Origin: Pseudonocardia sp.
GTDB lineage: Bacteria; Actinomycetota; Actinomycetes; Mycobacteriales; Pseudonocardiaceae
Direction of reading: 5' to 3'
Length of the DNA stretch: 64,000 bases
NCBI GenBank assembly: GCA_025869365.1
Contig: JAOZVV010000005.1
Coordinates: forward strand, 1-64,000
Positions 1 through 64,000 of the stretch are shown one piece after another. A program made the translations under genes and the position numbers. Position 1 is the stretch's first letter, and each line of letters begins with the position of its first letter. The notes below the pieces were generated by a model. It worked only from the letters and a program-made list of their open reading frames with translations. It did not search any database and was not told the DNA's origin.

Positions 1-1084
<1,084 letters not shown>

Positions 1085-1239
1085 CTAGGCCCTCTCGCTG
1101 CGTGCGCTTGCGGTCCGCCGGAGTGCGGGGAACCCCGGCTCGGTCCGGCTGGCTTCGAGAATTGTCCGGTGACCTCACCGCGCCGGTCGCCGTCGTGTCG
1201 TCGCGTCGACGTGCGTCCCGGGGGCGGGGTACCCGGACC

Positions 1240-1245
1240 ATTGTA
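1240..1245 (-). promoter_or_regulatory. Candidate -10 element of the sigA promoter
   Basis: On the minus strand this reads TACAAT, an excellent -10 hexamer, about 155 nt upstream of the sigA GTG in the 327-bp divergent intergenic region (1085-1411). No good TTGACA-like -35 is seen 16-18 bp further upstream. Apart from this element I see nothing definite in the intergenic region. Confidence 0.45.
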
Positions 1246-1411
1246 ACTGCGTGTGGGGTGTGCGCTCGCACCTCGGATGCCCTACCCGGTCGTAGGGGGC
1301 CGAACGGGGCCGTCCGGCGGTCCCCGCGATGCTCCGGTCGCAGGCACCGACACCCCCGTCACGCTGGGACCGAATCGATTCCGAACCCGTCCGGTGTGGT
1401 CGGATGGCGGG

Positions 1412-2281
1412 ATGTCCGACCAGTTTTCCGACACGCCCGCCACGCGCGCCGAACTGCGGCGTGTCGCCGCGGCCGTCGCGACCGAGGCCGCGGCCCGCCT
1501 GCGCGCCCTCCCCGCACCCCGTTCCGTCGACGCGGACCCCGCGGGGGTGTCCACGAAGAGCTCACCCACGGATGTCGTCACCGCCGCGGACAAGGAGATC
1601 GAGGCCCTCGTGCGGCGGAGGCTCGCCGAACTGCGCCCGGGCGAGCCGGTGTTCGGCGAGGAGGAGGCGGGGGACGCCGCGGCGGCCCGCTGGGTGGTCG
1701 ACCCGATCGACGGCACGGTGAACTACCTCTACGGCCTGCCGTCCTACGCGGTGTCCGTGGCGGCCGTGCGGGACGGGGTGTCCGTGGCCGGCGCGGTCGT
1801 CGAGCCGGTGTCCGGTCGGGTGTGGACGGCCGCGCTGGGCGCGGGCGCGACCCTCGACGGACGGCCGCTGCGCGTGTCCGGGGAGACCGACCTCGCGCTC
1901 GCCCTCGTCGGCACCGGGTTCGCCTACCGTGCCGAGCGGCGGGCCCGCCAGGCGGCGCTCGTGGCCGGGATGCTGCCCCGCGTGCGGGACGTCCGCCGCA
2001 ACGGCTCCGCGGCGCTCGAGCTGTGCGGGGTCGCCGCGGGCTGGCTCGACGGGTTCCTCGAGCACGGGCTGGGCTGGTGGGACTGGGCGGCCGCGGCGCT
2101 GATCGCCGCGGAGGCGGGCGCGGTGGTCCGGCATCCCGTCCCGCCCACCTACGGGCCGGATGGGGGCGGCGGGCCGGGCGGGGACGACGGGCTGGGCCGC
2201 GACGCCACGCTCGCCGCCGCGCCCGGAGTTGCCGACGGGCTCGCCGCGCTGGCCCGGGAGCTGGGTTCGGCCGGGGTGTGA
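1412..2281 (+). CDS. suhB: Inositol monophosphatase family protein (SuhB-like)
   Basis: Mg2+-dependent phosphatase of the inositol monophosphatase superfamily (289 aa). It probably hydrolyses inositol 1-phosphate or a related sugar phosphate. The metal-binding motifs are all present: FGEEEAGD (about 81), DPIDGTVN (97) and the C-terminal GWWDWAAAALIAAEAGA. The frame is open upstream to 1253, but the ATG at 1412 (MSDQFSDTP) fits family length and the start of homology; its ribosome site is weak. It occupies the position of Rv2701c next to sigA. The real substrate (inositol-, histidinol- or other phosphate) cannot be read from the sequence. Confidence 0.88.
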   Translation: MSDQFSDTPATRAELRRVAAAVATEAAARLRALPAPRSVDADPAGVSTKSSPTDVVTAADKEIEALVRRRLAELRPGEPVFGEEEAGDAAAARWVVDPIDGTVNYLYGLPSYAVSVAAVRDGVSVAGAVVEPVSGRVWTAALGAGATLDGRPLRVSGETDLALALVGTGFAYRAERRARQAALVAGMLPRVRDVRRNGSAALELCGVAAGWLDGFLEHGLGWWDWAAAALIAAEAGAVVRHPVPPTYGPDGGGGPGGDDGLGRDATLAAAPGVADGLAALARELGSAGV

Positions 2282-2324
2282 GTCCGGGCGGGTCCGGCGC
2301 CCGGATGCAGGGCGGGGGCCGGCG

Positions 2325-2957
2325 TCAGCAGGGTGCCTCGCGGGCCGCGGCCAGGTCGTCCGGATCCACGGACGGACCTGCAGCCTGCCCGTCCGCCGTC
2401 GCCCCGCCGGGGTTCGCGAGCTGGTCCAGCACGTTCTTGGTGGCCCGCCCGGGCTTCACGTCCGCGAAGCCGGTCCCCACCGCGACGTCCACGGTGTCGT
2501 CCGCGCGCTCGTCCCGGACCAGCTCGGTACAGGGCAGGATGAGCGACAGCGTGACCGCCGCGCCCTGCCCCGCCTGGCCGAACCGGATCTGGCCGCGGCA
2601 GTCCAGATCGCCGTCCGGGAAGAACGGGTCGTTGTTCGGCGGTGCGGCCTCGGCGACGCCGAGGTCCCCGAGCTGCGCCGCGACGAGGTTCGCCTGGCCG
2701 CGTTGCCCGCCCGCGTTGAACACGGTGGCGCGGACCGCGGCCGCCGGGACGGGGGCGACGTCCGCCAGCGCGTCCGGCTCCACCACCGTGCCGACGCTGC
2801 GGCCGTCCGCGGGGGAGTTGCACGCGATCAGCCCCGTGGCGCCCGCCGAGTTGACCAGCACGACCGTCCAGGTCCCGAGGGCCAGGACGGCGAGCACGGA
2901 CACGGTGACGACCACCGGGCGCGTGCGGCGGCGGCGATAGGGCCGGAGCGTTCCCAT
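2325..2957 (-). CDS. cei: Envelope integrity protein Cei (LytR C-terminal domain)
   Basis: Single-pass membrane protein of 210 aa. A basic N-terminus (YRRRRTRP) is followed by one hydrophobic helix at about 16-36 and an extracytoplasmic LytR C-terminal-type domain with VRATVFNAGGQRGQA. Mycobacterial Rv2700/Cei has the same size, topology and genomic position and is needed for normal envelope permeability; that role is transferred by homology. The ATG at 2957 overlaps the last base of the upstream phosphotransferase stop (TGATG), so the two are translationally coupled. The protein has several Cys and ends in Cys, suggesting disulfides outside the membrane. Confidence 0.82.
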   Translation of the reverse strand: MGTLRPYRRRRTRPVVVTVSVLAVLALGTWTVVLVNSAGATGLIACNSPADGRSVGTVVEPDALADVAPVPAAAVRATVFNAGGQRGQANLVAAQLGDLGVAEAAPPNNDPFFPDGDLDCRGQIRFGQAGQGAAVTLSLILPCTELVRDERADDTVDVAVGTGFADVKPGRATKNVLDQLANPGGATADGQAAGPSVDPDDLAAAREAPC

Positions 2958-4087
2958 CAGTCGATCCTGCCGGACGCGGCGACACCGTCCACGCCGTGGT
3001 CCAGGACGTGGTGCCCGAGCGTGACGAGCGGTCCCACGGCGTCCTCGATGCCCTTCGCCATCTCCGGGGGCACGGCCCCGGCGCGCACGCGGGCGAGGAT
3101 CCCGGCCAGCACGACGGCCAGCTTGAACCCGCCGAACGCGACGTACCAGCCCAGCGAGGACAGGTCGAGTCCGGACTGCCTCCCGTAGGCCGCCGCGATC
3201 TCCGCGCGGGTGGGGAAACCGGGCAGGCGCGTGGGGCTCGGCAGGTGCTGCGCCGCGCGCCAGACCTGGGACTCCTCGGCCTGGTACCAGTAGACGAGCA
3301 TGAGCCCGAGGTCCGCGAGCGGATCGCCGAGGGTGGACATCTCCCAGTCCAGGACGGCCTTGATCCGCCCGGGGTCCGATCCGTCGAACACGCAGTTGTC
3401 GATGCGGTAGTCCCCGTGCACGATCGCGTGCCGCTGCGCCTCGGGGACCGTCGACCCGAGCCGCTCGGCCAGCCGGGTCAGCTCCTGCTCGGTGGCCTCG
3501 TCGGTGCCGGAGATCCCGTCGGCGCGGGCGGCCTCCCACTGCGTGCCCCAGCGGCGCACCTGCCGGGCCATGAAGCCCTCGGGGCGGCCGAAGTCCGCCA
3601 GGCCCACCGACGCCGGGTCCACGGCGTGCAGGGCGACCAGGGCGTCGACGAGGGCCTGCCCGACGCGGGCCCGGTCGGCCTCCGTCTCCGCCCAGCCCGG
3701 CGGGAGAGCGTCGAGCGGGACGACACCCTCGACCATCTCCATGACGAAACACGGCGCGTCCACCGGCGGACCGCCGTCGGATGCCGCCAGGACCGCGGGC
3801 ACCGGGACGTCCGTGCCGGCGAGCGCGGCGATGACGCGCTGCTCGCGGCCCATGTCGTGCGCCGTCGCGGCCACCGAGCCGACCGGCGGGCGGCGCAGCA
3901 CCACGTCCCCGGCGGCGCTCGACACGCGGTAGGTGAGGTTGGACCGGCCGGCGCCCACCGACCGCAGCGTGGACTCGCGCCAGCGACCGTCGTCCAGCTG
4001 CTCGGCGAGCCAGGCGCCGACGGCGCCGGCGTCCGCACCGGGGGTGGAGGAAAGGGTCTCGGAGTGCTCGGTCGTCACGATCGGCAC
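2957..4087 (-). CDS. Phosphotransferase family protein (APH/ACAD10-like kinase fold)
   Basis: Aminoglycoside-phosphotransferase-fold protein of 376 aa, of the type often found with acyl-CoA dehydrogenases. The catalytic loop HGDYRIDN carries the Brenner HxDxxxxN residues, and LDWEMSTLGDPLADL supplies the metal-binding Asp. An LRRPP segment near 65 fits the nucleotide-binding N-lobe. The start is a GTG at 4087. This gene is additional to the otherwise Mycobacterium-like order (sigA-suhB-cei-DUF4193) and ends overlapping the cei start codon, so it shares a transcript with cei. The substrate is unknown; an antibiotic-resistance role is not supported by anything in the sequence. Confidence 0.85.
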   Translation of the reverse strand: MPIVTTEHSETLSSTPGADAGAVGAWLAEQLDDGRWRESTLRSVGAGRSNLTYRVSSAAGDVVLRRPPVGSVAATAHDMGREQRVIAALAGTDVPVPAVLAASDGGPPVDAPCFVMEMVEGVVPLDALPPGWAETEADRARVGQALVDALVALHAVDPASVGLADFGRPEGFMARQVRRWGTQWEAARADGISGTDEATEQELTRLAERLGSTVPEAQRHAIVHGDYRIDNCVFDGSDPGRIKAVLDWEMSTLGDPLADLGLMLVYWYQAEESQVWRAAQHLPSPTRLPGFPTRAEIAAAYGRQSGLDLSSLGWYVAFGGFKLAVVLAGILARVRAGAVPPEMAKGIEDAVGPLVTLGHHVLDHGVDGVAASGRID

Positions 4088-4395
4088 CCTAACGGGCCCG
4101 CCCGACGATCCTCGGGAAGACGCAGGCCGAAGGTGGTGTTGGGCACGATCGACGGTGGTGCACCCACGGCCTTGACGGCTGGGCTATCCTCTCGCCCCCG
4201 GGGGGAAGTCCGATCGACTCTCAGGGGCACGTGCCGGCCGTCACGGCGGAACGGGCCCCGGGTGGACCCTGCCCGGGCGGCGTGAAGGGTGTGCCCGGCG
4301 TCACTGCGGCGTCGGGCACAAAGCCTCGAGCTGCGACGTTGTGCAGCCGCACGACCGCATCAACAGCGAGTGTTCGAGTACTTGGGGTGGAAACG
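4088..4395. other. Divergent intergenic region and DUF4193 leader
   Basis: 308 bp without a gene between the phosphotransferase (minus) and the DUF4193 gene (plus). A TANNNT hexamer, TATCCT, lies at 4185-4190 and could be a -10 for the plus-strand gene, leaving a leader of about 200 nt. No matching -35 was found. Nothing else is recognisable. Confidence 0.3.
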
Positions 4396-4698
4396 ATGGC
4401 GACCGACTACGACGCGCCGCGGCGCAACGACAGCGACGACATGGCGGAGGACTCGCTCGACGAGCTGAAGGCCCGTCGGAACGAGTCGCAGTCGTCCGCT
4501 GTCGACGTGGACGAGACCGACACGGCGGAGAGCTTCGAGCTCCCCGGCGCGGACCTGTCCGGCGAGGAGCTGACGGTCAAGGTGCTCCCGAAGCAGGCGG
4601 ACGAGTTCACCTGCGGCAGCTGCTTCCTGGTGCACCACCGGAGCCGGCTGGCGGAGACCCGGGGGAACATGTTCATCTGCCGGGACTGCGCCGCCTGA
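4396..4698 (+). CDS. DUF4193 zinc-ribbon-like small protein
   Basis: Small acidic protein of 100 aa, orthologous by family and position to Rv2699c. The C-terminal part holds two Cys pairs, FTCGSCFLVHH and FICRDCAA, which probably bind one Zn2+. The rest is charged (SLDELKARRNE) and may be disordered. The open frame extends to an upstream GTG at 4231, but the ATG at 4396 gives the normal family length of about 100 aa. The family is confined to actinobacteria and its function is unknown; a zinc-dependent nucleic-acid or protein contact is a guess. It is transcribed towards the convergent DUF3093 gene. Confidence 0.88.
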   Translation: MATDYDAPRRNDSDDMAEDSLDELKARRNESQSSAVDVDETDTAESFELPGADLSGEELTVKVLPKQADEFTCGSCFLVHHRSRLAETRGNMFICRDCAA

Positions 4699-4735
4699 TC
4701 GACGGCGCACCCCGGAGACCCCCGGGCACGAACGA

Positions 4736-4764
4736 CGTCCCGCTCGGCCTCGGCCGGCGGGACG
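4736..4764. terminator. Hairpin between DUF4193 and DUF3093 genes
   Basis: Eight-bp arms CGTCCCGC (4736-4743) and GCGGGACG (4757-4764) with extra pairing inside the loop, lying between two convergent genes. There is no U-run, so factor-independent termination is uncertain. Confidence 0.35.
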
Positions 4765-4854
4765 CCTGCGTGTCCGGGGGAGGTCGGCCGGGGCTCGACG
4801 AGGCCCCGGGAGGTTCGACCCCGGGGGGTTCGACGAGGCCGCGGGCGGTGGCGG

Positions 4855-5346
4855 TCAGTGGTCGGGGATGCGGTCCAGCGCCGCGACCAGCTCCTCGGGG
4901 CGGCGGCTGCTCACGATCCAGTAGGGCACCGGGCTCTGCGGGTCCGTGACCTCGATGCGCACGACCGCGGGGATCCAGGACCGGTGGACGACGTGGGCCA
5001 CCGGGTCCAGCTCCGGACCGAGGGCCTGCTGCTTGCGGTCCTTCGGCACGATCTGCACGCGGCCCACGTCCGTGCGGGACAGGCGCTCGTCCCCGACGAC
5101 CAGTTCGGTGTCGGTGACCTGCACGCGGGCGGCCCCGAGCCGCCACACCACGAGCAGTGCCAGCGGGATCAGGACGACGTAGCCGATCCAGGACCGCACG
5201 CCCGGGTAGCCCATGTGGATCTCTGCTCCCAGCAGGACGGCGATGCCGAGGCCGAACAGGTACCACCAGAACGGTACGGACAACCGTTCGTCGAACCGGA
5301 AACGGCCGGACGTCGCAGGACCGGCGGACGACGGGTGTTCACTCAC
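4855..5346 (-). CDS. DUF3093 membrane protein
   Basis: Protein of 163 aa matching DUF3093 (Rv2698 position). Two hydrophobic helices lie at about 25-42 ([15 protein letters not shown]) and 52-68 ([16 protein letters not shown]), followed by a soluble domain with [13 protein letters not shown] and [17 protein letters not shown]. Function unknown. The start is the GTG at 5346: a TACCCT -10-like box ends exactly 7 nt before it, which fits a leaderless transcript. The gene is divergent from dut, and the two promoters appear to overlap. Confidence 0.85.
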
Positions 5347-5353
5347 GGGGTCG

Positions 5354-5363
5354 AGGGTAGCGT
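5354..5363. promoter_or_regulatory. Overlapping divergent -10 boxes for DUF3093 and dut
   Basis: On the minus strand TACCCT (5359-5354) stands 7 nt before the DUF3093 GTG. On the plus strand TAGCGT (5358-5363) stands 8 nt before the dut GTG. Both fit TANNNT followed by 7-8 nt and a start codon, the layout of actinobacterial leaderless promoters. The two boxes share the central TA step, so polymerase cannot occupy both at once. Confidence 0.45.
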
Positions 5364-5371
5364 TGCTCGTT

Positions 5372-5893
5372 GTGCCCGGCCCTGTCGATGCTCCCCCGCA
5401 CGAGCCGTTGGTCGCACCGGTTGTCGATGTGCTGCTGACCAGGCTCGATCCGGACGTGCCCGTGCCCGCCTACGCCCGCGAGGGCGATGCGGGTGCGGAC
5501 CTCGTCACCACCTCCGACGTGTTGCTCGCTCCCGGTGAGCGGGTGGTCGTCGGCACGGGCGTCGCGATCGCCCTGCCACCCGGTCACGCGGGGTTCGTCC
5601 ACCCGCGTTCCGGGCTGGCCGCGCGCGCCGGGCTGTCGGTGGTCAACACCCCCGGCACGATCGACGCCGGGTACCGCGGCGAGATCCGCGTCTGCCTGAT
5701 CAACCACGACCCGCGCTCCGAGCTGCGGCTGCGCCGTGGTGACCGGATCGCCCAGCTCGTGATCCAGAAGGTCGAGCAGGCCCGGTTCGTCGAGGTCGAC
5801 GAGCTGCCCGGCTCGGTCCGCGGCGCCGGCGGCTACGGCTCCACCGGAGGGCACGAGCGGCTCGCCCCCGAGCTGGGGAGCGGCCCGCGGTGA
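5372..5893 (+). CDS. dut: dUTP diphosphatase
   Basis: Trimeric dUTPase (173 aa) that hydrolyses dUTP to dUMP and pyrophosphate, keeping uracil out of DNA and supplying dTMP synthesis. All five family motifs are visible: [30 protein letters not shown] (with the catalytic Asp and base-stacking Tyr), [10 protein letters not shown] and the C-terminal [11 protein letters not shown] arm. The GTG at 5372 is chosen because a -10-like box lies just upstream; a slightly later start is possible. The stop overlaps the next start (GTGA, 5890-5893), so the DUF3710 gene is coupled to it, as in Rv2697c/Rv2696c. Confidence 0.95.
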
Positions 5894-8478
5894 GTGTCCG
5901 ATACGGAGAAGACGTGGTGGCCCCGGAGGTCCCGGCGGCCGACGGGTTCGTCGAGGAGTTCGAGTACGAGGGCCCGCCGTTCGGTCCCTACGACGCGGAG
6001 TACCTCGACCCCGAGATGACCGAGGCCGTGGCCCGGATGGACTTCGGCGCCGTGCAGGTTCCGGTCCCGATGACCGGCACGGTCAACATGGAAGAGGCGG
6101 CCAAGGGCAAGTTGCAGGCCGTCCACGTGACGATGCCCGGCGGCCGGCTGTCCGTGAGCGCGCTGGCCGCGCCCCGCTCGTCGGGGCTGTGGAGCCAGCT
6201 GGCCTCGGAGATCGAGCAGTCCTTGCGCGACGGTGGCGCACAGGTCCGCTCGTTCCAGGGCGAGTGGGGCCGTGAGCTGCACGCCCGCACGGACGGCGCC
6301 CGGTCGGTGTTCGTCGGCGTCGACGGCGAGCGGTGGATGCTCTACGGCGTGGCCACCGGGCCCGCCGAGCACTCCGTCGCCCTCGACGGTGAGCTGCGTC
6401 GCATGCTGCGCTCCACCGTCGTCGTGCGGGGACGCCAGCCGTACCCGCCGCGGACGGTGCTGCCGCTGTCCGCGCCGGACTCGCTGGACCCGGCATCGCA
6501 GGTCGCGGCGGACTCCGGCCCGAAACGGGCGACGATGACGTTGCGGACGAAGCCGGTCGAGCCGGCCCCGGACGCTGCCGAGAGCTCCCCGGAGGACGCC
6601 TCCCCGGACAGCGCCGCAGCCCCGGCGGCCGGGCCGTCCGGCGCCGGCGGTGACAGGCGACCCACGGTGGACGGGGGTCCCCAGGCTCGTCCGGTTCCCG
6701 GTCGTGCACCACGGCCCGCCCAGGGCCAGCCGAGCCAGGGCCAGCCGAGCCAGGGCCAGCCGAGCCAGGGCCAGCCGAGCCAGGGCGTGCCGATGCCGGG
6801 CCAGGTCACGCCGTCCCGCCCGGGGCCGGTCCGGCCGGCCCCCGCGCCGGGCGCGCCGCCCACGGAGCAGATCCCCGCCGCCGCGCGGCAGGGCACCCGG
6901 CCCGCTCCGGCCCCGGGTTCGCGACGTCCGGGACTGCCCGCGCAGCCCGTCCAGGAGAGCGGCGCCACCCCGAGCCGCAGCGGCTGGTCGTCGAGGGGGG
7001 CCGAGCGCCCCGCCGAGCGCCAGGTGGAGCGGTCCGCGGGCACCCGTCGCACGGAGCAGTCGGACACCGGCATCGTGCCGCCGGTGCCGGGCGGCCGCCG
7101 GCGCCGGGCAGAGGACACCGGTTCCTGGGGCCGGGGCTCCACGAGTGGGCAGCACCGCGTCGCCGGGCGGGGCGGGCCACGCCCCCAGCCGGCGCCGGAC
7201 CGGACCGAGATGACCGAGCAGATCGGCTACGACGACTGGTACGGCGGCGGGGAGACCGTCGCTGCACCGGCGGCCTACCGGGCCGAACGACCCACCCCCG
7301 AGGAGACCACGCAGGTCTCGGCGTCGGTCGTGTCGGCGGAGGCGCCGCGGCCGGACGTCGCGCGCCCGTCGGGAGCCGCACAGCCCGCGGCCCAGCAGCC
7401 CCCTGCTGCCCAGCAGTCCCCAGCAGCCCAACAGTCCCCAGCAGCCCAGCAACCGCCCGTCCAGCAGCCTGCAGCAGCCCGACGCCCCGCGGAGGGCACC
7501 CGGGCCCGTACCGGGAACCGGGCCGTCCCGGACGCTCCGGGGGGTCGTCGGCGGCGGGACGAGCAGCCGCTCGCTGCCGGTGCCACCGCCGGGGTGGAGG
7601 CCTCCGGCCCGTCGCGGCGGCACCCGCCCGGCGGTGACGCCACCTCGGCGGCGCCGAGCACACCTGCCGCCTACGGCCGGCCGGACCCGGCGCGGGACGG
7701 TGCCGGTCGCAACGGCACCACCCGTCCCGGCGGTGCCTCCCCGGACGGCGTCGTCCGGAGCACGGGCGCCCCGAGCCGCGGGACGCACTCGGCCGACGGC
7801 ACCGGGCGCACCCCGTTCCCCGGCACCCACCGTGGGCCCCGTCCTGGCGGTGGCGGGCAGCCCCAGCCCGATCTCCACACGGTCGCGGCGTTCGACGCGG
7901 ACCCGCTGGGCGCGGCGGCGGTGCCCGCCGAGCGACTGGCGGCGATGGAACGTGCCGCAGCCGAGCGCGCGGCACGCGAGCGTGCCGAGCGGGAACTCGC
8001 GGAGCGGGAACGTGCAGCCACCCAGCAGCCGCAGTCCCATGGTTTCGGGCCGCTCGGCCCGGCGCTGAACGGCCCGGCGCTGAACGGCTCCACCCACGGG
8101 CACACGGCGGACGACCACGGTCGGAACGGGTACGCGGCCCCCTCGGCGTCCGGGGCGTACGCGGCGTACGGCGACTCCCCGTCGGGTTCCTACGCCCTCT
8201 ACGACGAGGTCTACCCCGCCCGGTACGGACAGCCCCCGGTGCCGCCCGCAGAGTCGGACCCGTGGCTCGACGACCCGTGGGCCGACGAGCCCGCCCGGGA
8301 CGAGCCTGCCCGCAACGGACCCGGGGCGAGCTCGGACACGGGCTCCGGCCGGCGTTCCCGCAACGGCGTCGCTCCCGGTCAGGCGCTCGACCCGATGGCC
8401 CTCATCGCCCGAGTCCGCGAGCAGGACGGCACCCGGGACGGCTCCGCCCGGGGCCGGCACCGCGCTCCCGGCGAGTGA
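5890..8478 (+). CDS. DUF3710 protein with very long disordered Pro/Gln/Arg-rich tail
   Basis: Protein of 862 aa. Residues 1-230 form the DUF3710 domain (for example [36 protein letters not shown] and [13 protein letters not shown]), the part shared with the roughly 260-aa mycobacterial Rv2696c. The remaining 600 or so residues are low-complexity: a perfect GQPSQ repeat (about 278-297), [12 protein letters not shown] repeats (about 500-520), many RPAP and RRRR stretches, a charged Glu/Arg stretch near 685-715 ([17 protein letters not shown]), and a Gly/Tyr/Ala-rich end. It starts GTG, overlapping the dut stop by 4 nt. Function unknown. The tail looks like an unstructured scaffold. The last 24 codons contain one arm of a 32-bp inverted repeat. 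Confidence 0.85.
6721..6780 (+). repeat. Four perfect 15-bp coding tandem repeats (GQPSQ)
   Basis: The unit CAGGGCCAGCCGAGC occurs four times without a mismatch inside the DUF3710 gene, encoding GQPSQ repeats. The exact identity at the DNA level points to recent slippage, so copy number may vary between strains. Confidence 0.9.
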
Positions 8479-8628
8479 CCCGGTCCGTCAGCCGCGGGCG
8501 CGGAGCCAGCCGAGCAGTGCGGCCCGGCCGAGCACACCCGGGTCCGCGCCCATGGCGTCCATCCGGGACGTGACGAGCGCGGCCCGGGGGAGCAGCCCCG
8601 GGTGCCGTCCTGCTCGCGGACTCGGGCG
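8406..8628. repeat. 32-bp perfect inverted repeat across two convergent gene ends
   Basis: Bases 8406-8437 (plus strand, the DUF3710 C-terminus) are identical to the reverse complement of 8597-8628, inside the convergent hydrolase gene. The arms are 159 bp apart and matching stops abruptly at both ends. The same DNA is in frame in DUF3710 (RVREQDGTR) and sits exactly at the reading-frame break of the hydrolase. Confidence 0.85.
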
Positions 8629-9310
8629 GGTGCACGGGGTCGTCGCCCAGCGCGGCGACCCCCACCGGGAGGTCCAACCCGCGGAGCTGCCCGGCCGTCG
8701 GGCCGGGGGTGCAAGCGGCCCGCTCGAGGACGTCCGCCAACCCCGCGCCGTAGGCGTTCCAGGCCCGCTCCAGCTCCCCGGCGAGCCAGGGGGGCGATCC
8801 GGCACGAGCCGCGTCGAGGGCCGCACCGAGGCCGTGTTCACGCACGGTCATGGCCGTCATCCGTGCGGCGGCAGCGGCCGGAGCGCCGGCCGGGGTCCCG
8901 GACCAGGCCGGGAGGGCCACCAACAGCCCGGCGATCGGCAGGTCGGGATCGGTCGCGAGCCGCTCGGCGGCCCACGTCGTCGCCACCTGCCCGCCGAGGG
9001 AGATGCCACCCGCGAGGAGGCGGGCTCCGGGTGTTCGCACGACGACGGAGAGTGCCTGCTCAAGTGCGCTGCGGAAGCCCTGGACGACCCGTGCGGACCG
9101 CTCCGGCGCGGGGGCGACGAGCGTCACGTCGACCGCGCGCAGCGCACCGCCGAACGCTCGCCGGACGAAATGCTCGTCCGACCCGGAACCGGGCAGGATC
9201 ACCGCCACCGACGTGCCCCGGGGAGGCCTGTCGCCGCCCCGGGAGGGCCGCTCGCCGACACCGTGCACCAGGTGATCCTCCCATCCGGGTTCATCCGGTT
9301 GCTGGGGCAC
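8488..9310 (-). pseudogene. Alpha/beta-hydrolase-like protein (Rv2695 type), frameshifted near its 3' end
   Basis: Starting at GTG 9310, the frame encodes a small alpha/beta-hydrolase-like protein: VAVILPGSGSDEHFVRRAF near the N-terminus, a nucleophile-elbow-like GGISLGGQVA, and GVAALGDDPVHP before the expected catalytic His region. After HP the frame becomes arginine/proline junk and runs to 8402 inside DUF3710. The natural ending (LPRAALVTSRMDAMGADPG to LLGWLRARG, stop at 8488) is in another frame. The switch falls within 8597-8628, the arm of the 32-bp inverted repeat, so that segment appears to have replaced the original codons. It could be a true mutation or an assembly artefact. The intact family lies at the same place in mycobacteria. 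Confidence 0.7.
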
Positions 9311-9411
9311 CGTCCGGGTTTCCCTGGCGTTACCCTTGTGCGGGCAAGCGGCCGGATCGCCTGGCGAAGATGTCAGGCAGACGGCCCGCGCCCGAGCAGC
9401 CGAGGAGAGTT

Positions 9412-9789
9412 ATGGCCAGCACGGACGGTGGGCCCTTCCGCCGTATGCTTCGAAAGCTCACCAGCGACGTCGAGGTCCTGGACGCGGACGACCTGTCCGA
9501 GGACGCCGAGCGGTCCGGAGCCCAGCGCGCGAGCGACTGCGCCTGTGGCCAGGAGGTCACCGTGTTCGGGCGGATCCGCAGCGTCGAGTTCTGCCCGCAG
9601 AGCGCGGACGCGTCGCTGCAGGCCGAGCTCTACGACGGAACCGAGGGAGTGACGCTGGTCTGGATGGGTCGACGCCGGATCCCGGGCATCGAGCCCGGCC
9701 GGACGATGCGGGTACGCGGCCGGATCTCGGTCCGGGACGGGCACAAGGTGCTCTACAACCCGTACTACGAGATCTGTCAGGCCCAGTGA
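9412..9789 (+). CDS. OB-fold nucleic-acid-binding-domain protein (Rv2694c type)
   Basis: Protein of 125 aa with an OB-fold core: VTVFGRIRSVEFCP, LYDGTEGVTLVWMG, RTMRVRGRISVRDG, LYNPYYEI. This is the usual five-strand pattern of tRNA-anticodon/RecG-type OB domains. An acidic lead-in (DVEVLDADDLSEDAE) and a CAC pair at about 43-45 precede it. The ATG at 9412 has a strong ribosome site (GAGGAGAG, 9402). A TACCCT box at 9331-9336 may be its -10. The stop overlaps the next start (GTGA). It probably binds nucleic acid; the partner is unknown. Confidence 0.8.
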   Translation: MASTDGGPFRRMLRKLTSDVEVLDADDLSEDAERSGAQRASDCACGQEVTVFGRIRSVEFCPQSADASLQAELYDGTEGVTLVWMGRRRIPGIEPGRTMRVRGRISVRDGHKVLYNPYYEICQAQ

Positions 9790-10556
9790 CCCGACGGGAC
9801 ATCGAGCACCCCGAGGCGGACACGGAGCGGACGACGCGCATCCCGCGGATCACCGCTCCGCTCGCCGAGGACCCGCCGACGGCGCCCACCGGGTCGCCGG
9901 TGGTGGGACCCGCGTCGGACGACGCCCGGGCGGACGACGCCGGGCCGCGCCGCGGCATGCCCACGCTCATGGAACAGATGGGCGGCGTGCCGGGGATCGT
10001 CGCGTCGACGATCCCGGTGCTGGTCTTCGTCGTCGCGAACATCCTGTTCGAGCTCAGGCCCGCGCTGATCGCCGCGATCGTCGCCGGGGTGCTCATCGCC
10101 GGTTACCGGATCGCCCGCAAGCAGGCGTTGCAGCCCGCCGTCTCCGGACTCGTCGGGGTCGGGGTCTGCGCGTTCATCGCCTACCGCACGGGCGAGGCGC
10201 GCGGCTTCTACCTGCCCGGACTCCTCTACAGCGCGGGCCTCGCGCTCGCGTTCCTGGTCTCGATCGTCGTGCGCTGGCCGCTCGCCGGCGTCATCTGGAA
10301 CGGCATCAACGGCCACGGCCAGGAGTGGCGCAAGGACTCGCGCATGCTGCGTGCGTACATGTGGGCGAGCGGTCTGTGGACCCTCGTCTTCGCCGCCCGG
10401 CTGGTGGTGCAGGGCTGGCTCTACAACGAGAACCAGGACACCTGGCTGGGCATCGCCCGCCTCGCGATGGGCTACCCGCTGATCGGCGTCGCCCTGCTGG
10501 GCACGGTCTGGGCGGTCCGCCGGGCCAACCGGCAGAACGCGGCCGACCCCGCCTGA
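9786..10556 (+). CDS. DUF3159 integral membrane protein
   Basis: Membrane protein of 256 aa in the DUF3159 family (Rv2693c position). After a soluble segment of about 65 aa, TLMEQMGGVPGIVASTIP leads into about six hydrophobic helices, for example VLVFVVANILFEL, LIAAIVAGVLIAGY, LLYSAGLALAFLVSIVV and MGYPLIGVALLGTVWAV. NGINGHGQEWRKDSR and WLYNENQDTWLG are typical conserved loops. The GTG start overlaps the preceding OB-protein stop by 4 nt, so the pair is coupled. Function unknown; its permanent position beside the TrkA genes suggests a membrane or ion-related role, which is inference. Confidence 0.85.
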   Translation: MTRRDIEHPEADTERTTRIPRITAPLAEDPPTAPTGSPVVGPASDDARADDAGPRRGMPTLMEQMGGVPGIVASTIPVLVFVVANILFELRPALIAAIVAGVLIAGYRIARKQALQPAVSGLVGVGVCAFIAYRTGEARGFYLPGLLYSAGLALAFLVSIVVRWPLAGVIWNGINGHGQEWRKDSRMLRAYMWASGLWTLVFAARLVVQGWLYNENQDTWLGIARLAMGYPLIGVALLGTVWAVRRANRQNAADPA

Positions 10557-10564
10557 TCCCGGCA

Positions 10565-10623
10565 CGGTTCAGCAAAGCCACATTCATGAAGCGGTTCTTC
10601 ATGAATGTGGCTTTGCTGAACCG
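10565..10623. terminator. Perfect 27-bp hairpin, bidirectional terminator-like repeat
   Basis: Arms 10565-10591 and 10597-10623 are perfect complements with a 5-nt loop (CGGTT). The arm contains GCAAAGCCACATTCATG, clearly AT-richer than its surroundings. It lies between the convergent DUF3159 and TrkA genes, 9 nt after one stop and 3 nt before the other. A related hairpin occurs at 62999-63051. Confidence 0.75.
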
Positions 10624-10625
10624 AC

Positions 10626-11297
10626 TCAGGGGCCCTCGACGACCGCCGCGCGGATCTCCTCCTCGACCGCGGTGGTGGCCACGAAGAGCAGTTCGTCCCC
10701 GGGCTCCAGTGCGTCGTCCGCCTGCGGCACGATCACCCGGCCGCCCCGCAGGATCGTGACGAGCGCGGAGTCCGGCGGCAGCTTCAGGTCCTTCACCGGG
10801 CGCCCCGCCAGCCGGGTCTCCGCGGGCAGCGTCACCTCGACGAGGTTCGCCTGGCCCTGCCGGAACGTCATCAGCCGGACCAGGTCCCCCACGGCCACGG
10901 CCTCCTCGACGAGCGCGGCCAGCATCCGCGGCGTGGACACCGAGACGTCGACGCCCCAGTTCTCGCCGAAGAGCCACTCGTTGCGCGGGTCGTTGACCCG
11001 GGCCACCACCCGCCGGACCCCGAACTCGGTCTTCGCCAGGAGCGAGACGACGAGGTTGACCTTGTCGTCCCCGGTCGCGGCGATGACGACGTCGCAGCTC
11101 TCGACCCCGGCCTGCTCCAGGGACGCGAGCTCGCACGCGTCCGCGTGCACCCACTCCGCCTCCTCGACCGACGCCGGGTCGATGTGGTCCAGGTCCCGCT
11201 CGATCAACATCACCTGGTGCTGGTTCTCGACCAGCTCCCGGGCGATGGACCGGCCGACGGCCCCGGCCCCGGCGATCGCGACGCGCATGCCGCTCAT
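10626..11297 (-). CDS. TrkA-family potassium uptake regulator (CeoC type)
   Basis: Cytoplasmic NAD(H)-binding regulatory subunit of a Trk/Ktr-type K+ system (223 aa). RCK_N spans about 1-130: the Rossmann loop AGAGAVGRSIA, then MLIERD and VVIAATGDDKVNLVVSLLA. RCK_C (TrkA_C) lies at about 140-220 (VEVTLPAETRLAGRPVKDL, LLFVAT). The start MSGMRVAI at 11297 overlaps the upstream trkA stop by 4 nt (ATGA); MRVAI at 11288 is the alternative. It pairs with the next gene as ceoB/ceoC do in mycobacteria. The K+-conducting subunit is not in this window, unless the neighbouring APC-type permease fills that role. Confidence 0.9.
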   Translation of the reverse strand: MSGMRVAIAGAGAVGRSIARELVENQHQVMLIERDLDHIDPASVEEAEWVHADACELASLEQAGVESCDVVIAATGDDKVNLVVSLLAKTEFGVRRVVARVNDPRNEWLFGENWGVDVSVSTPRMLAALVEEAVAVGDLVRLMTFRQGQANLVEVTLPAETRLAGRPVKDLKLPPDSALVTILRGGRVIVPQADDALEPGDELLFVATTAVEEEIRAAVVEGP

Positions 11298-11956
11298 CCT
11301 TCCTGCGGCGGGGCGACCGCGGCCGTCGTGACGTCGCTGACGGTGCCGGACACCGCTGCCACGTACACGGTGTCCTCGGCCTGGACGGCCGTGTCGCCGC
11401 GGGGGAGGACCCCGGTGCCGAAGCGGACGATGAAGGCGACCCGGCAGCCCGTGGTCTCCTCCAGCTGCCGGATCGGGCGGCCGACCCAGTCCTCGTGCAG
11501 GGGCAGCGGCAGGATCGCGACCGTGCCGGCCGGCTCGCGCCAGGCCGTCGCGACGCCGTCCGGGAGCACCATCCGCATGAACCGGTCCGTGGTCCACGGG
11601 ACGGTCGCGACGGTCGGGATGCCGAGCCGCTCGTAGACCGCGGCGCGCTTCGCGTCGTAAATGCGGGCGACGACCCGTTCGACGCCGAAGGTCTCCCGCG
11701 CCACCCGGGCCGAGAGGATGTTCGAGTTGTCCCCGCTGGAGACCGCGGCGAAGGCGTCCGCCTTCTCGATGCCGGCCTCGGTGAGGACCTCGCGGTGGAA
11801 GCCGAACCCGACGACCTGGCGGCCGTGGAAGTCCGGGCCGAGCCTGCGGAACGCCTGCGGGTCCCGGTCGATCACGGCCACGTCGTGGCCGAGCCGCTCC
11901 AGACCCGCGGACAGCGAGGCGCCGACGCGCCCGCATCCCATGATCACGACGTACAT
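11294..11956 (-). CDS. TrkA-family potassium uptake regulator (CeoB type)
   Basis: Second RCK-domain protein of the pair (220 aa). The RCK_N domain starts at once with MYVVIMGCGRVGASLSAGL and continues with AVIDRDPQAFRRLG and AFAAVSSGDNSNILSARVAR. The RCK_C domain follows at about 140-215 (WVGRPIRQLEETTGCRVAF, DTVYVAA). The ATG at 11956 has a GGGAGGGG ribosome site. It is the first gene of a two-gene operon (ATGA overlap with the second TrkA) and is divergent from the APC permease gene, as in Rv2691/Rv2690c. The two subunits probably assemble into one heteromeric gating ring. Confidence 0.9.
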   Translation of the reverse strand: MYVVIMGCGRVGASLSAGLERLGHDVAVIDRDPQAFRRLGPDFHGRQVVGFGFHREVLTEAGIEKADAFAAVSSGDNSNILSARVARETFGVERVVARIYDAKRAAVYERLGIPTVATVPWTTDRFMRMVLPDGVATAWREPAGTVAILPLPLHEDWVGRPIRQLEETTGCRVAFIVRFGTGVLPRGDTAVQAEDTVYVAAVSGTVSDVTTAAVAPPQEG

Positions 11957-12072
11957 CTCGTGAGGGCCCCTCCCGGGCTCGCGTGCGGTCTCCGCCCGGG
12001 CCGTGGTCTCGCGAGCGAGGCATGATCCGTGCGGTCGGCGCACGCTATCGCGTCCGACGATCGCCGAGAGCA

Positions 12073-12078
12073 TAGGCT
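12073..12078 (+). promoter_or_regulatory. Candidate leaderless promoter -10 of the APC permease gene
   Basis: TAGGCT (TANNNT) is followed by exactly 7 nt and then the GTG at 12086, with no ribosome site between them. This is the same geometry as at 5346 and 51121. Confidence 0.4.
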
Positions 12079-12085
12079 TCCGCCC

Positions 12086-14167
12086 GTGTCCAAGCTCGGC
12101 GTCGCCGTGAAGCGCATCCTCGTCGGTCGCCCCCAGCGCAGCGACAAGCTCCAGGGCACGCTTCTCAAGAAGCGGATCGCCCTCCCGGTGTTCGCCTCCG
12201 ACGCGATGTCGTCGGTGGCGTACGCGCCGGAGGAGATCTTCCTGACGCTCTCCGTCGCGGGAGTGACGTCCTACGCGCTGTCCCCGTGGATCGGCCTCGC
12301 GGTCGTCGTCGTGCTGCTCACGGTGGTGACGAGCTACCGGCAGAACGTGCACGCCTACCCGTCCGGCGGCGGGGACTACGAGGTGGCGACGGTCAACCTG
12401 GGCCGACGCGCGGGCCTCACGGTGGCGAGCGCCCTGCTCGTGGACTACACGCTCACCGTCGCCGTGTCGATCTCGGCGGCCGCGGCCAACGTCGGCGCGC
12501 TCGTGCCCTTCGTCGCGGAGCACAAGGTGATCTTCGCCGTGCTCGCGATCGCGCTGCTGACGACGGTCAACCTGCGCGGCATCCGCGAGTCCGGCACCGC
12601 CTTCGCCATCCCGGTCTACGCGTTCATGATCGGCATCGGGACGATGATCATCTGGGGTCTGACCCGGGTGCTGCTGCTCGGCCAGGACGTCCACACCGCG
12701 AGCACGGACCTGCACCTCGTCGCCGAGGGGGACGCGTTCACCGGGCTCGCGCTCGTCCTGCTGATCCTGCGCTCGTTCACCCAGGGCGCCGCGGCCCTGA
12801 CCGGCGTCGAGGCGATCAGCAACGGCGTCCCCGCGTTCCGCAAGCCCAAGTCGAAGAACGCGGCGACGACCCTGCTGCTGCTCGGCACGATCTCGGTCTC
12901 GATGTTCATGGGCCTGATCGCGCTCGCCCAGCTGACCGGCGTCAAGATCGCGGAGGACCCCGCTCGCCAGTTCCCCGACGCGCCGCCGGGCTATGTCCAG
13001 CAGACCATGGTCGCCCAGCTGGCGGACGCCGTGTTCAGCGGTTTCCGGCCCGGCTTCTACTTCGTCGTGGTCATGACCGCCCTGATCCTCGCGCTGGCGG
13101 CCAACACGGCGTTCAACGGTTTCCCGGTGCTCGGCTCGATCCTGTCCCAGGACCGGTTCCTGCCCCGCCAGCTGCACACCCGCGGGGACCGGCTCGCGTT
13201 CTCCAACGGCATCCTGATCCTCGCGGCGCTCGCCGTCGTGCTGGTGATCGGCTTCCAGGCGGAGGTCACCCGGCTGATCCCGCTCTACACCGTCGGCGTC
13301 TTCGTGTCGTTCACGCTGAGCCAGACGGGCATGGTGCGGCACTGGAGACGGTTGCTGGGCACGGAGACGGACCCGGCGGCCCGGCGGAAGATGCGCCGCT
13401 CGCAGACCATCAACGGGTTCGGCGCGATCATGACCGGCGTCGTGCTGGTCACGGTGCTGATCACCAAGTTCACCCTCGGGGCCTGGATCGCCATCGCGGC
13501 GATGGGCGGGTTCTTCCTCCTCATGGTCGCGATCCAGAAGCACTACGACCGGGTGTCCGCCGAGCTGCAGGCGGGGGACGCGGACACGGTGCTGCCGTCG
13601 CGCAACCACGGCATCGTCCTCGTCTCCACGCTGCACAAACCCACCCTGCGCGCGCTCGCCTACGCGCGGGCCGCGCGGCCGGACGTGCTCGAGGCCGTGA
13701 CGGTCAACGTCGACGACTCGGACACCAAACGGCTCTTCCGGGACTGGGAGAAGCGACGGATCCCGGTGGCTCTCAAGGTCATCGAGTCCCCGTACCGGGA
13801 GATCACCAAGCCCGTGCTGGACTACGTCAAGCGGATCCGCAGCGACAACCCGCGAGACGTCGTCACCGTCTACATCCCGGAGTACGTGGTCGGCCACTGG
13901 TGGGAGCAGCTCCTGCACAACCAGAGCGCGTTGCGGCTGAAGAGCAGGCTGCTCTTCCAGCCCGGCGTGATGGTCACGAGCGTGCCCTGGCAGCTCGACT
14001 CCTCGCAGCGGGCCCAGGTCCTGAGCCCGCACTACGCGCCGGGAGCCTCCCGGCGCGGTTACCCGTCCATGCAGCAGCTGCCCGGAGAGGCGGGGACCGG
14101 CCCGGCCGAGCCCGTCGTGGGCGCTGCGCGGACGGGCGAACCCCGGAAGGACGACCGTGTCTCCTGA
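12086..14167 (+). CDS. APC-superfamily permease (Rv2690c type)
   Basis: Large secondary transporter of 693 aa. About 12 membrane helices fill residues 35-490, beginning IALPVFASDAMSSVAYAPEE, a conserved stretch in this APC branch. A soluble domain of about 190 aa follows (HGIVLVSTLHKPTLRALAYA, VTVNVDDSDTKRLFRDW, VVTVYIPEYVVGHWWEQLL). Proteins of this build are related to KimA-type K+ transporters, and the neighbouring divergent TrkA pair makes potassium a plausible substrate; annotation as an amino-acid permease is the alternative. The start is the GTG at 12086, with a -10-like box 7 nt upstream. Its last 11 nt overlap the methyltransferase gene. Confidence 0.85.
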   Translation: MSKLGVAVKRILVGRPQRSDKLQGTLLKKRIALPVFASDAMSSVAYAPEEIFLTLSVAGVTSYALSPWIGLAVVVVLLTVVTSYRQNVHAYPSGGGDYEVATVNLGRRAGLTVASALLVDYTLTVAVSISAAAANVGALVPFVAEHKVIFAVLAIALLTTVNLRGIRESGTAFAIPVYAFMIGIGTMIIWGLTRVLLLGQDVHTASTDLHLVAEGDAFTGLALVLLILRSFTQGAAALTGVEAISNGVPAFRKPKSKNAATTLLLLGTISVSMFMGLIALAQLTGVKIAEDPARQFPDAPPGYVQQTMVAQLADAVFSGFRPGFYFVVVMTALILALAANTAFNGFPVLGSILSQDRFLPRQLHTRGDRLAFSNGILILAALAVVLVIGFQAEVTRLIPLYTVGVFVSFTLSQTGMVRHWRRLLGTETDPAARRKMRRSQTINGFGAIMTGVVLVTVLITKFTLGAWIAIAAMGGFFLLMVAIQKHYDRVSAELQAGDADTVLPSRNHGIVLVSTLHKPTLRALAYARAARPDVLEAVTVNVDDSDTKRLFRDWEKRRIPVALKVIESPYREITKPVLDYVKRIRSDNPRDVVTVYIPEYVVGHWWEQLLHNQSALRLKSRLLFQPGVMVTSVPWQLDSSQRAQVLSPHYAPGASRRGYPSMQQLPGEAGTGPAEPVVGAARTGEPRKDDRVS

Positions 14168-15389
14168 GGTTGAGTCTCTCGACGCCGGTACACCCGTGCT
14201 GAACTGGACGGACCGCGTGCTCGAGCTCGAGATCGGGCCGGTGGCACACGGCGGGCACTGCGTCGCGCGCACGGACCCCGACGACACCGACGGACGTGGC
14301 CGGGTCGTGTTCGTCCGGCACGCACTGCCCGGCGAACGGGTGCGTGCGGTCGTCACCGAGGACCAGGGCGGCGGCTTCTGCCGCGCGGACGCGATCTCCG
14401 TCCTCCGAGCTTCGCCGGACCGCGTCCCGGCGCCGTGCTCCTGGGCCCGCGCGGGCGGGTGCGGCGGGTGCGACTTCCAGCACGTCGACCCGGCCGCGCA
14501 GCGCAGGCTGAAGACGGCGGTGCTGCACGAGCAGCTGCAGCGGCTGGCCGGGCTGACCTCGGACGTCCAGGTCGAGGAGCTGCCGGGCGGCGCGCTCGGG
14601 TGGCGGCAGCGGCTGCGCCTCGCGGTCGACGACGAGGGCACGCCCGGGCTGCGGGCGCACCGCAGCCACGAGGTCGTCCCGATCTCGGACTGTCTGCTCG
14701 CCCCCGAGGGCCTGCTCGACGACGTGCTGGGCTCGCCCTACCCGCCCGGGGACGAGGTCGACGTCGCCCTGGACGCGGACGGCGTGCGGCACATCGGTGT
14801 GGTGTCCACGGCCGGGCGGGGCGGGGGATCGGTCCAGCGGGCGGCCGGCCGTGAGTGGGAGCTCTCGCCGGGTGCCTTCTGGCAGGTCCACCCCGCGCTG
14901 GCGGACACGCTCGTCGATCTGGTGCGGGAGTGGGCCGACGCGCCCGCCGGCGGCGCCGCATGGGACCTCTACGGCGGCGTCGGGATCTTCGCCGCCGTCC
15001 TCGCCGAGCAGGTGGGGCCGCGGGGGCACGTGACCGTCGTCGAGTCGTCGCGGCGGGCCGTCGAGGACGGGAAGAGCGCGCTGCGGGACCTGCGGCAGAT
15101 CACCTGGCGCACCGGTCGCGCGGAGACCCTGGTCAGCGGGCTGCAGGACCCGGACGTCGTGGTCGCGGACCCCCCGCGCAAGGGCCTCGGCCGGCAGATG
15201 GTCGAGGAGATCTGCGCGCGCGCCCCGCGGCGCGTCGTGCACGTCGCGTGCGACCCGGCGGCCCTGGCCCGGGACGTCGGTCTCTTCGCGGGGCGGGGTT
15301 ACGAGCTCACGGCCCTGCGCGCCTTCGACGCCTTCCCGATGACCCACCACTTCGAGTGCGTCGCGCTCTTCGCGCCGGTGCGCGAATAG
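14157..15389 (+). CDS. TrmA/RumA-family RNA (uracil-C5) methyltransferase
   Basis: SAM-dependent RNA m5U methyltransferase of 410 aa. It has an N-terminal TRAM-like domain (VLELEIGPVAHGGHCVAR), an Fe-S-type cysteine cluster (CSWARAGGCGGCDFQH), a SAM-binding segment (WDLYGGVGIFAAVLA), then DPPRKGLG and the catalytic-Cys motif VHVACDPAALARD. The active site is therefore complete. The target base (tRNA U54 or a 23S rRNA uracil) cannot be decided from the sequence. The GTG start overlaps the upstream permease by 11 nt, as Rv2689c follows Rv2690c; this is the last gene of the conserved block. Confidence 0.92.
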   Translation: MSPEVESLDAGTPVLNWTDRVLELEIGPVAHGGHCVARTDPDDTDGRGRVVFVRHALPGERVRAVVTEDQGGGFCRADAISVLRASPDRVPAPCSWARAGGCGGCDFQHVDPAAQRRLKTAVLHEQLQRLAGLTSDVQVEELPGGALGWRQRLRLAVDDEGTPGLRAHRSHEVVPISDCLLAPEGLLDDVLGSPYPPGDEVDVALDADGVRHIGVVSTAGRGGGSVQRAAGREWELSPGAFWQVHPALADTLVDLVREWADAPAGGAAWDLYGGVGIFAAVLAEQVGPRGHVTVVESSRRAVEDGKSALRDLRQITWRTGRAETLVSGLQDPDVVVADPPRKGLGRQMVEEICARAPRRVVHVACDPAALARDVGLFAGRGYELTALRAFDAFPMTHHFECVALFAPVRE

Positions 15390-15448
15390 CCGCGAACAGC
15401 GTGGTTCCCGCGGTGTTTCCGCGCCCGATCCCTGACGGAGGACGACAC

Positions 15449-16309
15449 ATGACAGGACTGGCCGACCACGTGGCCGCCTGGGAACCCGAGCCGATCGAGG
15501 AGTCGGACACCATCGGTGCCCGCCCCTCGACCGCGTTCGCCGCCGTCCTGGACCAGGCGAGCCCGATCGACGCCCCGGACGCGGAGCTCCCCCTCGGCTG
15601 GCACCGCTTCCACTTCCTGGAGGCACCGGCCACCGCCGAGCTCGGGGAGGACGGGCACGTCCGGGAGGGCCACTTCCTGCCGCCGATCCCGAACCGCCGC
15701 CGGATGTTCGCCGGCGGGCGCCTGACGGCGCACGCGCCGATCCGGGTGGGCGACGACATCGTGCGGCGGAGCGAGATCACCTCCGTCGAGCCGAAGACCG
15801 GGCGCAGCGGCGAGATGCTCTTCGTCACCCTGCGCCAGGAGTTCCGGCGAGACGGCGAGCTGGTACTCGTCGAGGAGGAGGACGCGGTCTACCGGCAGCA
15901 GGAGCCGGGTGCTCCGCGGGCCGCGCCCGAGGCACCGCAGGCGGGCCCGGTGCCGGATGCCGCGCCGTGGCGGGCGATGCTCCACCCGGACGAGGCGATG
16001 CTGCTGCGGTTCAGCGCACTGACCTACAACGCGCACCGCATCCACTACGACCTGCCGTACGCGCGCGACGTCGAGGGGTTCCCGGGGCTGCTCGTGCACG
16101 GGCCGCTGCTCGCCCTGCTGCTCCTGGAGCTGCCGCGGCGGTTCACCCCGGACCGCCGGGTCGCGGAGTTCGCGTACCGCCTCAAGGCCCCGTCGTTCGC
16201 GGGCGCCCCGATCGTCGCGGACGGCACGCTCACGGAGTCCGGCGCGGACCTCGCCGCGGGGGTCCCGGACGCGACGCCCGCGATCACGGGCACGATCACC
16301 TACTCCTGA
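15449..16309 (+). CDS. MaoC/HTD2-type acyl-thioester dehydratase (mesaconyl-C4-CoA hydratase-like)
   Basis: Double hot-dog hydratase/dehydratase acting on an acyl-thioester (286 aa). The N-terminal hot-dog half has GWHRFHFLEAP, LPPIPNRRRMFAGGRL and VGDDIVRRSEI. The C-terminal half carries the catalytic segment FSALTYNAHRIHYDLPYA and VHGPLLALLLLELPRR. The overall pattern matches the FAS1-like dehydratase / mesaconyl-CoA hydratase group. The ATG at 15449 has an ACGGAGGA ribosome site. It stands alone, 59 nt after the methyltransferase gene, and its stop is followed after 3 nt by the first CGAGTCG array unit. The substrate is not determinable. Confidence 0.8.
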   Translation: MTGLADHVAAWEPEPIEESDTIGARPSTAFAAVLDQASPIDAPDAELPLGWHRFHFLEAPATAELGEDGHVREGHFLPPIPNRRRMFAGGRLTAHAPIRVGDDIVRRSEITSVEPKTGRSGEMLFVTLRQEFRRDGELVLVEEEDAVYRQQEPGAPRAAPEAPQAGPVPDAAPWRAMLHPDEAMLLRFSALTYNAHRIHYDLPYARDVEGFPGLLVHGPLLALLLLELPRRFTPDRRVAEFAYRLKAPSFAGAPIVADGTLTESGADLAAGVPDATPAITGTITYS

Positions 16310-16312
16310 CCC

Positions 16313-16428
16313 GCGAGTCGCGGTATTTCCGTCACCGAGTCGTGGTGGGGCCCGCTCGGGGCCCGGCTCACGGCGCCGGTGGGAGCACGGAAGTACCGCG
16401 ACTCGGTGGCGGAAATACCGCGACTCGC
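16313..16428. repeat. Inverted pair of CGAGTCG 22-bp arrays (2 + 2 units)
   Basis: Units begin at 16313 and 16335 on the plus strand and at 16428 and 16406 on the minus strand; both pairs have a 22-bp period. The unit begins GCGAGTCG or CCGAGTCG and three of the four continue CGGTATTTCCG or nearly so. The two arms form a long imperfect hairpin around a 28-bp centre and lie between the convergent dehydratase and amine oxidase genes, so they may also stop transcription. The same unit occurs at 51338-51403 and 52274-52339. Confidence 0.85.
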
Positions 16429-16452
16429 GGGGTGGTCAGGGGCGGTGGTCGC

Positions 16453-18399
16453 TCAGTGGCAGTGGTCGCCCTTCGGCTCCGAGGGGGGCAGGTCCAGGCC
16501 GGGGTTGCCGTCGAAGAAGCCGCTGGGCTTGAGCATGAAGCCGATCGTGGACACCGGCATCACCGGCCAGTCCTCCGGGCGGACGATGTGATGGGCGCCC
16601 ATCGTGTACCAGACCACCACGTCCTGACCCTCCAGCGGACGGTCCCCGGACCCGTACACCGGCAGCCCGTCGCTGCGCGGGTTCTGCAGCGGGTAGTCCC
16701 CGGCCGCGAAGCGCTGGGTCTCGTCGTACGCCGTCACCCAGAGCTGGTGGTCCGTGAACCCCGCCCGCGGCGCGAACACCGCGTCCGGTGGGTACATCGG
16801 CGGCACGTTCGCCCCCGGCATCAGGACGTACCCGGTGGGCTCGCCCAGCGCGGAGAGCCTCGTCGGGTTCTCGATCCGCCAGTGCCGCGCCTTCGACGCG
16901 TCGAGGTCCCGCCCGCCGACGGCCTCCGACGTCACGGGCGTCCGCACCACCTCCCACGCGTTCCCGTGCGGGTTCGCCGGCCCGGCCGGGCTCGCCACCG
17001 AGTCCAGCTCGACGACGGTGTTCGGCACCCCGTCGACCGTCATGTCCAGCCGCACGCAGAAGAAGTGCTGGTGGTGCGGCCCGTAGAGCCCCGGCGCGAC
17101 GAGCGTCCCGTGCGCCGGCCTCTCACCGGGCGCGATCGCCGCCGTCGAGATGACGCCCGTCAGCTTGACCTCGTACTCGATCGCGCCGTCCGTCGAGAGG
17201 TACCAGAAGTAGCCGTACTCGTAGTTGCCGACGGTCACGATCGTCGACAGCACGAGCCGCCGCTTGCGCCGCACCTCGACCTTCCCGGTCCGGAAGTCCG
17301 TGTGCTTCCAGGCGATGCCCACGTCCTCCTCGTGCATGCAGACGGCGTTCGGGATGATCACCGGGGCGCCGTCCTGGTCGTTGACGACGCCGTCGAGGTA
17401 CTGGATGTGCCCGACGCAGTCGCAGCCCAGGGTGAGCGGGTTCGCCAGCCAGCCGACGCCGTACTCGCCCTGGTCGAACACGTTCTTGAAGCGGTGCGTC
17501 GGCGCCGGGTCCCCGTAGGGCACGTACATCTCCGCCAGCGACGCGCGGTGCACGATCGGCCGCCCGTCGTAGGCGACCTGGTGCAGCACGAGCCCCTCGC
17601 GCGGGGTGAACCCGATCCGCAGGGACCACTTCTGCCAGCTCACCGCGTGCCCGTCGAGGATGAACGACGGCCCGTTCGGCTGGGTGATCTCCAGCGGCTG
17701 CACGTCGCCGCGGTACCCGTCGAACGCGGGCACGTTGTCCGGCGCGAACTGCCACTCGGCCTCGTAGTTGCCCGGTCTCGGCGGGAACGGGACGACGCCG
17801 TGGTCCGTGACGTCGACGACGACGCGCTCGTCCAGGTCGACGGTCACCACCAGCCCCTCGACGGGCCGGGCGTAGCCGTGCTCGCCGGGCGCGGACCGCA
17901 TCCACGTCAGCGGCCGGCAGATCCGCCGGGCGGCCGGGTCGTCGTCCGGGCCGGTCCAGCTCGAGGCCCACGGGTCGATCATGGCGAGCTCGAAGTCCTC
18001 GACGCCGCGCCGCCGCATCGCCTCCTGCCAGCGCGGGTCGGCCCGGACGATGTCCTCGCAGGCGAAGAACTCCTCGCCCATGATCGGCGGCTGCACCCCC
18101 GGCCGGGCCCTCCAGGCGACGACCTCGCCGGCGGTCAGGGAGACGACGGCCTCGTAGGTGGTCCGGTCGGCCCGCTCGTAGAGGACGATCTCGGCCTCGC
18201 GGGGGAGCGGCGCGTCCCCGTCCGTCCAGCCGGTCACCGCGGCCTTCGACGGCTCGTGCAGGCTGACGAACACGAACCGCGCGGTCTCGGTGAGGCCCTT
18301 CGCCGAGGTCAGCAGGCTGCTGGCGGCGCGGACCTCGTCGGTGGTGAGCGGTTCGAGCGGATGGCCCAGGTGGGTGGGGGTCTCGGACACGGCGGTCAT
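16453..18399 (-). CDS. Copper-containing primary amine oxidase
   Basis: TPQ/Cu amine oxidase (648 aa): converts primary amines to aldehydes with release of NH3 and H2O2. The cofactor motif TVGNYEYG contains the Tyr that becomes topaquinone, YLDGVVND supplies the catalytic Asp region, and the copper ligands are seen in GPHHQHFF and MGAHHIVRPEDWPVMP. N2/N3-type domains precede (VRAASSLLTSAKGL, YEAVVSLTAGEVV). There is no signal peptide, so it is cytoplasmic, as in arthrobacterial enzymes. The ATG at 18399 overlaps the permease stop by 4 nt (ATGA), so amine import and oxidation are coupled. Histamine, tyramine and phenethylamine are all possible substrates. Confidence 0.95.
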   Translation of the reverse strand: MTAVSETPTHLGHPLEPLTTDEVRAASSLLTSAKGLTETARFVFVSLHEPSKAAVTGWTDGDAPLPREAEIVLYERADRTTYEAVVSLTAGEVVAWRARPGVQPPIMGEEFFACEDIVRADPRWQEAMRRRGVEDFELAMIDPWASSWTGPDDDPAARRICRPLTWMRSAPGEHGYARPVEGLVVTVDLDERVVVDVTDHGVVPFPPRPGNYEAEWQFAPDNVPAFDGYRGDVQPLEITQPNGPSFILDGHAVSWQKWSLRIGFTPREGLVLHQVAYDGRPIVHRASLAEMYVPYGDPAPTHRFKNVFDQGEYGVGWLANPLTLGCDCVGHIQYLDGVVNDQDGAPVIIPNAVCMHEEDVGIAWKHTDFRTGKVEVRRKRRLVLSTIVTVGNYEYGYFWYLSTDGAIEYEVKLTGVISTAAIAPGERPAHGTLVAPGLYGPHHQHFFCVRLDMTVDGVPNTVVELDSVASPAGPANPHGNAWEVVRTPVTSEAVGGRDLDASKARHWRIENPTRLSALGEPTGYVLMPGANVPPMYPPDAVFAPRAGFTDHQLWVTAYDETQRFAAGDYPLQNPRSDGLPVYGSGDRPLEGQDVVVWYTMGAHHIVRPEDWPVMPVSTIGFMLKPSGFFDGNPGLDLPPSEPKGDHCH

Positions 18400-19940
18400 A
18401 CAGCGGCCTCCTCGGTGGGCGCGGCGATCTCGTCGTCCAGCTCCAGGGTGAAATGTCCTAGTCCTGCGTACACCACCGGCCGCCTCGCGCGCAGGTACAG
18501 CGCGATCGCCGCCCCGGCCAGGAACATCACGAGGACGACCCACGGCAGCAGCGTGATGAACGGGACGTCCTCGGCGCCCGCCAGGGTGGTGCGGTTGTCG
18601 ATCAACAGGTAGCAGGCGCCGGCCATGGCGAGCCCGCCGAGGACCGGGGCGAGCAGGGTGGTGAAGAAGTGGAACCCGTCGCGGGCCGTCGTCAGGAAGA
18701 ACCGGATGATCGCGACGCACACCAGGCCCTGCACGGCGAGGATGCCGAGCACCCCGAGCAGCGGTGACCAGGTGCCGAGCTTGAGCAGCGCGCCCTCCGT
18801 GCCGGGGTCGTGGAGGACGAACGCGAGGCCGTAGACGAACACGATCGCCGTGACCGTCGACGACGCGACGCCCGGGCTGTGCCAGCGCGACGTCCTCGCC
18901 AGGGCCCGGGGGAGCACGCCCTCGCGGCCGAGGGCGAACAGGTAGCGGGACCCGGTGTTGAAGAAGGCCATCGCGCAGGCGAAGGAACTGGTGACGGCCA
19001 GGATCTCGATGACGGTCGTCAGCCAGCCGCCGACGAAGCGGTCCGCCAGCGGGTAGAAGGCCGAGGCGTACCTGCCGTCGAACTGGTCCGCGACGGCCTG
19101 GACGGAGCCGGTCAGCCCCCAGCCGCTGACGTAGGCGTAGGACACGACGATGTAGAAGATCCCGAGCCCGATGACCGAGCCGTAGGTGGCGATCCTCGCG
19201 ATCCGCTGCGGGTCCCGGGACTCCTCGGCGTAGTTCGGCGCCATCTCGAAGCCGACCCAGGACCAGAACGCGGCGAACAGCGCGATGCCCGCCGCCGCGC
19301 TGCCGAAGACCTGGATCGCGCCGTCGTTGGAGAAGACCTCGACGGGGTCGAGCGGGGCGAGGGACAGGCCCTCGGCCCCGCCCCGGGCGAGCACCGCGAC
19401 GCTCAGCACGACCAGCGCCAGCACCTCCGCGACGAGCATGACGCCCAGCACCTTGGCCGTCAGCTCGATGTGGAACCACGAGAGCGCGCTCATCACCGCC
19501 AGCGCGACCACCATGTAGACCCAGGCCGGGAGCGCGAGCCCGGTCCAGGCCTCGATCGAGGTCGCCGCGAAGTAGCCGAGGACGCCGATCACCGCCGCGG
19601 TGAAGACGATGTAGCAGAGCGCGATCAGCACCCCCGAGCCCGTTCCCGCGATCCGGCCCAGCCCGCGGCTGATGAACGTGTAGAAGCCACCCGCGGAGGT
19701 CACGCGCCTGCTCATCGCGATGTAGCCGACGGAGAAGATCGTCAACGCGACGGTGGCGAGGAGGAACGCGGCGGGGGCGGCGTACCCGCCGCCGGTGACC
19801 GCGACGGGGACGTTGAACAGCATGGCCGTCAGCGGGGCGGCGCCGGTGACGATGCAGAACAGGACCGACGGCAGGCCCAGGGCGCCGCCGGCGAGGCGGC
19901 CGGGCTCGGGGGGCGCGTCGGGTGGGGCGGTCAGGGTCAT
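18396..19940 (-). CDS. APC-family amine/amino-acid permease
   Basis: Secondary transporter of 514 aa with about 12 helices. The first is preceded by LAGGALGLPSVLFCIVTGAA, with the APC-type glycine-rich entry and AMLFNVPVAV; helix 3 carries SRRVTSAGGFYTFISRGLG and helix 6 FWSWVGFEMAPNYAEESRDP. It starts at ATG 19940 and overlaps the amine oxidase start by 4 nt, which makes an amine the likely cargo. It is divergent from tex. A short acidic C-terminus (LELDDEIAAPTEEAA) is cytoplasmic. Confidence 0.88.
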   Translation of the reverse strand: MTLTAPPDAPPEPGRLAGGALGLPSVLFCIVTGAAPLTAMLFNVPVAVTGGGYAAPAAFLLATVALTIFSVGYIAMSRRVTSAGGFYTFISRGLGRIAGTGSGVLIALCYIVFTAAVIGVLGYFAATSIEAWTGLALPAWVYMVVALAVMSALSWFHIELTAKVLGVMLVAEVLALVVLSVAVLARGGAEGLSLAPLDPVEVFSNDGAIQVFGSAAAGIALFAAFWSWVGFEMAPNYAEESRDPQRIARIATYGSVIGLGIFYIVVSYAYVSGWGLTGSVQAVADQFDGRYASAFYPLADRFVGGWLTTVIEILAVTSSFACAMAFFNTGSRYLFALGREGVLPRALARTSRWHSPGVASSTVTAIVFVYGLAFVLHDPGTEGALLKLGTWSPLLGVLGILAVQGLVCVAIIRFFLTTARDGFHFFTTLLAPVLGGLAMAGACYLLIDNRTTLAGAEDVPFITLLPWVVLVMFLAGAAIALYLRARRPVVYAGLGHFTLELDDEIAAPTEEAAV

Positions 19941-20262
19941 CGGGGCTCCCGCGCGGTCGAGGGACGAGCAGGTGGGCGGGGCCCAGGGTGCGAACCGCGT
20001 GTGTCGTCCACGTCACATCCGCGAAAGGCTCCGCTACCAGCGGGTTTCGCCGCCGTGATCCCGAACGGGAATGTGTGGATCGTCCGTTTCCCCGCGGGCC
20101 GGCGCGTCTCGTCCGCGCGTCCCACATCCCGGCGGCCGGGGAACGCGACTCGCGCGGCCGGCCGCGCCGGCCCGCGGGATGATCATGGATAGCCGATGCC
20201 GGTCGGCGCTGCGCACGGGGGCCGGGCTCGTGCCCGGGCGGGCGGTTCGCCACGATAGAGGG
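19941..20262. other. Divergent intergenic region, amine operon / tex
   Basis: 322 bp with no gene. A compound inverted repeat at 20021-20050 (GCGAAA and TTTCGC enclosing CCGCT and AGCGG) could be an operator for the amine operon. No convincing -10/-35 pair was found for either gene. Confidence 0.3.
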
Positions 20263-22788
20263 GTGACAGGTTCGGTTCTCCCAGCGCAGTCGTCCGACGC
20301 CCCCGCGGCCGGGGGTCAGACCCCCGCGGCACAGACCCCGGCCAAGTCCTACGCCGGATGGTCGATCCCGCAGCGCATCGCGGACGAGATCGGGGTGCGC
20401 ACCACCCAGGTCGTCGCGGCCGTCGACCTGCTCGACGGCGGTTCCACGGTCCCCTTCATCGCGCGGTACCGGAAGGAGGCCACCGAGGAGCTCGACGACG
20501 CGCAGCTGCGCACCCTCGAGGAGCGCCTGCGGTACCTGCGCGAGCTCGAGGAGCGCCGCACCGCCGTCCTGGACGAGATCCGCAAGCAGGGCAAGCTCGA
20601 CGAGGTCCTGGAGCAGCGGATCCTCGACGCCGAGTCCAAGTCCCGGCTCGAGGACATCTACCTGCCCTTCAAGCCCAAGCGCCGCACCAAGGCGATGGTG
20701 GCGCGGGAGAACGGCCTCGAGCCTCTCGCGGACGCGCTGTACGGCGACCCCACGCTGGACCCGCAGACGACCGCGGCGGCCTACGTGAACGACAACGTCG
20801 CGGATGCCGCGGCGGCGCTCGAAGGGGCCCGCTCGATCCTCGTCGAGCGCTTCTCCGAGGAGGCGGACCTCATCGGCGGCCTCCGCGAGCGCATGTGGTC
20901 GCGCGGGGTGCTCGTCTCGAAGGTCCGCGAGGGCAAGGAGACCGAGGGCGCCAAGTTCTCGGACTACTTCGAGTTCTCCGAGCCCTTCACCAAGCTGCCC
21001 TCCCACCGGATCCTCGCGGTGTTCCGCGGGGAGAAGGAGGAGATCCTCGACGTCTCGCTGGAGCCGTCGGCCGAGGCGCCCGAGCCCGGGACGCGCAGCG
21101 ACTACGAGACCCTCATCGCCGCGCACGTCGGCATCTCGGACCAGGGCCGGGCCGCGGACAAGTGGCTGAACGACGTCGTCCGCTGGACCTGGCGCACCCG
21201 CATCCTGCTGCACCTGGGCATCGACATCCGGGTCCGGCTCCGCACCGCCGCGGAGGAGGGCGCGATCGGCGTCTTCGCCTCCAACCTCCGGGACCTGCTG
21301 CTCGCCGCGCCCGCCGGCACCCGCGCGACGATGGGCCTGGACCCGGGCCTGCGCACCGGCGTCAAGGTCGCGATCGTCGACGGCACGGGCAAGGTGCTGG
21401 CCAAGGACACGATCTACCCGCACGAGCCCCGCAAGGACTGGAAGGGCTCGCTGGCGACGCTGACGAAGCTCGCCGCCGCGCACCAGGTGGAGCTCATCGC
21501 GATCGGCAACGGCACGGCCTCGCGCGAGACGGACGCGCTGGCCGGTGAGCTCGTCGCGCTGAACCCCGCGCTGAAGATGACCAAGGTGATGGTGAGCGAG
21601 GCCGGGGCGTCGGTGTACTCGGCGTCGGCCTACGCGTCCGCGGAGCTGCCCGACCTGGACGTCTCCATCCGCGGGGCCGTCTCCATCGCGCGCCGGCTGC
21701 AGGACCCGCTCGCCGAGCTGGTCAAGATCGACCCGAAGTCCATCGGCGTCGGCCAGTACCAGCACGACCTGCCCGAGTCCTCCCTCTCGCGCTCGCTCGA
21801 CGCGGTCGTCGAGGACTGCGTGAACGCGGTCGGGGTGGACCTGAACAGCGCGTCCGCGCCGCTGCTGCGCCGGGTGTCCGGGATCAGCGAGTCCCTGGCC
21901 GCCGGGATCGTGGCGCACCGGGACGCGAACGGCCCGTTCCGCACCCGCACCGCGCTGGCGGACGTGCCGCGGCTCGGCCCGAAGGCGTTCGAGCAGTGCG
22001 CGGGCTTCCTCCGGATCCGGGGCGGCGACGAGCCGCTGGACGTCTCCGGCGTGCACCCGGAGTCCTACCCGGTGGTCCGGAAGATGGTGGAGGCCGCGAA
22101 GGTCCAGGGGATCGGCGAGCTGATCGGCAACGCGCAGAAGCTCAAGACCCTGCAGCCCAAGCGGTTCGTCGACGACCAGGTCGGCATGATCACGATCACC
22201 GACATCCTCGCCGAGCTGGAGAAACCCGGCCGGGACCCGCGGCCGGCGTTCCGCACCGCGACCTTCGCCGAGGGCGTCCACAAGATCGCGGACCTGCGGC
22301 CGGGGATGCTGCTGGAGGGCGTGGTCACCAACGTCGCGGCCTTCGGCGCGTTCGTGGACGTCGGCGTGCACCAGGACGGCCTCGTGCACGTCTCCGCGAT
22401 GTCCAAGGACTTCGTCTCGGACCCGCGCGAGGTGGTGAAGTCCGGCGACGTCGTCCGGGTGAAGGTGATGGAGATCGACGAGGCCCGCAAGCGGATCTCG
22501 CTCACCCTCCGCCTCGACGACGAGCTGGGCGCAGGCAAGCAGCGGCGGCAGCCGGAGGGTGGCCAGGGCCAGGGTGGTCAGGGCCAGGGCGGCGGCCGGC
22601 GGGACGACCGCGGGGGAGAGCGCCGCGGCGGGCCCCGGGGCGGCGGCAAGCCCGGGGGCGGCAAGCCCGGCGGTGGGGCCGGGGGGAAGCAGGGTGACCG
22701 GCGTGGCGGGGGCGCTCCCCGTCAGGACAAGCCCGCCCCGCTGAACAACGCGATGGCGGACGCGCTGAAGCGGGCCGGCTTCAAGTAG
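20263..22788 (+). CDS. tex: Tex-family transcription accessory / S1 RNA-binding protein
   Basis: Protein of 841 aa built like bacterial Tex. The HTH-rich N-terminal region has VPFIARYRKEATEELDD, a family hallmark, and IYLPFKPKRRTKAMVA. A YqgF/RNase H-like domain follows (GLDPGLRTGVKVAIVD, ELIAIGNGTASRETD), then a helix-hairpin-helix stretch (VGVDLNSASAPLLRRVSGIS) and an S1 domain (GMLLEGVVTNVAAFGAFVDV). The last 75 aa are a Gly/Arg-rich tail (GGQGQGG, GGGKPGG) of the kind that adds RNA affinity. The GTG at 20263 with GAGGG upstream is chosen; the frame is open further upstream. It acts on transcription complexes in the cytoplasm. Confidence 0.95.
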   Translation: MTGSVLPAQSSDAPAAGGQTPAAQTPAKSYAGWSIPQRIADEIGVRTTQVVAAVDLLDGGSTVPFIARYRKEATEELDDAQLRTLEERLRYLRELEERRTAVLDEIRKQGKLDEVLEQRILDAESKSRLEDIYLPFKPKRRTKAMVARENGLEPLADALYGDPTLDPQTTAAAYVNDNVADAAAALEGARSILVERFSEEADLIGGLRERMWSRGVLVSKVREGKETEGAKFSDYFEFSEPFTKLPSHRILAVFRGEKEEILDVSLEPSAEAPEPGTRSDYETLIAAHVGISDQGRAADKWLNDVVRWTWRTRILLHLGIDIRVRLRTAAEEGAIGVFASNLRDLLLAAPAGTRATMGLDPGLRTGVKVAIVDGTGKVLAKDTIYPHEPRKDWKGSLATLTKLAAAHQVELIAIGNGTASRETDALAGELVALNPALKMTKVMVSEAGASVYSASAYASAELPDLDVSIRGAVSIARRLQDPLAELVKIDPKSIGVGQYQHDLPESSLSRSLDAVVEDCVNAVGVDLNSASAPLLRRVSGISESLAAGIVAHRDANGPFRTRTALADVPRLGPKAFEQCAGFLRIRGGDEPLDVSGVHPESYPVVRKMVEAAKVQGIGELIGNAQKLKTLQPKRFVDDQVGMITITDILAELEKPGRDPRPAFRTATFAEGVHKIADLRPGMLLEGVVTNVAAFGAFVDVGVHQDGLVHVSAMSKDFVSDPREVVKSGDVVRVKVMEIDEARKRISLTLRLDDELGAGKQRRQPEGGQGQGGQGQGGGRRDDRGGERRGGPRGGGKPGGGKPGGGAGGKQGDRRGGGAPRQDKPAPLNNAMADALKRAGFK

Positions 22789-22801
22789 CTCCCGATCACC
22801 A

Positions 22802-22845
22802 CGTCGGACCGGCAGGTGCCGAATACGGCACGGGCCGGTCCGACG
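22802..22845. terminator. Terminator hairpin after tex
   Basis: Outer arms CGTCGGACCGGC (22802-22813) and GCCGGTCCGACG (22834-22845), with an inner stem GTGCCG/CGGCAC closing on an AATA loop. It lies 13 nt after the tex stop. A short run of GTGTGC/GCGTGG repeats follows at about 22880-22940, before the convergent phosphatase gene. Confidence 0.7.
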
Positions 22846-22959
22846 GACCGGTCGTCGTCGGTGTCGACCCGCGATGCTGCGTGGGTGTGCTGCGCGGGTG
22901 TGCTGCGTGGATGTGCGCAGAGCGGTGCGTGGGTGTGCGCAGAGCAGGGGCCGCGCCGG

Positions 22960-23652
22960 TCAGAGCAGGCGGGCGTCCAGTGCGGCGAGGTCCGCGTCGG
23001 TCGTGCCGTGCGCGAGCAGGTGCCCGCGGATCCCGCCCTCGTGCTCCTCGAACTCCTCGAGGGCGGAGCCGAGGACGGCCGCGTCGACGCCGACGAGACC
23101 GTCGTTGTTCGCGGGCAGGTGTGCCCCCGAGGCGATCAGCCTGGCCCAGATCCGGTCGAGGTTGTCGTTGGTCCGCAGGTAGTCCGCGACGACCTCCTCG
23201 CGGCGGACCCCCACCGCACGCAGCAGGACGCCCACGACGATCCCGGTGCGGTCCTTGCCCGCGGCGCAGTGCACCAGCACGGGCCCGGTGCTCGATCCGA
23301 CGATCCGCACGATCCGGGCCAGCTCCGCCGTCGTTTCCCTGACGATGAGCCGGTAGGCCCAGGCGAGGTCGTGGGAGATCTCCGGGGCGGCGATCCGCTC
23401 CGGGTTCAGGGACTCGCCCAGGCCGACGTGGTGCACCTGCGCCGCGCCGTCGAGCGGGTGCCGTGCGCCCTGGATCTCCGCGGCCGAGCGCAGGTCGATC
23501 ACCGTCGTCGGCCGGGGGTGCGGCAGCGGCCTGTCGCCCGGTCGCGGCGCGTCGCTGCGCAGCAGCACGCCGGGCCGGACGGTGCGGCCGTCGCCGGTGC
23601 GGAGGCCCCCGACGTCGCGGAGGTTGGTGAGGGTGCGCAGTTCGGCGGGCAT
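22960..23652 (-). CDS. Tyrosine/dual-specificity protein phosphatase (PtpB-like)
   Basis: Protein phosphatase of about 230 aa. The P-loop HCAAGKDRTGIVVG has the catalytic Cys and Arg in HCxxGKxR form, with the Lys and Asp typical of the PtpB/atypical lipid-phosphatase-like group. The N-terminus LTNLRDVGGLRT and GVLLRSDAPRP match the same family. C-terminal helices follow (VVADYLRTNDNLDRIWARL). The start is probably ATG 23652, with GTG 23664 (VTALM) as alternative. There is no signal peptide. It could dephosphorylate phosphotyrosine, phosphoserine/threonine or phosphoinositides. It stands alone between tex and the helicase. Confidence 0.85.
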   Translation of the reverse strand: MPAELRTLTNLRDVGGLRTGDGRTVRPGVLLRSDAPRPGDRPLPHPRPTTVIDLRSAAEIQGARHPLDGAAQVHHVGLGESLNPERIAAPEISHDLAWAYRLIVRETTAELARIVRIVGSSTGPVLVHCAAGKDRTGIVVGVLLRAVGVRREEVVADYLRTNDNLDRIWARLIASGAHLPANNDGLVGVDAAVLGSALEEFEEHEGGIRGHLLAHGTTDADLAALDARLL

Positions 23653-23805
23653 CAGGGCGGTCACCCCCCGAGCGTCCGAGATCGAGGTGAACGCCGGGCG
23701 ACATTGTGAGCGGGGCCACGAGGGGAACAGGCGTGGGTCACGTCGTGTTCTGGGACGTGACGAGCGGTACCCCCGCCCGATGTGATCTCCCGTGGCCCTT
23801 CGTGT

Positions 23806-23904
23806 GACAATAGGTGCGTCGGCTGTCAGCGATGACGTCAGCCGAGAGCCCCCATGGTCCATTCACGGCACCTTGCCGCCAGGGCCCGCGGGCTTCCCCG
23901 CGGG
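23806..23904 (+). promoter_or_regulatory. Promoter and structured leader of the DEAD-box helicase gene
   Basis: The -10-like GACAAT (23806-23811) gives a leader of about 135 nt before the GTG at 23956. The leader includes an 8-bp GC hairpin, CCCGCGGG / CCCGCGGG with a CTTC loop (23885-23904). Long structured leaders are usual for cold-shock DEAD-box genes, so RNA-level control is plausible; the -35 is unclear. Confidence 0.4.
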
Positions 23905-23955
23905 TGCGTCGTTCCGACATGGGCGAACGGCCACCCCGCTGCGACAAGGACTTGA

Positions 23956-25854
23956 GTGAGCACCCTGCTTGACCTGCCAGACATTGACGACACCGTGATC
24001 GACGAGACCGCGGTCGACCAGACCGCGATCGACGGGATCACCGATCCGACCGAGGACGACGCGGACGACACCGCGGCCGAGGTCGAGACCACCGCCGAGG
24101 CGATGGACGACTCCACGGACGACGAGGTCGTGGAGGCCTCCGGCCCCACCTTCGCCGAGCTGGACCTCGAGCCCAAGCTCCTGCGCGTCCTCGACGAGCT
24201 GGGTTACGAGACCCCGAGCCCGATCCAGGCCGAGGCCATCCCGTCGCTGCTCGCGGGGCGTGACCTGATCGGTCAGGCCGCCACCGGCACCGGCAAGACG
24301 GCGGCCTTCGCGCTGCCGATGCTGCAGCGCCTGCACCAGCGCCCGGGCTCGGGGGAGCGCATCCCCTTCGGCCTGATCCTCGCGCCCACCCGTGAGCTGG
24401 CCATGCAGGTCAGCGAGGCGGTGCGCACCTACGGCGCCGGTATCGGCGCCCGCGTGCTGGCCGTCTACGGCGGGGCCCCGATCGGCCCGCAGCTCGGCTC
24501 GCTCAAGCGGGGCGTCGACGTCGTCGTCGCCACGCCGGGCCGCGCGATCGACCTGATCAACCGTGGCGCCCTGACGCTCGACGGCATCGAGGTTGTCGTC
24601 CTCGACGAGGCCGACGAGATGCTGGACATGGGCTTCGTCGAGGACATCGACACCATCCTGGCGTCCACCCCGGACACCCGGCAGGCGGTGCTGTTCTCGG
24701 CCACCATGCCGCGGCGTATCGAGATGCTGGCCCGCGAGCACCTCACCAACCCCGTGATGGTGCGGATCGCGCGCGAGGAGGTCCCGGAGGGCGAGGCGCC
24801 GCGTGTGCGGCAGACCGCCTACATGGTCCCGCGCTCGCACACCACCGCCGCGCTCGGCCGCATCCTGGAGCTCGAGCGGCCCACCGCCGCCATCGTGTTC
24901 TGCCGGACCCGCGCGGACGTCGACGCCGTCACCGAGACCCTCACGGGTCGCGGGCTGCGCGCCGAGGCCCTGCACGGCGGCATGGACCAGGAGCACCGGA
25001 CCCGCGTGGTCGAGCGGCTGCGCAACGGCCGCACGGACCTGCTGGTCGCCACGGACGTGGCCGCCCGCGGCCTGGACATCGAGCAGCTCAGCCACGTGGT
25101 CAACCACGACGTGCCGAAGTCGCCCGAGGCCTACGTGCACCGCATCGGCCGTGTCGGCCGCGCGGGACGTGAGGGCGTCGCCGTCACGCTGGTCCCGCCG
25201 GCATCGATCCGGCACCTGCGCAACATCGAGCGCCTGATCGGCAAGTCGGTCCCGGTCTCCCCGGTCCCGACCGTGAAGGACCTCAACGCCGCCCGCCTCG
25301 AGCGCACCCGCACCGCGCTGCGTGAGCAGCTCGTCGCGGACCTGCGCTCGGACGACGACGACGCGGACGGCGTCCTCGCGATGGTGCAGGGGCTCGGCGC
25401 CGAGTTCGACGCCACCGCCGTCGCGGCCGCGGCCGTCCGGCTCGCCCGGGCCGGCAGCGCCGCGCCCGAGGACGAGATCGACATCCCGATCGTCTCGGCG
25501 CCCCGCGAGGGCAGCCGGAGCACCCGGGACCCGCGCAGCCCCCGTGGCGGCGAGGGTGTCCGCGGCCAGGGCACGCGCCCGCCGAAGGCCGGCACCACCC
25601 GGCTGTTCGTCTCCGCGGGTCGCGCGTCCGGCGTCCGCCCGCAGGACATCGTCGGCGCGCTGGCGAACGAGTCGCGGCTCTCGGGCCGGGACATCGGCGC
25701 CATCACGATCCACGAGCGGCACGCGCTGGTCGAGGTCCCGGAGCACGCCGCGGACGAGGTGCTGCGCTCCCTGCGCGGCGCCACGACGCTGAAGGGCCGC
25801 AAGGCCAACGTGCGCCGTGACCGGGGCTTCGCCACCCCGGTCCGCGAGCGCTAG
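23956..25854 (+). CDS. deaD: DEAD-box ATP-dependent RNA helicase (DeaD/CsdA type)
   Basis: RNA helicase of 632 aa for ribosome assembly and mRNA unwinding. An acidic N-terminal extension of about 60 aa precedes the Q-motif (GYETPSPIQAEAIPSLL). Then come motif I ATGTGKT, PTRELAM, TPGR, VVLDEADEMLDMGF, FSATMP, IVFCRTR, VATDVAARGLDIE and HRIGRVGRAGREG, a full set. The C-terminal DbpA-like RNA-binding domain (TTRLFVSAGRASGVRPQDI) and a basic end follow. The start is the GTG at 23956, after a long leader. A strong terminator follows. Cold-shock control is likely from the family and the leader. Confidence 0.95.
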   Translation: MSTLLDLPDIDDTVIDETAVDQTAIDGITDPTEDDADDTAAEVETTAEAMDDSTDDEVVEASGPTFAELDLEPKLLRVLDELGYETPSPIQAEAIPSLLAGRDLIGQAATGTGKTAAFALPMLQRLHQRPGSGERIPFGLILAPTRELAMQVSEAVRTYGAGIGARVLAVYGGAPIGPQLGSLKRGVDVVVATPGRAIDLINRGALTLDGIEVVVLDEADEMLDMGFVEDIDTILASTPDTRQAVLFSATMPRRIEMLAREHLTNPVMVRIAREEVPEGEAPRVRQTAYMVPRSHTTAALGRILELERPTAAIVFCRTRADVDAVTETLTGRGLRAEALHGGMDQEHRTRVVERLRNGRTDLLVATDVAARGLDIEQLSHVVNHDVPKSPEAYVHRIGRVGRAGREGVAVTLVPPASIRHLRNIERLIGKSVPVSPVPTVKDLNAARLERTRTALREQLVADLRSDDDDADGVLAMVQGLGAEFDATAVAAAAVRLARAGSAAPEDEIDIPIVSAPREGSRSTRDPRSPRGGEGVRGQGTRPPKAGTTRLFVSAGRASGVRPQDIVGALANESRLSGRDIGAITIHERHALVEVPEHAADEVLRSLRGATTLKGRKANVRRDRGFATPVRER

Positions 25855-25868
25855 GAGCTCGTACCGAC

Positions 25869-25897
25869 ATGCCCCGCCCCCACAGGGGGCGGGGCAT
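25869..25897. terminator. Strong GC-rich terminator after deaD
   Basis: Thirteen-bp perfect stem: ATGCCCCGCCCCC (25869-25881) and its complement (25885-25897) with an ACA loop, 14 nt after the deaD stop. There is no U-tract, as is common in actinobacteria. Confidence 0.8.
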
Positions 25898-25919
25898 CTC
25901 GCATGTCCGGGCCGACCGC

Positions 25920-26025
25920 GCGTCATGGCTCCACAACGCGCTCTGACGGCCCCGAAACCCGCGTCATGGCTCCACGACGCGCTCTGACGGCCCCGAAACC
26001 CGCGTCATGGCTCCACGACGCGGGC
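25920..26025. repeat. 41-bp tandem repeat, 2.5 units, between convergent genes
   Basis: Units begin at 25920, 25961 and 26002 (the last truncated). Each starts GCGTCATGGCTCCAC and continues through CTCTGACGGCCCCGAAAC; the first two differ at one base. Each unit can fold through GCGTC/GACGC. It lies between deaD and the L,D-transpeptidase gene, after the deaD terminator. Confidence 0.9.
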
Positions 26026-26050
26026 CTCGGGGCCGTGAGGAGCGGGGCTG

Positions 26051-26638
26051 TCAGTGGATCTCCACGCGGTCGCCCACCTGGAGGTCCTGGTACCAGGCGA
26101 CGGCGTCGTCGTGGGCCAGGTGGACGCAGCCCGCGGACGGGTTCTGCGGGTTGCCCTCGTGGAAGGCGATCCCGCCGTCGGCGAAGAACACCGAGTACGG
26201 CATCGGCGCGTTGTTGTACTCCGCGCTCCGATGGTGCTCGTCCTTCCACTGCACCTGGAAGTGCCCGGTCGGGGTCTCCTTGCCCTGACCGCCGTGGCTG
26301 ATCCCCACCGGCCCGCGGGTGATCTTCCCGTCGTGGATCAGCCAGGCCTCGTTCGTCGCCAGGTTCACGCAGGCGCGCGCCTCGGCGCTGCAGGGGGTGC
26401 CCTCGGTCACGGCGGGTCCGTCGCCGTCCGCGAACGCCGTGCCGGTGAGGACGGTGCCGGCGACGGCGGCCACGGCCAGTCCGGTGACGGCGATCCGACG
26501 GCGCCTCCCGACGGTGCGGCCCGGCTCGGGCGGGTCCGTCTCGGTGGGAGTCGTGCCGTGCGGGGTCCTGCTGTGCGGGGTCCTGCCGGGCCGAATCCTG
26601 CCGGGCCGAGCCGTGGTGGGCCAGGAGTGCCGTGCCAT
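26051..26638 (-). CDS. L,D-transpeptidase (YkuD domain), exported
   Basis: Peptidoglycan cross-linking or lipoprotein-anchoring enzyme of 195 aa. A basic, Pro/Thr-rich N-terminus leads to one hydrophobic segment at about 48-70 (AVTGLAVAAVAGTVLTG), a signal peptide or anchor. The YkuD domain follows: CVNLATNEAWLIHDGKI, GISHGGQGKETPTG, and the active site IAFHEGN then SAGCVHL, with the catalytic Cys and His. The ATG at 26638 has GGAAGGAA upstream. It is short, lacking the Ig-like domains of mycobacterial Ldt proteins, and has CVHL where CVRL is usual, so it is a compact variant. It is divergent from the MFS gene. Confidence 0.88.
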   Translation of the reverse strand: MARHSWPTTARPGRIRPGRTPHSRTPHGTTPTETDPPEPGRTVGRRRRIAVTGLAVAAVAGTVLTGTAFADGDGPAVTEGTPCSAEARACVNLATNEAWLIHDGKITRGPVGISHGGQGKETPTGHFQVQWKDEHHRSAEYNNAPMPYSVFFADGGIAFHEGNPQNPSAGCVHLAHDDAVAWYQDLQVGDRVEIH

Positions 26639-26893
26639 CGAAACCGTCGGTTCCTTCCGTCGTCCCGGGACGGCCGACCGGCATGCGCGCCCGCGCGTAC
26701 CCACCGTCCCCGGTGCCGAAACGAGCCGCGGCCAAGCGGGTGACGGTCGGTGAGGAAACGGTTCCGGTACGTGGTCGGATGGGGTGTTGGGGGCTCCTGG
26801 TGCCGGTGTCCGGGTTCGATCGGGACCAGCGGTTGTGACGGGTGCCGTGCGCAGGTAGGCAGGGGCGCGACGTCGAGAGTCCGAGGGGGAGCG

Positions 26894-28237
26894 ATGGTCC
26901 AGCCCGAGCCGGCCACCGGGACGACCGTGGTGGTCGCCGAGGCGATCCGGAAGGCCCGGTGGCGGCTGTTGCCGCTGCTGGGGTTCTGCTACCTGCTGAA
27001 CTACGTCGACCGGGTCAACGTCGGGTTCGCGGCGGTGAGCATGCGCCCGGACCTGGGGATGTCCGCCACGGCCTACGGGCTGGGGGCGGGCCTGTTCTTC
27101 ATCGGCTACTTCCTGTTCGAGGTGCCGAGCAACCTGATCCTGCACCGGGTCGGTGCCCGGATCTGGATCGCCCGCATCATGATCAGCTGGGGGATCATCG
27201 CGTCGGCGACGGCGTTCATCCAGGGTGAGATCAGCTTCTACGTCGTGCGGTTCCTGCTCGGGTTCGCCGAGGCCGGGTTCTTCCCGGGCATCCTGCTCTA
27301 CCTGACCTACTGGTTCCCCCGCGTGCAGCGGGCGCGGGTCGTCGCGCTGACGTTCCTCGCCGTGCCGCTGTCCTCGGTGTTCGGCGGCCCGCTGTCCGGC
27401 TGGCTGATCGACAACGGGGAGGGCGTGCTCGGCTTCGACGCGGGCTGGCGGTTCATGTTCTTCGTCGAGGGCCTGCCCGCGGTGGTCCTCGGCGTCGTGG
27501 TGCTGATCGTGCTGCCCAGCCGGCCACGGAACGCGAAGTGGCTCTCGGTCGAGCAGCGCGAGGCGCTCGAGCGGACGATCGACGCCGAGGACGACGAGCA
27601 GGTCGGCCACGGGGTCGGGGTGCGCGAGGCCCTGCGGGACGGCCGGGTGATCGCGCTGTCCGTCGTCTACTTCGGGATCGTCTTCGGCCTCTACGTGCTG
27701 GCGTTCTTCCTGCCCCAGGTGGTCGACGACCTCGAGGGCTCCCTGTCGACGACGCAGATCGGCCTGGTCACGGCCATCCCGTACGCGGTCGCGGCGGTGG
27801 TGATGGTGCTCGTCGCCCGGCACTCCGACCGGACGGGGGAGCGGACGTTCCACGTGGCCGTCCCGGCGCTGATCGGCGCCGCCGGGGTGGCCGTCGCGCT
27901 CTACCTGGACTCCCCGTTCCTGGTGATCACGGCCGTGACGGTCTGCGCGTGCGGGGTGTTCGCCGCGATCCCGGTGATCTGGCAGATCCCGAACGCGTTC
28001 CTGGCCGGTGCCGGCGCCGCCGCGGGGATCGCGTTGATCAACTCCTTCGGCAACCTGAGCGGGTTCGTCGGGCCCTACCTGACGGGCTGGCTCTCCGACG
28101 TCACCGGCAGCTTCCGGCCGGGGATGTGGGTCGTCGCGGGGTTCATGACGCTGTCCGCGGTCATCGTGATCGGGCTGGCGCGCAGCGGGCGGGCGAAGGC
28201 GGACGGGCTCCCGGAGGTGTCCCGGCAGATCCGCTGA
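26894..28237 (+). CDS. MFS transporter, anion:cation symporter family
   Basis: Twelve-helix major facilitator of 447 aa. The first loop FCYLLNYVDRVNVGFAAVSM is the hallmark of the ACS/phthalate-permease-like group (NicT, GudP, TtuB relatives), which import organic acids with H+. FEVPSNLILHRVGARIWIAR and EAGFFPGILLYLTYWFPR are further ACS motifs. The ATG at 26894 has GGGGGAG upstream. No catabolic gene adjoins it, so the carboxylate transported is unknown. Confidence 0.88.
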   Translation: MVQPEPATGTTVVVAEAIRKARWRLLPLLGFCYLLNYVDRVNVGFAAVSMRPDLGMSATAYGLGAGLFFIGYFLFEVPSNLILHRVGARIWIARIMISWGIIASATAFIQGEISFYVVRFLLGFAEAGFFPGILLYLTYWFPRVQRARVVALTFLAVPLSSVFGGPLSGWLIDNGEGVLGFDAGWRFMFFVEGLPAVVLGVVVLIVLPSRPRNAKWLSVEQREALERTIDAEDDEQVGHGVGVREALRDGRVIALSVVYFGIVFGLYVLAFFLPQVVDDLEGSLSTTQIGLVTAIPYAVAAVVMVLVARHSDRTGERTFHVAVPALIGAAGVAVALYLDSPFLVITAVTVCACGVFAAIPVIWQIPNAFLAGAGAAAGIALINSFGNLSGFVGPYLTGWLSDVTGSFRPGMWVVAGFMTLSAVIVIGLARSGRAKADGLPEVSRQIR

Positions 28238-28262
28238 CGTGGTCGTCGGGCAGACTCGGGGC

Positions 28263-29024
28263 GTGGCAACGAGACGTCGTCCGGCGGGTCAGAAGAGGGC
28301 GGCGAAGGTGGCCGCGCGCAAACGCAAGGCGGGGGAGCGGGCACCCGTGCCGGCGATCCGGGGCATCGACACCTACCCGGGCCCGGACACCTACCCGGAC
28401 GCGTACGCGGGCCCGGGCGAGGACGACATGGCCGGCCTCGACGAGATGCGGCTGACGCTGGCCCAGGTCCGCGCGGACCAGCAGCTCGGTGTCGAGGCCG
28501 AGGGCTCGGACGCGTGGGAGGAGGCCGTCGACCGGCACCTCGCGGAGATCGAGGCCGCCGGCCTGGACCAGGCCGCCTGCATGGCGGGGATCATCGAGGG
28601 CCGGCTGATGCGGGCCGTCGAGGACACCCTGCGGACCGACTCGCCCACGCCGGCCCGCGAGGAGATCCGGATCTTCGAGACCTCGGACGGCGACCTGGTC
28701 GATCCGGGGGAGACGCCGCCTGCGCAGGCCATGGCGTTCGCCACACTGCTGGGCTGGCTCGCCAACCGCGGCCCGCGCCCCGTCCCCTCGACGGCCACGC
28801 AGCGGGTACCGGCCTGGGTGCGGCAGGCCCTCGGCGACGGCCCGGCGGACGCCGTGGACAGGGTGGTCGGCATCCTCGGCGGGGACGAGGAGCGTTCGGC
28901 GGCCCTGGCCGGTCCGGCGGATGCGCTGGGAGCGGAGTTCCTGCCCGCGCTGGTGTGGATGGCGGCCGGGCTGGTGGCGGTCTACGGCGGCGGGGACGCA
29001 CGCTGGCTGCTCGGGCGCACCTGA
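28263..29024 (+). CDS. Hypothetical protein, 253 aa
   Basis: I do not recognise this family. The N-terminus is strongly basic (VATRRRPAGQKRAAKVAAR); it is followed by a Pro/Tyr/Asp-rich linker (IDTYPGPDTYPDAYAGPG) and a helical, mostly acidic body. The body includes DEMRLTLAQVRADQQLG and AMAFATLLGWLANRGPRP, and ends in a weakly hydrophobic helix (LPALVWMAAGLVAVYGGG). Codon use is like that of the neighbours, so it is a real gene. The start is the GTG at 28263, 25 nt after the MFS stop, suggesting co-transcription. A DNA- or RNA-contacting tail is possible but unproved. Confidence 0.6.
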   Translation: MATRRRPAGQKRAAKVAARKRKAGERAPVPAIRGIDTYPGPDTYPDAYAGPGEDDMAGLDEMRLTLAQVRADQQLGVEAEGSDAWEEAVDRHLAEIEAAGLDQAACMAGIIEGRLMRAVEDTLRTDSPTPAREEIRIFETSDGDLVDPGETPPAQAMAFATLLGWLANRGPRPVPSTATQRVPAWVRQALGDGPADAVDRVVGILGGDEERSAALAGPADALGAEFLPALVWMAAGLVAVYGGGDARWLLGRT

Positions 29025-29112
29025 CCCCCGCAGCACCCGACCCCCGCAGCCCCGACCCCGCCGGGCCGGACCCCGGTGGCGCCGGGGGCACTCCCGGGGT
29101 CATGGTGGAGCC

Positions 29113-29424
29113 ATGAGTACGAAGCCCGACAGGACCGGCTCCGAGACCCTGGCCGTGCTGGCCGACCGGCTCGGCCGGGAGCAGGTGTTCGGCGAACCCG
29201 TCGAACGGGGCGGCGCCACCCTGGTCCCGGTCCTGAAGGTCCGCCGCGGGAAGGGGCCGGGCCGCGCCGCCGGCGCGTTCGCGATCGCCGCCGACGGCAA
29301 GGTGGCCTGGTACCCCGCCGTCGACGTGAACCGGATCGTCTGGGGTGGTCAGCTCGCCCTGGTCGTGATCGCGGTGGCGGTGGCGGTCACGACGGCGATC
29401 CGCCGCCCCCGCGCACCCCGCTAG
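29113..29424 (+). CDS. GerW-like (YtfJ-type) small protein with C-terminal membrane helix
   Basis: Protein of 103 aa. FGEPVERGGATLVPVLKVRRGKG resembles the beta-strand core of GerW/YtfJ-family proteins, known from spore formers but widespread in actinobacteria with unknown role. AFAIAADGKVAWYPAVDVN continues the domain. A C-terminal helix (GQLALVVIAVAVAVTTAI) anchors it in the membrane, with a basic tail RRPRAPR. The ATG is at 29113 within CATGGTGGAGCCATG, and GGTGGAG serves as ribosome site. It converges on the DsbA-family gene, and the stops overlap by 4 bp. Confidence 0.65.
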   Translation: MSTKPDRTGSETLAVLADRLGREQVFGEPVERGGATLVPVLKVRRGKGPGRAAGAFAIAADGKVAWYPAVDVNRIVWGGQLALVVIAVAVAVTTAIRRPRAPR

Positions 29425-30137
29425 ATCGAGCAGCTCCCGTCCGCGCACGCGGCGTCGTCGCTCCCGCCGGCGGGGGTGAGCACCTGCAGCGGGTGGGTCT
29501 CGGCCCATGCCTTGTCCAGCACCTCCCGCAACGCCTCGGCGGGCTGGGCCCCGGACACGCCGTAGGTCTCGTCGATCACGAAGAACGGCACCCCGGAGAT
29601 GCCGTAGCGGCGGGCCTGCGCCTCGTCCTCCCGGACCTCGGCGGCGTAGCGGTCCCCGGCGAGCACGGCCCGCGCCTCGTCGGCGTCGACGCCCGCCTCG
29701 GCGACGAGCCGGACGAGCGTCTCGGGGTCCCCGATCGGCTCACCCTCGGTGAACGTGGCCCGGAGCAGCCGCTCCTTGACCGCGTCCTGCAGGGCGCCGC
29801 CGCCGCTCGCGAACGCCAGGTGCAGCAGGCGGTGCGCGTCGAAGGTGTTGCCGTCCCGCGTGTCGTCGAAGCGGAAGTCCAGCCCGTCCGCCGCGGCCGT
29901 CGCGGTCATCTGCGCGTGCATCGTGCGGGCCTGCTCGACCCCGACGCCCACCTTGTCCGCGATCCGCCGGTTGCGGTCCCCCGGATGCTCGCGCGGCGCC
30001 GTCGGGTCCAGCTCGAAGCTGCGCCAGCGGACCTCCACCTCCTCGCGGTGGGGGAACGCGGCGAGCGCGGAGCGGAACCGCTGCCGGCCGATGGCGCACC
30101 AGGGACAGACCACATCGGACCAGATCTCGACCTTCAC
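29421..30137 (-). CDS. DsbA-family (FrnE-like) oxidoreductase
   Basis: Cytoplasmic thioredoxin-fold protein of 238 aa in the FrnE/polyketide-isomerase group. The N-terminal strand and active site MKVEIWSDVVCPWC hold the CPWC motif at 11-14. The helical insert has DARRYGISGVPFF-type elements (RRYGISGVPFFVIDETYGVSGA) with the cis-Pro. There is no signal peptide. A C-terminal Cys pair is present (CADGSC). The start is the GTG at 30137. It probably catalyses dithiol/disulfide exchange or uses glutathione/mycothiol-like thiols; the partner is unknown. It is divergent from the racemase-ACT gene. Confidence 0.88.
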   Translation of the reverse strand: MKVEIWSDVVCPWCAIGRQRFRSALAAFPHREEVEVRWRSFELDPTAPREHPGDRNRRIADKVGVGVEQARTMHAQMTATAAADGLDFRFDDTRDGNTFDAHRLLHLAFASGGGALQDAVKERLLRATFTEGEPIGDPETLVRLVAEAGVDADEARAVLAGDRYAAEVREDEAQARRYGISGVPFFVIDETYGVSGAQPAEALREVLDKAWAETHPLQVLTPAGGSDDAACADGSCSI

Positions 30138-30293
30138 GCTGGGGGAACACCGGGACGTCCCCGTCGATTCCGCCCGGGGCCGCGAGTGTGATCGACCGGG
30201 CGTGTGGCGTCGTCCCGGGATCCGGCGGGGCCCCTTACCTGCCGGAAACGCCCCGGATCCGGCCCGGACACATGACCGTTCCACCGTGACCCC

Positions 30294-32102
30294 ATGCAGG
30301 ACAGCGTCGGGAGTGCGGCCGGGATCGCGGACGACGGGGAGCTCGCTGCCCAGGGTCCGACGCCGACGACCGGGGTGGGTGTGATCGTCCCGTTCGACTT
30401 CGCGCTGGACCGCGAGCTGTGGCGCTGGGTGCCCGAGGCCGCGGCCCTGCACATCACCCGCACCCCGTTCGTCCCGTCCCCGGTGACGGCCGAGATGGCC
30501 CGCGCGATCAGCGACCCGGAGCCGGTCCGCCGCGCCACCCGCGACGTGCTGGAGCCGGAGCCGCAGGTCGTCGCGTACGCGTGCACGTCCGGCAGCTTCG
30601 TCGACGGCGCCGCGGGCGAGATCGCGCTCACCGGCGTGATGCTCGAGGCCGGGGCGCCCGCGGCGCTCACCACCGCGGGCGCGCTGGTCACGGCCCTGCG
30701 GGAGCTCGGCGCCCGGCGCATCTCGGTCGTCACCCCCTACGTCGACGACCTCACCGAGCGCCTCGAGTCCTTCCTGGCCTCGCACGGGGTCTCCACCGCG
30801 GCGAGCGTGGGACTGGGCCTGCTCGGGCAGATCTGGCGGGTCAGCTACGACGAGGTCGTCCGCGCGGTCCGGGCGGTGGACCGGCCGGACGCCGAGGCCG
30901 TCTTCATCAGCTGCACCAACCTCTCCACCTACGACGTCATCGCCCCGCTCGAACGGCTGTTGGGCAAGCCGGTCCTCACCGCCAACCAGGTCACCGTCTG
31001 GGCGGCGCTGCGGGCGCTCGGCCACCGCGCGGTCGGGCCAGGGCAGTCCCTGGTCACGGGGAGCGGCGTGCTCGCGAGCGCGGGTGCGCGGGGCTCCCAC
31101 CTGCGGGTGGTGCCCGAGCAGAGCGCCCCGGCGGACACCGTCTCGTCGGACCTCGGGCAGCTCGGCGGCGGCCCGGGCGGGCCGGGGGAGCAGGCGCTGC
31201 ACAAGGTCCGCGTCCGGCTGCCGGACGAGGCGGGCGCGCTGGCCCGGCTCACCGGCGCGGTCGCCGAGGCGGACGGCAACATCCTGGCCCTCGCGGTGCA
31301 CGGGCAGGACTCCCGCTCGGTCGTCGACGAGATGTTCGTCGGGTCGTCGGCCGGTGCCGAGGAGCTGGCCGCGATGATCCGCCGCGGCCTCGGCACCGCC
31401 GATCCGGGCGCGGTGCTCGTCACCCCGGCGGACCCGCACGACCTCGTCGACGCGCCCACCCGCGCCCTGGACCTGGCCGTGCAGGCGATCGGCGGAGCCG
31501 GGGCCGGGGCCGGGGACGACACCGCGTTCGCCCGCGGGCTGGGCGCCCTCGTGCACGCGGACGACGTCCGGCTCCAGCCGCGGGAACCCGCCGCGGACCC
31601 GCACGTGCTCGCCGTCCCCGCCCCGCACGGGGGCTGGCTCGTCGCGGTGCGGGACTGGGCGCCGTTCACCGTCACCGAGGAGGCACGCGCGCAGTCCTTC
31701 CTGCGGGCCGTCACCGCCGAGCGGCACCGCCCGCGGTGGGACATCGTGCTGCTCTCCGGGGCGGAGCTCACGGCCGCGCCGGCGGCCGGGAACGAGATCG
31801 ACGACGTCGAGGCCCTCCTGTGCGCGTGTCTGCACGACGCCGATCACCCGGAGAGCCACACCGCGAGCTGGACCGACTCCGAGCTGCAGGGACTGCTGCT
31901 GACCCCGCACGGCCCGGGGATCCTCGTGCGCGACGAGCACGGCGGTCTCGTCGCGCTCGGTGCGGTTCTGGAGGGGGCGGCCGCAGGCCCCGACGACCCC
32001 GCCGGCGCCGAGATCGTCCTCCTCGTCCATCCGCGCCACCGCGGGCTGCGGCTCGGCACCTGGCTGCGCAAGCGCCTCGCCGCGGTGGCCGCGAGCGCGT
32101 GA
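30294..32102 (+). CDS. Maleate isomerase/Asp-Glu racemase-like domain fused to ACT and a GNAT-like end
   Basis: Protein of 602 aa with three parts. Residues 25-265 are a maleate isomerase/arylmalonate decarboxylase-type domain: the first catalytic Cys in YACTSGS (Cys97), the second in ISCTNLSTYD (Cys207), then GKPVLTANQVTVWAALRALG. Residues 303-370 are an ACT domain (VRLPDEAGALARLTGAVAEA), continued by VTPADPHDLVDAPTRALDLA, a sequence typical of actinobacterial ACT proteins. The last 30 aa (LLVHPRHRGLRLGTWLRKRL) resemble GNAT motif A. The ACT part suggests allosteric control by an amino acid. The ATG at 30294 is at the domain boundary. It is followed closely by a methyltransferase gene. The substrate is unknown. 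Confidence 0.75.
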   Translation: MQDSVGSAAGIADDGELAAQGPTPTTGVGVIVPFDFALDRELWRWVPEAAALHITRTPFVPSPVTAEMARAISDPEPVRRATRDVLEPEPQVVAYACTSGSFVDGAAGEIALTGVMLEAGAPAALTTAGALVTALRELGARRISVVTPYVDDLTERLESFLASHGVSTAASVGLGLLGQIWRVSYDEVVRAVRAVDRPDAEAVFISCTNLSTYDVIAPLERLLGKPVLTANQVTVWAALRALGHRAVGPGQSLVTGSGVLASAGARGSHLRVVPEQSAPADTVSSDLGQLGGGPGGPGEQALHKVRVRLPDEAGALARLTGAVAEADGNILALAVHGQDSRSVVDEMFVGSSAGAEELAAMIRRGLGTADPGAVLVTPADPHDLVDAPTRALDLAVQAIGGAGAGAGDDTAFARGLGALVHADDVRLQPREPAADPHVLAVPAPHGGWLVAVRDWAPFTVTEEARAQSFLRAVTAERHRPRWDIVLLSGAELTAAPAAGNEIDDVEALLCACLHDADHPESHTASWTDSELQGLLLTPHGPGILVRDEHGGLVALGAVLEGAAAGPDDPAGAEIVLLVHPRHRGLRLGTWLRKRLAAVAASA

Positions 32103-32114
32103 GACCCTGGGCCC

Positions 32115-32705
32115 GTGCCCGCCCCACTGCCGTCCGACTGGTCCCGCTGGCGGGACCGGGTGAACCTCGACTCCTACGACGCCCGCTGGCAACGGATGGC
32201 CGAGGCGGGTGAGGACCCGCACGGCGAGGCCACGCTCGTCATGGCCTACGAGCCGGCGTCCGTGCTCGACGGTGGCTGCGGCACCGGCCGGGTCGGGATC
32301 GAGCTCGCCCGGCGCGGGGTGCACGTCGTGGGGGTGGACCCCGACCCGGACATGATCGCCGCGGCCCGCGCCAAGGCCCCCGACCTGCGCTGGGAGCACA
32401 CCGGGCTCGAGTCCCTGTCCCTCGACGAGCGGTTCGACGTCGTCGTGCTCGCGGGGAACGTGGTGCCCTACGCCGATCCCGCGGTCCGCGCCGCACTGGT
32501 CGCCGCCTGCGCGCGGCACCTGACGCCCGGCGGCCGCCTCGTCTCGGGCTTCCAGCTCCAGGCCGGCTGGCCCACCCTCGACGAGTACGACGCCTGGGTC
32601 GCCGCCGCCGGGCTCGGGCCCGAGGACCGGTGGTCGACCTGGTCCCGCGAGCCCTACACCGGCGGCCCCTACGCGGTCTCGGTCTCCAGGGCGAAGCCCC
32701 GGTAG
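32115..32705 (+). CDS. Class I SAM-dependent methyltransferase
   Basis: Small methyltransferase of 196 aa. Motif I is VLDGGCGTGRVGIELARRG, with GGCGTG in place of the more common GCGTG form. Then come VVGVDPDPDMIAAAR (motif II, acidic Asp), FDVVVLAGNVVPYAD (motif III) and LTPGGRLVSGFQ. The start is the GTG at 32115, 12 nt after the fusion-protein gene, so the two are probably one operon. Its end overlaps the convergent monooxygenase gene by 37 bp. The methyl acceptor is unknown. Confidence 0.82.
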   Translation: MPAPLPSDWSRWRDRVNLDSYDARWQRMAEAGEDPHGEATLVMAYEPASVLDGGCGTGRVGIELARRGVHVVGVDPDPDMIAAARAKAPDLRWEHTGLESLSLDERFDVVVLAGNVVPYADPAVRAALVAACARHLTPGGRLVSGFQLQAGWPTLDEYDAWVAAAGLGPEDRWSTWSREPYTGGPYAVSVSRAKPR

Positions 32706-34294
32706 CCGTCCGCCGCGACGGCGTCGCAGATCTCCCGGTACGGCCCGACCCCGCCCACGTACGGCATGACCACCCGCGGCTTGCCCGGCACGTTCGCGCC
32801 GACGTACCACGAGTTCGCGTGCTTCATCAGCGTCATGTCCGCGGCGTCGGCGACGTGCGCGACCCAGCCGTCCTGCGCCTCGTGCGTGGGCTCGATCGTC
32901 GCGACCCCGTCCGCCTCCAGCCGCGCGAGGCAGTCGCTGATCCAGTCGACGTGCTGCTCGATGGAGACGATCATGTTGCTGAGTACCGACGGGCTGCCGG
33001 GCCCGGTGATGGTGAACAGGTTCGGGAACCCGGCGACGCCCAGGCCGAGGTAGGTCTTCGGGCCGTCCGCCCAGGCGTCGGCGAGGCTGACGCCGTCCCG
33101 GCCGCGGATGTCGATCGCGAGGAGCGCGCCGGTCATCGCGTCGAAGCCGGTGGCGAGGACGACGTCGTCGACCTCGACCAGCTCGTCGGTCGTCCGGACG
33201 CCCTCGGCGGTGACGTCCAGGATCGGCGTCTTGGCGATGTCGACCAGGCGGACGTGCTCGGCGTTGTAGGTCTCGAAGTAGCCGGTGTCCAGGCAGGGGC
33301 GCTTGGTGCCGAAGGGATGGTCGGTGGGGGCGAGGGCCTCGGCGGTCTCGGGGTCCCGCACGGCGTCGCGGATCTTGTTCCGGATGAACTCCGCGGCCAT
33401 GTCGTTCGCCTCGAGGTCCACCCCGATGTCCGCGTAGGTGGCGCGGAACGACGTCAGGCTGCCCTGCTGCCACGCCGCCTCGAAGGCGGCCTCCCGCTCC
33501 TCGGGCGTCGCCTCCAGTGCCAGCGCCTCCGGCACGGCGCCGAGCAGCCCGCCCAACGAGCGCCGCGCCTGGTCACGGTAGGTGCGGTAGTCCGCCTTCC
33601 GGGCGCGCTGGGCCTCCGGGTCGAGCGGGGTGTTGCGTGCGGGCAGGACGTAGTTCGCGGTGCGCTGGAAGACCGTCAGCGCGGCGGCCTGGGCCGCGAT
33701 CACCGGGATCGACTGGACGCCGGACGAGCCGGTCCCGATCACCGCGACCCGGCGGCCGGTGAAGTCCACGCCTTCGTGCGGCCACCGGGCCGTGGAGTAC
33801 ACCGGGCCCGCGAACGTGTCCAGGCCCGCGATCTCCAGGTCCTTCGGCCTCGACAGGCAGCCGGTCGCGAAGATGCAGTAGCGCGCCGAGACCACCTCGC
33901 CGTGCTCGGTGATCACCTGCCAGCGCTCGCCGTCCCAGACCGCGCTGGTCACGCGGGTGTCCAGCTCCACGTCCCGGCGCAGGTCGAACCGGTCCGCGAC
34001 GTGCTCGATGTAGCGGAGGATCTCCGGCTGCGCGGGGTAGCGCTCGGTCCACTCCCACTCCTGCTCGAGCTCGTCGGAGAACGAGTAGGAGTACTCCAGG
34101 CTCTCGACGTCGCAGCGGGCGCCCGGGTAGCGGTTCCAGTACCAGGTGCCGCCGACGCCGCTGCCGGCCTCGAAGACGCGATGGCTCAGGCCGAGGCCGC
34201 GCAGCCGGTGCAGCTGGTAGAGGCCGGCGAGGCCGGCGCCGACCACGACGACGTCCGGGGAGCTGGCGCGCTCGGTGGAACTGGGGCGGGTCAT
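32669..34294 (-). CDS. Baeyer-Villiger-type flavin monooxygenase
   Basis: FAD/NADPH monooxygenase of 541 aa of the cyclohexanone/cyclododecanone monooxygenase group, which insert oxygen next to ketones. FAD-binding GAGLAG is at 19-24; GGTWYWNRYPGARCDVES follows, a BVMO hallmark. NADPH-binding GTGSSG is at 187-192, and the ATG-type segments FATGCLS and VLATGFDAMTG are present. The family fingerprint FxGxxxHxxxW reads F161-A-G-P-V-Y-S167-T-A-R-W171: the usual His is Ser. The ATG at 34294 with AGGGAG upstream is chosen over 34312. A TetR-type operator lies 65 bp upstream. It probably acts with the DUF35/thiolase genes. Confidence 0.88.
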   Translation of the reverse strand: MTRPSSTERASSPDVVVVGAGLAGLYQLHRLRGLGLSHRVFEAGSGVGGTWYWNRYPGARCDVESLEYSYSFSDELEQEWEWTERYPAQPEILRYIEHVADRFDLRRDVELDTRVTSAVWDGERWQVITEHGEVVSARYCIFATGCLSRPKDLEIAGLDTFAGPVYSTARWPHEGVDFTGRRVAVIGTGSSGVQSIPVIAAQAAALTVFQRTANYVLPARNTPLDPEAQRARKADYRTYRDQARRSLGGLLGAVPEALALEATPEEREAAFEAAWQQGSLTSFRATYADIGVDLEANDMAAEFIRNKIRDAVRDPETAEALAPTDHPFGTKRPCLDTGYFETYNAEHVRLVDIAKTPILDVTAEGVRTTDELVEVDDVVLATGFDAMTGALLAIDIRGRDGVSLADAWADGPKTYLGLGVAGFPNLFTITGPGSPSVLSNMIVSIEQHVDWISDCLARLEADGVATIEPTHEAQDGWVAHVADAADMTLMKHANSWYVGANVPGKPRVVMPYVGGVGPYREICDAVAADGYRGFALETETA

Positions 34295-34358
34295 CGGCAC
34301 TCCCTTGTGCATGGTCCTCGCTGTCCCTTCCAGGATGCACCCTGGAGTGCTCCTGAGC

Positions 34359-34370
34359 GAGCGATCGTTC
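34359..34370. promoter_or_regulatory. TetR-type operator upstream of the monooxygenase gene
   Basis: GAGCGATCGTTC, 11 of 12 bases identical to the palindrome GAACGATCGTTC that occurs twice before the TetR gene at 59668. It lies between the DUF35 stop and the monooxygenase start. Confidence 0.5.
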
Positions 34371-34378
34371 AGCTCCGG

Positions 34379-34768
34379 TCACACGATCCGGAAGACCGGG
34401 ATCGCCTCGCCCCCCTCCGCACGCTCGAAATCGACCCGGACCCCCATCGCCGTGGAGATGCGGTCCGGCTCGACGTCCACGAGCTGTCCCTCGAGCCACG
34501 GCCCCTCGTCCAGCTCGACCAGGGCGACCGGCGTGCGCACGGTTCCGGCGCCGTTCCTCGTGTGCACCACCGTCCAGGAGACGACGCGCCCGCCGCCCGC
34601 GGCCGGTGTCGCGTCGAACGTCCGCCCCGTGCAGGACGGGCACGTCATCGTCGAGGGCTCGCAGAGGTGCCCGCACGCGGTGCAGCGGCGCAGCAGCAGC
34701 TCGCCGCGGGCGGTGCCGTCGAAGAAGGCTGTGGACGGGAGGTCGCGATGGATCGGACCGACGGGCAT
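34379..34768 (-). CDS. DUF35 OB-fold / zinc-ribbon acyl-CoA-associated protein
   Basis: Protein of 129 aa. The N-terminal rubredoxin-like zinc ribbon has two Cys pairs, LRRCTACGHLCEP and TCPSCTGRTF. An OB-fold DUF35 half follows (GRVVSWTVVHTR, TPVALVELDEGPWLEGQLVD). DUF35 proteins are partners of thiolase-like enzymes, for example Ltp2-type aldolases in steroid side-chain degradation, and the thiolase-like gene is immediately upstream (44 nt). The ATG at 34768 has GGAG upstream. It probably binds acyl-CoA and stabilises its partner. Confidence 0.88.
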   Translation of the reverse strand: MPVGPIHRDLPSTAFFDGTARGELLLRRCTACGHLCEPSTMTCPSCTGRTFDATPAAGGGRVVSWTVVHTRNGAGTVRTPVALVELDEGPWLEGQLVDVEPDRISTAMGVRVDFERAEGGEAIPVFRIV

Positions 34769-34812
34769 GGCTGGCTCCGTACCTGGGAGGGGTTGCTGGT
34801 CGGGGATGCTGG

Positions 34813-36000
34813 TCAGGCGTGCGGGTGCGGGCTGAGGACGAGGGTGCTGTGGTAGTCGAGGATGCCGCCGTTGCCGCTCACGAGGACGACGTCGTGCCGG
34901 GCGGACTGCCGCGCGCCGCCCTGTCCGCGGGCCTGGATGACCGCCTCGGACAGCGGCGTCATGCCCCACAGGTAGTAGCTGGACAGCTCCCCGCCCCCGG
35001 TGTTCACCCGCAGCGTGCCGTTCGGGCCCAGGGCGCCCGAGGCGGCGAGCGGGCCGCCCTCGCCCTTCTCGCAGAAGCCGTAGTCCTCGAGCGAGACGAC
35101 GGTCGTGTAGGTGAAGCAGTCGTAGATCTCCGCCACGTCGACGTCCTGGATCGTCACCCCGGCCATCTTCAGCGCCTCGGGGCCCGACCTCGTGGCCCCG
35201 GAGACGAGCCCGAACTCGCTGCCGCGCTCGCGGACGTAGCCCGGATGCGCCTGACCCCAGCCGAGGACGTGCACGGGCGGCTGGCGCAGGCCCGCGGCCC
35301 GGTCGCCGGAGGTGATGACGAGCGCGACGGCGCCGTTGCTGACGAGGCAGCAGTCCAGGAGGTGCAGCGGCTCCGCGATCCGGCGGGACGCCTGGTGGTC
35401 CGCGAGCGTGATCGGCTCCCGCATCTGGGCCAGCGGGTTGAGCGCCGCCCACTCCCGTGCCGCGACGGCCACCGCGCCGAACTGTTCGCTCGTCGTGCCG
35501 TAGGTGTCCATGTGCCGGCGTGCGGCCAGCGCGTACATCGACGGGGCGCCGCGCAGCCCGCTGGCGTACGGGATCGCCGAGAAGCCCGCGGGTGTCGCGC
35601 GGCTCGCCGCGTAGGCGTCCCCGGTCCCGCCGCCCTCCTGCAGCGGGGCGTCGGCGAACACGCACACGACGACGTCGACCATGCCCGAGGACACGGCCAT
35701 CGACGCGTACTGCACCATCGCCCCCGCGGAGGAGCCGTACGCCTGGATCTCCGAGAGCAGCCTCAGGTCACGCAGCCCGAGGTCCTTCTGCAGGGACAGC
35801 CCGATCCCCCGGGTGATCCCGGCGTTGGTGAGCAGGCCCTGGACGTCGCCGAGCTCGAGCCCGGCGTCGTCGAGCGCCAGCCGGACGGCGTCGACGGCGA
35901 ACTCCGGTGCGGTCCGGCCGTAGATCCGCCGGGTCATGTCCGTGATGCCGAGCCCTGCGATCACGGGGCGGCGGTGGGGGGCGGGGACGGGGTCTGACAT
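34813..36000 (-). CDS. Thiolase-like protein (SCPx/Ltp2-type lipid-transfer aldolase or thiolase)
   Basis: Thiolase-fold protein of 395 aa: VIAGLGITDMTRRIYGRTAPEF at the start, then VQGLLTNAGITRG, AEIYDCFTYTTVVSLEDYG and VNTGGGELSSYYLWGMTPL. Where classical thiolases have the nucleophilic Cys, this protein reads EIQAYGSSAGAMVQYA, with no Cys. That is the pattern of non-thiolytic members such as Ltp2 retro-aldolases. With the DUF35 gene 44 nt downstream it probably forms a two-component CoA-ester-cleaving complex. The ATG at 36000 has GAGGCG upstream. It is divergent from the CoA-transferase operon across a 283-bp control region. Confidence 0.82.
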   Translation of the reverse strand: MSDPVPAPHRRPVIAGLGITDMTRRIYGRTAPEFAVDAVRLALDDAGLELGDVQGLLTNAGITRGIGLSLQKDLGLRDLRLLSEIQAYGSSAGAMVQYASMAVSSGMVDVVVCVFADAPLQEGGGTGDAYAASRATPAGFSAIPYASGLRGAPSMYALAARRHMDTYGTTSEQFGAVAVAAREWAALNPLAQMREPITLADHQASRRIAEPLHLLDCCLVSNGAVALVITSGDRAAGLRQPPVHVLGWGQAHPGYVRERGSEFGLVSGATRSGPEALKMAGVTIQDVDVAEIYDCFTYTTVVSLEDYGFCEKGEGGPLAASGALGPNGTLRVNTGGGELSSYYLWGMTPLSEAVIQARGQGGARQSARHDVVLVSGNGGILDYHSTLVLSPHPHA

Positions 36001-36048
36001 CGACGCCTCGCTCTCGATGGTCGGTCGCACGGAGGTCGCGCGGTCGGT

Positions 36049-36190
36049 ACCGGTGATCGGTCGCCACCGGTGGGACGGGCGGCGAGCCGGACGTGGTCCG
36101 TAGCCAGATGTAGTTCGTGCGGCCTTGCGGGGCAACGCCTGTGGGTCCGGTGCCTGCATGTCTGGGCCGGACCACGAATTGATCACCGGT
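36049..36190. promoter_or_regulatory. Paired inverted ACCGGTGATC sites in a divergent promoter region
   Basis: ACCGGTGATC at 36049-36058 and its reverse complement at 36181-36190 face each other in the region between the thiolase-like gene and the CoA-transferase operon. A second inverted pair, CGTGGTCCG (36092-36100) / CGGACCACG (36168-36176), lies between them. One site near each promoter suggests joint control by one regulator, possibly the PucR-like protein encoded at 44514. Confidence 0.4.
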
Positions 36191-36283
36191 CTTTCGTGGA
36201 GCCCGCCAGTTCCCAGTCGAGTGTGATCCGGGTCATGGTCATCGGCGTCACTCGTCCATCGCTGCACGAGGGAGCAACACCAC

Positions 36284-37594
36284 ATGGCATTCGCACCGCT
36301 GCACGGGGTCCGGGTCCTGGACTTCTCCTGGAACGTCGCGGGCCCGACGGCGACGAAGGTGCTCGCTGCCCTGGGCGCCGACGTCGTCAAGATCGAGTAC
36401 CCGACGCGGCCGGACCCCGGGCGGGTCTTCTCGTTCTCACCGGTGACGCCGGGCGTGTACGACAGCGGCGGCTTCTTCGCCGATCTCAACGTGGGGAAGC
36501 GGAGCCTGACCGTGGATCCCCGCAGCCCGGACGGCCTGGCGCTGGTCGAGGAGCTGATCGGTGCCGCCGACGTGCTGGTGGAGTCCTACTCGCCGCGGGT
36601 CATGGCGGGCTGGGGACTGACGTTCGAGCGGATGTCCGAGCTGAACGCCGCGATCGTCTACCTGAGCGTCTCGGGGTTCGGGCACTCCGGACCGCACGGC
36701 ACGTACGTCAGCTACGGCCCCACGGCCCAGGCGGCCAGCGGGGTGACCTACGCGTCCGGGGAGCCGGGCAGCCCACCCGCCGGGTGGGGCTACTCGTTCC
36801 TCGACGTGATGACCGGCTACCAGGCGGCCTACGCCGTGACCGCGGCCCTGGCCCCCGCCCCCGGTGACCGCGCCGCGACCCGGATCGACCTCTCCCAGCT
36901 CGAGACGGGCGCGGCCATGCTCGCGCCGTTGCTGCTGGACGCGACGGTGAACGGGACGGACACCGCCGCCGGGGCCTTCCCTCCCGGCAACCGTGCGCAC
37001 TGGCCCGGCGGCGGGATCGACGGCTACCGCTACGAGACCGGGGCGCCCTACGGCGTCTACCGGACGGCCGACGACGGCACGGACGGCTTCTGCGCGATCA
37101 CCGTCCTCGAGGACGCCCAGTGGCGGGCTCTGGTCGGTGCCATGGGCGACCCCGAGTGGGCCGGCGACGCCCGCTTCGCGGACCACGCCTCCCGGGTCGA
37201 GCACCAGGAGGCGCTCGACGACCACCTCGGGCGGTGGACGCGCACGCACACCAAGTACGCCCTGATGGAGCTCCTGCAGGCGGCCGGCGTGCCGGCCGGG
37301 GCGGTGCAGAGCGGCCGGGACCGGCTGGAGCACGATCCGTCGCTCGCGGCCCGGGAGGTGTTCCAGCGGCGGACGCACGCCGTCGTCGGGGAGCACCGGT
37401 TCGAGTCCCTGCCGGTGCACGTCGACGGCGAACCGCTCCCGCTGCGGGACCGCTGGCCGCTGCTCGGCCGCGACACGGACCGGGTGCTCGAGGACTGGCT
37501 GGGCTGCGGCGCCGACCGGTGCCGGGAGCTGCGCGAGTCCGGCGTGACCTGGCCCGTCGGCCTGCCCGCGCCCACCTACTACGAGGCGGTATGA
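36284..37594 (+). CDS. CaiB/BaiF family III CoA-transferase (first)
   Basis: CoA-transferase of 436 aa that moves CoA between carboxylic acids. It opens with the family start LHGVRVLDFSWNVAGPTATK, then LGADVVKIEYPTRPD, DVLVESYSPRVMAGWGL and YLSVSGFGHSGPHG. The conserved Asp is probably in GYSFLDVMTGYQAA. The ATG at 36284 has GAGGGAG upstream. It is the first gene of a plus-strand operon and overlaps the second CoA-transferase gene by 4 nt, so the two may act as a heteromer, as many divergent CaiB pairs do. The acid activated is unknown. Confidence 0.9.
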   Translation: MAFAPLHGVRVLDFSWNVAGPTATKVLAALGADVVKIEYPTRPDPGRVFSFSPVTPGVYDSGGFFADLNVGKRSLTVDPRSPDGLALVEELIGAADVLVESYSPRVMAGWGLTFERMSELNAAIVYLSVSGFGHSGPHGTYVSYGPTAQAASGVTYASGEPGSPPAGWGYSFLDVMTGYQAAYAVTAALAPAPGDRAATRIDLSQLETGAAMLAPLLLDATVNGTDTAAGAFPPGNRAHWPGGGIDGYRYETGAPYGVYRTADDGTDGFCAITVLEDAQWRALVGAMGDPEWAGDARFADHASRVEHQEALDDHLGRWTRTHTKYALMELLQAAGVPAGAVQSGRDRLEHDPSLAAREVFQRRTHAVVGEHRFESLPVHVDGEPLPLRDRWPLLGRDTDRVLEDWLGCGADRCRELRESGVTWPVGLPAPTYYEAV

Positions 37595-38874
37595 GGATGA
37601 ACGGCTCCGGACGGCCCCCGCTGACCGGGATCACCGTCGTCGAACTCGACGACGGAGTGGCCCAGTACGCCGGGATGCTGCTCGCCGGGCTCGGCGCGGA
37701 CGTGATCAAGGTCGAGCCGCCGGGCGGGTCGCGCGCGCGGCGGGCCTCCCCGTTCCGCGCCGGTGTCGACGACGGCGAGCACAGCCTCCCGTTCCGGCAC
37801 TACAACGCGGCCAAGCGCTCGGTCGTCCTCGACCCCGGTGCGGACGCGGACCGGGCGGCGCTGGAATCCCTCGTGCGCGCGGCGGACATCCTGCTCGACG
37901 GGCTCGGGCCGGGCGGCGCGGCGGCGATCGGCCTGGACGACGCGACCCTGGAGGCACTGGCCCCCGGGCTGGTGCACGTCGTGGTGACGCCGTTCGGGCT
38001 GACCGGTCCGTGGCGGGACCACCTGGCGTCGGACGTGGTGTCGATGTCCCTCGGCGGGGTGACCGGGCAGACCGGCTACGACGGCGTCGGCGACGAGCCC
38101 GGACGGCCGATCACCCCGGTCGGGCATCAGGCCCGGCACTTCGGCGGGGTGCTCGCCGCGATCTACGCGGTGGCCGCGCTCCGCGAGCCGAGGTCCGCCG
38201 GGGTGCGCACCCTGGACGTCGCGCTGCACGACAGCATCGCGGTCTCCACCGAGATCCCGGTGTCGATGTGGGAGTTCGGCGGGCAGGAGGTGTTCCGGCA
38301 CACCGGCCGGCACGCGGCCGCGGTCCTGCACAACCCCGAGTGGCAGTTCCGGTGCGCGGACGGCGGGTACCTCTGTGCGCTCACGCTCTACCTCAACGAC
38401 CGGCGGTTCGCGGCGATCCTCGACTGGTTCGACACCACCGGCTTCCCCCACGACCTGCACGCCGAGCGGTTCGTCGCGGAGGCGGACCGGGTCGCCAACC
38501 TGCGGGAGATCGTCGACGCGATCGCCCGCTTCTGCGCCCTGCACGACAGCGAGGACCTGTTCCACGAGGCCCAGCGCCGGGCCCTGCCGTGGGCGCGGGT
38601 CCAGCCGGTCGCGGACGTCGCCGCCGACCCGCAGCTGCAGGCGCGGGAGTTCTTCACGCCGGTGGAGCAGTCCGACGGGAGCACGGCCGCGCAGCCCGGC
38701 CTCCCGTGGCGGGGCATGCCCACCGTGTTCTCCCACCCGACGTCCTCCCACCCGACCCGCCGCGTGCGCGCGCCACGGTTGGGCGAGGACACGGCCGAGG
38801 TCCTGGCCACGTTCCTGGGTGCCGGGCCCCTCGCTCCCGAGGGCGCGGCCCGCGACGCCGTGGCGGGGGACTGA
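37591..38874 (+). CDS. CaiB/BaiF family III CoA-transferase (second)
   Basis: Second CoA-transferase of the pair (427 aa), only moderately similar to the first. ITVVELDDGVAQYAGMLLAG, LGADVIKVEPPGGSRAR, AAKRSVVLDP and VVVTPFGLTGPWRDHLASD mark the family; the conserved Asp region reads RTLDVALHDSIA. The ATG at 37591 overlaps the previous stop (ATGA), and a second ATG lies two codons on. The substrate-binding lipoprotein gene starts 3 nt after its stop, so activation and import are encoded together. Confidence 0.9.
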   Translation: MRMNGSGRPPLTGITVVELDDGVAQYAGMLLAGLGADVIKVEPPGGSRARRASPFRAGVDDGEHSLPFRHYNAAKRSVVLDPGADADRAALESLVRAADILLDGLGPGGAAAIGLDDATLEALAPGLVHVVVTPFGLTGPWRDHLASDVVSMSLGGVTGQTGYDGVGDEPGRPITPVGHQARHFGGVLAAIYAVAALREPRSAGVRTLDVALHDSIAVSTEIPVSMWEFGGQEVFRHTGRHAAAVLHNPEWQFRCADGGYLCALTLYLNDRRFAAILDWFDTTGFPHDLHAERFVAEADRVANLREIVDAIARFCALHDSEDLFHEAQRRALPWARVQPVADVAADPQLQAREFFTPVEQSDGSTAAQPGLPWRGMPTVFSHPTSSHPTRRVRAPRLGEDTAEVLATFLGAGPLAPEGAARDAVAGD

Positions 38875-38877
38875 GCC

Positions 38878-40419
38878 GTGCGGGCACGCAGAATCCTCGC
38901 CTGCGCGGTCGCCGGGCTGTGCGCGGTGCTGCTCGCGGCGTGCGGGACCGCGGCCGGAGCGCCCGCGGACGACGGGCGGATCCTGCGCTACGGGGTGGAC
39001 CTGACCCCGGGCGGCGGGCCGATCTTCGACCCGATCCAGGCCTCCCGCTCGCTCACGCCGAACCAGAACGCCTGGCTCGACCTGATCTACGACCGGCTGA
39101 TCTACCGCGACGACGACGGCACGCTGCGGCCGGGCCTGCTCACCTCCTGGGAGGCGCCCGACCCGCTGACCGCGGTCCTCACCGTGCGCGAGGGCGTCCG
39201 GTTCCAGGACGGGACCCCGCTGGACGCGGCCGCGATCGCGTTCAACTGGGAGAGGGACCTCGCCGAGCCGACGCTGGCGAAGTCCCCGGACTTCCGGGCG
39301 TTCGAGTCGCTGGAGGTCGTCTCGCCGTCGGTGCTGAAGGTGCACTACAAGACCCCCGTCACCGCCTACGCGTTCAACGTGACCTTCACCCGGTCCTCCT
39401 CCTTCGGGCAGATCGCCTCGCCGACCGCGGTGAGGGCGCTCGGTGCGGGCTACGGCGCCGCACCCGTCGGCGCGGGGCCCTACCGGTTCGAGAAGCTCGA
39501 CCGGGGCTCCCTGCTGTCGGTGCGCCGCTGGGACGGCTACTGGAACCCGTCCGTCCAGCACCTGGACGGGATCGACTTCGTGCAGAACGGGCGCGGCGCC
39601 CCGATGATCTCGGCGCTGGCCGCCGGCCGGATCGACATCGCGCCGATCAGCCTCTCCGACATCCCGGTCGTCCGGTCCCGGGAGGGCCTCACGACCCTGG
39701 TCAAACCGGGCAACGAGGTCCTGTACATGCAGCTGCGGGTGGACCGCCCGCCCTTCGACGACATCCGGGTCCGGGAGGCCCTGGCCTGGGCGTTCGACCG
39801 GAAGATGATCAACGACGTCGCCTACGCGGGCGCGGGGGAGCCCACCCGGACGCTGTACTTCCCGGGATCGCCGTACCACGACGCGGCGCTCGACTCGCCG
39901 CCTCCGTTCGACGCGGCGAAAGGCCGGGAGCTGCTCGCCGCGGCCGGGTACCCGGACGGCTTCCGGATCGGGATGCTCGTCCAGAACCAGCCGGTGATGG
40001 TGGCCGCCGCCGAGGTGCTGCAGGCCCAGCTCGACCAGATCGGGGTCGAGGTCGAGATCAACGTCTCGCCCAACTACATCAACGACGCCCTGGCCAAGCC
40101 GGACTCGATCATGGCCTCGACCACCAGCTTCGCGGTCGCGGACTCCTTCCTCGTGACCAAGGCCCGGCTCGGGCTCGGCTACAGCAGCCCGGCCTTCGAC
40201 GCGGCCTACGCGGCGACGCTCGGCGCGACGGGGCGGGAGGCGGAGATCGTCGCGAACGCCGGGCTGCAGAAGGTGATCATCGACGAGACGCCGATCTTCT
40301 TCCTCGCGCAGGAGCCGATCGCGGTCGGGATGCGCGCCGGGGTCACCGGCGTGACCGAGGTCCGCGGCGACCTGGAGGGGCCGGACCTGCGCGACGTCTC
40401 GTTCGGTCCCCGGCCCTGA
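38878..40419 (+). CDS. ABC transporter substrate-binding lipoprotein, family 5
   Basis: Extracellular solute-binding protein of 513 aa (DppA/OppA family SBP_bac_5). The signal peptide ends in the lipobox LLAAC with Cys22, so it is lipid-anchored outside the membrane. Typical segments are LRPGLLTSWEAPDPLTAVL, VREGVRFQDGTPLDAAAI and VGAGPYRFEKLDRGS, with IRVREALAWAFDRKMIN near the centre. It starts GTG at 38878. Family 5 proteins bind peptides, nickel, opines or other small organic molecules; next to CoA-transferase genes a non-peptide organic acid or amide is likely. Confidence 0.92.
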   Translation: MRARRILACAVAGLCAVLLAACGTAAGAPADDGRILRYGVDLTPGGGPIFDPIQASRSLTPNQNAWLDLIYDRLIYRDDDGTLRPGLLTSWEAPDPLTAVLTVREGVRFQDGTPLDAAAIAFNWERDLAEPTLAKSPDFRAFESLEVVSPSVLKVHYKTPVTAYAFNVTFTRSSSFGQIASPTAVRALGAGYGAAPVGAGPYRFEKLDRGSLLSVRRWDGYWNPSVQHLDGIDFVQNGRGAPMISALAAGRIDIAPISLSDIPVVRSREGLTTLVKPGNEVLYMQLRVDRPPFDDIRVREALAWAFDRKMINDVAYAGAGEPTRTLYFPGSPYHDAALDSPPPFDAAKGRELLAAAGYPDGFRIGMLVQNQPVMVAAAEVLQAQLDQIGVEVEINVSPNYINDALAKPDSIMASTTSFAVADSFLVTKARLGLGYSSPAFDAAYAATLGATGREAEIVANAGLQKVIIDETPIFFLAQEPIAVGMRAGVTGVTEVRGDLEGPDLRDVSFGPRP

Positions 40420-40477
40420 CGATCCGGCCGTGACCGAGCCCTGACACGCCGCACCGAACGGAAAGGACGGATCACCC

Positions 40478-41425
40478 GTGCTCACACTCATCGGACGGCG
40501 GCTGCTCTCGCTGATCCCGATCCTGATCGTCGTCTCGTTCGCCGTGTTCATGCTGACGTCGCTGCTGCCCGGCGACCCGGCGGTGACCCTCGCGGGCGGG
40601 CCCAACGCGACCCCGCAGGCGGTCGAGGCGATCCGCGACCGCCTGCACCTCGACGATCCGCTGCTCCTGCAGTACCTCTACTGGCTCGGCGACGCCGTCC
40701 GGTTCGACTTCGGGACGTCGCTGTTCAGCGGGGTGCCGGTGATGGAGTCGATCGGTGCCCGGCTGCCGGTGACGATCAGCCTCGTCATCGCCGCGGTCGT
40801 CGTCGCGCTGCTCATCGCGGTGCCGCTCGGTGTCCTCGCCGGTACCCGGCCGGGCGGGACCGCGGACCGGATCAACCGGGTCACCTCGACGCTCGGGGTC
40901 GGCGTGCCGAACTTCTGGTTCGCCGCGATCCTGATCATCGTCTTCGCGGTCGGGCTCGGGTGGCTGCCGCCCGCCGGCTACGTCCCGTTCACCGACTCGC
41001 CCGGCGGCTGGCTCCAGTCGATCCTGCTCGCCGCGATCGCGCTGGGCTTCTTCCTCTCCGCCGAGCTGAGCCGGCAGCTGCGGGCCGCGCTGATCAGCGA
41101 GCTCGGGTCGAACTACATCCGCACGCTGTGGGCGAAGGGTGCCTCGGCGAGACGGGTGATCGGGGGCCACGCGCTGCGCAACGCGGCGGGCCCGGCCATC
41201 ACGGTGTTCGCGGTGCACGTCGGGTACCTGCTCGGCGGCACCGTGATCATCGAGCAGATCTTCTCCATCCCCGGCCTCGGTTCCTACCTGCTCGACGGGA
41301 TCGTCGGCGGGGACCTGCCGGTGATCCAAGGGGTGACGATGATGTTCGTGCTCTTCCAGGTGGGTATGAGCCTGCTGGTCGACATCAGCTACGGGCTGCT
41401 CAACCCGAAGGTGCGGGTCGGCTGA
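40478..41425 (+). CDS. ABC transporter permease, DppB type
   Basis: Inner-membrane permease of 315 aa with six helices. It begins with the DppB-type N-terminus (LIGRRLLSLIPILIVVSFAVF, SLLPGDPAVTLAGG). The EAA loop, which contacts the ATPase, is YIRTLWAKGASARRVIGGHA, and IIEQIFSIPGLGSYLLDGIV follows. The start is the GTG at 40478, with GGAAAGGA upstream. The stop overlaps the next ATG by one base (TGATG). It forms the channel with the permease half of the following fusion protein. Confidence 0.93.
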   Translation: MLTLIGRRLLSLIPILIVVSFAVFMLTSLLPGDPAVTLAGGPNATPQAVEAIRDRLHLDDPLLLQYLYWLGDAVRFDFGTSLFSGVPVMESIGARLPVTISLVIAAVVVALLIAVPLGVLAGTRPGGTADRINRVTSTLGVGVPNFWFAAILIIVFAVGLGWLPPAGYVPFTDSPGGWLQSILLAAIALGFFLSAELSRQLRAALISELGSNYIRTLWAKGASARRVIGGHALRNAAGPAITVFAVHVGYLLGGTVIIEQIFSIPGLGSYLLDGIVGGDLPVIQGVTMMFVLFQVGMSLLVDISYGLLNPKVRVG

Positions 41426-43407
41426 TGGCGAGTACCGAGATCCCGTCCGCCGCGCCCGCGCCGGACCCGGTGGTCGAACACCACCTCGCCCCGCCGCCCC
41501 CGGCGCCGGCGGCACCGGGGGGATCGCTGCTCCGGCGGGTCCTGCGCCGCCCGGCGCCCGCCGCCGCCCTCGGATTCCTCCTGTTCGTCGTGCTGGTCGC
41601 GATCTTCGCCCCGCTGATCGCGCCGCACGACCCGACCACCCTCAACGTCGCGCCGCCGATGTCGGGCCCCGGGCCCGGCCACCTGCTGGGGACCGACGAC
41701 CTCGGCCGGGACATCCTGAGCCGGCTCATGTACGCCGCCCGGCTGTCCATGCTCGCCAGCTTCTCCACGGTCGCGATCGCGCTCGTCCTGGCCCTGGTGA
41801 TCGGTCTCGCGGCGGGCTGGAACGGCGGCTGGATCGACAACCTGCTGATGCGGATCACCGACGCGGGCCTCAGCTTCCCGCCGCTGGTGCTCGCCCTCGC
41901 CGTCGCCGGGATCCTCGGAGCGGGCCTGGACAAGATCGTGCTGGCGCTGGCGGTCGTGTTCACCCCGGGCCTCGCCCGGCTCATCCGCGGCCAGACCCTC
42001 GCGATCCGCGAGGAGACCTTCGTCGAGGCCTCCCGCACGATCGGGACGTCCCGGCTGACGATCCTGCGCCACCGGGTGCTGCCGAACCTGCGCTCGCCGC
42101 TGATCGTCTCGGTCTCCTTCTACCTGGGAACGGCACTGCTTGCCGAGGCCGGGCTGAGCTACCTCGGCCTGGGGGCCCGGCCGCCGGAGGCGAGCTGGGG
42201 CAACATGCTGCGCCGCGCCTACGACCACGCCCTGTTCACCGATTCCTGGCAGCTGGTGATCCCCGGCCTGGCCATCACCCTGAGCGTGCTGTCGTTCACG
42301 GTGCTGGCAGACGGCCTGCGCACGGCCCTCGGCGGAGGCGGGGAGACCCGGATCGCCCGCGGGGAGAAGCGGGGTCTCACGGTCGTCTCCCGCCTGTCGG
42401 CGCCTGCGTTGTCGACGGCCCGGGAAGGGACGGCACTGCAGGTCAGGGACCTGTCGGTCCGGTTCGACGAGGGCCGCGGCCCCGCGGTCGTGGAGGACCT
42501 CGACCTGGACGTGCCGAGCGGCTCGGTCGTCGGCGTGGTGGGGGAGAGCGGGTCCGGCAAGTCCGTCACGATGCTGTCGGTCCTGCGGCTGCTCGCCCCG
42601 TCGGCGCGGATCACCTCCGGCACCGTCGAGCGCCGCGGCGCCGACCTGCTCGGCATGCCGCTCGACGCGATCCGCGCGGTCCGCGGCCGGGACATCTCGA
42701 TGATCTTCCAGGACCCCATGACCAGCCTGGACCCGTCGTGGACGATCGGCAGCCAGATCGCCGAGTCCGTGCGCCTGCACTCCGACGTCGACCGTCGGAC
42801 CGCCCGCAAGCGGGCGGAGGAGGTGCTGACCCAGGTCGGGATCCCCGCGGCGGGGGAGCGGCTCGACGACTATCCGCACCAGATGTCCGGTGGCATGCGG
42901 CAACGCGTCATGATCGCGATGGCGCTGGCCTGCCGCCCGCGGATCCTGATCGCGGACGAGCCCACCACCGCGCTGGACGTGACCATCCAGGCCCAGATCC
43001 TGGACGTCCTGCGCGAGCTGCAGCGCGAGCTGGACTTCGCGGTCGTCCTGGTGACCCACGACCTCGGCGTCGTCAGCGATCTCTGCGACCGGGTCGTCGT
43101 CATGTACGCCGGGCAGGTCGTGGAGGAGGGGGAGGTGACCGAGGTCTTCGCGCGGCCGCGGCATCCCTACACCGCGGGGCTGCTGGGGGCGATGCCGCAG
43201 GTCGGCAGGCGCGACGAGCGGCTGACCGTCATCCCCGGGACCGTCCCGCAGCTGGACCGGCTCCCGTCGGGCTGCCGGTTCCGTACCCGGTGCCCGCACG
43301 CCGTCGACGAGTGCGCGACGGCCCCGGTGCCGCTGGAGATCCTCGGCGGAGGGGACCGGGTGCGCTGCATCCGCTTCCCCGAGCTGGACCTGAAGGGAGC
43401 GCGCTGA
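41425..43407 (+). CDS. Fused DppC-type permease and DppD-type ATPase
   Basis: One 660-aa frame encodes two ABC importer subunits. Residues 40-300 are a DppC permease ([41 protein letters not shown] loop [20 protein letters not shown]). Residues 335-655 are a DppD ATPase with Walker A GESGSGKS (373-380), [11 protein letters not shown], signature MSGGMRQRV, Walker [13 protein letters not shown] and the C-terminal oligopeptide-type Cys motif [14 protein letters not shown]. About 35 residues link the halves. Fusion fixes a 1:1 ratio of these subunits. The frame is continuous, with no sign of assembly error. Confidence 0.9.
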
Positions 43408-43408
43408 C

Positions 43409-44470
43409 ATGACCGCGACGACCGGCCTCGACGCCGAGATCCTGCTGAGCACCACGGGCCTCACCAAGCGGTTCCCGGTGCGCCGCGGCCCGTTGCGGCG
43501 CAAGGTCGGTGAGATCCGGGCCGTGGACGGGGTGGACATCGCGGTGCGGCGGGGGACGACGCTGGGGCTGGTGGGCGAGTCCGGGTCGGGGAAGAGCACC
43601 CTCGCCCGGCTCGTCCTGCGGCTGATCGAGGCCACGGCGGGCGAGGTGCGGTTCGACGGGCACGACCTGCGCTCGCTGCCCGACGCCGAGCTGCGCCCGC
43701 TGCGGCGGCGGATGCAGATGGTCTTCCAGGACCCGTACTCCTCGTTCGACCCGACCTCCACGCTCGCCGACAGCGTGGGCGAACCGCTGCGGACCCACGA
43801 GCGGGCCGCGCCGGACACGTCGCGCGGGCGGCTGGTGGAGCTGTTCGAGCTGGTCGGGCTCGCGCCGGAGTATCTCGAGCGCTACCCGTCGCAGCTCTCC
43901 GGCGGGCAGCTGCAGCGTGCGGCGATCGCCCGGGCGCTCGCGGTCGGCGCGGACCTGCTGGTGCTGGACGAACCGGTCAGCGCGCTCGACGTCTCCACCC
44001 AGGCGCAGGTCGTCAACCTGCTCCAGGACCTGCAGCGGACGCTCGGGGTCAGCTACCTCTTCATCGCCCACGACCTCTCCGTCGTCCGGCACGTCAGCGA
44101 CCGCATCGCCGTGATGTACCTGGGGCGGGTCGTCGAGGAGGGCCCGGCGGACCAGGTGTACGAGACGCCGACCCACCCCTACACCGAGGCGCTCCTCTCG
44201 GCCGTGCCGGACCCGAACCCCCTGCGCCAGCGCGCCCGGGAGCGGGTGATCCTCTCGGGTGACCTGCCGTCGCCGGCGAACCCGCCCTCGGGATGTCACT
44301 TCCGGTCGCGCTGCCGCTTCGCCATGGAGATCTGCGCGACGCAGGCACCGAGCGCATTCGTGACGAAACAGGGTGTGACGACGTACTGTCATCTGCACAC
44401 CTCCGGTCCGGTCCTGGCCGGGGCTCCCGTCCGGGAGCACGGCGAGGCCGGGAGCCGGCGCATCCAGTGA
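43409..44470 (+). CDS. ABC transporter ATP-binding protein, DppF type
   Basis: Second ATPase of the importer (353 aa). Walker [10 protein letters not shown] is at about 55-63, followed by MVFQDPYSSFDPTSTLADSV, signature QLSGGQLQRAAIARAL, Walker B LLVLDEPVSALD and the H-loop FIAHDLSVVRHVSD. The C-terminal extension has the Cys pattern CHFRSRCRFAMEIC seen in Dpp/Opp ATPases. The ATG at 43409 is one base after the previous stop. It pairs with the ATPase half of the fusion to power uptake. Confidence 0.93.
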   Translation: MTATTGLDAEILLSTTGLTKRFPVRRGPLRRKVGEIRAVDGVDIAVRRGTTLGLVGESGSGKSTLARLVLRLIEATAGEVRFDGHDLRSLPDAELRPLRRRMQMVFQDPYSSFDPTSTLADSVGEPLRTHERAAPDTSRGRLVELFELVGLAPEYLERYPSQLSGGQLQRAAIARALAVGADLLVLDEPVSALDVSTQAQVVNLLQDLQRTLGVSYLFIAHDLSVVRHVSDRIAVMYLGRVVEEGPADQVYETPTHPYTEALLSAVPDPNPLRQRARERVILSGDLPSPANPPSGCHFRSRCRFAMEICATQAPSAFVTKQGVTTYCHLHTSGPVLAGAPVREHGEAGSRRIQ

Positions 44471-44513
44471 CGGAAGCGGCGCTCGTCGCCGCGCGAGCGC
44501 GGAGGTCGCGGCG

Positions 44514-46376
44514 ATGTCGCTCACCACACCCCTCGGTCCGGTCGGTACCACCCCGTCCCTCCCGCTGCGGGACGTCCCGGTGAGCGCCGAGGGTGGCAAG
44601 GTCCCCGTCGAGGACCTCTACGCGACGTTGACGTCGTGGCTGCACACCCTCGGCGAGCTCGGCTCGGAGCTCGACCGCTCGGCGAGCCTCGGGGACTTCC
44701 TGGACCACGTGGCGACGACGGCCGCCACGATGCTCGGCTACGACTACGCCATGGTGCTCACGATGGACGGCAACGGCGTCCTGCGATCGACGGGCTCCTA
44801 CGGGCTGAGCAGGGACTACATCCGCAACGTGAAGATCCCGCCCGCCCGCGCGGGTCGCCGCCCGTGGACGCCGGTGCGCGAGGCGTTCCAGCGGGGGGCG
44901 CCGTCGATGGTCTCCGACGTGCAGAGCGAGCCGCGCCTGCACTACTTCCACCCGGTGTTCCGCAGGGAGGGCGTGCGCGCCTACGCGAGCTTCCCGCTCC
45001 GCTCGCGGGACTGCTGCCTGGGCGTCCTGACGGTGTACCTGCGCAACCGCCACGAGTTCGCCCCGCTGGAGATCACCCTGCTCAGCGCCCTGGCCGGGTT
45101 CGCGGCGTCAGCGGTGCGGACGGCGACCCTGCGCCAGGAGCGGGACGCCCGTCTGGCCGAGCAGCAGGCGCTGCTGCGGCACCGGGAGCGGTCCGCGGAG
45201 ATCCACGAGACGCTGATGACCGTCGTGCTGTCCCGGCAGGGGCTCAGCGGGATCGTCACCGCGCTGGCGGAGCTGCTCGAGGGCACGGTGCTGATCGAGG
45301 ACCTCGGCGGCCGGGTCCTGGCGCTGGCCGGTCAGGGCGACCGCAGGGAGGAGGCCCGGGCACTGGTCCGGGCCACCGCGGACCGGTCGTCGACGGGGCC
45401 CACCACCGTCCACGGGCGGCGCGCCCACACCACACCCGTCGTGGTCGACGGGCGGGAGGTCGCGCTGATCAGGGCGATGATCCCCGAGCACCTGGACGGC
45501 TCGCTGGCCCGGCAGGCCCTGGACCACGGGGCCGTCGCCTCCGCCCTGCACATGCTGGGGGAGCAGGTCCAGCAGCAGAGCCGGCAGCGGACCGACGCCG
45601 AGCTGCTGACCGAGCTCCTCGCGCTCCCTCCGGGGGACCCGGCGGACGAGTTCCTGGACCGCGCGGACCGGCTGGGCTACCGGCTGCGGGGCGGCCTCGA
45701 CGTGCTGCTCGTCGGTTCCCCCGAGCGGGGTGACCCGGACCTGCGCGGCCGGCTCCCGGCCGCCGTGCGCGGATGGCTCACCACCTGCGTGCACGGTGCA
45801 TTCGTGGGATCGCACGGCCCGGGCGTCGCGGTCCTGGTCCCGCGGGAGACCCCGGACGTCCTGCCCGCCGTCGTCGACCGGCTGGAGCGCACCCTCGACG
45901 ACACGGACCCCGGCGGAGCGGTCCGGGTGGTGATCACCGGTTCGTCCGACGGTCCGGGTGGCGTCGGCGAGCAGCTCGGCTTCGGCGCCAGCCTGCTGCG
46001 GCTCGTCGCCGCGGACGGCGGCCGGTCGGGCCGGCCCCGCGTCGTCGACGGCCGGCGGCTCGGCATGTACCGGATCCTGACCTCGGTCTCGGAGCCCGAG
46101 CGGCTCACCGAGCTGCGGGACCGGATCATCGGCCCCCTGCTGGCCTACGACCGGGAGCACCGCAGCGAGCTCGTCGCGACCCTCGAGTGCTACCTGCGCA
46201 ACGGCCTGCGGGCGAAGGCCACGGCGCAGGAGCTCGTCGTGCACGTCAACTCCCTGGCGTACCGGGTGCGCCGGATCGAGGAGATCCTGGGGCTGGAGGT
46301 GCGTGCCGCGGACGACGTCGTGCAGCTCCAGTTCGCCCTGCAGCTCGACACGGTGCTGCGGGCGGGGTCGGCCTGA
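44514..46376 (+). CDS. GAF-domain PucR/CdaR-type transcriptional regulator
   Basis: Regulator of 620 aa. An N-terminal GAF domain lies at about 60-210 (SLGDFLDHVATTAATMLGYD, YASFPLRSRDCCLGVLTVYL) and probably binds a small ligand. A central PucR/CdaR-type region follows (about 230-540). The C-terminal helix-turn-helix (HTH_30) reads LVATLECYLRNGLRAKATAQ, then ELVVHVNSLAYRVRRIEEIL. This layout is typical of activators of aromatic or purine catabolism genes. It lies between the importer genes and the aldolase gene in the same direction, so it probably controls this operon. Confidence 0.88.
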   Translation: MSLTTPLGPVGTTPSLPLRDVPVSAEGGKVPVEDLYATLTSWLHTLGELGSELDRSASLGDFLDHVATTAATMLGYDYAMVLTMDGNGVLRSTGSYGLSRDYIRNVKIPPARAGRRPWTPVREAFQRGAPSMVSDVQSEPRLHYFHPVFRREGVRAYASFPLRSRDCCLGVLTVYLRNRHEFAPLEITLLSALAGFAASAVRTATLRQERDARLAEQQALLRHRERSAEIHETLMTVVLSRQGLSGIVTALAELLEGTVLIEDLGGRVLALAGQGDRREEARALVRATADRSSTGPTTVHGRRAHTTPVVVDGREVALIRAMIPEHLDGSLARQALDHGAVASALHMLGEQVQQQSRQRTDAELLTELLALPPGDPADEFLDRADRLGYRLRGGLDVLLVGSPERGDPDLRGRLPAAVRGWLTTCVHGAFVGSHGPGVAVLVPRETPDVLPAVVDRLERTLDDTDPGGAVRVVITGSSDGPGGVGEQLGFGASLLRLVAADGGRSGRPRVVDGRRLGMYRILTSVSEPERLTELRDRIIGPLLAYDREHRSELVATLECYLRNGLRAKATAQELVVHVNSLAYRVRRIEEILGLEVRAADDVVQLQFALQLDTVLRAGSA

Positions 46377-46403
46377 CGGAGCGGATCGGGCAGAGTGCCG
46401 GAC

Positions 46404-47126
46404 ATGGATCAGGTACGTCTCGCCGGCGACGCGGTCGGCGGCTGGCTGCAGCTCCCCGGCCCCGCGACAGCCGAGCTGATGGGCTCCGTCGGGTACGACT
46501 TCGTCTGCGTCGACACCCAGCACGGGCTGATCGGCGACGACGCGCTGCTCCCGATGCTGCAGGCCCTGGCCGCCACCGGGACACCGTCGCTGGTCCGGGT
46601 CTCGCACAACGGCCTCGACGTGATCGGCCGGGCCCTGGACCGGGGCGCGTCCGGGGTGATCGTGCCGCTCGTCGAGTCCGTGGAGCAGGCCGCCGCGGCC
46701 GTCTCGGCGTGCCGGTACCCGCCGCACGGGACCCGCAGCTTCGGCCCGACCCGGGTGTCCTGGTCCGGCCGCGACGTCCTGGCACCCGGGTTGTGCGCGG
46801 TGATGATCGAGACGGCGGCGGGGCTGGACGCGCTCCCGGGGATCCTGCAGGTCGACGGCCTGGACGCGATCTTCGTCGGCCCGTCGGACCTGGCGCTCGG
46901 CACCGGCCGGACCCTCGCGGAGCAGGACACCGACCCGGCCTACGACGAGCTGCTCGGCTCGATCGCGGCCCGGTGCGGCGCGGCGGGTCTGCCGGTCGGC
47001 ATCTACTGCGCCTCCGCGGCCCACGTCCGGCGCTTCCGGGATCTGGGGTTCACGTGGTTCGCGGGCCCCGCCGAGGGGGTGCTGCTCCGCTCCGCCGCCG
47101 CGACGTCCCTCCGCGAGAGCCGCTGA
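46404..47126 (+). CDS. HpcH/HpaI-family aldolase
   Basis: Metal-dependent class II aldolase of 240 aa. It has FVCVDTQHGLIGDDAL with the acid/base His, VPLVESVEQA, GTRSFGPTRV (substrate-binding Arg), MIETAAGLDALPGI (metal-binding Glu) and DAIFVGPSDLALGTG (metal-binding Asp). The family cleaves 4-hydroxy-2-oxo acids to pyruvate plus an aldehyde, or related malyl-type substrates. ATG 46404 is chosen; an in-frame GTG lies 9 nt upstream. As the last gene of the operon it may perform the final carbon-carbon cleavage of the imported acid. Confidence 0.9.
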   Translation: MDQVRLAGDAVGGWLQLPGPATAELMGSVGYDFVCVDTQHGLIGDDALLPMLQALAATGTPSLVRVSHNGLDVIGRALDRGASGVIVPLVESVEQAAAAVSACRYPPHGTRSFGPTRVSWSGRDVLAPGLCAVMIETAAGLDALPGILQVDGLDAIFVGPSDLALGTGRTLAEQDTDPAYDELLGSIAARCGAAGLPVGIYCASAAHVRRFRDLGFTWFAGPAEGVLLRSAAATSLRESR

Positions 47127-47161
47127 GCCGCCCGCGGCTCGGGCCCTGCACCCACACCCCC

Positions 47162-47359
47162 GCGAGTCGGGGTCTGGGGCCGGGCGAGTCGGGGTCTGGG
47201 GCCGGGCGAGTCGGGCCGTGGAGCCCCGCGAGTCGGGGTCTGGGGCCGGGCGAGTCGCGCCCTACGACCCGGCGAGTCGTGCCCTACGGTCCCGCGAGTC
47301 GCGCCCTGAGGCCGGGCGAGTCGGGCCGTGGAGCCCCGCGAGTCGGGGCTTGGGGCCGG
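47162..47359 (+). repeat. Left CGAGTCG array: nine units at an exact 22-bp period
   Basis: GCGAGTCG begins at 47162, 47184, 47206, 47228, 47250, 47272, 47294, 47316 and 47338 without a single change of spacing. The 14 bases between cores fall into a few types: GGGTCTGGGGCCGG (three exact copies and one variant), GGCCGTGGAGCCCC (two), CGCCCTACGACCCG and relatives. The array lies just after the aldolase gene. CGANTCG is a palindrome with an asymmetric centre, so each unit has a direction; all nine point right. Confidence 0.95.
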
Positions 47360-47695
47360 GTCGGACTTCCGGTGGGGCAGGTCGGGAGCCGAGCCACCCG
47401 TCGATCATGGGTGCTCCGTCACTGTCGTCGGTGATCGACGGCTGAGGCTGGCAGATGGAGATCAACTGGCGCCTCTTGCCCGCAATCGTCGAATCGGCGC
47501 CCGCGCCCTCCGGCGGCCCGAGCACATGCTCGTTGCGATGGTCGCGTCGGCGTTGCCGGCCGCGCACCGAGGGCACCTCCCGGACCGATCACCGGGGTGG
47601 TGATCCGGCCGGCCGCCGCCTCGGCGTAGTGACGACGGTGGTGAGGTGGCGCTCGGATCGATCACGGCAGCTCGTCAGCCCGGGACCTCGCCCCG
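47360..47695. other. Unassigned DNA between the two facing arrays
   Basis: About 336 bp with somewhat different composition from the arrays, including short AT-richer words (GATGGAGATCAACTGG, GCACATGCTCGTTGCGATGG). Short open frames exist on both strands (for example one starting GTG at 47328), but none matches a family I recognise and none has a convincing ribosome site. It may be a decayed gene or the core of an element. Confidence 0.35.
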
Positions 47696-47871
47696 TGGGC
47701 TGCAACGCCCGACTCGCGCGGCCCCAGCTCCCGACTCGCGGGGCCAGAGCTCCCGACTCGCGCGGCCCCAGCTCCCGACTCGCGGGGCCCCAGACCCCGA
47801 CTCGCGGGGCCCCAGACCCCGACTCGCCCGGCCTCAGATCGCGACTCGCGGGGTCGTAGGGCGCGACTCGC
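47696..47871 (-). repeat. Right CGAGTCG array: eight units, 22-bp period, opposite orientation
   Basis: CGACTCGC begins at 47710, 47732, 47754, 47776, 47798, 47820, 47842 and 47864, again exactly 22 bp apart. Read on the minus strand, the outermost units use the CGCCCTACGACCCC, CGATCTGAGGCCGG and GGGTCTGGGGCCCC linkers also found in the left array; the inner ones use GGAGCTGGGGCCGC. It ends 28 bp from the stop of the convergent methyltransferase gene. Confidence 0.95.
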
Positions 47872-47898
47872 GGGGCCGGGGCGGGACGCCGGGGCGGG

Positions 47899-48690
47899 TC
47901 AGGCTCGGGCGAGGAGCTCGCCGTGCGGGATCGTGAACCAGCCCTCCGGGCTCGCGGCCCACTGCGACCAGGCCGCCGAGATGTCCGCCAGGTCCCCGCG
48001 GGTCGCGAGGCCCCGGGTGACTGCCTGCTCCGCGATCGAGGAGGACACGATCCGCTCCGCCCACGAGCCGCCCCACCACTGCCGGGTCTCCGGTGTCGCG
48101 TAGCACCAGATCGAGGCGGACGGCGTGACCTCGGTGAAGCCGGCCGACCGGGCCCAGCCGAGGAGGCGCCGGCCCGCGTCGGGCTCCGCGTCGTTGCCCC
48201 GCGCGACGGCCCGGTACAGCGCGAGCCAGGCGTCGAGACGCTCGTCGTGGGGGTACCAGGTGAACCCGGCGTAGTCCGCGTCCCGCACCGCGACGACCCC
48301 GCCCGGCCTGGTGACGCGCCGCATCTCCCGCAGGGCGGCAACCGGGTCGGAGAGGTGCTGCAGGACCTGGTGGGCGTGCACCACGTCGTAGCGGTCGGCC
48401 GGGTCGTCGAGGGCGTAGACGTCCCCGACGGCGAACTCGACGGTGGTCCCGCTCCCCGCGGCGCGGGCCTCGACCAGCGGCGCCTCCACGACGTCGATCC
48501 CGCGGACCCGTCCGGGGGCGACCCGCGCCGCCAGGTCGTGCGTGATCGTGCCGGGCCCGCACCCGACGTCGAGCAGGTCGAGGCCGGGGCGGAGCAGCGG
48601 GAGCAGGTACGCCGCGGAGTTCTCGGCGGTCCGGTTCCGGTGCGAGCGCAGCACGCTGTCGTGGTGACCGTGGGTGTAGACGTCGTTCAT
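47899..48690 (-). CDS. Class I SAM-dependent methyltransferase (UbiE/menaquinone-like)
   Basis: Methyltransferase of 263 aa. After NDVYTHGHHDSVLRSHRNRT comes motif I LLDVGCGPGTITHDLAAR, then VRGIDVVEAPLVEAR, YDVVHAHQVLQHLSDPVAAL and VTRPGGVVAVRDADYAGF, all typical of the Methyltransf_11/25 group. The C-terminal part (TPETRQWWGGSWAERIV) is shared with many actinobacterial homologues of unknown acceptor. The ATG at 48690 is chosen; ATG 48699 would add three residues. It is divergent from pepE by 33 nt. Confidence 0.85.
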   Translation of the reverse strand: MNDVYTHGHHDSVLRSHRNRTAENSAAYLLPLLRPGLDLLDVGCGPGTITHDLAARVAPGRVRGIDVVEAPLVEARAAGSGTTVEFAVGDVYALDDPADRYDVVHAHQVLQHLSDPVAALREMRRVTRPGGVVAVRDADYAGFTWYPHDERLDAWLALYRAVARGNDAEPDAGRRLLGWARSAGFTEVTPSASIWCYATPETRQWWGGSWAERIVSSSIAEQAVTRGLATRGDLADISAAWSQWAASPEGWFTIPHGELLARA

Positions 48691-48723
48691 GGAGCCCATT
48701 CTCGATCAGGAGAGGATGGCCGG

Positions 48724-49413
48724 GTGCTCCTGCTGCTCTCCAACTCGACCAACCACGGCTCCGCGATGTTCGCCCACGCCCGCGAGGCCCTGGCGAGGTT
48801 CTTCGACGGGCGCGAGGTCCTCTTCGTGCCGTACGCGGCCGCGGACCACGAGGCCTACGCGGCGAAGGCAGTCTCGGCGTTCGCCGAGGCGGGGGTCTCC
48901 GCGACGCCGCTCCCGGTCGGGGACCCGGCGTCCGCGGTCCAGGGGTGCGAGGCGGTGTTCGTCGGCGGGGGGAACTCGTTCCGGCTGCTCAGGGAGCTGC
49001 AACGGAGCGGGCTGACGACCGCGATCCCGGAGGCGGTGGCGGCCGGGGCCCACTACGGGGGCGCGAGCGCGGGCACCAACATGGCCTGCCCGACCCTGCG
49101 CACCACGAACGACATGCCGATCGTCGAACCGGCCGGGTTCGCCGCGCTGGGCCTGCTGCCCTTCCAGATCAACCCGCACTACCTCGACCCCGATCCCGGG
49201 TCCCGGCACATGGGGGAGACGCGCGAGACCCGGATCGCGGAGTTCCACGAGGAGAACGACGTCCCGGTGCTGGGCCTGCGCGAGGGCGCCTGGCTGCTGC
49301 GCGAGCAGGACCGGCTGACCCTGCACGGCCACACCGCGCGGCTGTTCCGGCGCGGCGCGGAACCCGTCGAGTACGGCCCCGGATCCGACCTGGGTGCGCT
49401 GCTCGGTGGCTAG
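48724..49413 (+). CDS. pepE: Peptidase E (alpha-aspartyl dipeptidase)
   Basis: Serine peptidase of 229 aa that cleaves dipeptides with N-terminal Asp; same length as the E. coli enzyme. It starts LLLLSNSTNHGSAM, then CEAVFVGGGNSFRLLRELQ, the nucleophile elbow GGASAGTNMACPTLRTTNDM with the catalytic Ser, and LPFQINPHYLDPDPG with the catalytic His region. The GTG at 48724 is chosen; AGGAGAGG lies 8 nt upstream. Cytoplasmic. The stop TAG overlaps the convergent DUF3253 stop (CTAG, 49410-49413). Confidence 0.93.
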   Translation: MLLLLSNSTNHGSAMFAHAREALARFFDGREVLFVPYAAADHEAYAAKAVSAFAEAGVSATPLPVGDPASAVQGCEAVFVGGGNSFRLLRELQRSGLTTAIPEAVAAGAHYGGASAGTNMACPTLRTTNDMPIVEPAGFAALGLLPFQINPHYLDPDPGSRHMGETRETRIAEFHEENDVPVLGLREGAWLLREQDRLTLHGHTARLFRRGAEPVEYGPGSDLGALLGG

Positions 49414-49667
49414 GGGCGGGCCCGGCGGATCCTGATCGGACCCTTCGCGGTGGCGGGGTCCACGACCCGGCCCTGCTGCGTGATCTCCACCCGGCCCTCC
49501 TCGACCAGCCGGCGCGCGACCCGGCGGGCGGGTTCCATCAGCTCCCGCCATCCCTCGGGGTCGACGCGGCGGGCGGCGTCGGACGGGCAGATGGTCGAGG
49601 TGACGGCCCGGGCGTCGAGCAGTTCCTCGATCGCCGCCTCCAGCGCGGCGGTGGGCTCCGCGCTCAT
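49410..49667 (-). CDS. DUF3253 protein
   Basis: Small protein of 85 aa in the DUF3253 family. It is helical, with CPSDAARRVDPEGWRELMEP and ARRVARRLVEEGRVEITQQG, a pattern resembling a winged-helix fold, ending in a basic tail IRIRRARP. The ATG is at 49667. It lies 10 nt after the shikimate dehydrogenase homologue in the same direction and shares its stop codon region with pepE on the other strand. Function unknown; DNA binding is possible from the predicted fold. Confidence 0.85.
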   Translation of the reverse strand: MSAEPTAALEAAIEELLDARAVTSTICPSDAARRVDPEGWRELMEPARRVARRLVEEGRVEITQQGRVVDPATAKGPIRIRRARP

Positions 49668-49677
49668 CGCCGGACAC

Positions 49678-50520
49678 TCATCGCCGGGCGAGCACCGCGT
49701 CGTCCAGCGCGGTCCGCATCGCCTCGACCGGCCCGGGCCGCCCGGTCATCAGCTCGACCTGCGCGACGGCCTGGTGCAGGAGCATGTCCAGCCCGCTGAC
49801 GATCCGGCATCCGGCCAGCGCCGCACCGGCGGCGAACGCGGTGGGCCAGGGTGCGTAGACGACGTCGAGCACGGTGGTCGACGGGCGCCAGCGCGCGCCG
49901 CCGAGCTCGTCCGCGGCTCCCCCCGGAAGCGTGGAGACGACGACGTCCGCGCCGGTCAGGAACTCGGCCGCCCGCGGTGGATCACCCAGGACGGCCTCGA
50001 CGACGGGGGAGACCTCGAGCCGCTCGGCGGCGTCCCGCAGCTCCCGGGCCCGTCCCGCGTCCCGCACGAGCACGGTCGGGGTGCGGGCGCCGAGCTCGCG
50101 CAACGCGGCGAGCGCGGCCTGCGCCGTCCCGCCGGCCCCGAGGACCACGGCGCTGCCGGCCCGCTCGACCCCGGCGCCGCGCAACGACGCGACGATCCCG
50201 GTGACGTCCGTGTTCTCGACGAACCGCCCGTCCGCGGTGAGGACCATCGTGTTGGCGGCGCCGGTGGCCTCGGCCAGCGGCGACACGCGGTCCGCGACCT
50301 CGAGGGCGACGCGCTTGAGCGGCATGGTCAGCGACAGCCCGGCCCACTCCGGCCCCAGCGCGTCGACGAACGCGGGCAGACCCGCCTCGTCGACCTCGTG
50401 CGCGTCGTAGGACCAGCCGTGCAGGCCCAGCGCCGCGTAGGCGGCACCGTGCAGGACGGGGGACAGCGAGTGGGCGATGGGCGAACCGAGGACCGCGGCC
50501 CGATGGGAGGTGCCGTTCAC
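49678..50520 (-). CDS. Shikimate dehydrogenase homologue (AroE family)
   Basis: NADP-type shikimate/quinate dehydrogenase family protein (280 aa). The N-terminal substrate domain has GSPIAHSLSPVLHGAAY (Ser-x-Ser shikimate-binding motif), LTMPLKRVAL (catalytic Lys) and NTDVTGI (catalytic Asp). The Rossmann domain has VVLGAGGTAQAALAALRELG, and C-terminal LDMLLHQAVAQVELMTG completes the site. The start is the GTG at 50520. The enzyme normally reduces 3-dehydroshikimate in aromatic biosynthesis, but no other aro gene is near; a second aroE or a quinate enzyme is possible. Confidence 0.9.
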   Translation of the reverse strand: MNGTSHRAAVLGSPIAHSLSPVLHGAAYAALGLHGWSYDAHEVDEAGLPAFVDALGPEWAGLSLTMPLKRVALEVADRVSPLAEATGAANTMVLTADGRFVENTDVTGIVASLRGAGVERAGSAVVLGAGGTAQAALAALRELGARTPTVLVRDAGRARELRDAAERLEVSPVVEAVLGDPPRAAEFLTGADVVVSTLPGGAADELGGARWRPSTTVLDVVYAPWPTAFAAGAALAGCRIVSGLDMLLHQAVAQVELMTGRPGPVEAMRTALDDAVLARR

Positions 50521-50636
50521 CGTCGCAGTATGGCCCGCGTACCCACTTCGGGTTAACTGCGGTTCTTGGTGCTAATGGTCCATCGACTTCTGCGACATAC
50601 GGGTGTAGGTCGTCCGTGTCGAGTCAGGAGAGCGTC

Positions 50637-50837
50637 ATGAAGCGGTCCGCCACCAGCAGCTCGACCCCGATGATCCCGGGCCAGCGCGGGCCGTCCGACC
50701 GCACGATCGACGAGGTGCTCGGCCTCCGCCCGGCGCCGGCGTCCGCGCTGGTCGGCGCCCCGGACGGCTTCTGGTTCGCCTCCCGGATCCACTCGGGCGA
50801 GCCGACGGGTGACGTCGTCTTCCGCACCGGATCCTGA
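50637..50837 (+). CDS. Hypothetical protein, 66 aa
   Basis: A short frame with an ideal ribosome site, AGGAG at 50626-50630, 6 nt before the ATG at 50637. The sequence is MKRSATSSSTPMIPG, then TIDEVLGLRPAPASALV and DGFWFASRIHSGEPTGDVV. It has no signal peptide or membrane helix and I do not recognise a family. It stops 2 nt before the convergent nitrogen-response gene and is divergent from the aroE homologue. Codon use resembles real genes here, so it is probably expressed. Confidence 0.55.
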   Translation: MKRSATSSSTPMIPGQRGPSDRTIDEVLGLRPAPASALVGAPDGFWFASRIHSGEPTGDVVFRTGS

Positions 50838-50839
50838 GC

Positions 50840-51121
50840 TCAGCGCCGGAACGCCTCGAGCGTCACGCTCTCGTCCGTCGCGAACCGGGCCGCGGCCCGC
50901 TCGATGCCCGCCATCGTCATCACGGACTGGGCACATCCGACGCCGTACTTGGCGCGGACCCGCTGGTCCGCGATCCGCATGCACTCCCGGCTGCGCTCGA
51001 CGAAGTCCTCGAGCGGATAGGCCGAGCCGGCGTCGAAGTACTCCTCGACGATCAGCGACGGCGAGTAGAACGACTGGGTCGACCCGTCCGGCCAGCGGAC
51101 GTCGAAGAGCATCTCGGGCAC
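50840..51121 (-). CDS. MSMEG_0570-family nitrogen starvation response protein
   Basis: Protein of 93 aa. MLFDVRWPDGSTQSFYSPSL, then EEYFDAGSAYPLEDFVERSR and ADQRVRAKYGVGCAQ, match the small MSMEG_0570 family reported as induced under nitrogen starvation in mycobacteria. The family normally sits in a larger cluster; here it is alone. The GTG at 51121 (VPEMLF) is chosen because homologues begin MPEM as I recall them, and because TACTGT lies exactly 7 nt upstream, giving a leaderless promoter. Biochemical function unknown. Confidence 0.75.
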   Translation of the reverse strand: MPEMLFDVRWPDGSTQSFYSPSLIVEEYFDAGSAYPLEDFVERSRECMRIADQRVRAKYGVGCAQSVMTMAGIERAAARFATDESVTLEAFRR

Positions 51122-51128
51122 GTCGCCG

Positions 51129-51187
51129 ACAGTAGGGCGCTGCTGTTTCCGGTTCGTTGCTCCCGAACTTCCGTCGGATGTCCGACG
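51129..51187 (-). promoter_or_regulatory. Leaderless promoter and palindrome before the nitrogen-response gene
   Basis: TACTGT (51134-51129) followed by 7 nt and GTG. Upstream, CGTCGGA-TG-TCCGACG (51172-51187) is a perfect 7+2+7 inverted repeat centred about 50 bp before the -10, well placed for an activator. I could not match it confidently to a GlnR box. Confidence 0.45.
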
Positions 51188-51222
51188 TGTCGTCGTAGCA
51201 GCCGACGACCCCCGAGCCGTGA

Positions 51223-51330
51223 TCAGTCCGGCCAGGTCAGCGCGCTCAGCCGCAGGATCGGGCCCGCCCGGACGTCCTCGCCGTAGGCCACCGGGTCGTC
51301 GATCGCGGTCGGGTGGACCCGCAGCGCGAC
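51223..51330 (-). pseudogene. 3' fragment of an unidentified gene next to a CGAGTCG array
   Basis: On the minus strand, ending at TGA 51225-51223, a clean protein-like frame reads VALRVHPTAIDDPVAYGEDV then RAGPILRLSALTWPD. Upstream it runs straight into the CGAGTCG array (51338-51403), and the only in-frame start is a GTG within that array (51360). It therefore looks like the last 35 or so codons of a gene whose 5' part is gone. The family is not recognised. A short 45-aa gene is the alternative. Confidence 0.35.
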
Positions 51331-51337
51331 CCACCCC

Positions 51338-51403
51338 GCGAGTCGCGGTATTTCCGTCACCGAGTCGCGGTACTCCCGTCCGCGAGTCGGGCTCTGCGGG
51401 CTG
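51338..51403 (+). repeat. CGAGTCG array, three units, left of the SDR gene
   Basis: Units start at 51338, 51360 and 51382 (22-bp period): the first two are nearly identical to those at 16313 (GCGAGTCGCGGTATTTCCG, CCGAGTCGCGGTACTCCCG), the third reads GCGAGTCGGGCTCTGCGGG. They face the array at 52274-52339 across the SDR gene. Confidence 0.9.
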
Positions 51404-51419
51404 CGCGGTCCCGACGTGG

Positions 51420-52163
51420 TCAGCGGGGGAGGCGGCGCCAGATCGCGCGGGGGAGGTGCCGCATCACCGCGAAAGCGGGCCGCAGCACACCGGGGACCCA
51501 GACCTCGCCGCGCCCGGCGCGCAGGGCCTTCACGGTGGCGTCCGCGACCTGCTCGGGGGTGCTGGAGAACGGCGCCGGGGACATGCCCTCGGTCATCCGG
51601 CCGATCACGAAACCGGGCCTGACCAGCAGCAGGCGCACTCCGGAGCCGTGCAGCGCGTCCGCGAGCCCGGAGGCGAACCCGTCCAGACCGGCTTTCGCGC
51701 TGCCGTAGACGTAGTTCGCGCGGCGCACCCGGACCCCGGCGACGGACGAGAAGACGATCATCGTGCCGGTCCCCTGCGCCCTGAGCACCCGCGCGAGCTC
51801 CGTCAGGACCTGGACGTGCGCGACGTAGTCCGTGTGCACGATCCGCACGGCGTGCTCGGCGTCCTGCTCGGCCCGGGGCTGGTCCCCGAGCAGCCCGAAC
51901 GCGACGACCACGACGTCGATCGCCCCGTGCCGGGCCACCACCTCGTCGAGGAGGGGGCGGTGGGAGGCGAGGTCGTCCGCGTCGAACTCGAGACGCTCGA
52001 CGGTCTCCGCCCCCGCCTCGCGCAGGACCTTCTCCTCCGCGTCGAGGTCGGCGCTGCGCCGGGCGGCGAGGACGACGGTCCGCGCCTCCCGGCCGGCGAG
52101 CCGCTCCGCCACCGCGATCCCGATCTCGCTCCGCCCGCCGAGCACCAGCACCGTTCCGCCCAT
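51420..52163 (-). CDS. Short-chain dehydrogenase (DprE2-like)
   Basis: NAD(P)-dependent short-chain dehydrogenase of 247 aa. The N-terminal VLVLGGRSEIGIAVAERLAG, with GGRSEIG as the cofactor loop, is characteristic of DprE2, the 2-ketoreductase that makes decaprenylphosphoryl arabinose for the cell wall. The active site YVYGSAKAG has the Tyr-x-x-x-Lys pair, with the Ser in VFSSVAGVRVRRANY. The ATG is at 52163. No dprE1 adjoins it, so it may be a paralogue with another substrate. It is flanked on both sides by facing CGAGTCG arrays. Confidence 0.85.
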   Translation of the reverse strand: MGGTVLVLGGRSEIGIAVAERLAGREARTVVLAARRSADLDAEEKVLREAGAETVERLEFDADDLASHRPLLDEVVARHGAIDVVVVAFGLLGDQPRAEQDAEHAVRIVHTDYVAHVQVLTELARVLRAQGTGTMIVFSSVAGVRVRRANYVYGSAKAGLDGFASGLADALHGSGVRLLLVRPGFVIGRMTEGMSPAPFSSTPEQVADATVKALRAGRGEVWVPGVLRPAFAVMRHLPRAIWRRLPR

Positions 52164-52273
52164 GGCCCGAGTCTCCCAGCGGCCGGGGGAGATCACGACG
52201 CGGGAGTGTGGGAGCGACCTCAGCGCATGCCGATCACGAATCGGGTGCGCTCAGGTCGCTCTCACGTCGGGGT

Positions 52274-52339
52274 GCTCCACGCGACCGCGACTCGCGGACG
52301 GGAATACCGCGACTCGGTGACGGGAATACCGCGACTCGC
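52274..52339 (-). repeat. CGAGTCG array, three units, right of the SDR gene
   Basis: CGACTCG cores at 52288, 52310 and 52332, period 22 bp, oriented towards the left array. Read on the minus strand the units start GCGAGTCGCGGTATTCCCG, CCGAGTCGCGGTATTCCCG and GCGAGTCGCGGTCGCG. The array ends 8 bp before the stop of the acyl-CoA ligase gene. Confidence 0.9.
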
Positions 52340-52347
52340 GGGGTCGG

Positions 52348-53865
52348 TCAGGCGGTGAACCGTTCGCGGAGGACGTGCTTCTGGATCTTGCCCACGGCGG
52401 TGCGGGGGAACTCCGTCACGAAGTGGACCGCCTTCGGCGTGTTGTAGCCCGCCAACCGCGTGCGGACGAAGGTGGTCAGCTCCGCCGCGAGGGCGTCCGA
52501 GGGCTCGCCCGAGGGCACGACGATCGCCACGACCTGCTCCTCGTACACCGGGTCCGGCAGCCCGATCACCGCGGCGTCCGCCACCCCCGGGTGCTGGGAG
52601 AGGCAGTCCTCGACCTCCTTCGACCACACGTTCTGGCCGCCGGAGCGGATCATGTCCTTCTTCCGGTCGACGATCGTCAGGAAGCCGTCCGAGTCCGCGA
52701 CGGCGACGTCCCCGGTGTGCAGCCAGTCCCCGGCCAGCGCGGCCTTCGACGCCTCGTCGTTGCGCCAGTAGCCGCTCATCCGCGGCCCCCGGACGCAGAT
52801 CTCACCGGGGGAGCCGGGCTGTACGGGAGCGCCGTCGTCGTCCAGCAGGGCGACCTCGACGCCGGGCATCGCCCGCCCGATCGAGCCCCACTTCGCGAAG
52901 ACGTCGTCCGGCGGGCACCAGGTGACGAACGGGCCGCCTTCGGTGAGCCCGTAGGTGTGCCCCATCGAGATCTTCCCCTCGCGGGCGCCGAACGCGTCCG
53001 CGGTGCGGTCCATGATTCCGCTGGGGTCGTAGGCGCCGTAGTACAGCAGCCGGACCGACGAGGTGTCCGTCGCCTCGAAGGAGGGGTGCGTGATGAGCGA
53101 GTGCAGCATCGTCGGCACGCCCAGGACCACCGAGACGCGGTGGCGGGGGAGCAGTTCGAGCACGACCGACGCGTCGAACTCCCGCAGGAGGACCACCTTC
53201 CCGCCCATGAGCAGGAAGGGCTTCATGTGGTCCCAGTTCCCGACGTGGAAGGGCGGGAAGTAGTTCATGAAGACGTCGCGGTCGGTCACCCTCAGGGTGG
53301 CGGCCATCGCGAGGCCGTCGTCGACGGTACGGCGGTGGGAGAGCATGGCGCCCTTGGGCTTCCCGGTGGTCCCCGAGGTGTAGAGGATCATGTGCGGGTC
53401 CCGCTCGTCGACGGTCACCGCCGGCGCCGTCGACCCGCCCGCGGAGAACTCGTCCCACTCCGCGCGGTCCCCCTCCGGGCCCGGGATGCGGATCACCGGG
53501 AGGTCCGGCGACGCCGCGCGGGCCTCCGCCGACACCTCGTCGTAGTCCTTCTCGACGAAGAACAGCGACGGCTCGGCGTCGCCGATCGTGTAGGCGTGCT
53601 CGGCGCCGCGGTGCCAGAAGTTCAGCGGCACGAGGATGGCGCCGAGCGACGCCGTCGCGAAGTAGAGCTGGACGTACTCCAGGCTGTTCTTCGCCAGTAC
53701 CGCAACCCGGTCCCCGTAGCCGATCCCGCGGGCGGTCAGCGCGCCGGCCGTCTCCTCGATCAGGTCCTGCAGGTCGGCGTAGGAGACGTCCCGGGACCCG
53801 ACGACCAGTGCCGTCGAGGAACCCCGGGAGCGGGCGTTGTTCCGGATGATGTCCGAGACGATCAT
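52348..53865 (-). CDS. Acyl-CoA ligase (AMP-binding, fatty-acid/aryl-CoA synthetase type)
   Basis: ATP-dependent acyl-CoA synthetase of 505 aa (ANL superfamily). It contains the AMP motif LYTSGTTGKPKGAMLSHR, FPPFHVGNWDHMKPFL, MGHTYGLTEGGP, DWLHTGDVAVADSDGFLTIV, DRKKDMIRSGGQNVW and the C-terminal FPRTAVGKIQKHVLRE with the catalytic Lys. The ATG at 53865 has GGGAAGGGA upstream. It is the last gene of a minus-strand operon with an amidohydrolase, an enoyl-CoA hydratase and an ActP-type symporter, so it activates an acid taken up or released by that pathway. Confidence 0.93.
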   Translation of the reverse strand: MIVSDIIRNNARSRGSSTALVVGSRDVSYADLQDLIEETAGALTARGIGYGDRVAVLAKNSLEYVQLYFATASLGAILVPLNFWHRGAEHAYTIGDAEPSLFFVEKDYDEVSAEARAASPDLPVIRIPGPEGDRAEWDEFSAGGSTAPAVTVDERDPHMILYTSGTTGKPKGAMLSHRRTVDDGLAMAATLRVTDRDVFMNYFPPFHVGNWDHMKPFLLMGGKVVLLREFDASVVLELLPRHRVSVVLGVPTMLHSLITHPSFEATDTSSVRLLYYGAYDPSGIMDRTADAFGAREGKISMGHTYGLTEGGPFVTWCPPDDVFAKWGSIGRAMPGVEVALLDDDGAPVQPGSPGEICVRGPRMSGYWRNDEASKAALAGDWLHTGDVAVADSDGFLTIVDRKKDMIRSGGQNVWSKEVEDCLSQHPGVADAAVIGLPDPVYEEQVVAIVVPSGEPSDALAAELTTFVRTRLAGYNTPKAVHFVTEFPRTAVGKIQKHVLRERFTA

Positions 53866-53882
53866 CGTGGGTCCCTTCCCGA

Positions 53883-54806
53883 TCAGTCCCGGCCGAGCAG
53901 CCGCAACGCGTTGCCGCCCAGCCACTTGTCCATCACGTCGTCCTTCAGCGGCAGCGCCCGGACCTCGGCGACGAGGTCCGCGGGCGGCACGCCCAGCAGT
54001 GTCCAGGTGGACGCGAACAGCACCCGGTCCGCCAGCTGCCGGTTCCCGAACTGCAGCAACGACTCCCAGCCCGAGTTCGGCCGGGTGAAGGTCCGCGGAC
54101 GGTGGGCCGAGAGGTCGACGTAGACGTTCTCGTGCCGCCAGGTCACCATCATCATGTCCTCGACCCACGGCCACGCGGCGTGCAGCGCGACGAGCTTGAG
54201 GTCCGGGAAGGCGGTCGCGACGGCGTCGATGTAGCGAGGATGCCCCACGTCGTAGGCGGCGTCGAGGGACCAGTTGATCCCGGTGTGCAGCAGCACCGGC
54301 ACGCCGAGCGCCTCGCACCGGCCGAAGACCCGGGCCATCCGCGGGTCGTCCGGCAGCAGGCCCTGCTTGAACGGGGAGAGCACGAACCCGGAGAGCCCGA
54401 GCTCCTTCACCGCGTGGTCCACGTTCAGCGCCGCGTCCGGCTCCCACGGGTCGATCCCGCCGAACCCGACGACCTTGTCCGGCGCGGTCCGCACGAAGTC
54501 CGCGACGAGCTGGTTGCCCGCCGTCGGCACGCCCAGCCGGGACCCGAAGGCCTCGGTGTAGACGCCGGCGAGTCCGATCCCGCCCTCGTCGAGCATGCCC
54601 AGGAAGTCCTGCTCCGACGGGCAGCGCGCCAGCGCCTCGTCGTGTGCGGCCGTCCAGCGCTCGGAGACCTCGGCGTGGGTGCGGGCGGGGGAGAGCTTGC
54701 CGCCGAAGTGCTCGGCGTACCCGCGCAGCCGCCCGAGCGTCACCGCCTCGGACAGCGCGAAGGCCTCGGGGCGCGGGACCGCGCCCGCGAGGAAGTCGAC
54801 GATCAT
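53883..54806 (-). CDS. Amidohydrolase-2 family protein (TIM-barrel hydrolase/decarboxylase)
   Basis: Protein of 307 aa in the amidohydrolase_2 group, which includes ACMS- and gamma-resorcylate decarboxylases. FVRTAPDKVVGFGGIDPWEP, VLLHTGINWSLDAAY (metal His), LKLVALHAAWPWVEDMMMV (His), ENVYVDLSAH and RVLFASTWTLLG follow the barrel order. The last reads ASTW where a metal-binding Asp (GSDW/GTDY) is usual, and the N-terminal HxH motif is also absent, so the metal site may be altered. The ATG at 54806 overlaps the enoyl-CoA hydratase stop by 4 nt. Confidence 0.82.
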   Translation of the reverse strand: MIVDFLAGAVPRPEAFALSEAVTLGRLRGYAEHFGGKLSPARTHAEVSERWTAAHDEALARCPSEQDFLGMLDEGGIGLAGVYTEAFGSRLGVPTAGNQLVADFVRTAPDKVVGFGGIDPWEPDAALNVDHAVKELGLSGFVLSPFKQGLLPDDPRMARVFGRCEALGVPVLLHTGINWSLDAAYDVGHPRYIDAVATAFPDLKLVALHAAWPWVEDMMMVTWRHENVYVDLSAHRPRTFTRPNSGWESLLQFGNRQLADRVLFASTWTLLGVPPADLVAEVRALPLKDDVMDKWLGGNALRLLGRD

Positions 54807-55633
54807 GACTGCGTTCCTTTCAGCGTTCGTTCCAGGGCCTCGTCCACCGAGAGCGGACGCTGCGAGGTGAAGTCCGGGCGACGGCCGGCCAGTGCGGCCG
54901 CGGCGCCCTCGGCGAAGTCCGGGCCCCGGAACGTCGCGAAGGCCGCCGCCTGCTCTGCGTCGTCGAAGGGGCGGCCGGCGGGGCCGTCCCCGGTCAGGCC
55001 GTAGCAGCGGTGGATCCCGGCCTTGGTGAACGGCAGCGCGTACGGCGCGTAGGCGGCGTAGCGGGCGGCGGCCCGCTCGACCTCGGCGGGGACGTCGTCG
55101 GTCACGGTCGTCACCAGGCCCAGGGCGAGGGCCTCGTCCGCGGGCAGCAGCCGCCCGCCGTAGAGGAGCTCCTTCGCCTTGCCGATGCCGACGTAGGCGG
55201 TGAGCCGCTGGGCGGGGGAGACGAACCCGACCTTCATCTCCGGCAGCCCGATCCGCACGTTCGCCGCGCAGATCCGGAAGTCGCAGGCGAGGGCGAGCTC
55301 GGTCGCGTTGCCGACGCACGGGCCGGCGAGCACCGCCACGGTGATCAGCGGCAGGTCCTCCAGCTCCGCGAACAGGGCGTACTCGGTGGCGATGTAGTGC
55401 TTGTACTCGTCGTCGGTGAGCCCGCCCATGTAGCCGAGATCCGCGCCGCCGCTGAACACGTCCTCCCGTCCGCGCAGCAGCAGGACGCGCACGTCCCGCT
55501 CGTCCCGCAGCTCGCGCACGTGCGAGAGCAGCCGTTCCAGGGTGTCCGCGGTGAACACGTTCATCGGGTGGTCGCTCGCGAACCGCAGGGTGGCGACGCG
55601 GCCGTCGGCGGACCGGTCCAGGGTGACGCTCAT
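54803..55633 (-). CDS. Enoyl-CoA hydratase/isomerase family protein
   Basis: Crotonase-fold protein of 276 aa. LLLRGREDVFSGGADLGYMG supplies the first oxyanion-hole segment, and AVLAGPCVGNATELALACDF the second. In that second segment the usual GGG is VGN, and the later region FRICAANVRIGLPEMKVGF keeps Glu at the usual hydratase position. The ATG at 55633 has GGAGGAGG upstream. It sits 37 nt after the symporter gene and overlaps the amidohydrolase gene. The reaction could be hydration, isomerisation or hydrolysis of a CoA ester. Confidence 0.9.
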   Translation of the reverse strand: MSVTLDRSADGRVATLRFASDHPMNVFTADTLERLLSHVRELRDERDVRVLLLRGREDVFSGGADLGYMGGLTDDEYKHYIATEYALFAELEDLPLITVAVLAGPCVGNATELALACDFRICAANVRIGLPEMKVGFVSPAQRLTAYVGIGKAKELLYGGRLLPADEALALGLVTTVTDDVPAEVERAAARYAAYAPYALPFTKAGIHRCYGLTGDGPAGRPFDDAEQAAAFATFRGPDFAEGAAAALAGRRPDFTSQRPLSVDEALERTLKGTQS

Positions 55634-55670
55634 GTGCCTCCTCCTCGAGGGATGAATCTGTCGGTCTGTA

Positions 55671-57206
55671 TCAGTGGTCGACCTCGACGGCTCCCTCTCG
55701 GCCCACGCCGGTCATGGCGCGGACGTGCAGCTCGTCGTAGGACGCCTCGTCGGTACGCCGGGTGCGGGCGCTGAGCACGGTGCCCAGGTAGCAGCCGAGG
55801 AACCCGATGGGCACGGAGACCAGCGTCGGGTAGGAGAGCGGGTAGATCGCCGCGGTGCCCAGCACGCCCGGCCCGATCAGGACCAGCACCACCGAGCTGA
55901 TCAGCCCGGCGGTCACGCCGCTGATCACCCCGACGGTGTTGAGGCGCTTCCAGAACAGCAGCAGGAGCAGCACCGGCACGTTGGCGCTGGCCGCGACGAC
56001 CACGGCCATCAGCGCCAGCAGCGCGATGTTGGTGTTCTGCGCGCCGAGGGCGAGCACGATCGCGACCGCGGAGATCCCGACGGCGGCGAGGCGCCCCGCG
56101 ACCATCTGCTGGCGGTCGGTCGCCTTGCCCTTGCGGATCAGCGAGTTGTAGATGTCGTGGGCCAGCGCGCCGGACCCGGCGATCACGAGCCCGGCGACGA
56201 CGGCGAGGATCGTCGCGAACGCCACGGCCGAGACCAGGGCGAAGAGCACCGGCCCGCCGAGGAAGTCCGCGAGCTGCGGGGCGGCCAGGTTGCCCGCCTT
56301 GTTCGCGGTGGCGATCTGCACCTGCCCGACGAGGGCCGCGGCGCCGTAGCCCAGGAACGGGATCGCGAGGAACGCCAGGCCGAGGATCCACAGCGCGACG
56401 TTCATCGACTTCCGGGCGACCTTCGCGTCCGGCACGGTGAAGAAGCGGATCAGGATGTGCGGCAGCGCGGCCGTCCCCAGCACCTGGGCGATGGCGACCG
56501 AGAGCAGGTCCAGGCCGGGCATGACGCCGGTGGCGCGGCTGAACAGGTCCGTGGGGGACTGCTCGGCGACGGCGGCGAACAGCGCGAACGGGTTGAAGTC
56601 GAAGCGCGCCAGGACGAGCACGACCATCGCCGCGATCGCGGCCAGCAGCAGCCCGGCCTTGACGATCTGGATCCAGGTCGTCGCGAGCATCCCGCCGATC
56701 GTGATGTAGACGGCCATCAGCACGCCGACGACTATCACCGCCACCCAGTAGGGGATCCCGACCAGGAGGCTGATCAGCACGCCCGCGCCCACCAGCTGGG
56801 CGATCATGTAGAAGATCGTGACGACCAGGGTGTTCACAGCCATCACGCCGCGGACGCCCTGCGAGCGGAAGCGGGTGCTGAGCACGTCCGCGATGGTGTA
56901 GCGGCCGAGGTTGCGCAGCGGCTCGGCGACGACCAGCAGCACCAGCATGAAGGCGACGAGCCCGCCCGCCACCAGGTAGAAGCCGAAGACACCCTGGAGC
57001 GCGATGATGCCGACGACGCCGAGGAACGTCGACGCGGAGAGCAGGTCCCCGCAGATCGCGAGGCCGTTCTGCCAGCCCGTGATCTGGCCGCCGGCCACGT
57101 AGTGCGAGCCGGCGTCGCGGTTGCGCCGCCCGGCCCAGGCAGTGATCGCCAGGGTCAGCGCGATGACGGCCAGGAAGATCGCGATCGTGATCGGGTCGGC
57201 GGTCAT
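55671..57206 (-). CDS. Sodium/solute symporter, ActP-type carboxylate transporter
   Basis: Transporter of 511 aa with about 13 helices in the SSS family. GSHYVAGGQITGWQNGLAI then CGDLLSASTFLGVVGIIA is typical of acetate permease ActP/MctC, with YTIADVLSTRFRS and LLAVVAGLVIAGSGALAHDIY-like segments (AVVAGLVIAGSGALAHDIY). It imports acetate, propionate or similar monocarboxylates with Na+ or H+. The ATG at 57206 overlaps the DUF485 stop by 4 nt; DUF485-ActP pairs are common. It leads a catabolic operon, so the solute may be a larger carboxylate. Confidence 0.92.
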   Translation of the reverse strand: MTADPITIAIFLAVIALTLAITAWAGRRNRDAGSHYVAGGQITGWQNGLAICGDLLSASTFLGVVGIIALQGVFGFYLVAGGLVAFMLVLLVVAEPLRNLGRYTIADVLSTRFRSQGVRGVMAVNTLVVTIFYMIAQLVGAGVLISLLVGIPYWVAVIVVGVLMAVYITIGGMLATTWIQIVKAGLLLAAIAAMVVLVLARFDFNPFALFAAVAEQSPTDLFSRATGVMPGLDLLSVAIAQVLGTAALPHILIRFFTVPDAKVARKSMNVALWILGLAFLAIPFLGYGAAALVGQVQIATANKAGNLAAPQLADFLGGPVLFALVSAVAFATILAVVAGLVIAGSGALAHDIYNSLIRKGKATDRQQMVAGRLAAVGISAVAIVLALGAQNTNIALLALMAVVVAASANVPVLLLLLFWKRLNTVGVISGVTAGLISSVVLVLIGPGVLGTAAIYPLSYPTLVSVPIGFLGCYLGTVLSARTRRTDEASYDELHVRAMTGVGREGAVEVDH

Positions 57207-57550
57207 GATGTCCGGACCTTCGTGGAACCGGCCTCGGCGACGGCCTGCTCGGCCAGGGTGTCCCACTCGGCGGCGCGCCGCCGGTAGAGCTCGGCGAGCA
57301 GCCAGACCAGCGGGAAGATCAGGACCGTGAGAACGGCCGTCCAGCTGAGTGCACCCAGTGCCGGGCCGTTCAGCACCGTGGTGAACCCGGACAGGATCAT
57401 CACGAGCAGGTAGGCGCCGAAGCCCAGGATCGCCGCGGGGACGGCGAACCGCGCACGGCTGCGGACGAGGGCGCGGAAAGCGGGGGTCCGCGCGATGGCG
57501 GCGGCGTCCGGGGTTCGTGTGGCCCCCGGATCGTGGTGGCTGGTGTCCAT
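57203..57550 (-). CDS. DUF485 membrane protein (YjcH-like)
   Basis: Small membrane protein of 115 aa, partner of ActP-type symporters. RTPAFRALVRSRARFAVPAA precedes two helices, ILGFGAYLLVMILSGF and WTAVLTVLIFPLVWLLAELY, followed by YRRRAAEWDTLAEQ, the DUF485 layout. The ATG at 57550 (AGGCAGGA upstream) is chosen; ATG 57565 adds five residues. It is the first gene of the operon and is divergent from tetR, with two operators between. Confidence 0.88.
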   Translation of the reverse strand: MDTSHHDPGATRTPDAAAIARTPAFRALVRSRARFAVPAAILGFGAYLLVMILSGFTTVLNGPALGALSWTAVLTVLIFPLVWLLAELYRRRAAEWDTLAEQAVAEAGSTKVRTS

Positions 57551-57617
57551 GAAGTCCTGCCTCATACGTCTCTGTAGGGCGTACCCACACACGTCGAGCG
57601 ACGGCGTGCGCTCCCTA

Positions 57618-57658
57618 ACCAAGCGCTTGCTTGGTAACGTGTCAAGCGTCTGCTTGGT
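57618..57658. promoter_or_regulatory. Two TetR-type operators between DUF485-actP and tetR
   Basis: ACCAAGC-GCTT-GCTTGGT (57618-57635) is a perfect inverted repeat. A second, imperfect copy, GTCAAGC-GTCT-GCTTGGT (57641-57658), follows 23 bp later. Their place between divergent genes indicates autoregulation of tetR and control of the operon. Confidence 0.75.
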
Positions 57659-57706
57659 AACGTTCGGCGGACCGAGTGCAGGACGACGGGGAACCGGGAG
57701 ACACCA

Positions 57707-58351
57707 GTGACGATGGCGCGACCGCCGCGACGACGTCGGAAGGCGGTCCAGGGTGCGGACGACCGATGGCCCGAGATCCTCGAGCGCACCGCGGAGATCT
57801 TCGCGGAGAAGGGCTACGAGCGGACGACCGTCCGGGACATCGCGGAGTCCCTCGGCATGCTCAGCGGGAGCCTCTACTACTACATCAAGACCAAGGAGGA
57901 CCTGCTCTTCGCGCTGATCGAGGCGTTCCACGTCCGCGGCCGGGACGGCATCGCCGCGGTCGAGCGGGAGGTGACCGGGGACCCCGTGGCGACGCTGCGT
58001 GCGGTCGTCGCGAAGCACGTCGAGCTCAACGCCGACCACCTCGTGCAGACGACGGTGTTCCAGAACGAGTTCCGCCATCTCACGGGCGAGCGGCGCGAGG
58101 ACATCGCGCGGACCCGCCGCGAGCACGAGAAGCGGGTCGAGCAGCTCATCCGCGAGGGGCAGGAGGCCGGCGCGCTGCGTACGGACCTCGATGCGCGGCT
58201 CTGTGCGCTGTCGATCCTCGGCATGCTCAACGCCACCCACACCTGGTACCAGCCCGGACGCGGGGTGTCCCCGGCCGAGCTGGGAGCCCTGCAGGCGACC
58301 TTGGTGATCGACGGCCTCGGCGTGGGCGGGGCCGGGAGCGCGGCCGGCTGA
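57707..58351 (+). CDS. TetR-family transcriptional regulator (acyl-CoA-catabolism type)
   Basis: Repressor of 214 aa. The N-terminal helix-turn-helix is at about 20-66: RWPEILERTAEIFAEKGYER, TTVRDIAESLGMLSGSLYYY, IKTKEDLLFALIEAFH. This LSGSLYYYIKTKEDL helix matches KstR2/FadR-like TetR proteins that sense acyl-CoA. The ligand domain follows. The start is the GTG at 57707 (GGGAG 6 nt upstream) or ATG 57713. It is divergent from the DUF485-actP operon and probably binds the ACCAAGC palindromes there. Confidence 0.9.
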   Translation: MTMARPPRRRRKAVQGADDRWPEILERTAEIFAEKGYERTTVRDIAESLGMLSGSLYYYIKTKEDLLFALIEAFHVRGRDGIAAVEREVTGDPVATLRAVVAKHVELNADHLVQTTVFQNEFRHLTGERREDIARTRREHEKRVEQLIREGQEAGALRTDLDARLCALSILGMLNATHTWYQPGRGVSPAELGALQATLVIDGLGVGGAGSAAG

Positions 58352-58355
58352 CCCC

Positions 58356-59561
58356 TCACCGGCCGCCGTGGACCACACCGCCCTCGAACAGGGCGTCGAC
58401 CTCGGCCTCGTCCAGGCCGAGCACCTCGCCGAGCACGTCCCCGGTGTCCGCGGCGATCGGGCCCACCGCCTTCCCGGGGCGCACGTCGAGGCCGGAGAAC
58501 CGGAACGGCGCGGTCTGCATCAGCACCTCGCCGTGACCCGGGAACTCGACGGGCCCGAGTGTGCCGCGGGCGATCAGGTGGGGGTCCGCCAGGTTCTCGC
58601 GCACCCCGCGCACCCGGGCCGCGGAGAGCCCGTGCGCCACCAGGTGGTCGACGAGGGCGTCCGCCGTCGGCCAGGTCGCAGCCCAGGCCTCGATCCGGTC
58701 GTAGAGCGGCCCCGGGTTCTCGACGCGCGCGGCCACGGAGTCGTAGTCGTCCCGCAGTTCCGGCGCGTCCATCGCCGTCACCAGGCGCTCGAAGAAGACG
58801 TCCCCGCTCATCCCGTACGCGATGTGGGTGCCGTCCGCGGTGGTGGCCACCCCGGAGGGGACGCTCGTCGTGTGCCGGTTGCCGTACTTGCCGTGCACCG
58901 CCTCGCCGCCGGTGAAGGCGCCGGCCGCGGGCTGCTGGTCGATCATGGCGAACAGCGAGTCGAACGCGGAGATGTCCACGTGCGTGCCCTCGCCGGTGCT
59001 CGTCCGGTGGTGCAGCGCGGCGCCGATCGCGGCGAGCGCGTGCACGGCGGAGTTGACGTCCGCGAGGGCCGTCCCGAAGTGCATCGGCGGCCCGCCCTCC
59101 TCCCCGGTCAGCGACATCAGCCCGGAGTAGGCCTCGGCGACCAGGCCGAACCCGGAGAGGTGCGAGTACGGGCCCTCGGCGCCGAAGGTGGACAGCGAGC
59201 AGAGGATGGTGCGCGGGTCCCGCGCGTGCAGCACGTCCCAGCCCAGGCCCAGCTTCCCGAGGACGCCGGGGGAGAAGTTCTCCACGACGACGTCCGCCCA
59301 GTCCGCGAGCCGCAGCGCCAGGTCCAGCCCGGTGTCGGACTTCAGGTCCACGCCGATCGAGCGCTTGCCGTTGTTGTACTGGGCGTAGGCGCTGGAGACG
59401 CCGTCCCCGACCTGGACGGGCAGGCCCCGCATCAGGTCCCCGGCCGGCTGCTCCACCCGGACGACGTCTGCTCCCATGTCCGCGAGCATCCGGGTGCAGA
59501 ACGGCCCGGCGATGACGTGGCTGAGGTCGAAGACCCGAAGTCCGGAGTAGGGTCCGGCCAT
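58356..59561 (-). CDS. CaiB/BaiF family III CoA-transferase (third)
   Basis: CoA-transferase of 401 aa. It shows the complete family pattern: YSGLRVFDLSHVIAGPFCTR, LADMGADVVRVEQPAGD, NNGKRSIGVDLKSDTGLDLA, DVVVENFSPGVLGKLGLG and STFGAEGPYSHLSGFG. The catalytic Asp is in GTALADVNSAVHALAAIG. The ATG at 59561 lies 10 nt after GGAGG. It converges on the first tetR gene (4-bp gap) and is divergent from the second tetR gene; two GAACGATCGTTC sites lie in its promoter. The CoA donor and acceptor are unknown. Confidence 0.92.
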   Translation of the reverse strand: MAGPYSGLRVFDLSHVIAGPFCTRMLADMGADVVRVEQPAGDLMRGLPVQVGDGVSSAYAQYNNGKRSIGVDLKSDTGLDLALRLADWADVVVENFSPGVLGKLGLGWDVLHARDPRTILCSLSTFGAEGPYSHLSGFGLVAEAYSGLMSLTGEEGGPPMHFGTALADVNSAVHALAAIGAALHHRTSTGEGTHVDISAFDSLFAMIDQQPAAGAFTGGEAVHGKYGNRHTTSVPSGVATTADGTHIAYGMSGDVFFERLVTAMDAPELRDDYDSVAARVENPGPLYDRIEAWAATWPTADALVDHLVAHGLSAARVRGVRENLADPHLIARGTLGPVEFPGHGEVLMQTAPFRFSGLDVRPGKAVGPIAADTGDVLGEVLGLDEAEVDALFEGGVVHGGR

Positions 59562-59579
59562 ACCTTGCACACCTCCGTC

Positions 59580-59646
59580 GAACGATCGTTCAGCGAACCG
59601 TAAGCCTCTCCACCTGCGACGTCAACCGGGGGTTGAACGATCGTTC
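59580..59646. promoter_or_regulatory. Two perfect GAACGATCGTTC operators
   Basis: The 12-bp palindrome GAACGATCGTTC occurs at 59580-59591 and 59635-59646, 55 bp apart, one beside each of the divergent CoA-transferase and tetR genes. This is a classic arrangement for an autoregulated TetR repressor. Confidence 0.8.
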
Positions 59647-59667
59647 GGCACAGGGCAAGGTAGGGGC

Positions 59668-60387
59668 ATGGCCAGTCCCGAACCCGTTGCACCGCCCCGG
59701 CGGAGCCGAGGTGCCCCCGCGCTCCCGGCCACCTCGGTCGTGTTCCCCGGTGATGAGCGCACCGCCGCCGCGTTGATCTCCGCGGCGGTCGAGGTGATGG
59801 CCGTGCACGGCTACCACGGCACGTCGGTGCGGGACATCGCCGCGGCGGCCGGGGTCAGCCCGGCCGTGCTCTACCACCACTTCGCCTCGAAGCAGGGGCT
59901 TCTCGCCACCGTCCTGGACCGCGGGATGGACGTGCTCGTGCGCGCCACCGAGGAGGCGCTGTACGCCGCCCCGGACGATCCCGCGGCCAGGCTCGAGGCG
60001 ATCGTCGGCGTCCACGTGCGCGTGCATCTGGAGTCGCAGCGGGAGAGCCTGCTCGGCAACAGCGAGCTGCGGGCTCTGGAGGCGGGTGCGCTGGCACTCG
60101 TCGTGGCGAGACGCGACACGCAGCAACGGATGTTCGACCGGGTCGTCCGGGACGGCTGCGCCCGGGGCGTGTTCACCACACCGCACCCGGACGACGCGTC
60201 CCGCATGATCACCTCCGCGTGCACGGCCGTCGCGGCCTGGTACCGGCCCGGTGGCCCGCTGACCGGGGACGAGATCGTGGCCCGGTACCAGCGGGTCGCC
60301 CTGGACACCGTGGGATACGCCCCCGTCGGCGAGCCTGCGAGCGGGTCGTCGGCACAGCGCTTCGGTGGAGCGGGGGGAGAGCGATGA
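59668..60387 (+). CDS. TetR-family transcriptional regulator
   Basis: Repressor of 239 aa. A Pro/Arg-rich lead of about 30 aa precedes the helix-turn-helix: RTAAALISAAVEVMAVHGYH, GTSVRDIAAAAGVSPAVLYH, HFASKQGLLATVLDRG. The ligand domain contains VLDRGMDVLVRATEEALYAA and ELRALEAGALALVVARRD. The ATG at 59668 has AGGTAGGGG upstream. The stop overlaps the next ATG by 4 nt, so the phosphotransferase is coupled to it. Its likely operators are the two palindromes just upstream and perhaps the one at 34359. Confidence 0.92.
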   Translation: MASPEPVAPPRRSRGAPALPATSVVFPGDERTAAALISAAVEVMAVHGYHGTSVRDIAAAAGVSPAVLYHHFASKQGLLATVLDRGMDVLVRATEEALYAAPDDPAARLEAIVGVHVRVHLESQRESLLGNSELRALEAGALALVVARRDTQQRMFDRVVRDGCARGVFTTPHPDDASRMITSACTAVAAWYRPGGPLTGDEIVARYQRVALDTVGYAPVGEPASGSSAQRFGGAGGER

Positions 60388-61790
60388 GTGACGATCTGGC
60401 CGCGGCGCTGGCGGAGATCTGCACCGACGCGTTCGGCGAACCGCTGACCGTCACCGGGCTGACCCGGCTCTCGGGCGGCGCGAGCCGCGAGACCTGGTCG
60501 TTCGACGCCGGGGGTCACCCGTTGATCCTGCGCCGGGACCCGCCGTCGGCCCCGAACCCGGAGGGCATGGCCCGGGAGGCGTCCTGCTTCGTCGCGGCCG
60601 CCGAGGCGGGCGTCCCCGAGCCGGTCCTGCGGGCCCACGGCGACGGGCGCAGCGGTATCGGTGCCGGGATCGGCGCGGCGTTCCTGCTGATGGACCGGCT
60701 CGACGGCGAGACCATCCCGCGCAAGCTGCTCCGCGACGAGCGCTGGGCCGGTGTCCGGCCGCGCCTGGCGCGCGAGTTCGGCACGATCCTCGCCCGCATC
60801 CACGCGGTGCCGCTCGACCGGGTCCCGGGGCTGGCGGACGGTGCCGGGTTCAAGTCCTCCGGTGCGGACGCGGCGGCGCGGCTCGCGGGCCTGCGCGCCC
60901 AGCACGACGCGTACGGCGAACCCCGGCCCGCCCTGGAGCTCGCCTTCCGGGTGCTCGCGGACACGCTCCCGGCCCCCGTCGCACCGCAGCTGGTGCACGG
61001 GGACTTCCGCAACGGCAACCTGCTGATCGGTTCGGGACCGGACGGCGACGGCGGGGTCCGGGCCGTGCTGGACTGGGAGCTCGCGCACGTCGGGGACCCG
61101 CGGGAGGACCTGGGCTGGGTCTGCACCAAGGCCTGGCGCTTCGGGTCGGCGCTCCCGGTGGGCGGCTTCGGCACCCGTGACGAGCTCCTCGACGGCTACG
61201 CCGAGGTCGCCGGGGTGCGGCCGGATCCCGAGGCGCTGCGCTGGTGGGAGACCTTCGGCGCGGTGCACTGGGCGGTGATCTGCCGGCGCCAGGCCGAGCG
61301 GCACCTCAGCGGTGCCGAGCACTCGGTGGAGATGGCGGTGCTGGGCCGGCGGATCGCGGAGTCCGAGCACGACGCGCTGCTCGCGCTCGGCCTCACCGAG
61401 CCCCTCACCGTCGAGGATCCGCTGGTGGGGGCGTTCTCGGGGAGCGAGTCGCTGCACGACCGGCCGACGGTCGACGAGCTGCTGTCCGCCGTCGCCGGGT
61501 TCCTCACCGACGAGCTCCCCGCCGCGGACCCGCGGACCCGCTTCCTGTCCCGGGTCGCCGCGAACGCGCTGACGATCGCCCGCCGCGAGCTCCGCGTCGG
61601 CGCCGCGCAGCAGGAGGAACACCGACGCCGGCTGGCCGCCCTCGGCTGCGCCGACGACACCGACCTGGCCGCCGGGATCCGTGACGGCGCGCTGGACACC
61701 GGCCGCGACGACGTCGTCGCGGCGGTGCGGGCGGCCACCACGGCGAAGCTCGTGGTGGCCAACCCGAAGTACCTCGCGCTCCCGGGCTGA
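60384..61790 (+). CDS. Phosphotransferase family protein with C-terminal DUF6285-like region
   Basis: Protein of 468 aa. The first 340 residues or so are an APH-fold kinase like those found with acyl-CoA dehydrogenases: TGLTRLSGGASRETWSFDAG, LILRRDPPSAPNPEGMAREA, VHGDFRNGNLL (catalytic Asp and Asn) and VLDWELAHVGDPREDLGW. The last 120 residues (TVDELLSAVAGFLTDELPAA, ANALTIARRELRVGAAQQEE) are helical and resemble the DUF6285 family, which often stands as a separate gene beside such kinases. The ATG at 60384 overlaps the tetR stop. It probably phosphorylates an alcohol or hydroxy-acyl intermediate. Confidence 0.85.
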   Translation: MSDDLAAALAEICTDAFGEPLTVTGLTRLSGGASRETWSFDAGGHPLILRRDPPSAPNPEGMAREASCFVAAAEAGVPEPVLRAHGDGRSGIGAGIGAAFLLMDRLDGETIPRKLLRDERWAGVRPRLAREFGTILARIHAVPLDRVPGLADGAGFKSSGADAAARLAGLRAQHDAYGEPRPALELAFRVLADTLPAPVAPQLVHGDFRNGNLLIGSGPDGDGGVRAVLDWELAHVGDPREDLGWVCTKAWRFGSALPVGGFGTRDELLDGYAEVAGVRPDPEALRWWETFGAVHWAVICRRQAERHLSGAEHSVEMAVLGRRIAESEHDALLALGLTEPLTVEDPLVGAFSGSESLHDRPTVDELLSAVAGFLTDELPAADPRTRFLSRVAANALTIARRELRVGAAQQEEHRRRLAALGCADDTDLAAGIRDGALDTGRDDVVAAVRAATTAKLVVANPKYLALPG

Positions 61791-61858
61791 CCCGGGTCCC
61801 CGCGAGACGCACCACCCATCACCAGAACCGAGCACGACGACGAGGTCGAGGAGATCCG

Positions 61859-62983
61859 ATGCGCACTCCCACACGCGGTGCCGTGGTCCGGCAGGCCCCC
61901 GGCAAGTACGAGGTCGTGGACCTGGAGGTCGACGACCCGCGGGACAACGAGATCCAGGTCAAGATGGTGGCGTCCGGCATGTGCCACTCGGACGACCACA
62001 TCGCGACCGGCGACATCCCCGTCGGCACCTACCCGATGGCGGGCGGCCACGAGGGCGCCGGGATCGTCGCCAAGGCCGGCCGGAACATGAAGGGCATCAA
62101 GGAGGGCGACCACGTCGTCTTCTCGTTCCTGCCCTCCTGCGGGCACTGCCGCTGGTGTGCCAGCGGCATGCAGAACCTCTGCGACCTCGGCGCCGGGATC
62201 CTGCAGGGACCGCGGGCCAACGACCCGTCGAGCTACATCCTGCAGCTGCCGGACGGCACGCCCGTCGGCCAGATGGCGGGGATCTCCACCTTCTGCGAGA
62301 TCACCACGGTGTCGGTGGACTCCGCGGTGAAGATCGACGACGACCTGCCGCTGGACAAGGCCTGCCTGGTGGGCTGCGGCGTCGGCACCGGCTGGGGCTC
62401 GGCCGTCAACGCGGCGGCGGTCCAGCCGGGGCACACCGTCGTGATCATGGGTATCGGCGGGATCGGGATCAACGCCGTCCAGGGGGCGCGGCACGCCGGG
62501 GCGTCGAACATCATCGCGGTGGACCCGGTGGCGTTCAAGCGGGAGAAGGCGCAGGAGCTCGGCGCCACCCACTCCTGCGCGTCCATGGAGGAGGCCACCG
62601 AGCTGGCCAAGCAGTTCACCAACGGCCAGGGCGCGGACTCGGCGATCGTCACCGTCGGGGTGACCACCGGCGAGCACGTGGCGCAGGCGTTCGGCTCGGT
62701 CCGCAAGGCCGGGACGACCGTCGTCACCGGGCTCGGGGACGCCAGCGCGGTGGGCCTGCCGATCTCGATCTCCGAGCTCACCCTGATGCAGAAGCGGCTG
62801 CAGGGCGCGCTGTTCGGCAACTCGAACCCGAACTGGGACATCAAGCGTCAGCTGCAGCTCTACCGCGAGGGCGTCCTGAAGCTCGACGAGCTCGTCACGA
62901 AGACCTACACCCTCGACGAGGTCGCGCAGGGCTACCAGGACATGCACGACGGCAAGAACATCCGCGGGGTCATCGTCTACTGA
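61859..62983 (+). CDS. NDMA-dependent (mycothiol-era type) zinc alcohol dehydrogenase
   Basis: Medium-chain zinc alcohol dehydrogenase of 374 aa. Catalytic Zn ligands are in SGMCHSDDH and GGHEGAG, and the structural Zn loop is CGHCRWCASGMQNLC. The cofactor domain starts VVIMGIGGIGINAVQGARHA. The start TPTRGAVVRQAPGKYEVVDL and LFGNSNPNWDIKRQLQLYRE are characteristic of actinobacterial NDMA-dependent alcohol dehydrogenases, which keep their nicotinamide tightly bound and pass electrons to an artificial acceptor in vitro. The ATG at 61859 has GAGGAGA upstream. It follows the phosphotransferase gene by 68 nt and ends at a long terminator hairpin. Confidence 0.92.
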   Translation: MRTPTRGAVVRQAPGKYEVVDLEVDDPRDNEIQVKMVASGMCHSDDHIATGDIPVGTYPMAGGHEGAGIVAKAGRNMKGIKEGDHVVFSFLPSCGHCRWCASGMQNLCDLGAGILQGPRANDPSSYILQLPDGTPVGQMAGISTFCEITTVSVDSAVKIDDDLPLDKACLVGCGVGTGWGSAVNAAAVQPGHTVVIMGIGGIGINAVQGARHAGASNIIAVDPVAFKREKAQELGATHSCASMEEATELAKQFTNGQGADSAIVTVGVTTGEHVAQAFGSVRKAGTTVVTGLGDASAVGLPISISELTLMQKRLQGALFGNSNPNWDIKRQLQLYREGVLKLDELVTKTYTLDEVAQGYQDMHDGKNIRGVIVY

Positions 62984-62998
62984 CGGGGACGGACCACT

Positions 62999-63051
62999 GG
63001 CAGGAAAGCCACCTGCACGCACGCTTCCGGCGTGCAGGTGGCTTCCCTGCC
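62999..63051. terminator. 22-bp hairpin, bidirectional terminator-like repeat
   Basis: Arms 62999-63020 and 63030-63051 pair along 22 bp with one mismatch, around a 9-nt loop. The arm begins GGCAGGAAAGCCACCTGCACG, and its inner 19 bases align with the hairpin at 10565 at 15 positions. It lies between the convergent alcohol dehydrogenase and NAD kinase genes. Confidence 0.75.
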
Positions 63052-63052
63052 A

Positions 63053-63979
63053 TCAGGCGCCCTCCTCCACCACCGAGTCGAAGCGCCTCTGCAGGTTCGG
63101 CGGCAGCAGCTCGCGGAGCTGCTCGGGCAGCAGCGGCAGGTCCAGCAGGCTGAGCTTCACCCGGCTGCGCTGGTGGTGGACGGCCGGGTCGAGCCGGATG
63201 ACCTGGCCGGCCTCCGGCTGCACGGTCACGTCCAGCACGGTCCCGGGGCCGACCTCACCGCGGCCGACGCCGTCCGCCTCGAGCACCAGGGTCCCGCACC
63301 GCGGGCCGAGCTCGAGCCGCAGCACGTCGGACTCGCCGAGGACGAGGGCCCGGGAGATGCCGGACATCGGCGCGGACGGCGTCACGACCACCCCGCCGAC
63401 GGACGGCGAGACCAGCGGCCCACCCGCCGCGTAGCTGTAGGCGGACGACCCCGCGGGAGTGGCGACGACCAGGGCGTCGCAGCGGTAGTAGCCGTGGCGC
63501 AGCCCGTTGACGGCGAGCGTGGCGTCGACGGTGCCGCGGCCGGGGTTCCGGGCGAGCGCCAGGTCGTTGAACGCGACCAGGTTCCGGGCGCCGGTCGTGA
63601 CGCGCAGCGCGCTGTGCGACTCGACGATGAAGTCCCCGGAGATCACCCGGTCCAGCGCGGCGTCCAGCTCGGTCGGCTGCACTTCCACGAGGAACCCGAG
63701 GTGGCCCAGCTGCACCCCGAGGACCGGCACCGGCGTGTCCGCGACCAGGCGCAGCGCACCCAGCATCGTGCCGTCCCCGCCGAGGGACACCACCGCGGTG
63801 GCGCCGTCCGCCAGCTCGTCCGCGGGGACGGGGAGCACTCCGCCGTCGATGCGCAGGGCGTCCTGGGCTCCGACGACGAGCTCGACGCCCCGGGCGTCCG
63901 CCCAGCTCACGATCCCGGCGACGACCTCCCGGAGATCGCGGTGGGGATGCAGGACCAGGGCGAGCCGGGGGCCATCCAT
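63053..63979 (-). CDS. nadK: NAD kinase
   Basis: ATP/polyphosphate-dependent NAD kinase of 308 aa, which makes NADP. It has the signature VVSLGGDGTMLGALRL (GGDGT with catalytic Asp), LGVQLGHLGFLVEVQPTEL, the NE/D-type AFNDLALARNPGRG, and the glycine-rich VATPAGSSAYSYAAGGPLV. The ATG at 63979 is 21 bp from the window edge, so upstream partners (in many actinobacteria recN and a TlyA-type methyltransferase gene) cannot be seen. It converges on the alcohol dehydrogenase gene. Confidence 0.95.
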   Translation of the reverse strand: MDGPRLALVLHPHRDLREVVAGIVSWADARGVELVVGAQDALRIDGGVLPVPADELADGATAVVSLGGDGTMLGALRLVADTPVPVLGVQLGHLGFLVEVQPTELDAALDRVISGDFIVESHSALRVTTGARNLVAFNDLALARNPGRGTVDATLAVNGLRHGYYRCDALVVATPAGSSAYSYAAGGPLVSPSVGGVVVTPSAPMSGISRALVLGESDVLRLELGPRCGTLVLEADGVGRGEVGPGTVLDVTVQPEAGQVIRLDPAVHHQRSRVKLSLLDLPLLPEQLRELLPPNLQRRFDSVVEEGA

Positions 63980-64000
63980 GATCCCAGTCTGCCCGACCGG

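Follow-up and report, generated by a model that had tools for sequence, protein, structure and literature searches.

Phased arrays of the polar word CGAGTCG at gene 3' ends in Pseudonocardia: a possible new class of REP-like repeats

What keeps two opposed arrays of a short DNA word in strict register between two convergent genes, and what could such arrays do there? The question is raised by a locus of the window, by which we mean the whole stretch of 64,000 nucleotides analysed here (Pseudonocardia sp., assembly GCA_025869365.1, contig JAOZVV010000005.1). Array 1 (47162..47359, forward strand) consists of nine 22-bp units with the core GCGAGTCG (first 47162-47169, last 47338-47345), and array 2 (47696..47871, reverse strand) of eight 22-bp units with the same core (first 47710-47717, last 47864-47871). 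The step between neighbouring CGAGTCG units is exactly 22 bp throughout both arrays, so that the unit coordinates bear out the nine right-pointing and eight left-pointing units described in the earlier note, as does the locus for its remark that both arrays share linker types in a differing order.

Facing arrays and their distribution

Both arrays sit in the 772-bp gap of a convergent gene pair formed by an HpcH/HpaI aldolase-family gene on the left (46395..47126, forward strand) and a methyltransferase-family gene on the right (47899..48699, reverse strand). Array 1 begins 36 bp 3' of the stop codon of the left gene and array 2 starts at a distance of 28 bp from the right gene's end, each in the sense orientation for its own gene. 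The two opposed arrays are thus present as first described, but they are better seen as two gene 3' ends that each carry a sense-oriented array. The spacer between them (47360..47695) holds no gene according to the gene finder, the 134-aa ORF spanning it had no Pfam match, and an Rfam search of the window returned no match. The 8-mer GCGAGTCG occurs 29 times in the window, whereas 100 dinucleotide shuffles averaged 15.5 occurrences and never exceeded 26. An assembly artefact is an unlikely origin, since the same arrays are also found in assemblies that comprise only a few contigs (two for G298, three for G351).

The window contains two further facing pairs that had escaped the earlier note. 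In the first, a two-unit array of linker family 1 (16314..16342, forward strand) lies 5 bp 3' of the stop codon of gene 15449-16309 and faces a family-1-like two-unit array (16399..16427, reverse strand) located 3' of a copper amine oxidase gene (16453-18399). In the second, a three-unit array (51339..51389, forward strand), antisense to an SDR gene (51420-52163) and 31 bp beyond the end of that gene, faces another three-unit array (52288..52338, reverse strand) in sense orientation 10 bp 3' of the stop codon of an AMP-binding gene (52348-53865). The SDR gene enclosed by this second pair (window 51390-52287) has the opposite orientation in the relative G351, as if the arrays had perhaps been used as inverted repeats; a larger rearrangement is also possible.

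The window arrays are part of a genome-wide system. In the 5.27-Mb source genome (G000), the pattern CGAGTCG-N15-CGAGTCG gave 145 + 126 = 271 pairs at 22 bp, with no match for the reversed-pattern control. When the gap was left free between 8 and 30 bp, 285 pairs were obtained in total (control 7), so that about 271 of 285 lie at exactly 22 bp, part of the remainder being due to chance. A lack of genome-wide enrichment at 22 bp had been set beforehand as a refuting outcome, and this test did not refute the observation. Among 62 genomes of the genus Pseudonocardia, at least 10 pairs were found in 36, at least one in 43 and none in 19, the seven genomes with 1-8 pairs possibly reflecting chance; summed over the genus, 5,952 pairs stand against 21 control matches. 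Of 298 genomes drawn from the order, none but the source genome exceeded four pairs; two further members of the genus were among them, with 4 and 0 pairs. Among 394 genomes of the class, a three-unit match occurred in six, spanning 2 of 138 genera: 145 in the source genome and 65 (G617), 11 (G665), 1, 1 and 1 in five genomes of one other genus, the single match of G474 being an 11-bp repeat.

A scan of named genomes yielded at least 117 stretches. The matches listed included many Pseudonocardia, several Nocardioides, Actinophytocola gossypii, Amycolatopsis acididurans and one Terrabacter, as well as six non-actinobacterial records resembling short-period or isolated repeats. In this respect the initial interpretation needs widening, as the system reaches beyond the Pseudonocardiales (Nocardioides). 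The 80 titled stretches formed the basis for the counts of linker consensus, folding, neighbour genes, 3' ends, core versus linker, core decay and back-to-back spacing, and the 37 others served as a held-out set. Six non-actinobacterial stretches (L113, L117, L129, L148, L164 and L175) were excluded from the linker, folding, neighbour, 3'-end, core/linker and spacing counts, and all of the at least 117 stretches were used as BLAST targets for spacer comparison.

Core, linkers and spacing

Conservation of the core was scored on the middle one of three cores, wherever the outer two are exact and separated by 44 bp. This middle core differs at 0.1% of bases in the source genome (131 windows of comparison) and at 0% in G351 (79), whereas the linkers of adjacent units within these genomes differ at 28%. 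The contrast recurs in the remaining species pooled (core 1.8%, linker 20%; 170 windows) and in the 37 held-out loci (core 0.5%, linker 20.5%; 83 windows). Tandem copying alone would affect both parts equally, and a near-invariant core next to free linkers therefore indicates that the core itself is held, in support of the selection on core and spacing proposed earlier. The centre base of the middle units is G in 131 of 131 cases in the source genome, 79 of 79 in G351 and 166 of 170 in other species, so that the units are polar, as had been suggested. Linker consensus differs across most of the 30 groups, all detected by the same core, and close relatives such as the source genome and G351 have linker types in common. 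Core decay reaches 5-10% per base in P. kujensis, P. spinosispora and Amycolatopsis (25, 4 and 9 windows). CRISPR repeats measure 24-48 bp and are separated by unrelated spacers, whereas here the constant part amounts to 7-8 bp and linkers are alike within species, which agrees with the initial view that these arrays are not CRISPR.

A step of 21-22 bp corresponds to two helical turns, 22 bp being 2.1 turns of B-DNA. Since 22 bp slightly exceeds two turns, a strip of nine units winds slowly round the helix. The proposal that all cores lie on nearly the same helix face consequently stands for neighbouring units, which are nearly aligned, but not across nine units, which drift by about 270 degrees. 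Genome G332 harbors the same system with mainly a 21-bp period (14 of 24 steps in 260 kb, stretches L272-L284), the other steps measuring 42, 22, 18 and 9 bp (two each), 26 bp (one) and 29 bp (one). In G324 and G355, close pairs far outnumber 22-bp pairs, and seven G355 stretches gave a single pair, at 21 bp.

A second spacing was found between back-to-back units, measured from a reverse-strand core to the following forward-strand core with at least one of them in an array. Of 39 nearest distances, 12 measure 30 or 31 bp and 17 fall within 26-33 bp. The 12 cases at 30-31 bp, a distance of about three helical turns, come from the source genome, G351, P. nigra, Pseudonocardia sp. CNS-139 and a Pseudonocardiales MAG, and CNS-004 has a spacing of 32 bp. 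The 17 centres of 26-33 bp are unrelated in sequence (identity 0.47, against 0.45 after shuffling), one pair from the source genome and G351 being the same site (L046 and L309, 31 and 32 bp). The nine held-out distances include 31, 31, 31, 32 and 33 bp, the others being 17, 20, 22 and 41 bp. Face-to-face distances are broad (25 cases, and 10 more in the held-out loci).

The geometry was considered compatible with protein binding from the outset, and the 21-bp lineage, the contrast between core and linker, the 30-31-bp back-to-back spacing over unrelated centres and the held-out loci all support this view. Judged from sequence, the exact core and the 22/21-bp and 30-31-bp spacings point to a putative recognition of duplex DNA. 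The reading that we favour, with a probability of roughly one half, is that the arrays are host-chromosomal, REP/BIME-like extragenic repeats, in which strips of the exact polar word on duplex DNA, spaced by two turns, would be occupied head-to-tail by a putative sequence-specific protein. The functional word would be the exact polar 7-mer CGAGTCG, each array would form a strip of sites on double-stranded DNA two helical turns apart, and the candidate protein would fill the strip in head-to-tail order, presumably by cooperative binding. Spacing alone is no proof of a protein that serves the host, because REP dimers, as described in PMC3733652, can also hold their spacer length while the sequence differs.

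Several known systems bear comparison. Iterons and Tn7 ends are direct repeats of about 22 bp bound by one protein at single loci; in contrast, CGAGTCG arrays are found at dozens of gene ends per genome. TTF-I or Sal-box arrays of eukaryotic rDNA are polar protein-binding sites repeated after the genes of one family, where they end transcription, and, being eukaryotic, they offer an analogy of working only.

Position relative to genes

The 3'-end counts are based on the calls of a purpose-built codon-usage gene finder, not on an annotation. In the source genome, arrays occupy 24 of 58 convergent, 24 of 207 tandem and 2 of 81 divergent gaps (Fisher p = 1.2e-4 for divergent gaps), rates that are relative and not genome-wide, as the regions were picked for containing arrays. 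Divergent gaps with arrays number 0 of 38 in G351 and 0 of 60 in G617, where the stretches covered include only four arrays. Over three sets, the 185 arrays are distributed among convergent gaps (79), tandem gaps in sense (44) or antisense (23) orientation, divergent gaps (6), contig ends (29) and gene interiors (4). Unpaired arrays in tandem gaps are more often sense (25) than antisense (8, p = 0.005). In 35 of 123 cases, no more than 8 bp separate a sense stop codon from the first core, the sequence from stop codon to core often reading TGA-CCCG-CGAGTCG; the last core comes equally close to an antisense stop in 6 of 102. This sense bias is partial: present in the source genome and in the other Pseudonocardia set, it was not seen in G351 (12 sense and 11 antisense; unpaired 5 and 3), which has a core within 8 bp of the stop in 4 of 24 sense and 2 of 23 antisense cases, nor in tandem gaps outside Pseudonocardia (5 sense, 5 antisense).

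The location straight after stop codons and the sense bias are also what an RNA-level element of the 3'-UTR would produce, in which sense CGAGUCG repeats, folded or bound by protein, would end or stabilise the mRNA. Indeed, the sense strand of the arrays folds slightly better than shuffles (mean z of -1.22, against -0.65 for the antisense strand; 140 arrays, 40 shuffles each), and close facing pairs can form long hairpins. However, a z of about -1.2 is a weak signal, on which RNA folding was rejected as the cause, and the core palindrome seldom extends, two more bases pairing in 9 of 47 distinct flanks of the source genome and 10 of 40 of G351. Moreover, nothing about RNA obviously accounts for exact spacings of 22 bp and 30-31 bp, and back-to-back pairs leave one array antisense to any transcript, all of which makes an RNA element improbable.

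If the strips are bound by a protein, their most likely job would be to end or insulate transcription at gene ends, above all between convergent genes, perhaps as a polar block or as a topological anchor. We place this job first on account of the location of the strips. A plain roadblock meets a difficulty, in that an array placed 5 bp after a stop codon would risk halting RNA polymerase within the gene. Hairpins accompany 2 of 24 convergent gaps with arrays and 11 of 34 without in the source genome (p = 0.053), and 6 of 24 and 29 of 177 tandem gaps, respectively; in G351, the corresponding counts are 4 of 7 and 7 of 20 for convergent gaps and 9 of 16 and 16 of 77 for tandem gaps. That arrays replace hairpins as a general rule was rejected, the convergent gaps of the source genome being only suggestive, and both G351 and the tandem gaps of the source genome showing the reverse trend. 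The hairpin statistics thus give no backing, as a general rule, to a role in ending transcription.

More tentatively, a dedicated protein polymerising head-to-tail on two-turn-phased CGAGTCG strips may form, in several actinobacterial genera, a genome-wide, polar and protein-dependent system of transcription-unit boundaries. It would be a bacterial counterpart of protein-bound terminator arrays, in which strips would lengthen, shorten and spread without loss of the exact word. Protein-bound strips would imply a new genome-wide DNA-binding factor and a hairpin-free marking of gene ends. No candidate for the binding protein was found among the listed clusters of predicted array neighbours. With an exact core, free linkers and two distinct spacings, the system lends itself to direct tests, whichever reading holds.

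Gene ends are also where a core kept exact by a genome-wide drive, like DNA uptake words or the methylase-linked HIP1, could be enriched, and a short, exact, palindrome-like word that is sporadic across species would fit such a drive. A single-word drive predicts scatter, whereas copies are concentrated in phased arrays and few occur in the array-free gaps of the source genome (0 in 5.4 kb of convergent, 4 in 18 kb of divergent and 7 in 30 kb of tandem gaps), and we consider this explanation very improbable. With cyanobacterial HIP1 (GCGATCGC), the likeness lies in a short, exact word of palindrome type that is uneven between species; HIP1 is not known to occur in phased arrays, and the centre base of CGAGTCG is odd and polar.

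Turnover, mobility and relation to REP repeats

Aligned stretches of the source genome and G351 are 77-92% identical across most regions and share nine array sites by position, eight of which differ in unit number, for example 2 and 5 units after gene 15449-16309 and 4+5 and 7+3 on contig C57. After the G351 gene matching 15449-16309, the 5-unit array has another linker type and faces 6 units, and the right-hand neighbour differs. At the window site (47162-47871), neither G351 nor G342 has arrays; the gap is shorter than 100 bp and contains a perfect hairpin (17 bp in G351, 21 bp in G342), plausibly a two-way terminator. Conversely, a G351 site with 9+4 units corresponds to a gap of the source genome without any array of two or more units. 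A second 760-bp module of the source genome, on contig C46 (L041), has a spacer related to that of the window (alignment score 29.5; 200 shuffles, -15.9 +- 5.8), and both modules are absent from G351, where the unaligned gap is about 50 bp instead of about 760 bp. The family-1 linker type is present in 67 copies in the source genome, 5 in G342 and none in the other 60 genomes. Shared sites with changed units, together with this linker burst, indicate that array places are fairly stable while their content turns over genome-wide.

Such turnover brings in the strongest rival, which has much of its evidence in common with the favoured explanation: the arrays would be selfish, REPIN-like repeats devoid of host function, some enzyme other than Y1 reading the core together with its 22- and 31-bp spacings, and copying units into harmless gene ends. 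The family-1 burst, the two modules with related spacers missing in G351, the sporadic distribution, the fixed spacer length of REP dimers noted above and the decayed cores of P. kujensis, P. spinosispora and Amycolatopsis, as if the driver had been lost, all fit this scenario. However, the nine sites common to the source genome and G351 and the sense bias in tandem gaps of the source genome and the other Pseudonocardia set argue against it. The Y1/RAYT transposase PF01797 is encoded by only 5 of the 62 genus genomes, the source genome not among them, and by three of the 36 array-rich ones (at least 10 pairs; G301, G304 and G338); as its presence is unrelated to arrays, it was rejected as their driver. 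Target duplications are not readable, the intergenic flanks being too diverged between the source genome and G351. A BLAST search of phages and plasmids with one array found no match, although variable linkers make this a weak test, and a pattern scan of viral sequences returned one contig, carrying a perfect repeat. On balance, a selfish population appears rather unlikely; if real, it would be a REP-like population spreading without a Y1 enzyme.

Repeats of 22 bp in inverted sets could also be the ends of a transposon, each repeat serving as a 22-bp site for the transposase as in Tn7, and the 51.3-52.3 kb pair does enclose a gene inverted relative to G351. Tn7-like ends bound a transposase operon or cargo, whereas no gene family is prominent near the arrays and the window spacer has no called gene. 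Across 1,152 predicted neighbours, no family stood out as recurrent: each of the 25 clusters listed covers at most three species, and the two clusters that in two genera each come to within 400 bp of an array are both metabolic-looking. The 16 spacers of the source genome (56-1418 bp) are mostly unrelated, BLAST giving two chance-sized overlaps; a spacer acting as common mobile element was rejected, the window and L041 alone being related (a single pair aligned against shuffles). As arrays also frequently start directly after stop codons, transposon ends are disfavoured and are, in our estimate, the least probable of the alternatives.

Returning to host-chromosomal strips bound by a putative protein, their closest counterparts by behaviour are the REP repeats, which PMC3733652 describes as extragenic, located near gene 3' ends in convergent or tandem rather than divergent gaps, and arranged in inverted pairs, clusters and species-specific subfamilies. 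CGAGTCG arrays resemble REP, BIME and REPIN elements in that they are dispersed outside genes at 3' ends, avoid divergent gaps and form inverted pairs, clusters and species-specific types. On the other hand, a REP unit is a stem-loop of 20-40 bp, whereas the CGAGTCG unit, with its 7-bp core and odd centre, has none. Its units are arranged head-to-tail in a fixed 22/21-bp phase, the exact polar 7-mer is common to several genera, and most carriers lack a Y1 transposase. REP units bear a GTAG or CGTC tag at one end; GTAG families are associated with a Y1 (RAYT) transposase and CGTC families are said to lack one (PMC3733652). The CGTC tag occurs in 21 of 159 linkers of the source genome, 5 of 6 of Actinophytocola and 0-2 per other group, and the GTAG tag in five overall (one in the source genome, four in P. 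kujensis). Since stem-loop and Y1 features are missing, we do not file the arrays as REP despite their REP/BIME-like behaviour, and a new REP-like class is the best reading. The main text of PMC3733652 contains no word starting with actino- and names neither Pseudonocardia nor Nocardioides, and no earlier description of CGAGTCG arrays was found among the matches listed from the open-access literature (PMC).

Two other repeats were observed. The hairpin GTGCGCAGCCTCG-N6-CGAGGCTGCGCAC of the G351 window site recurs at another G351 site (L250 near 13360, L303 8790-8830) and is perhaps a dispersed hairpin repeat in its own right. In the window, positions 25919-26022 hold a 41-bp tandem repeat of 2.5 copies with 98% matched bases.
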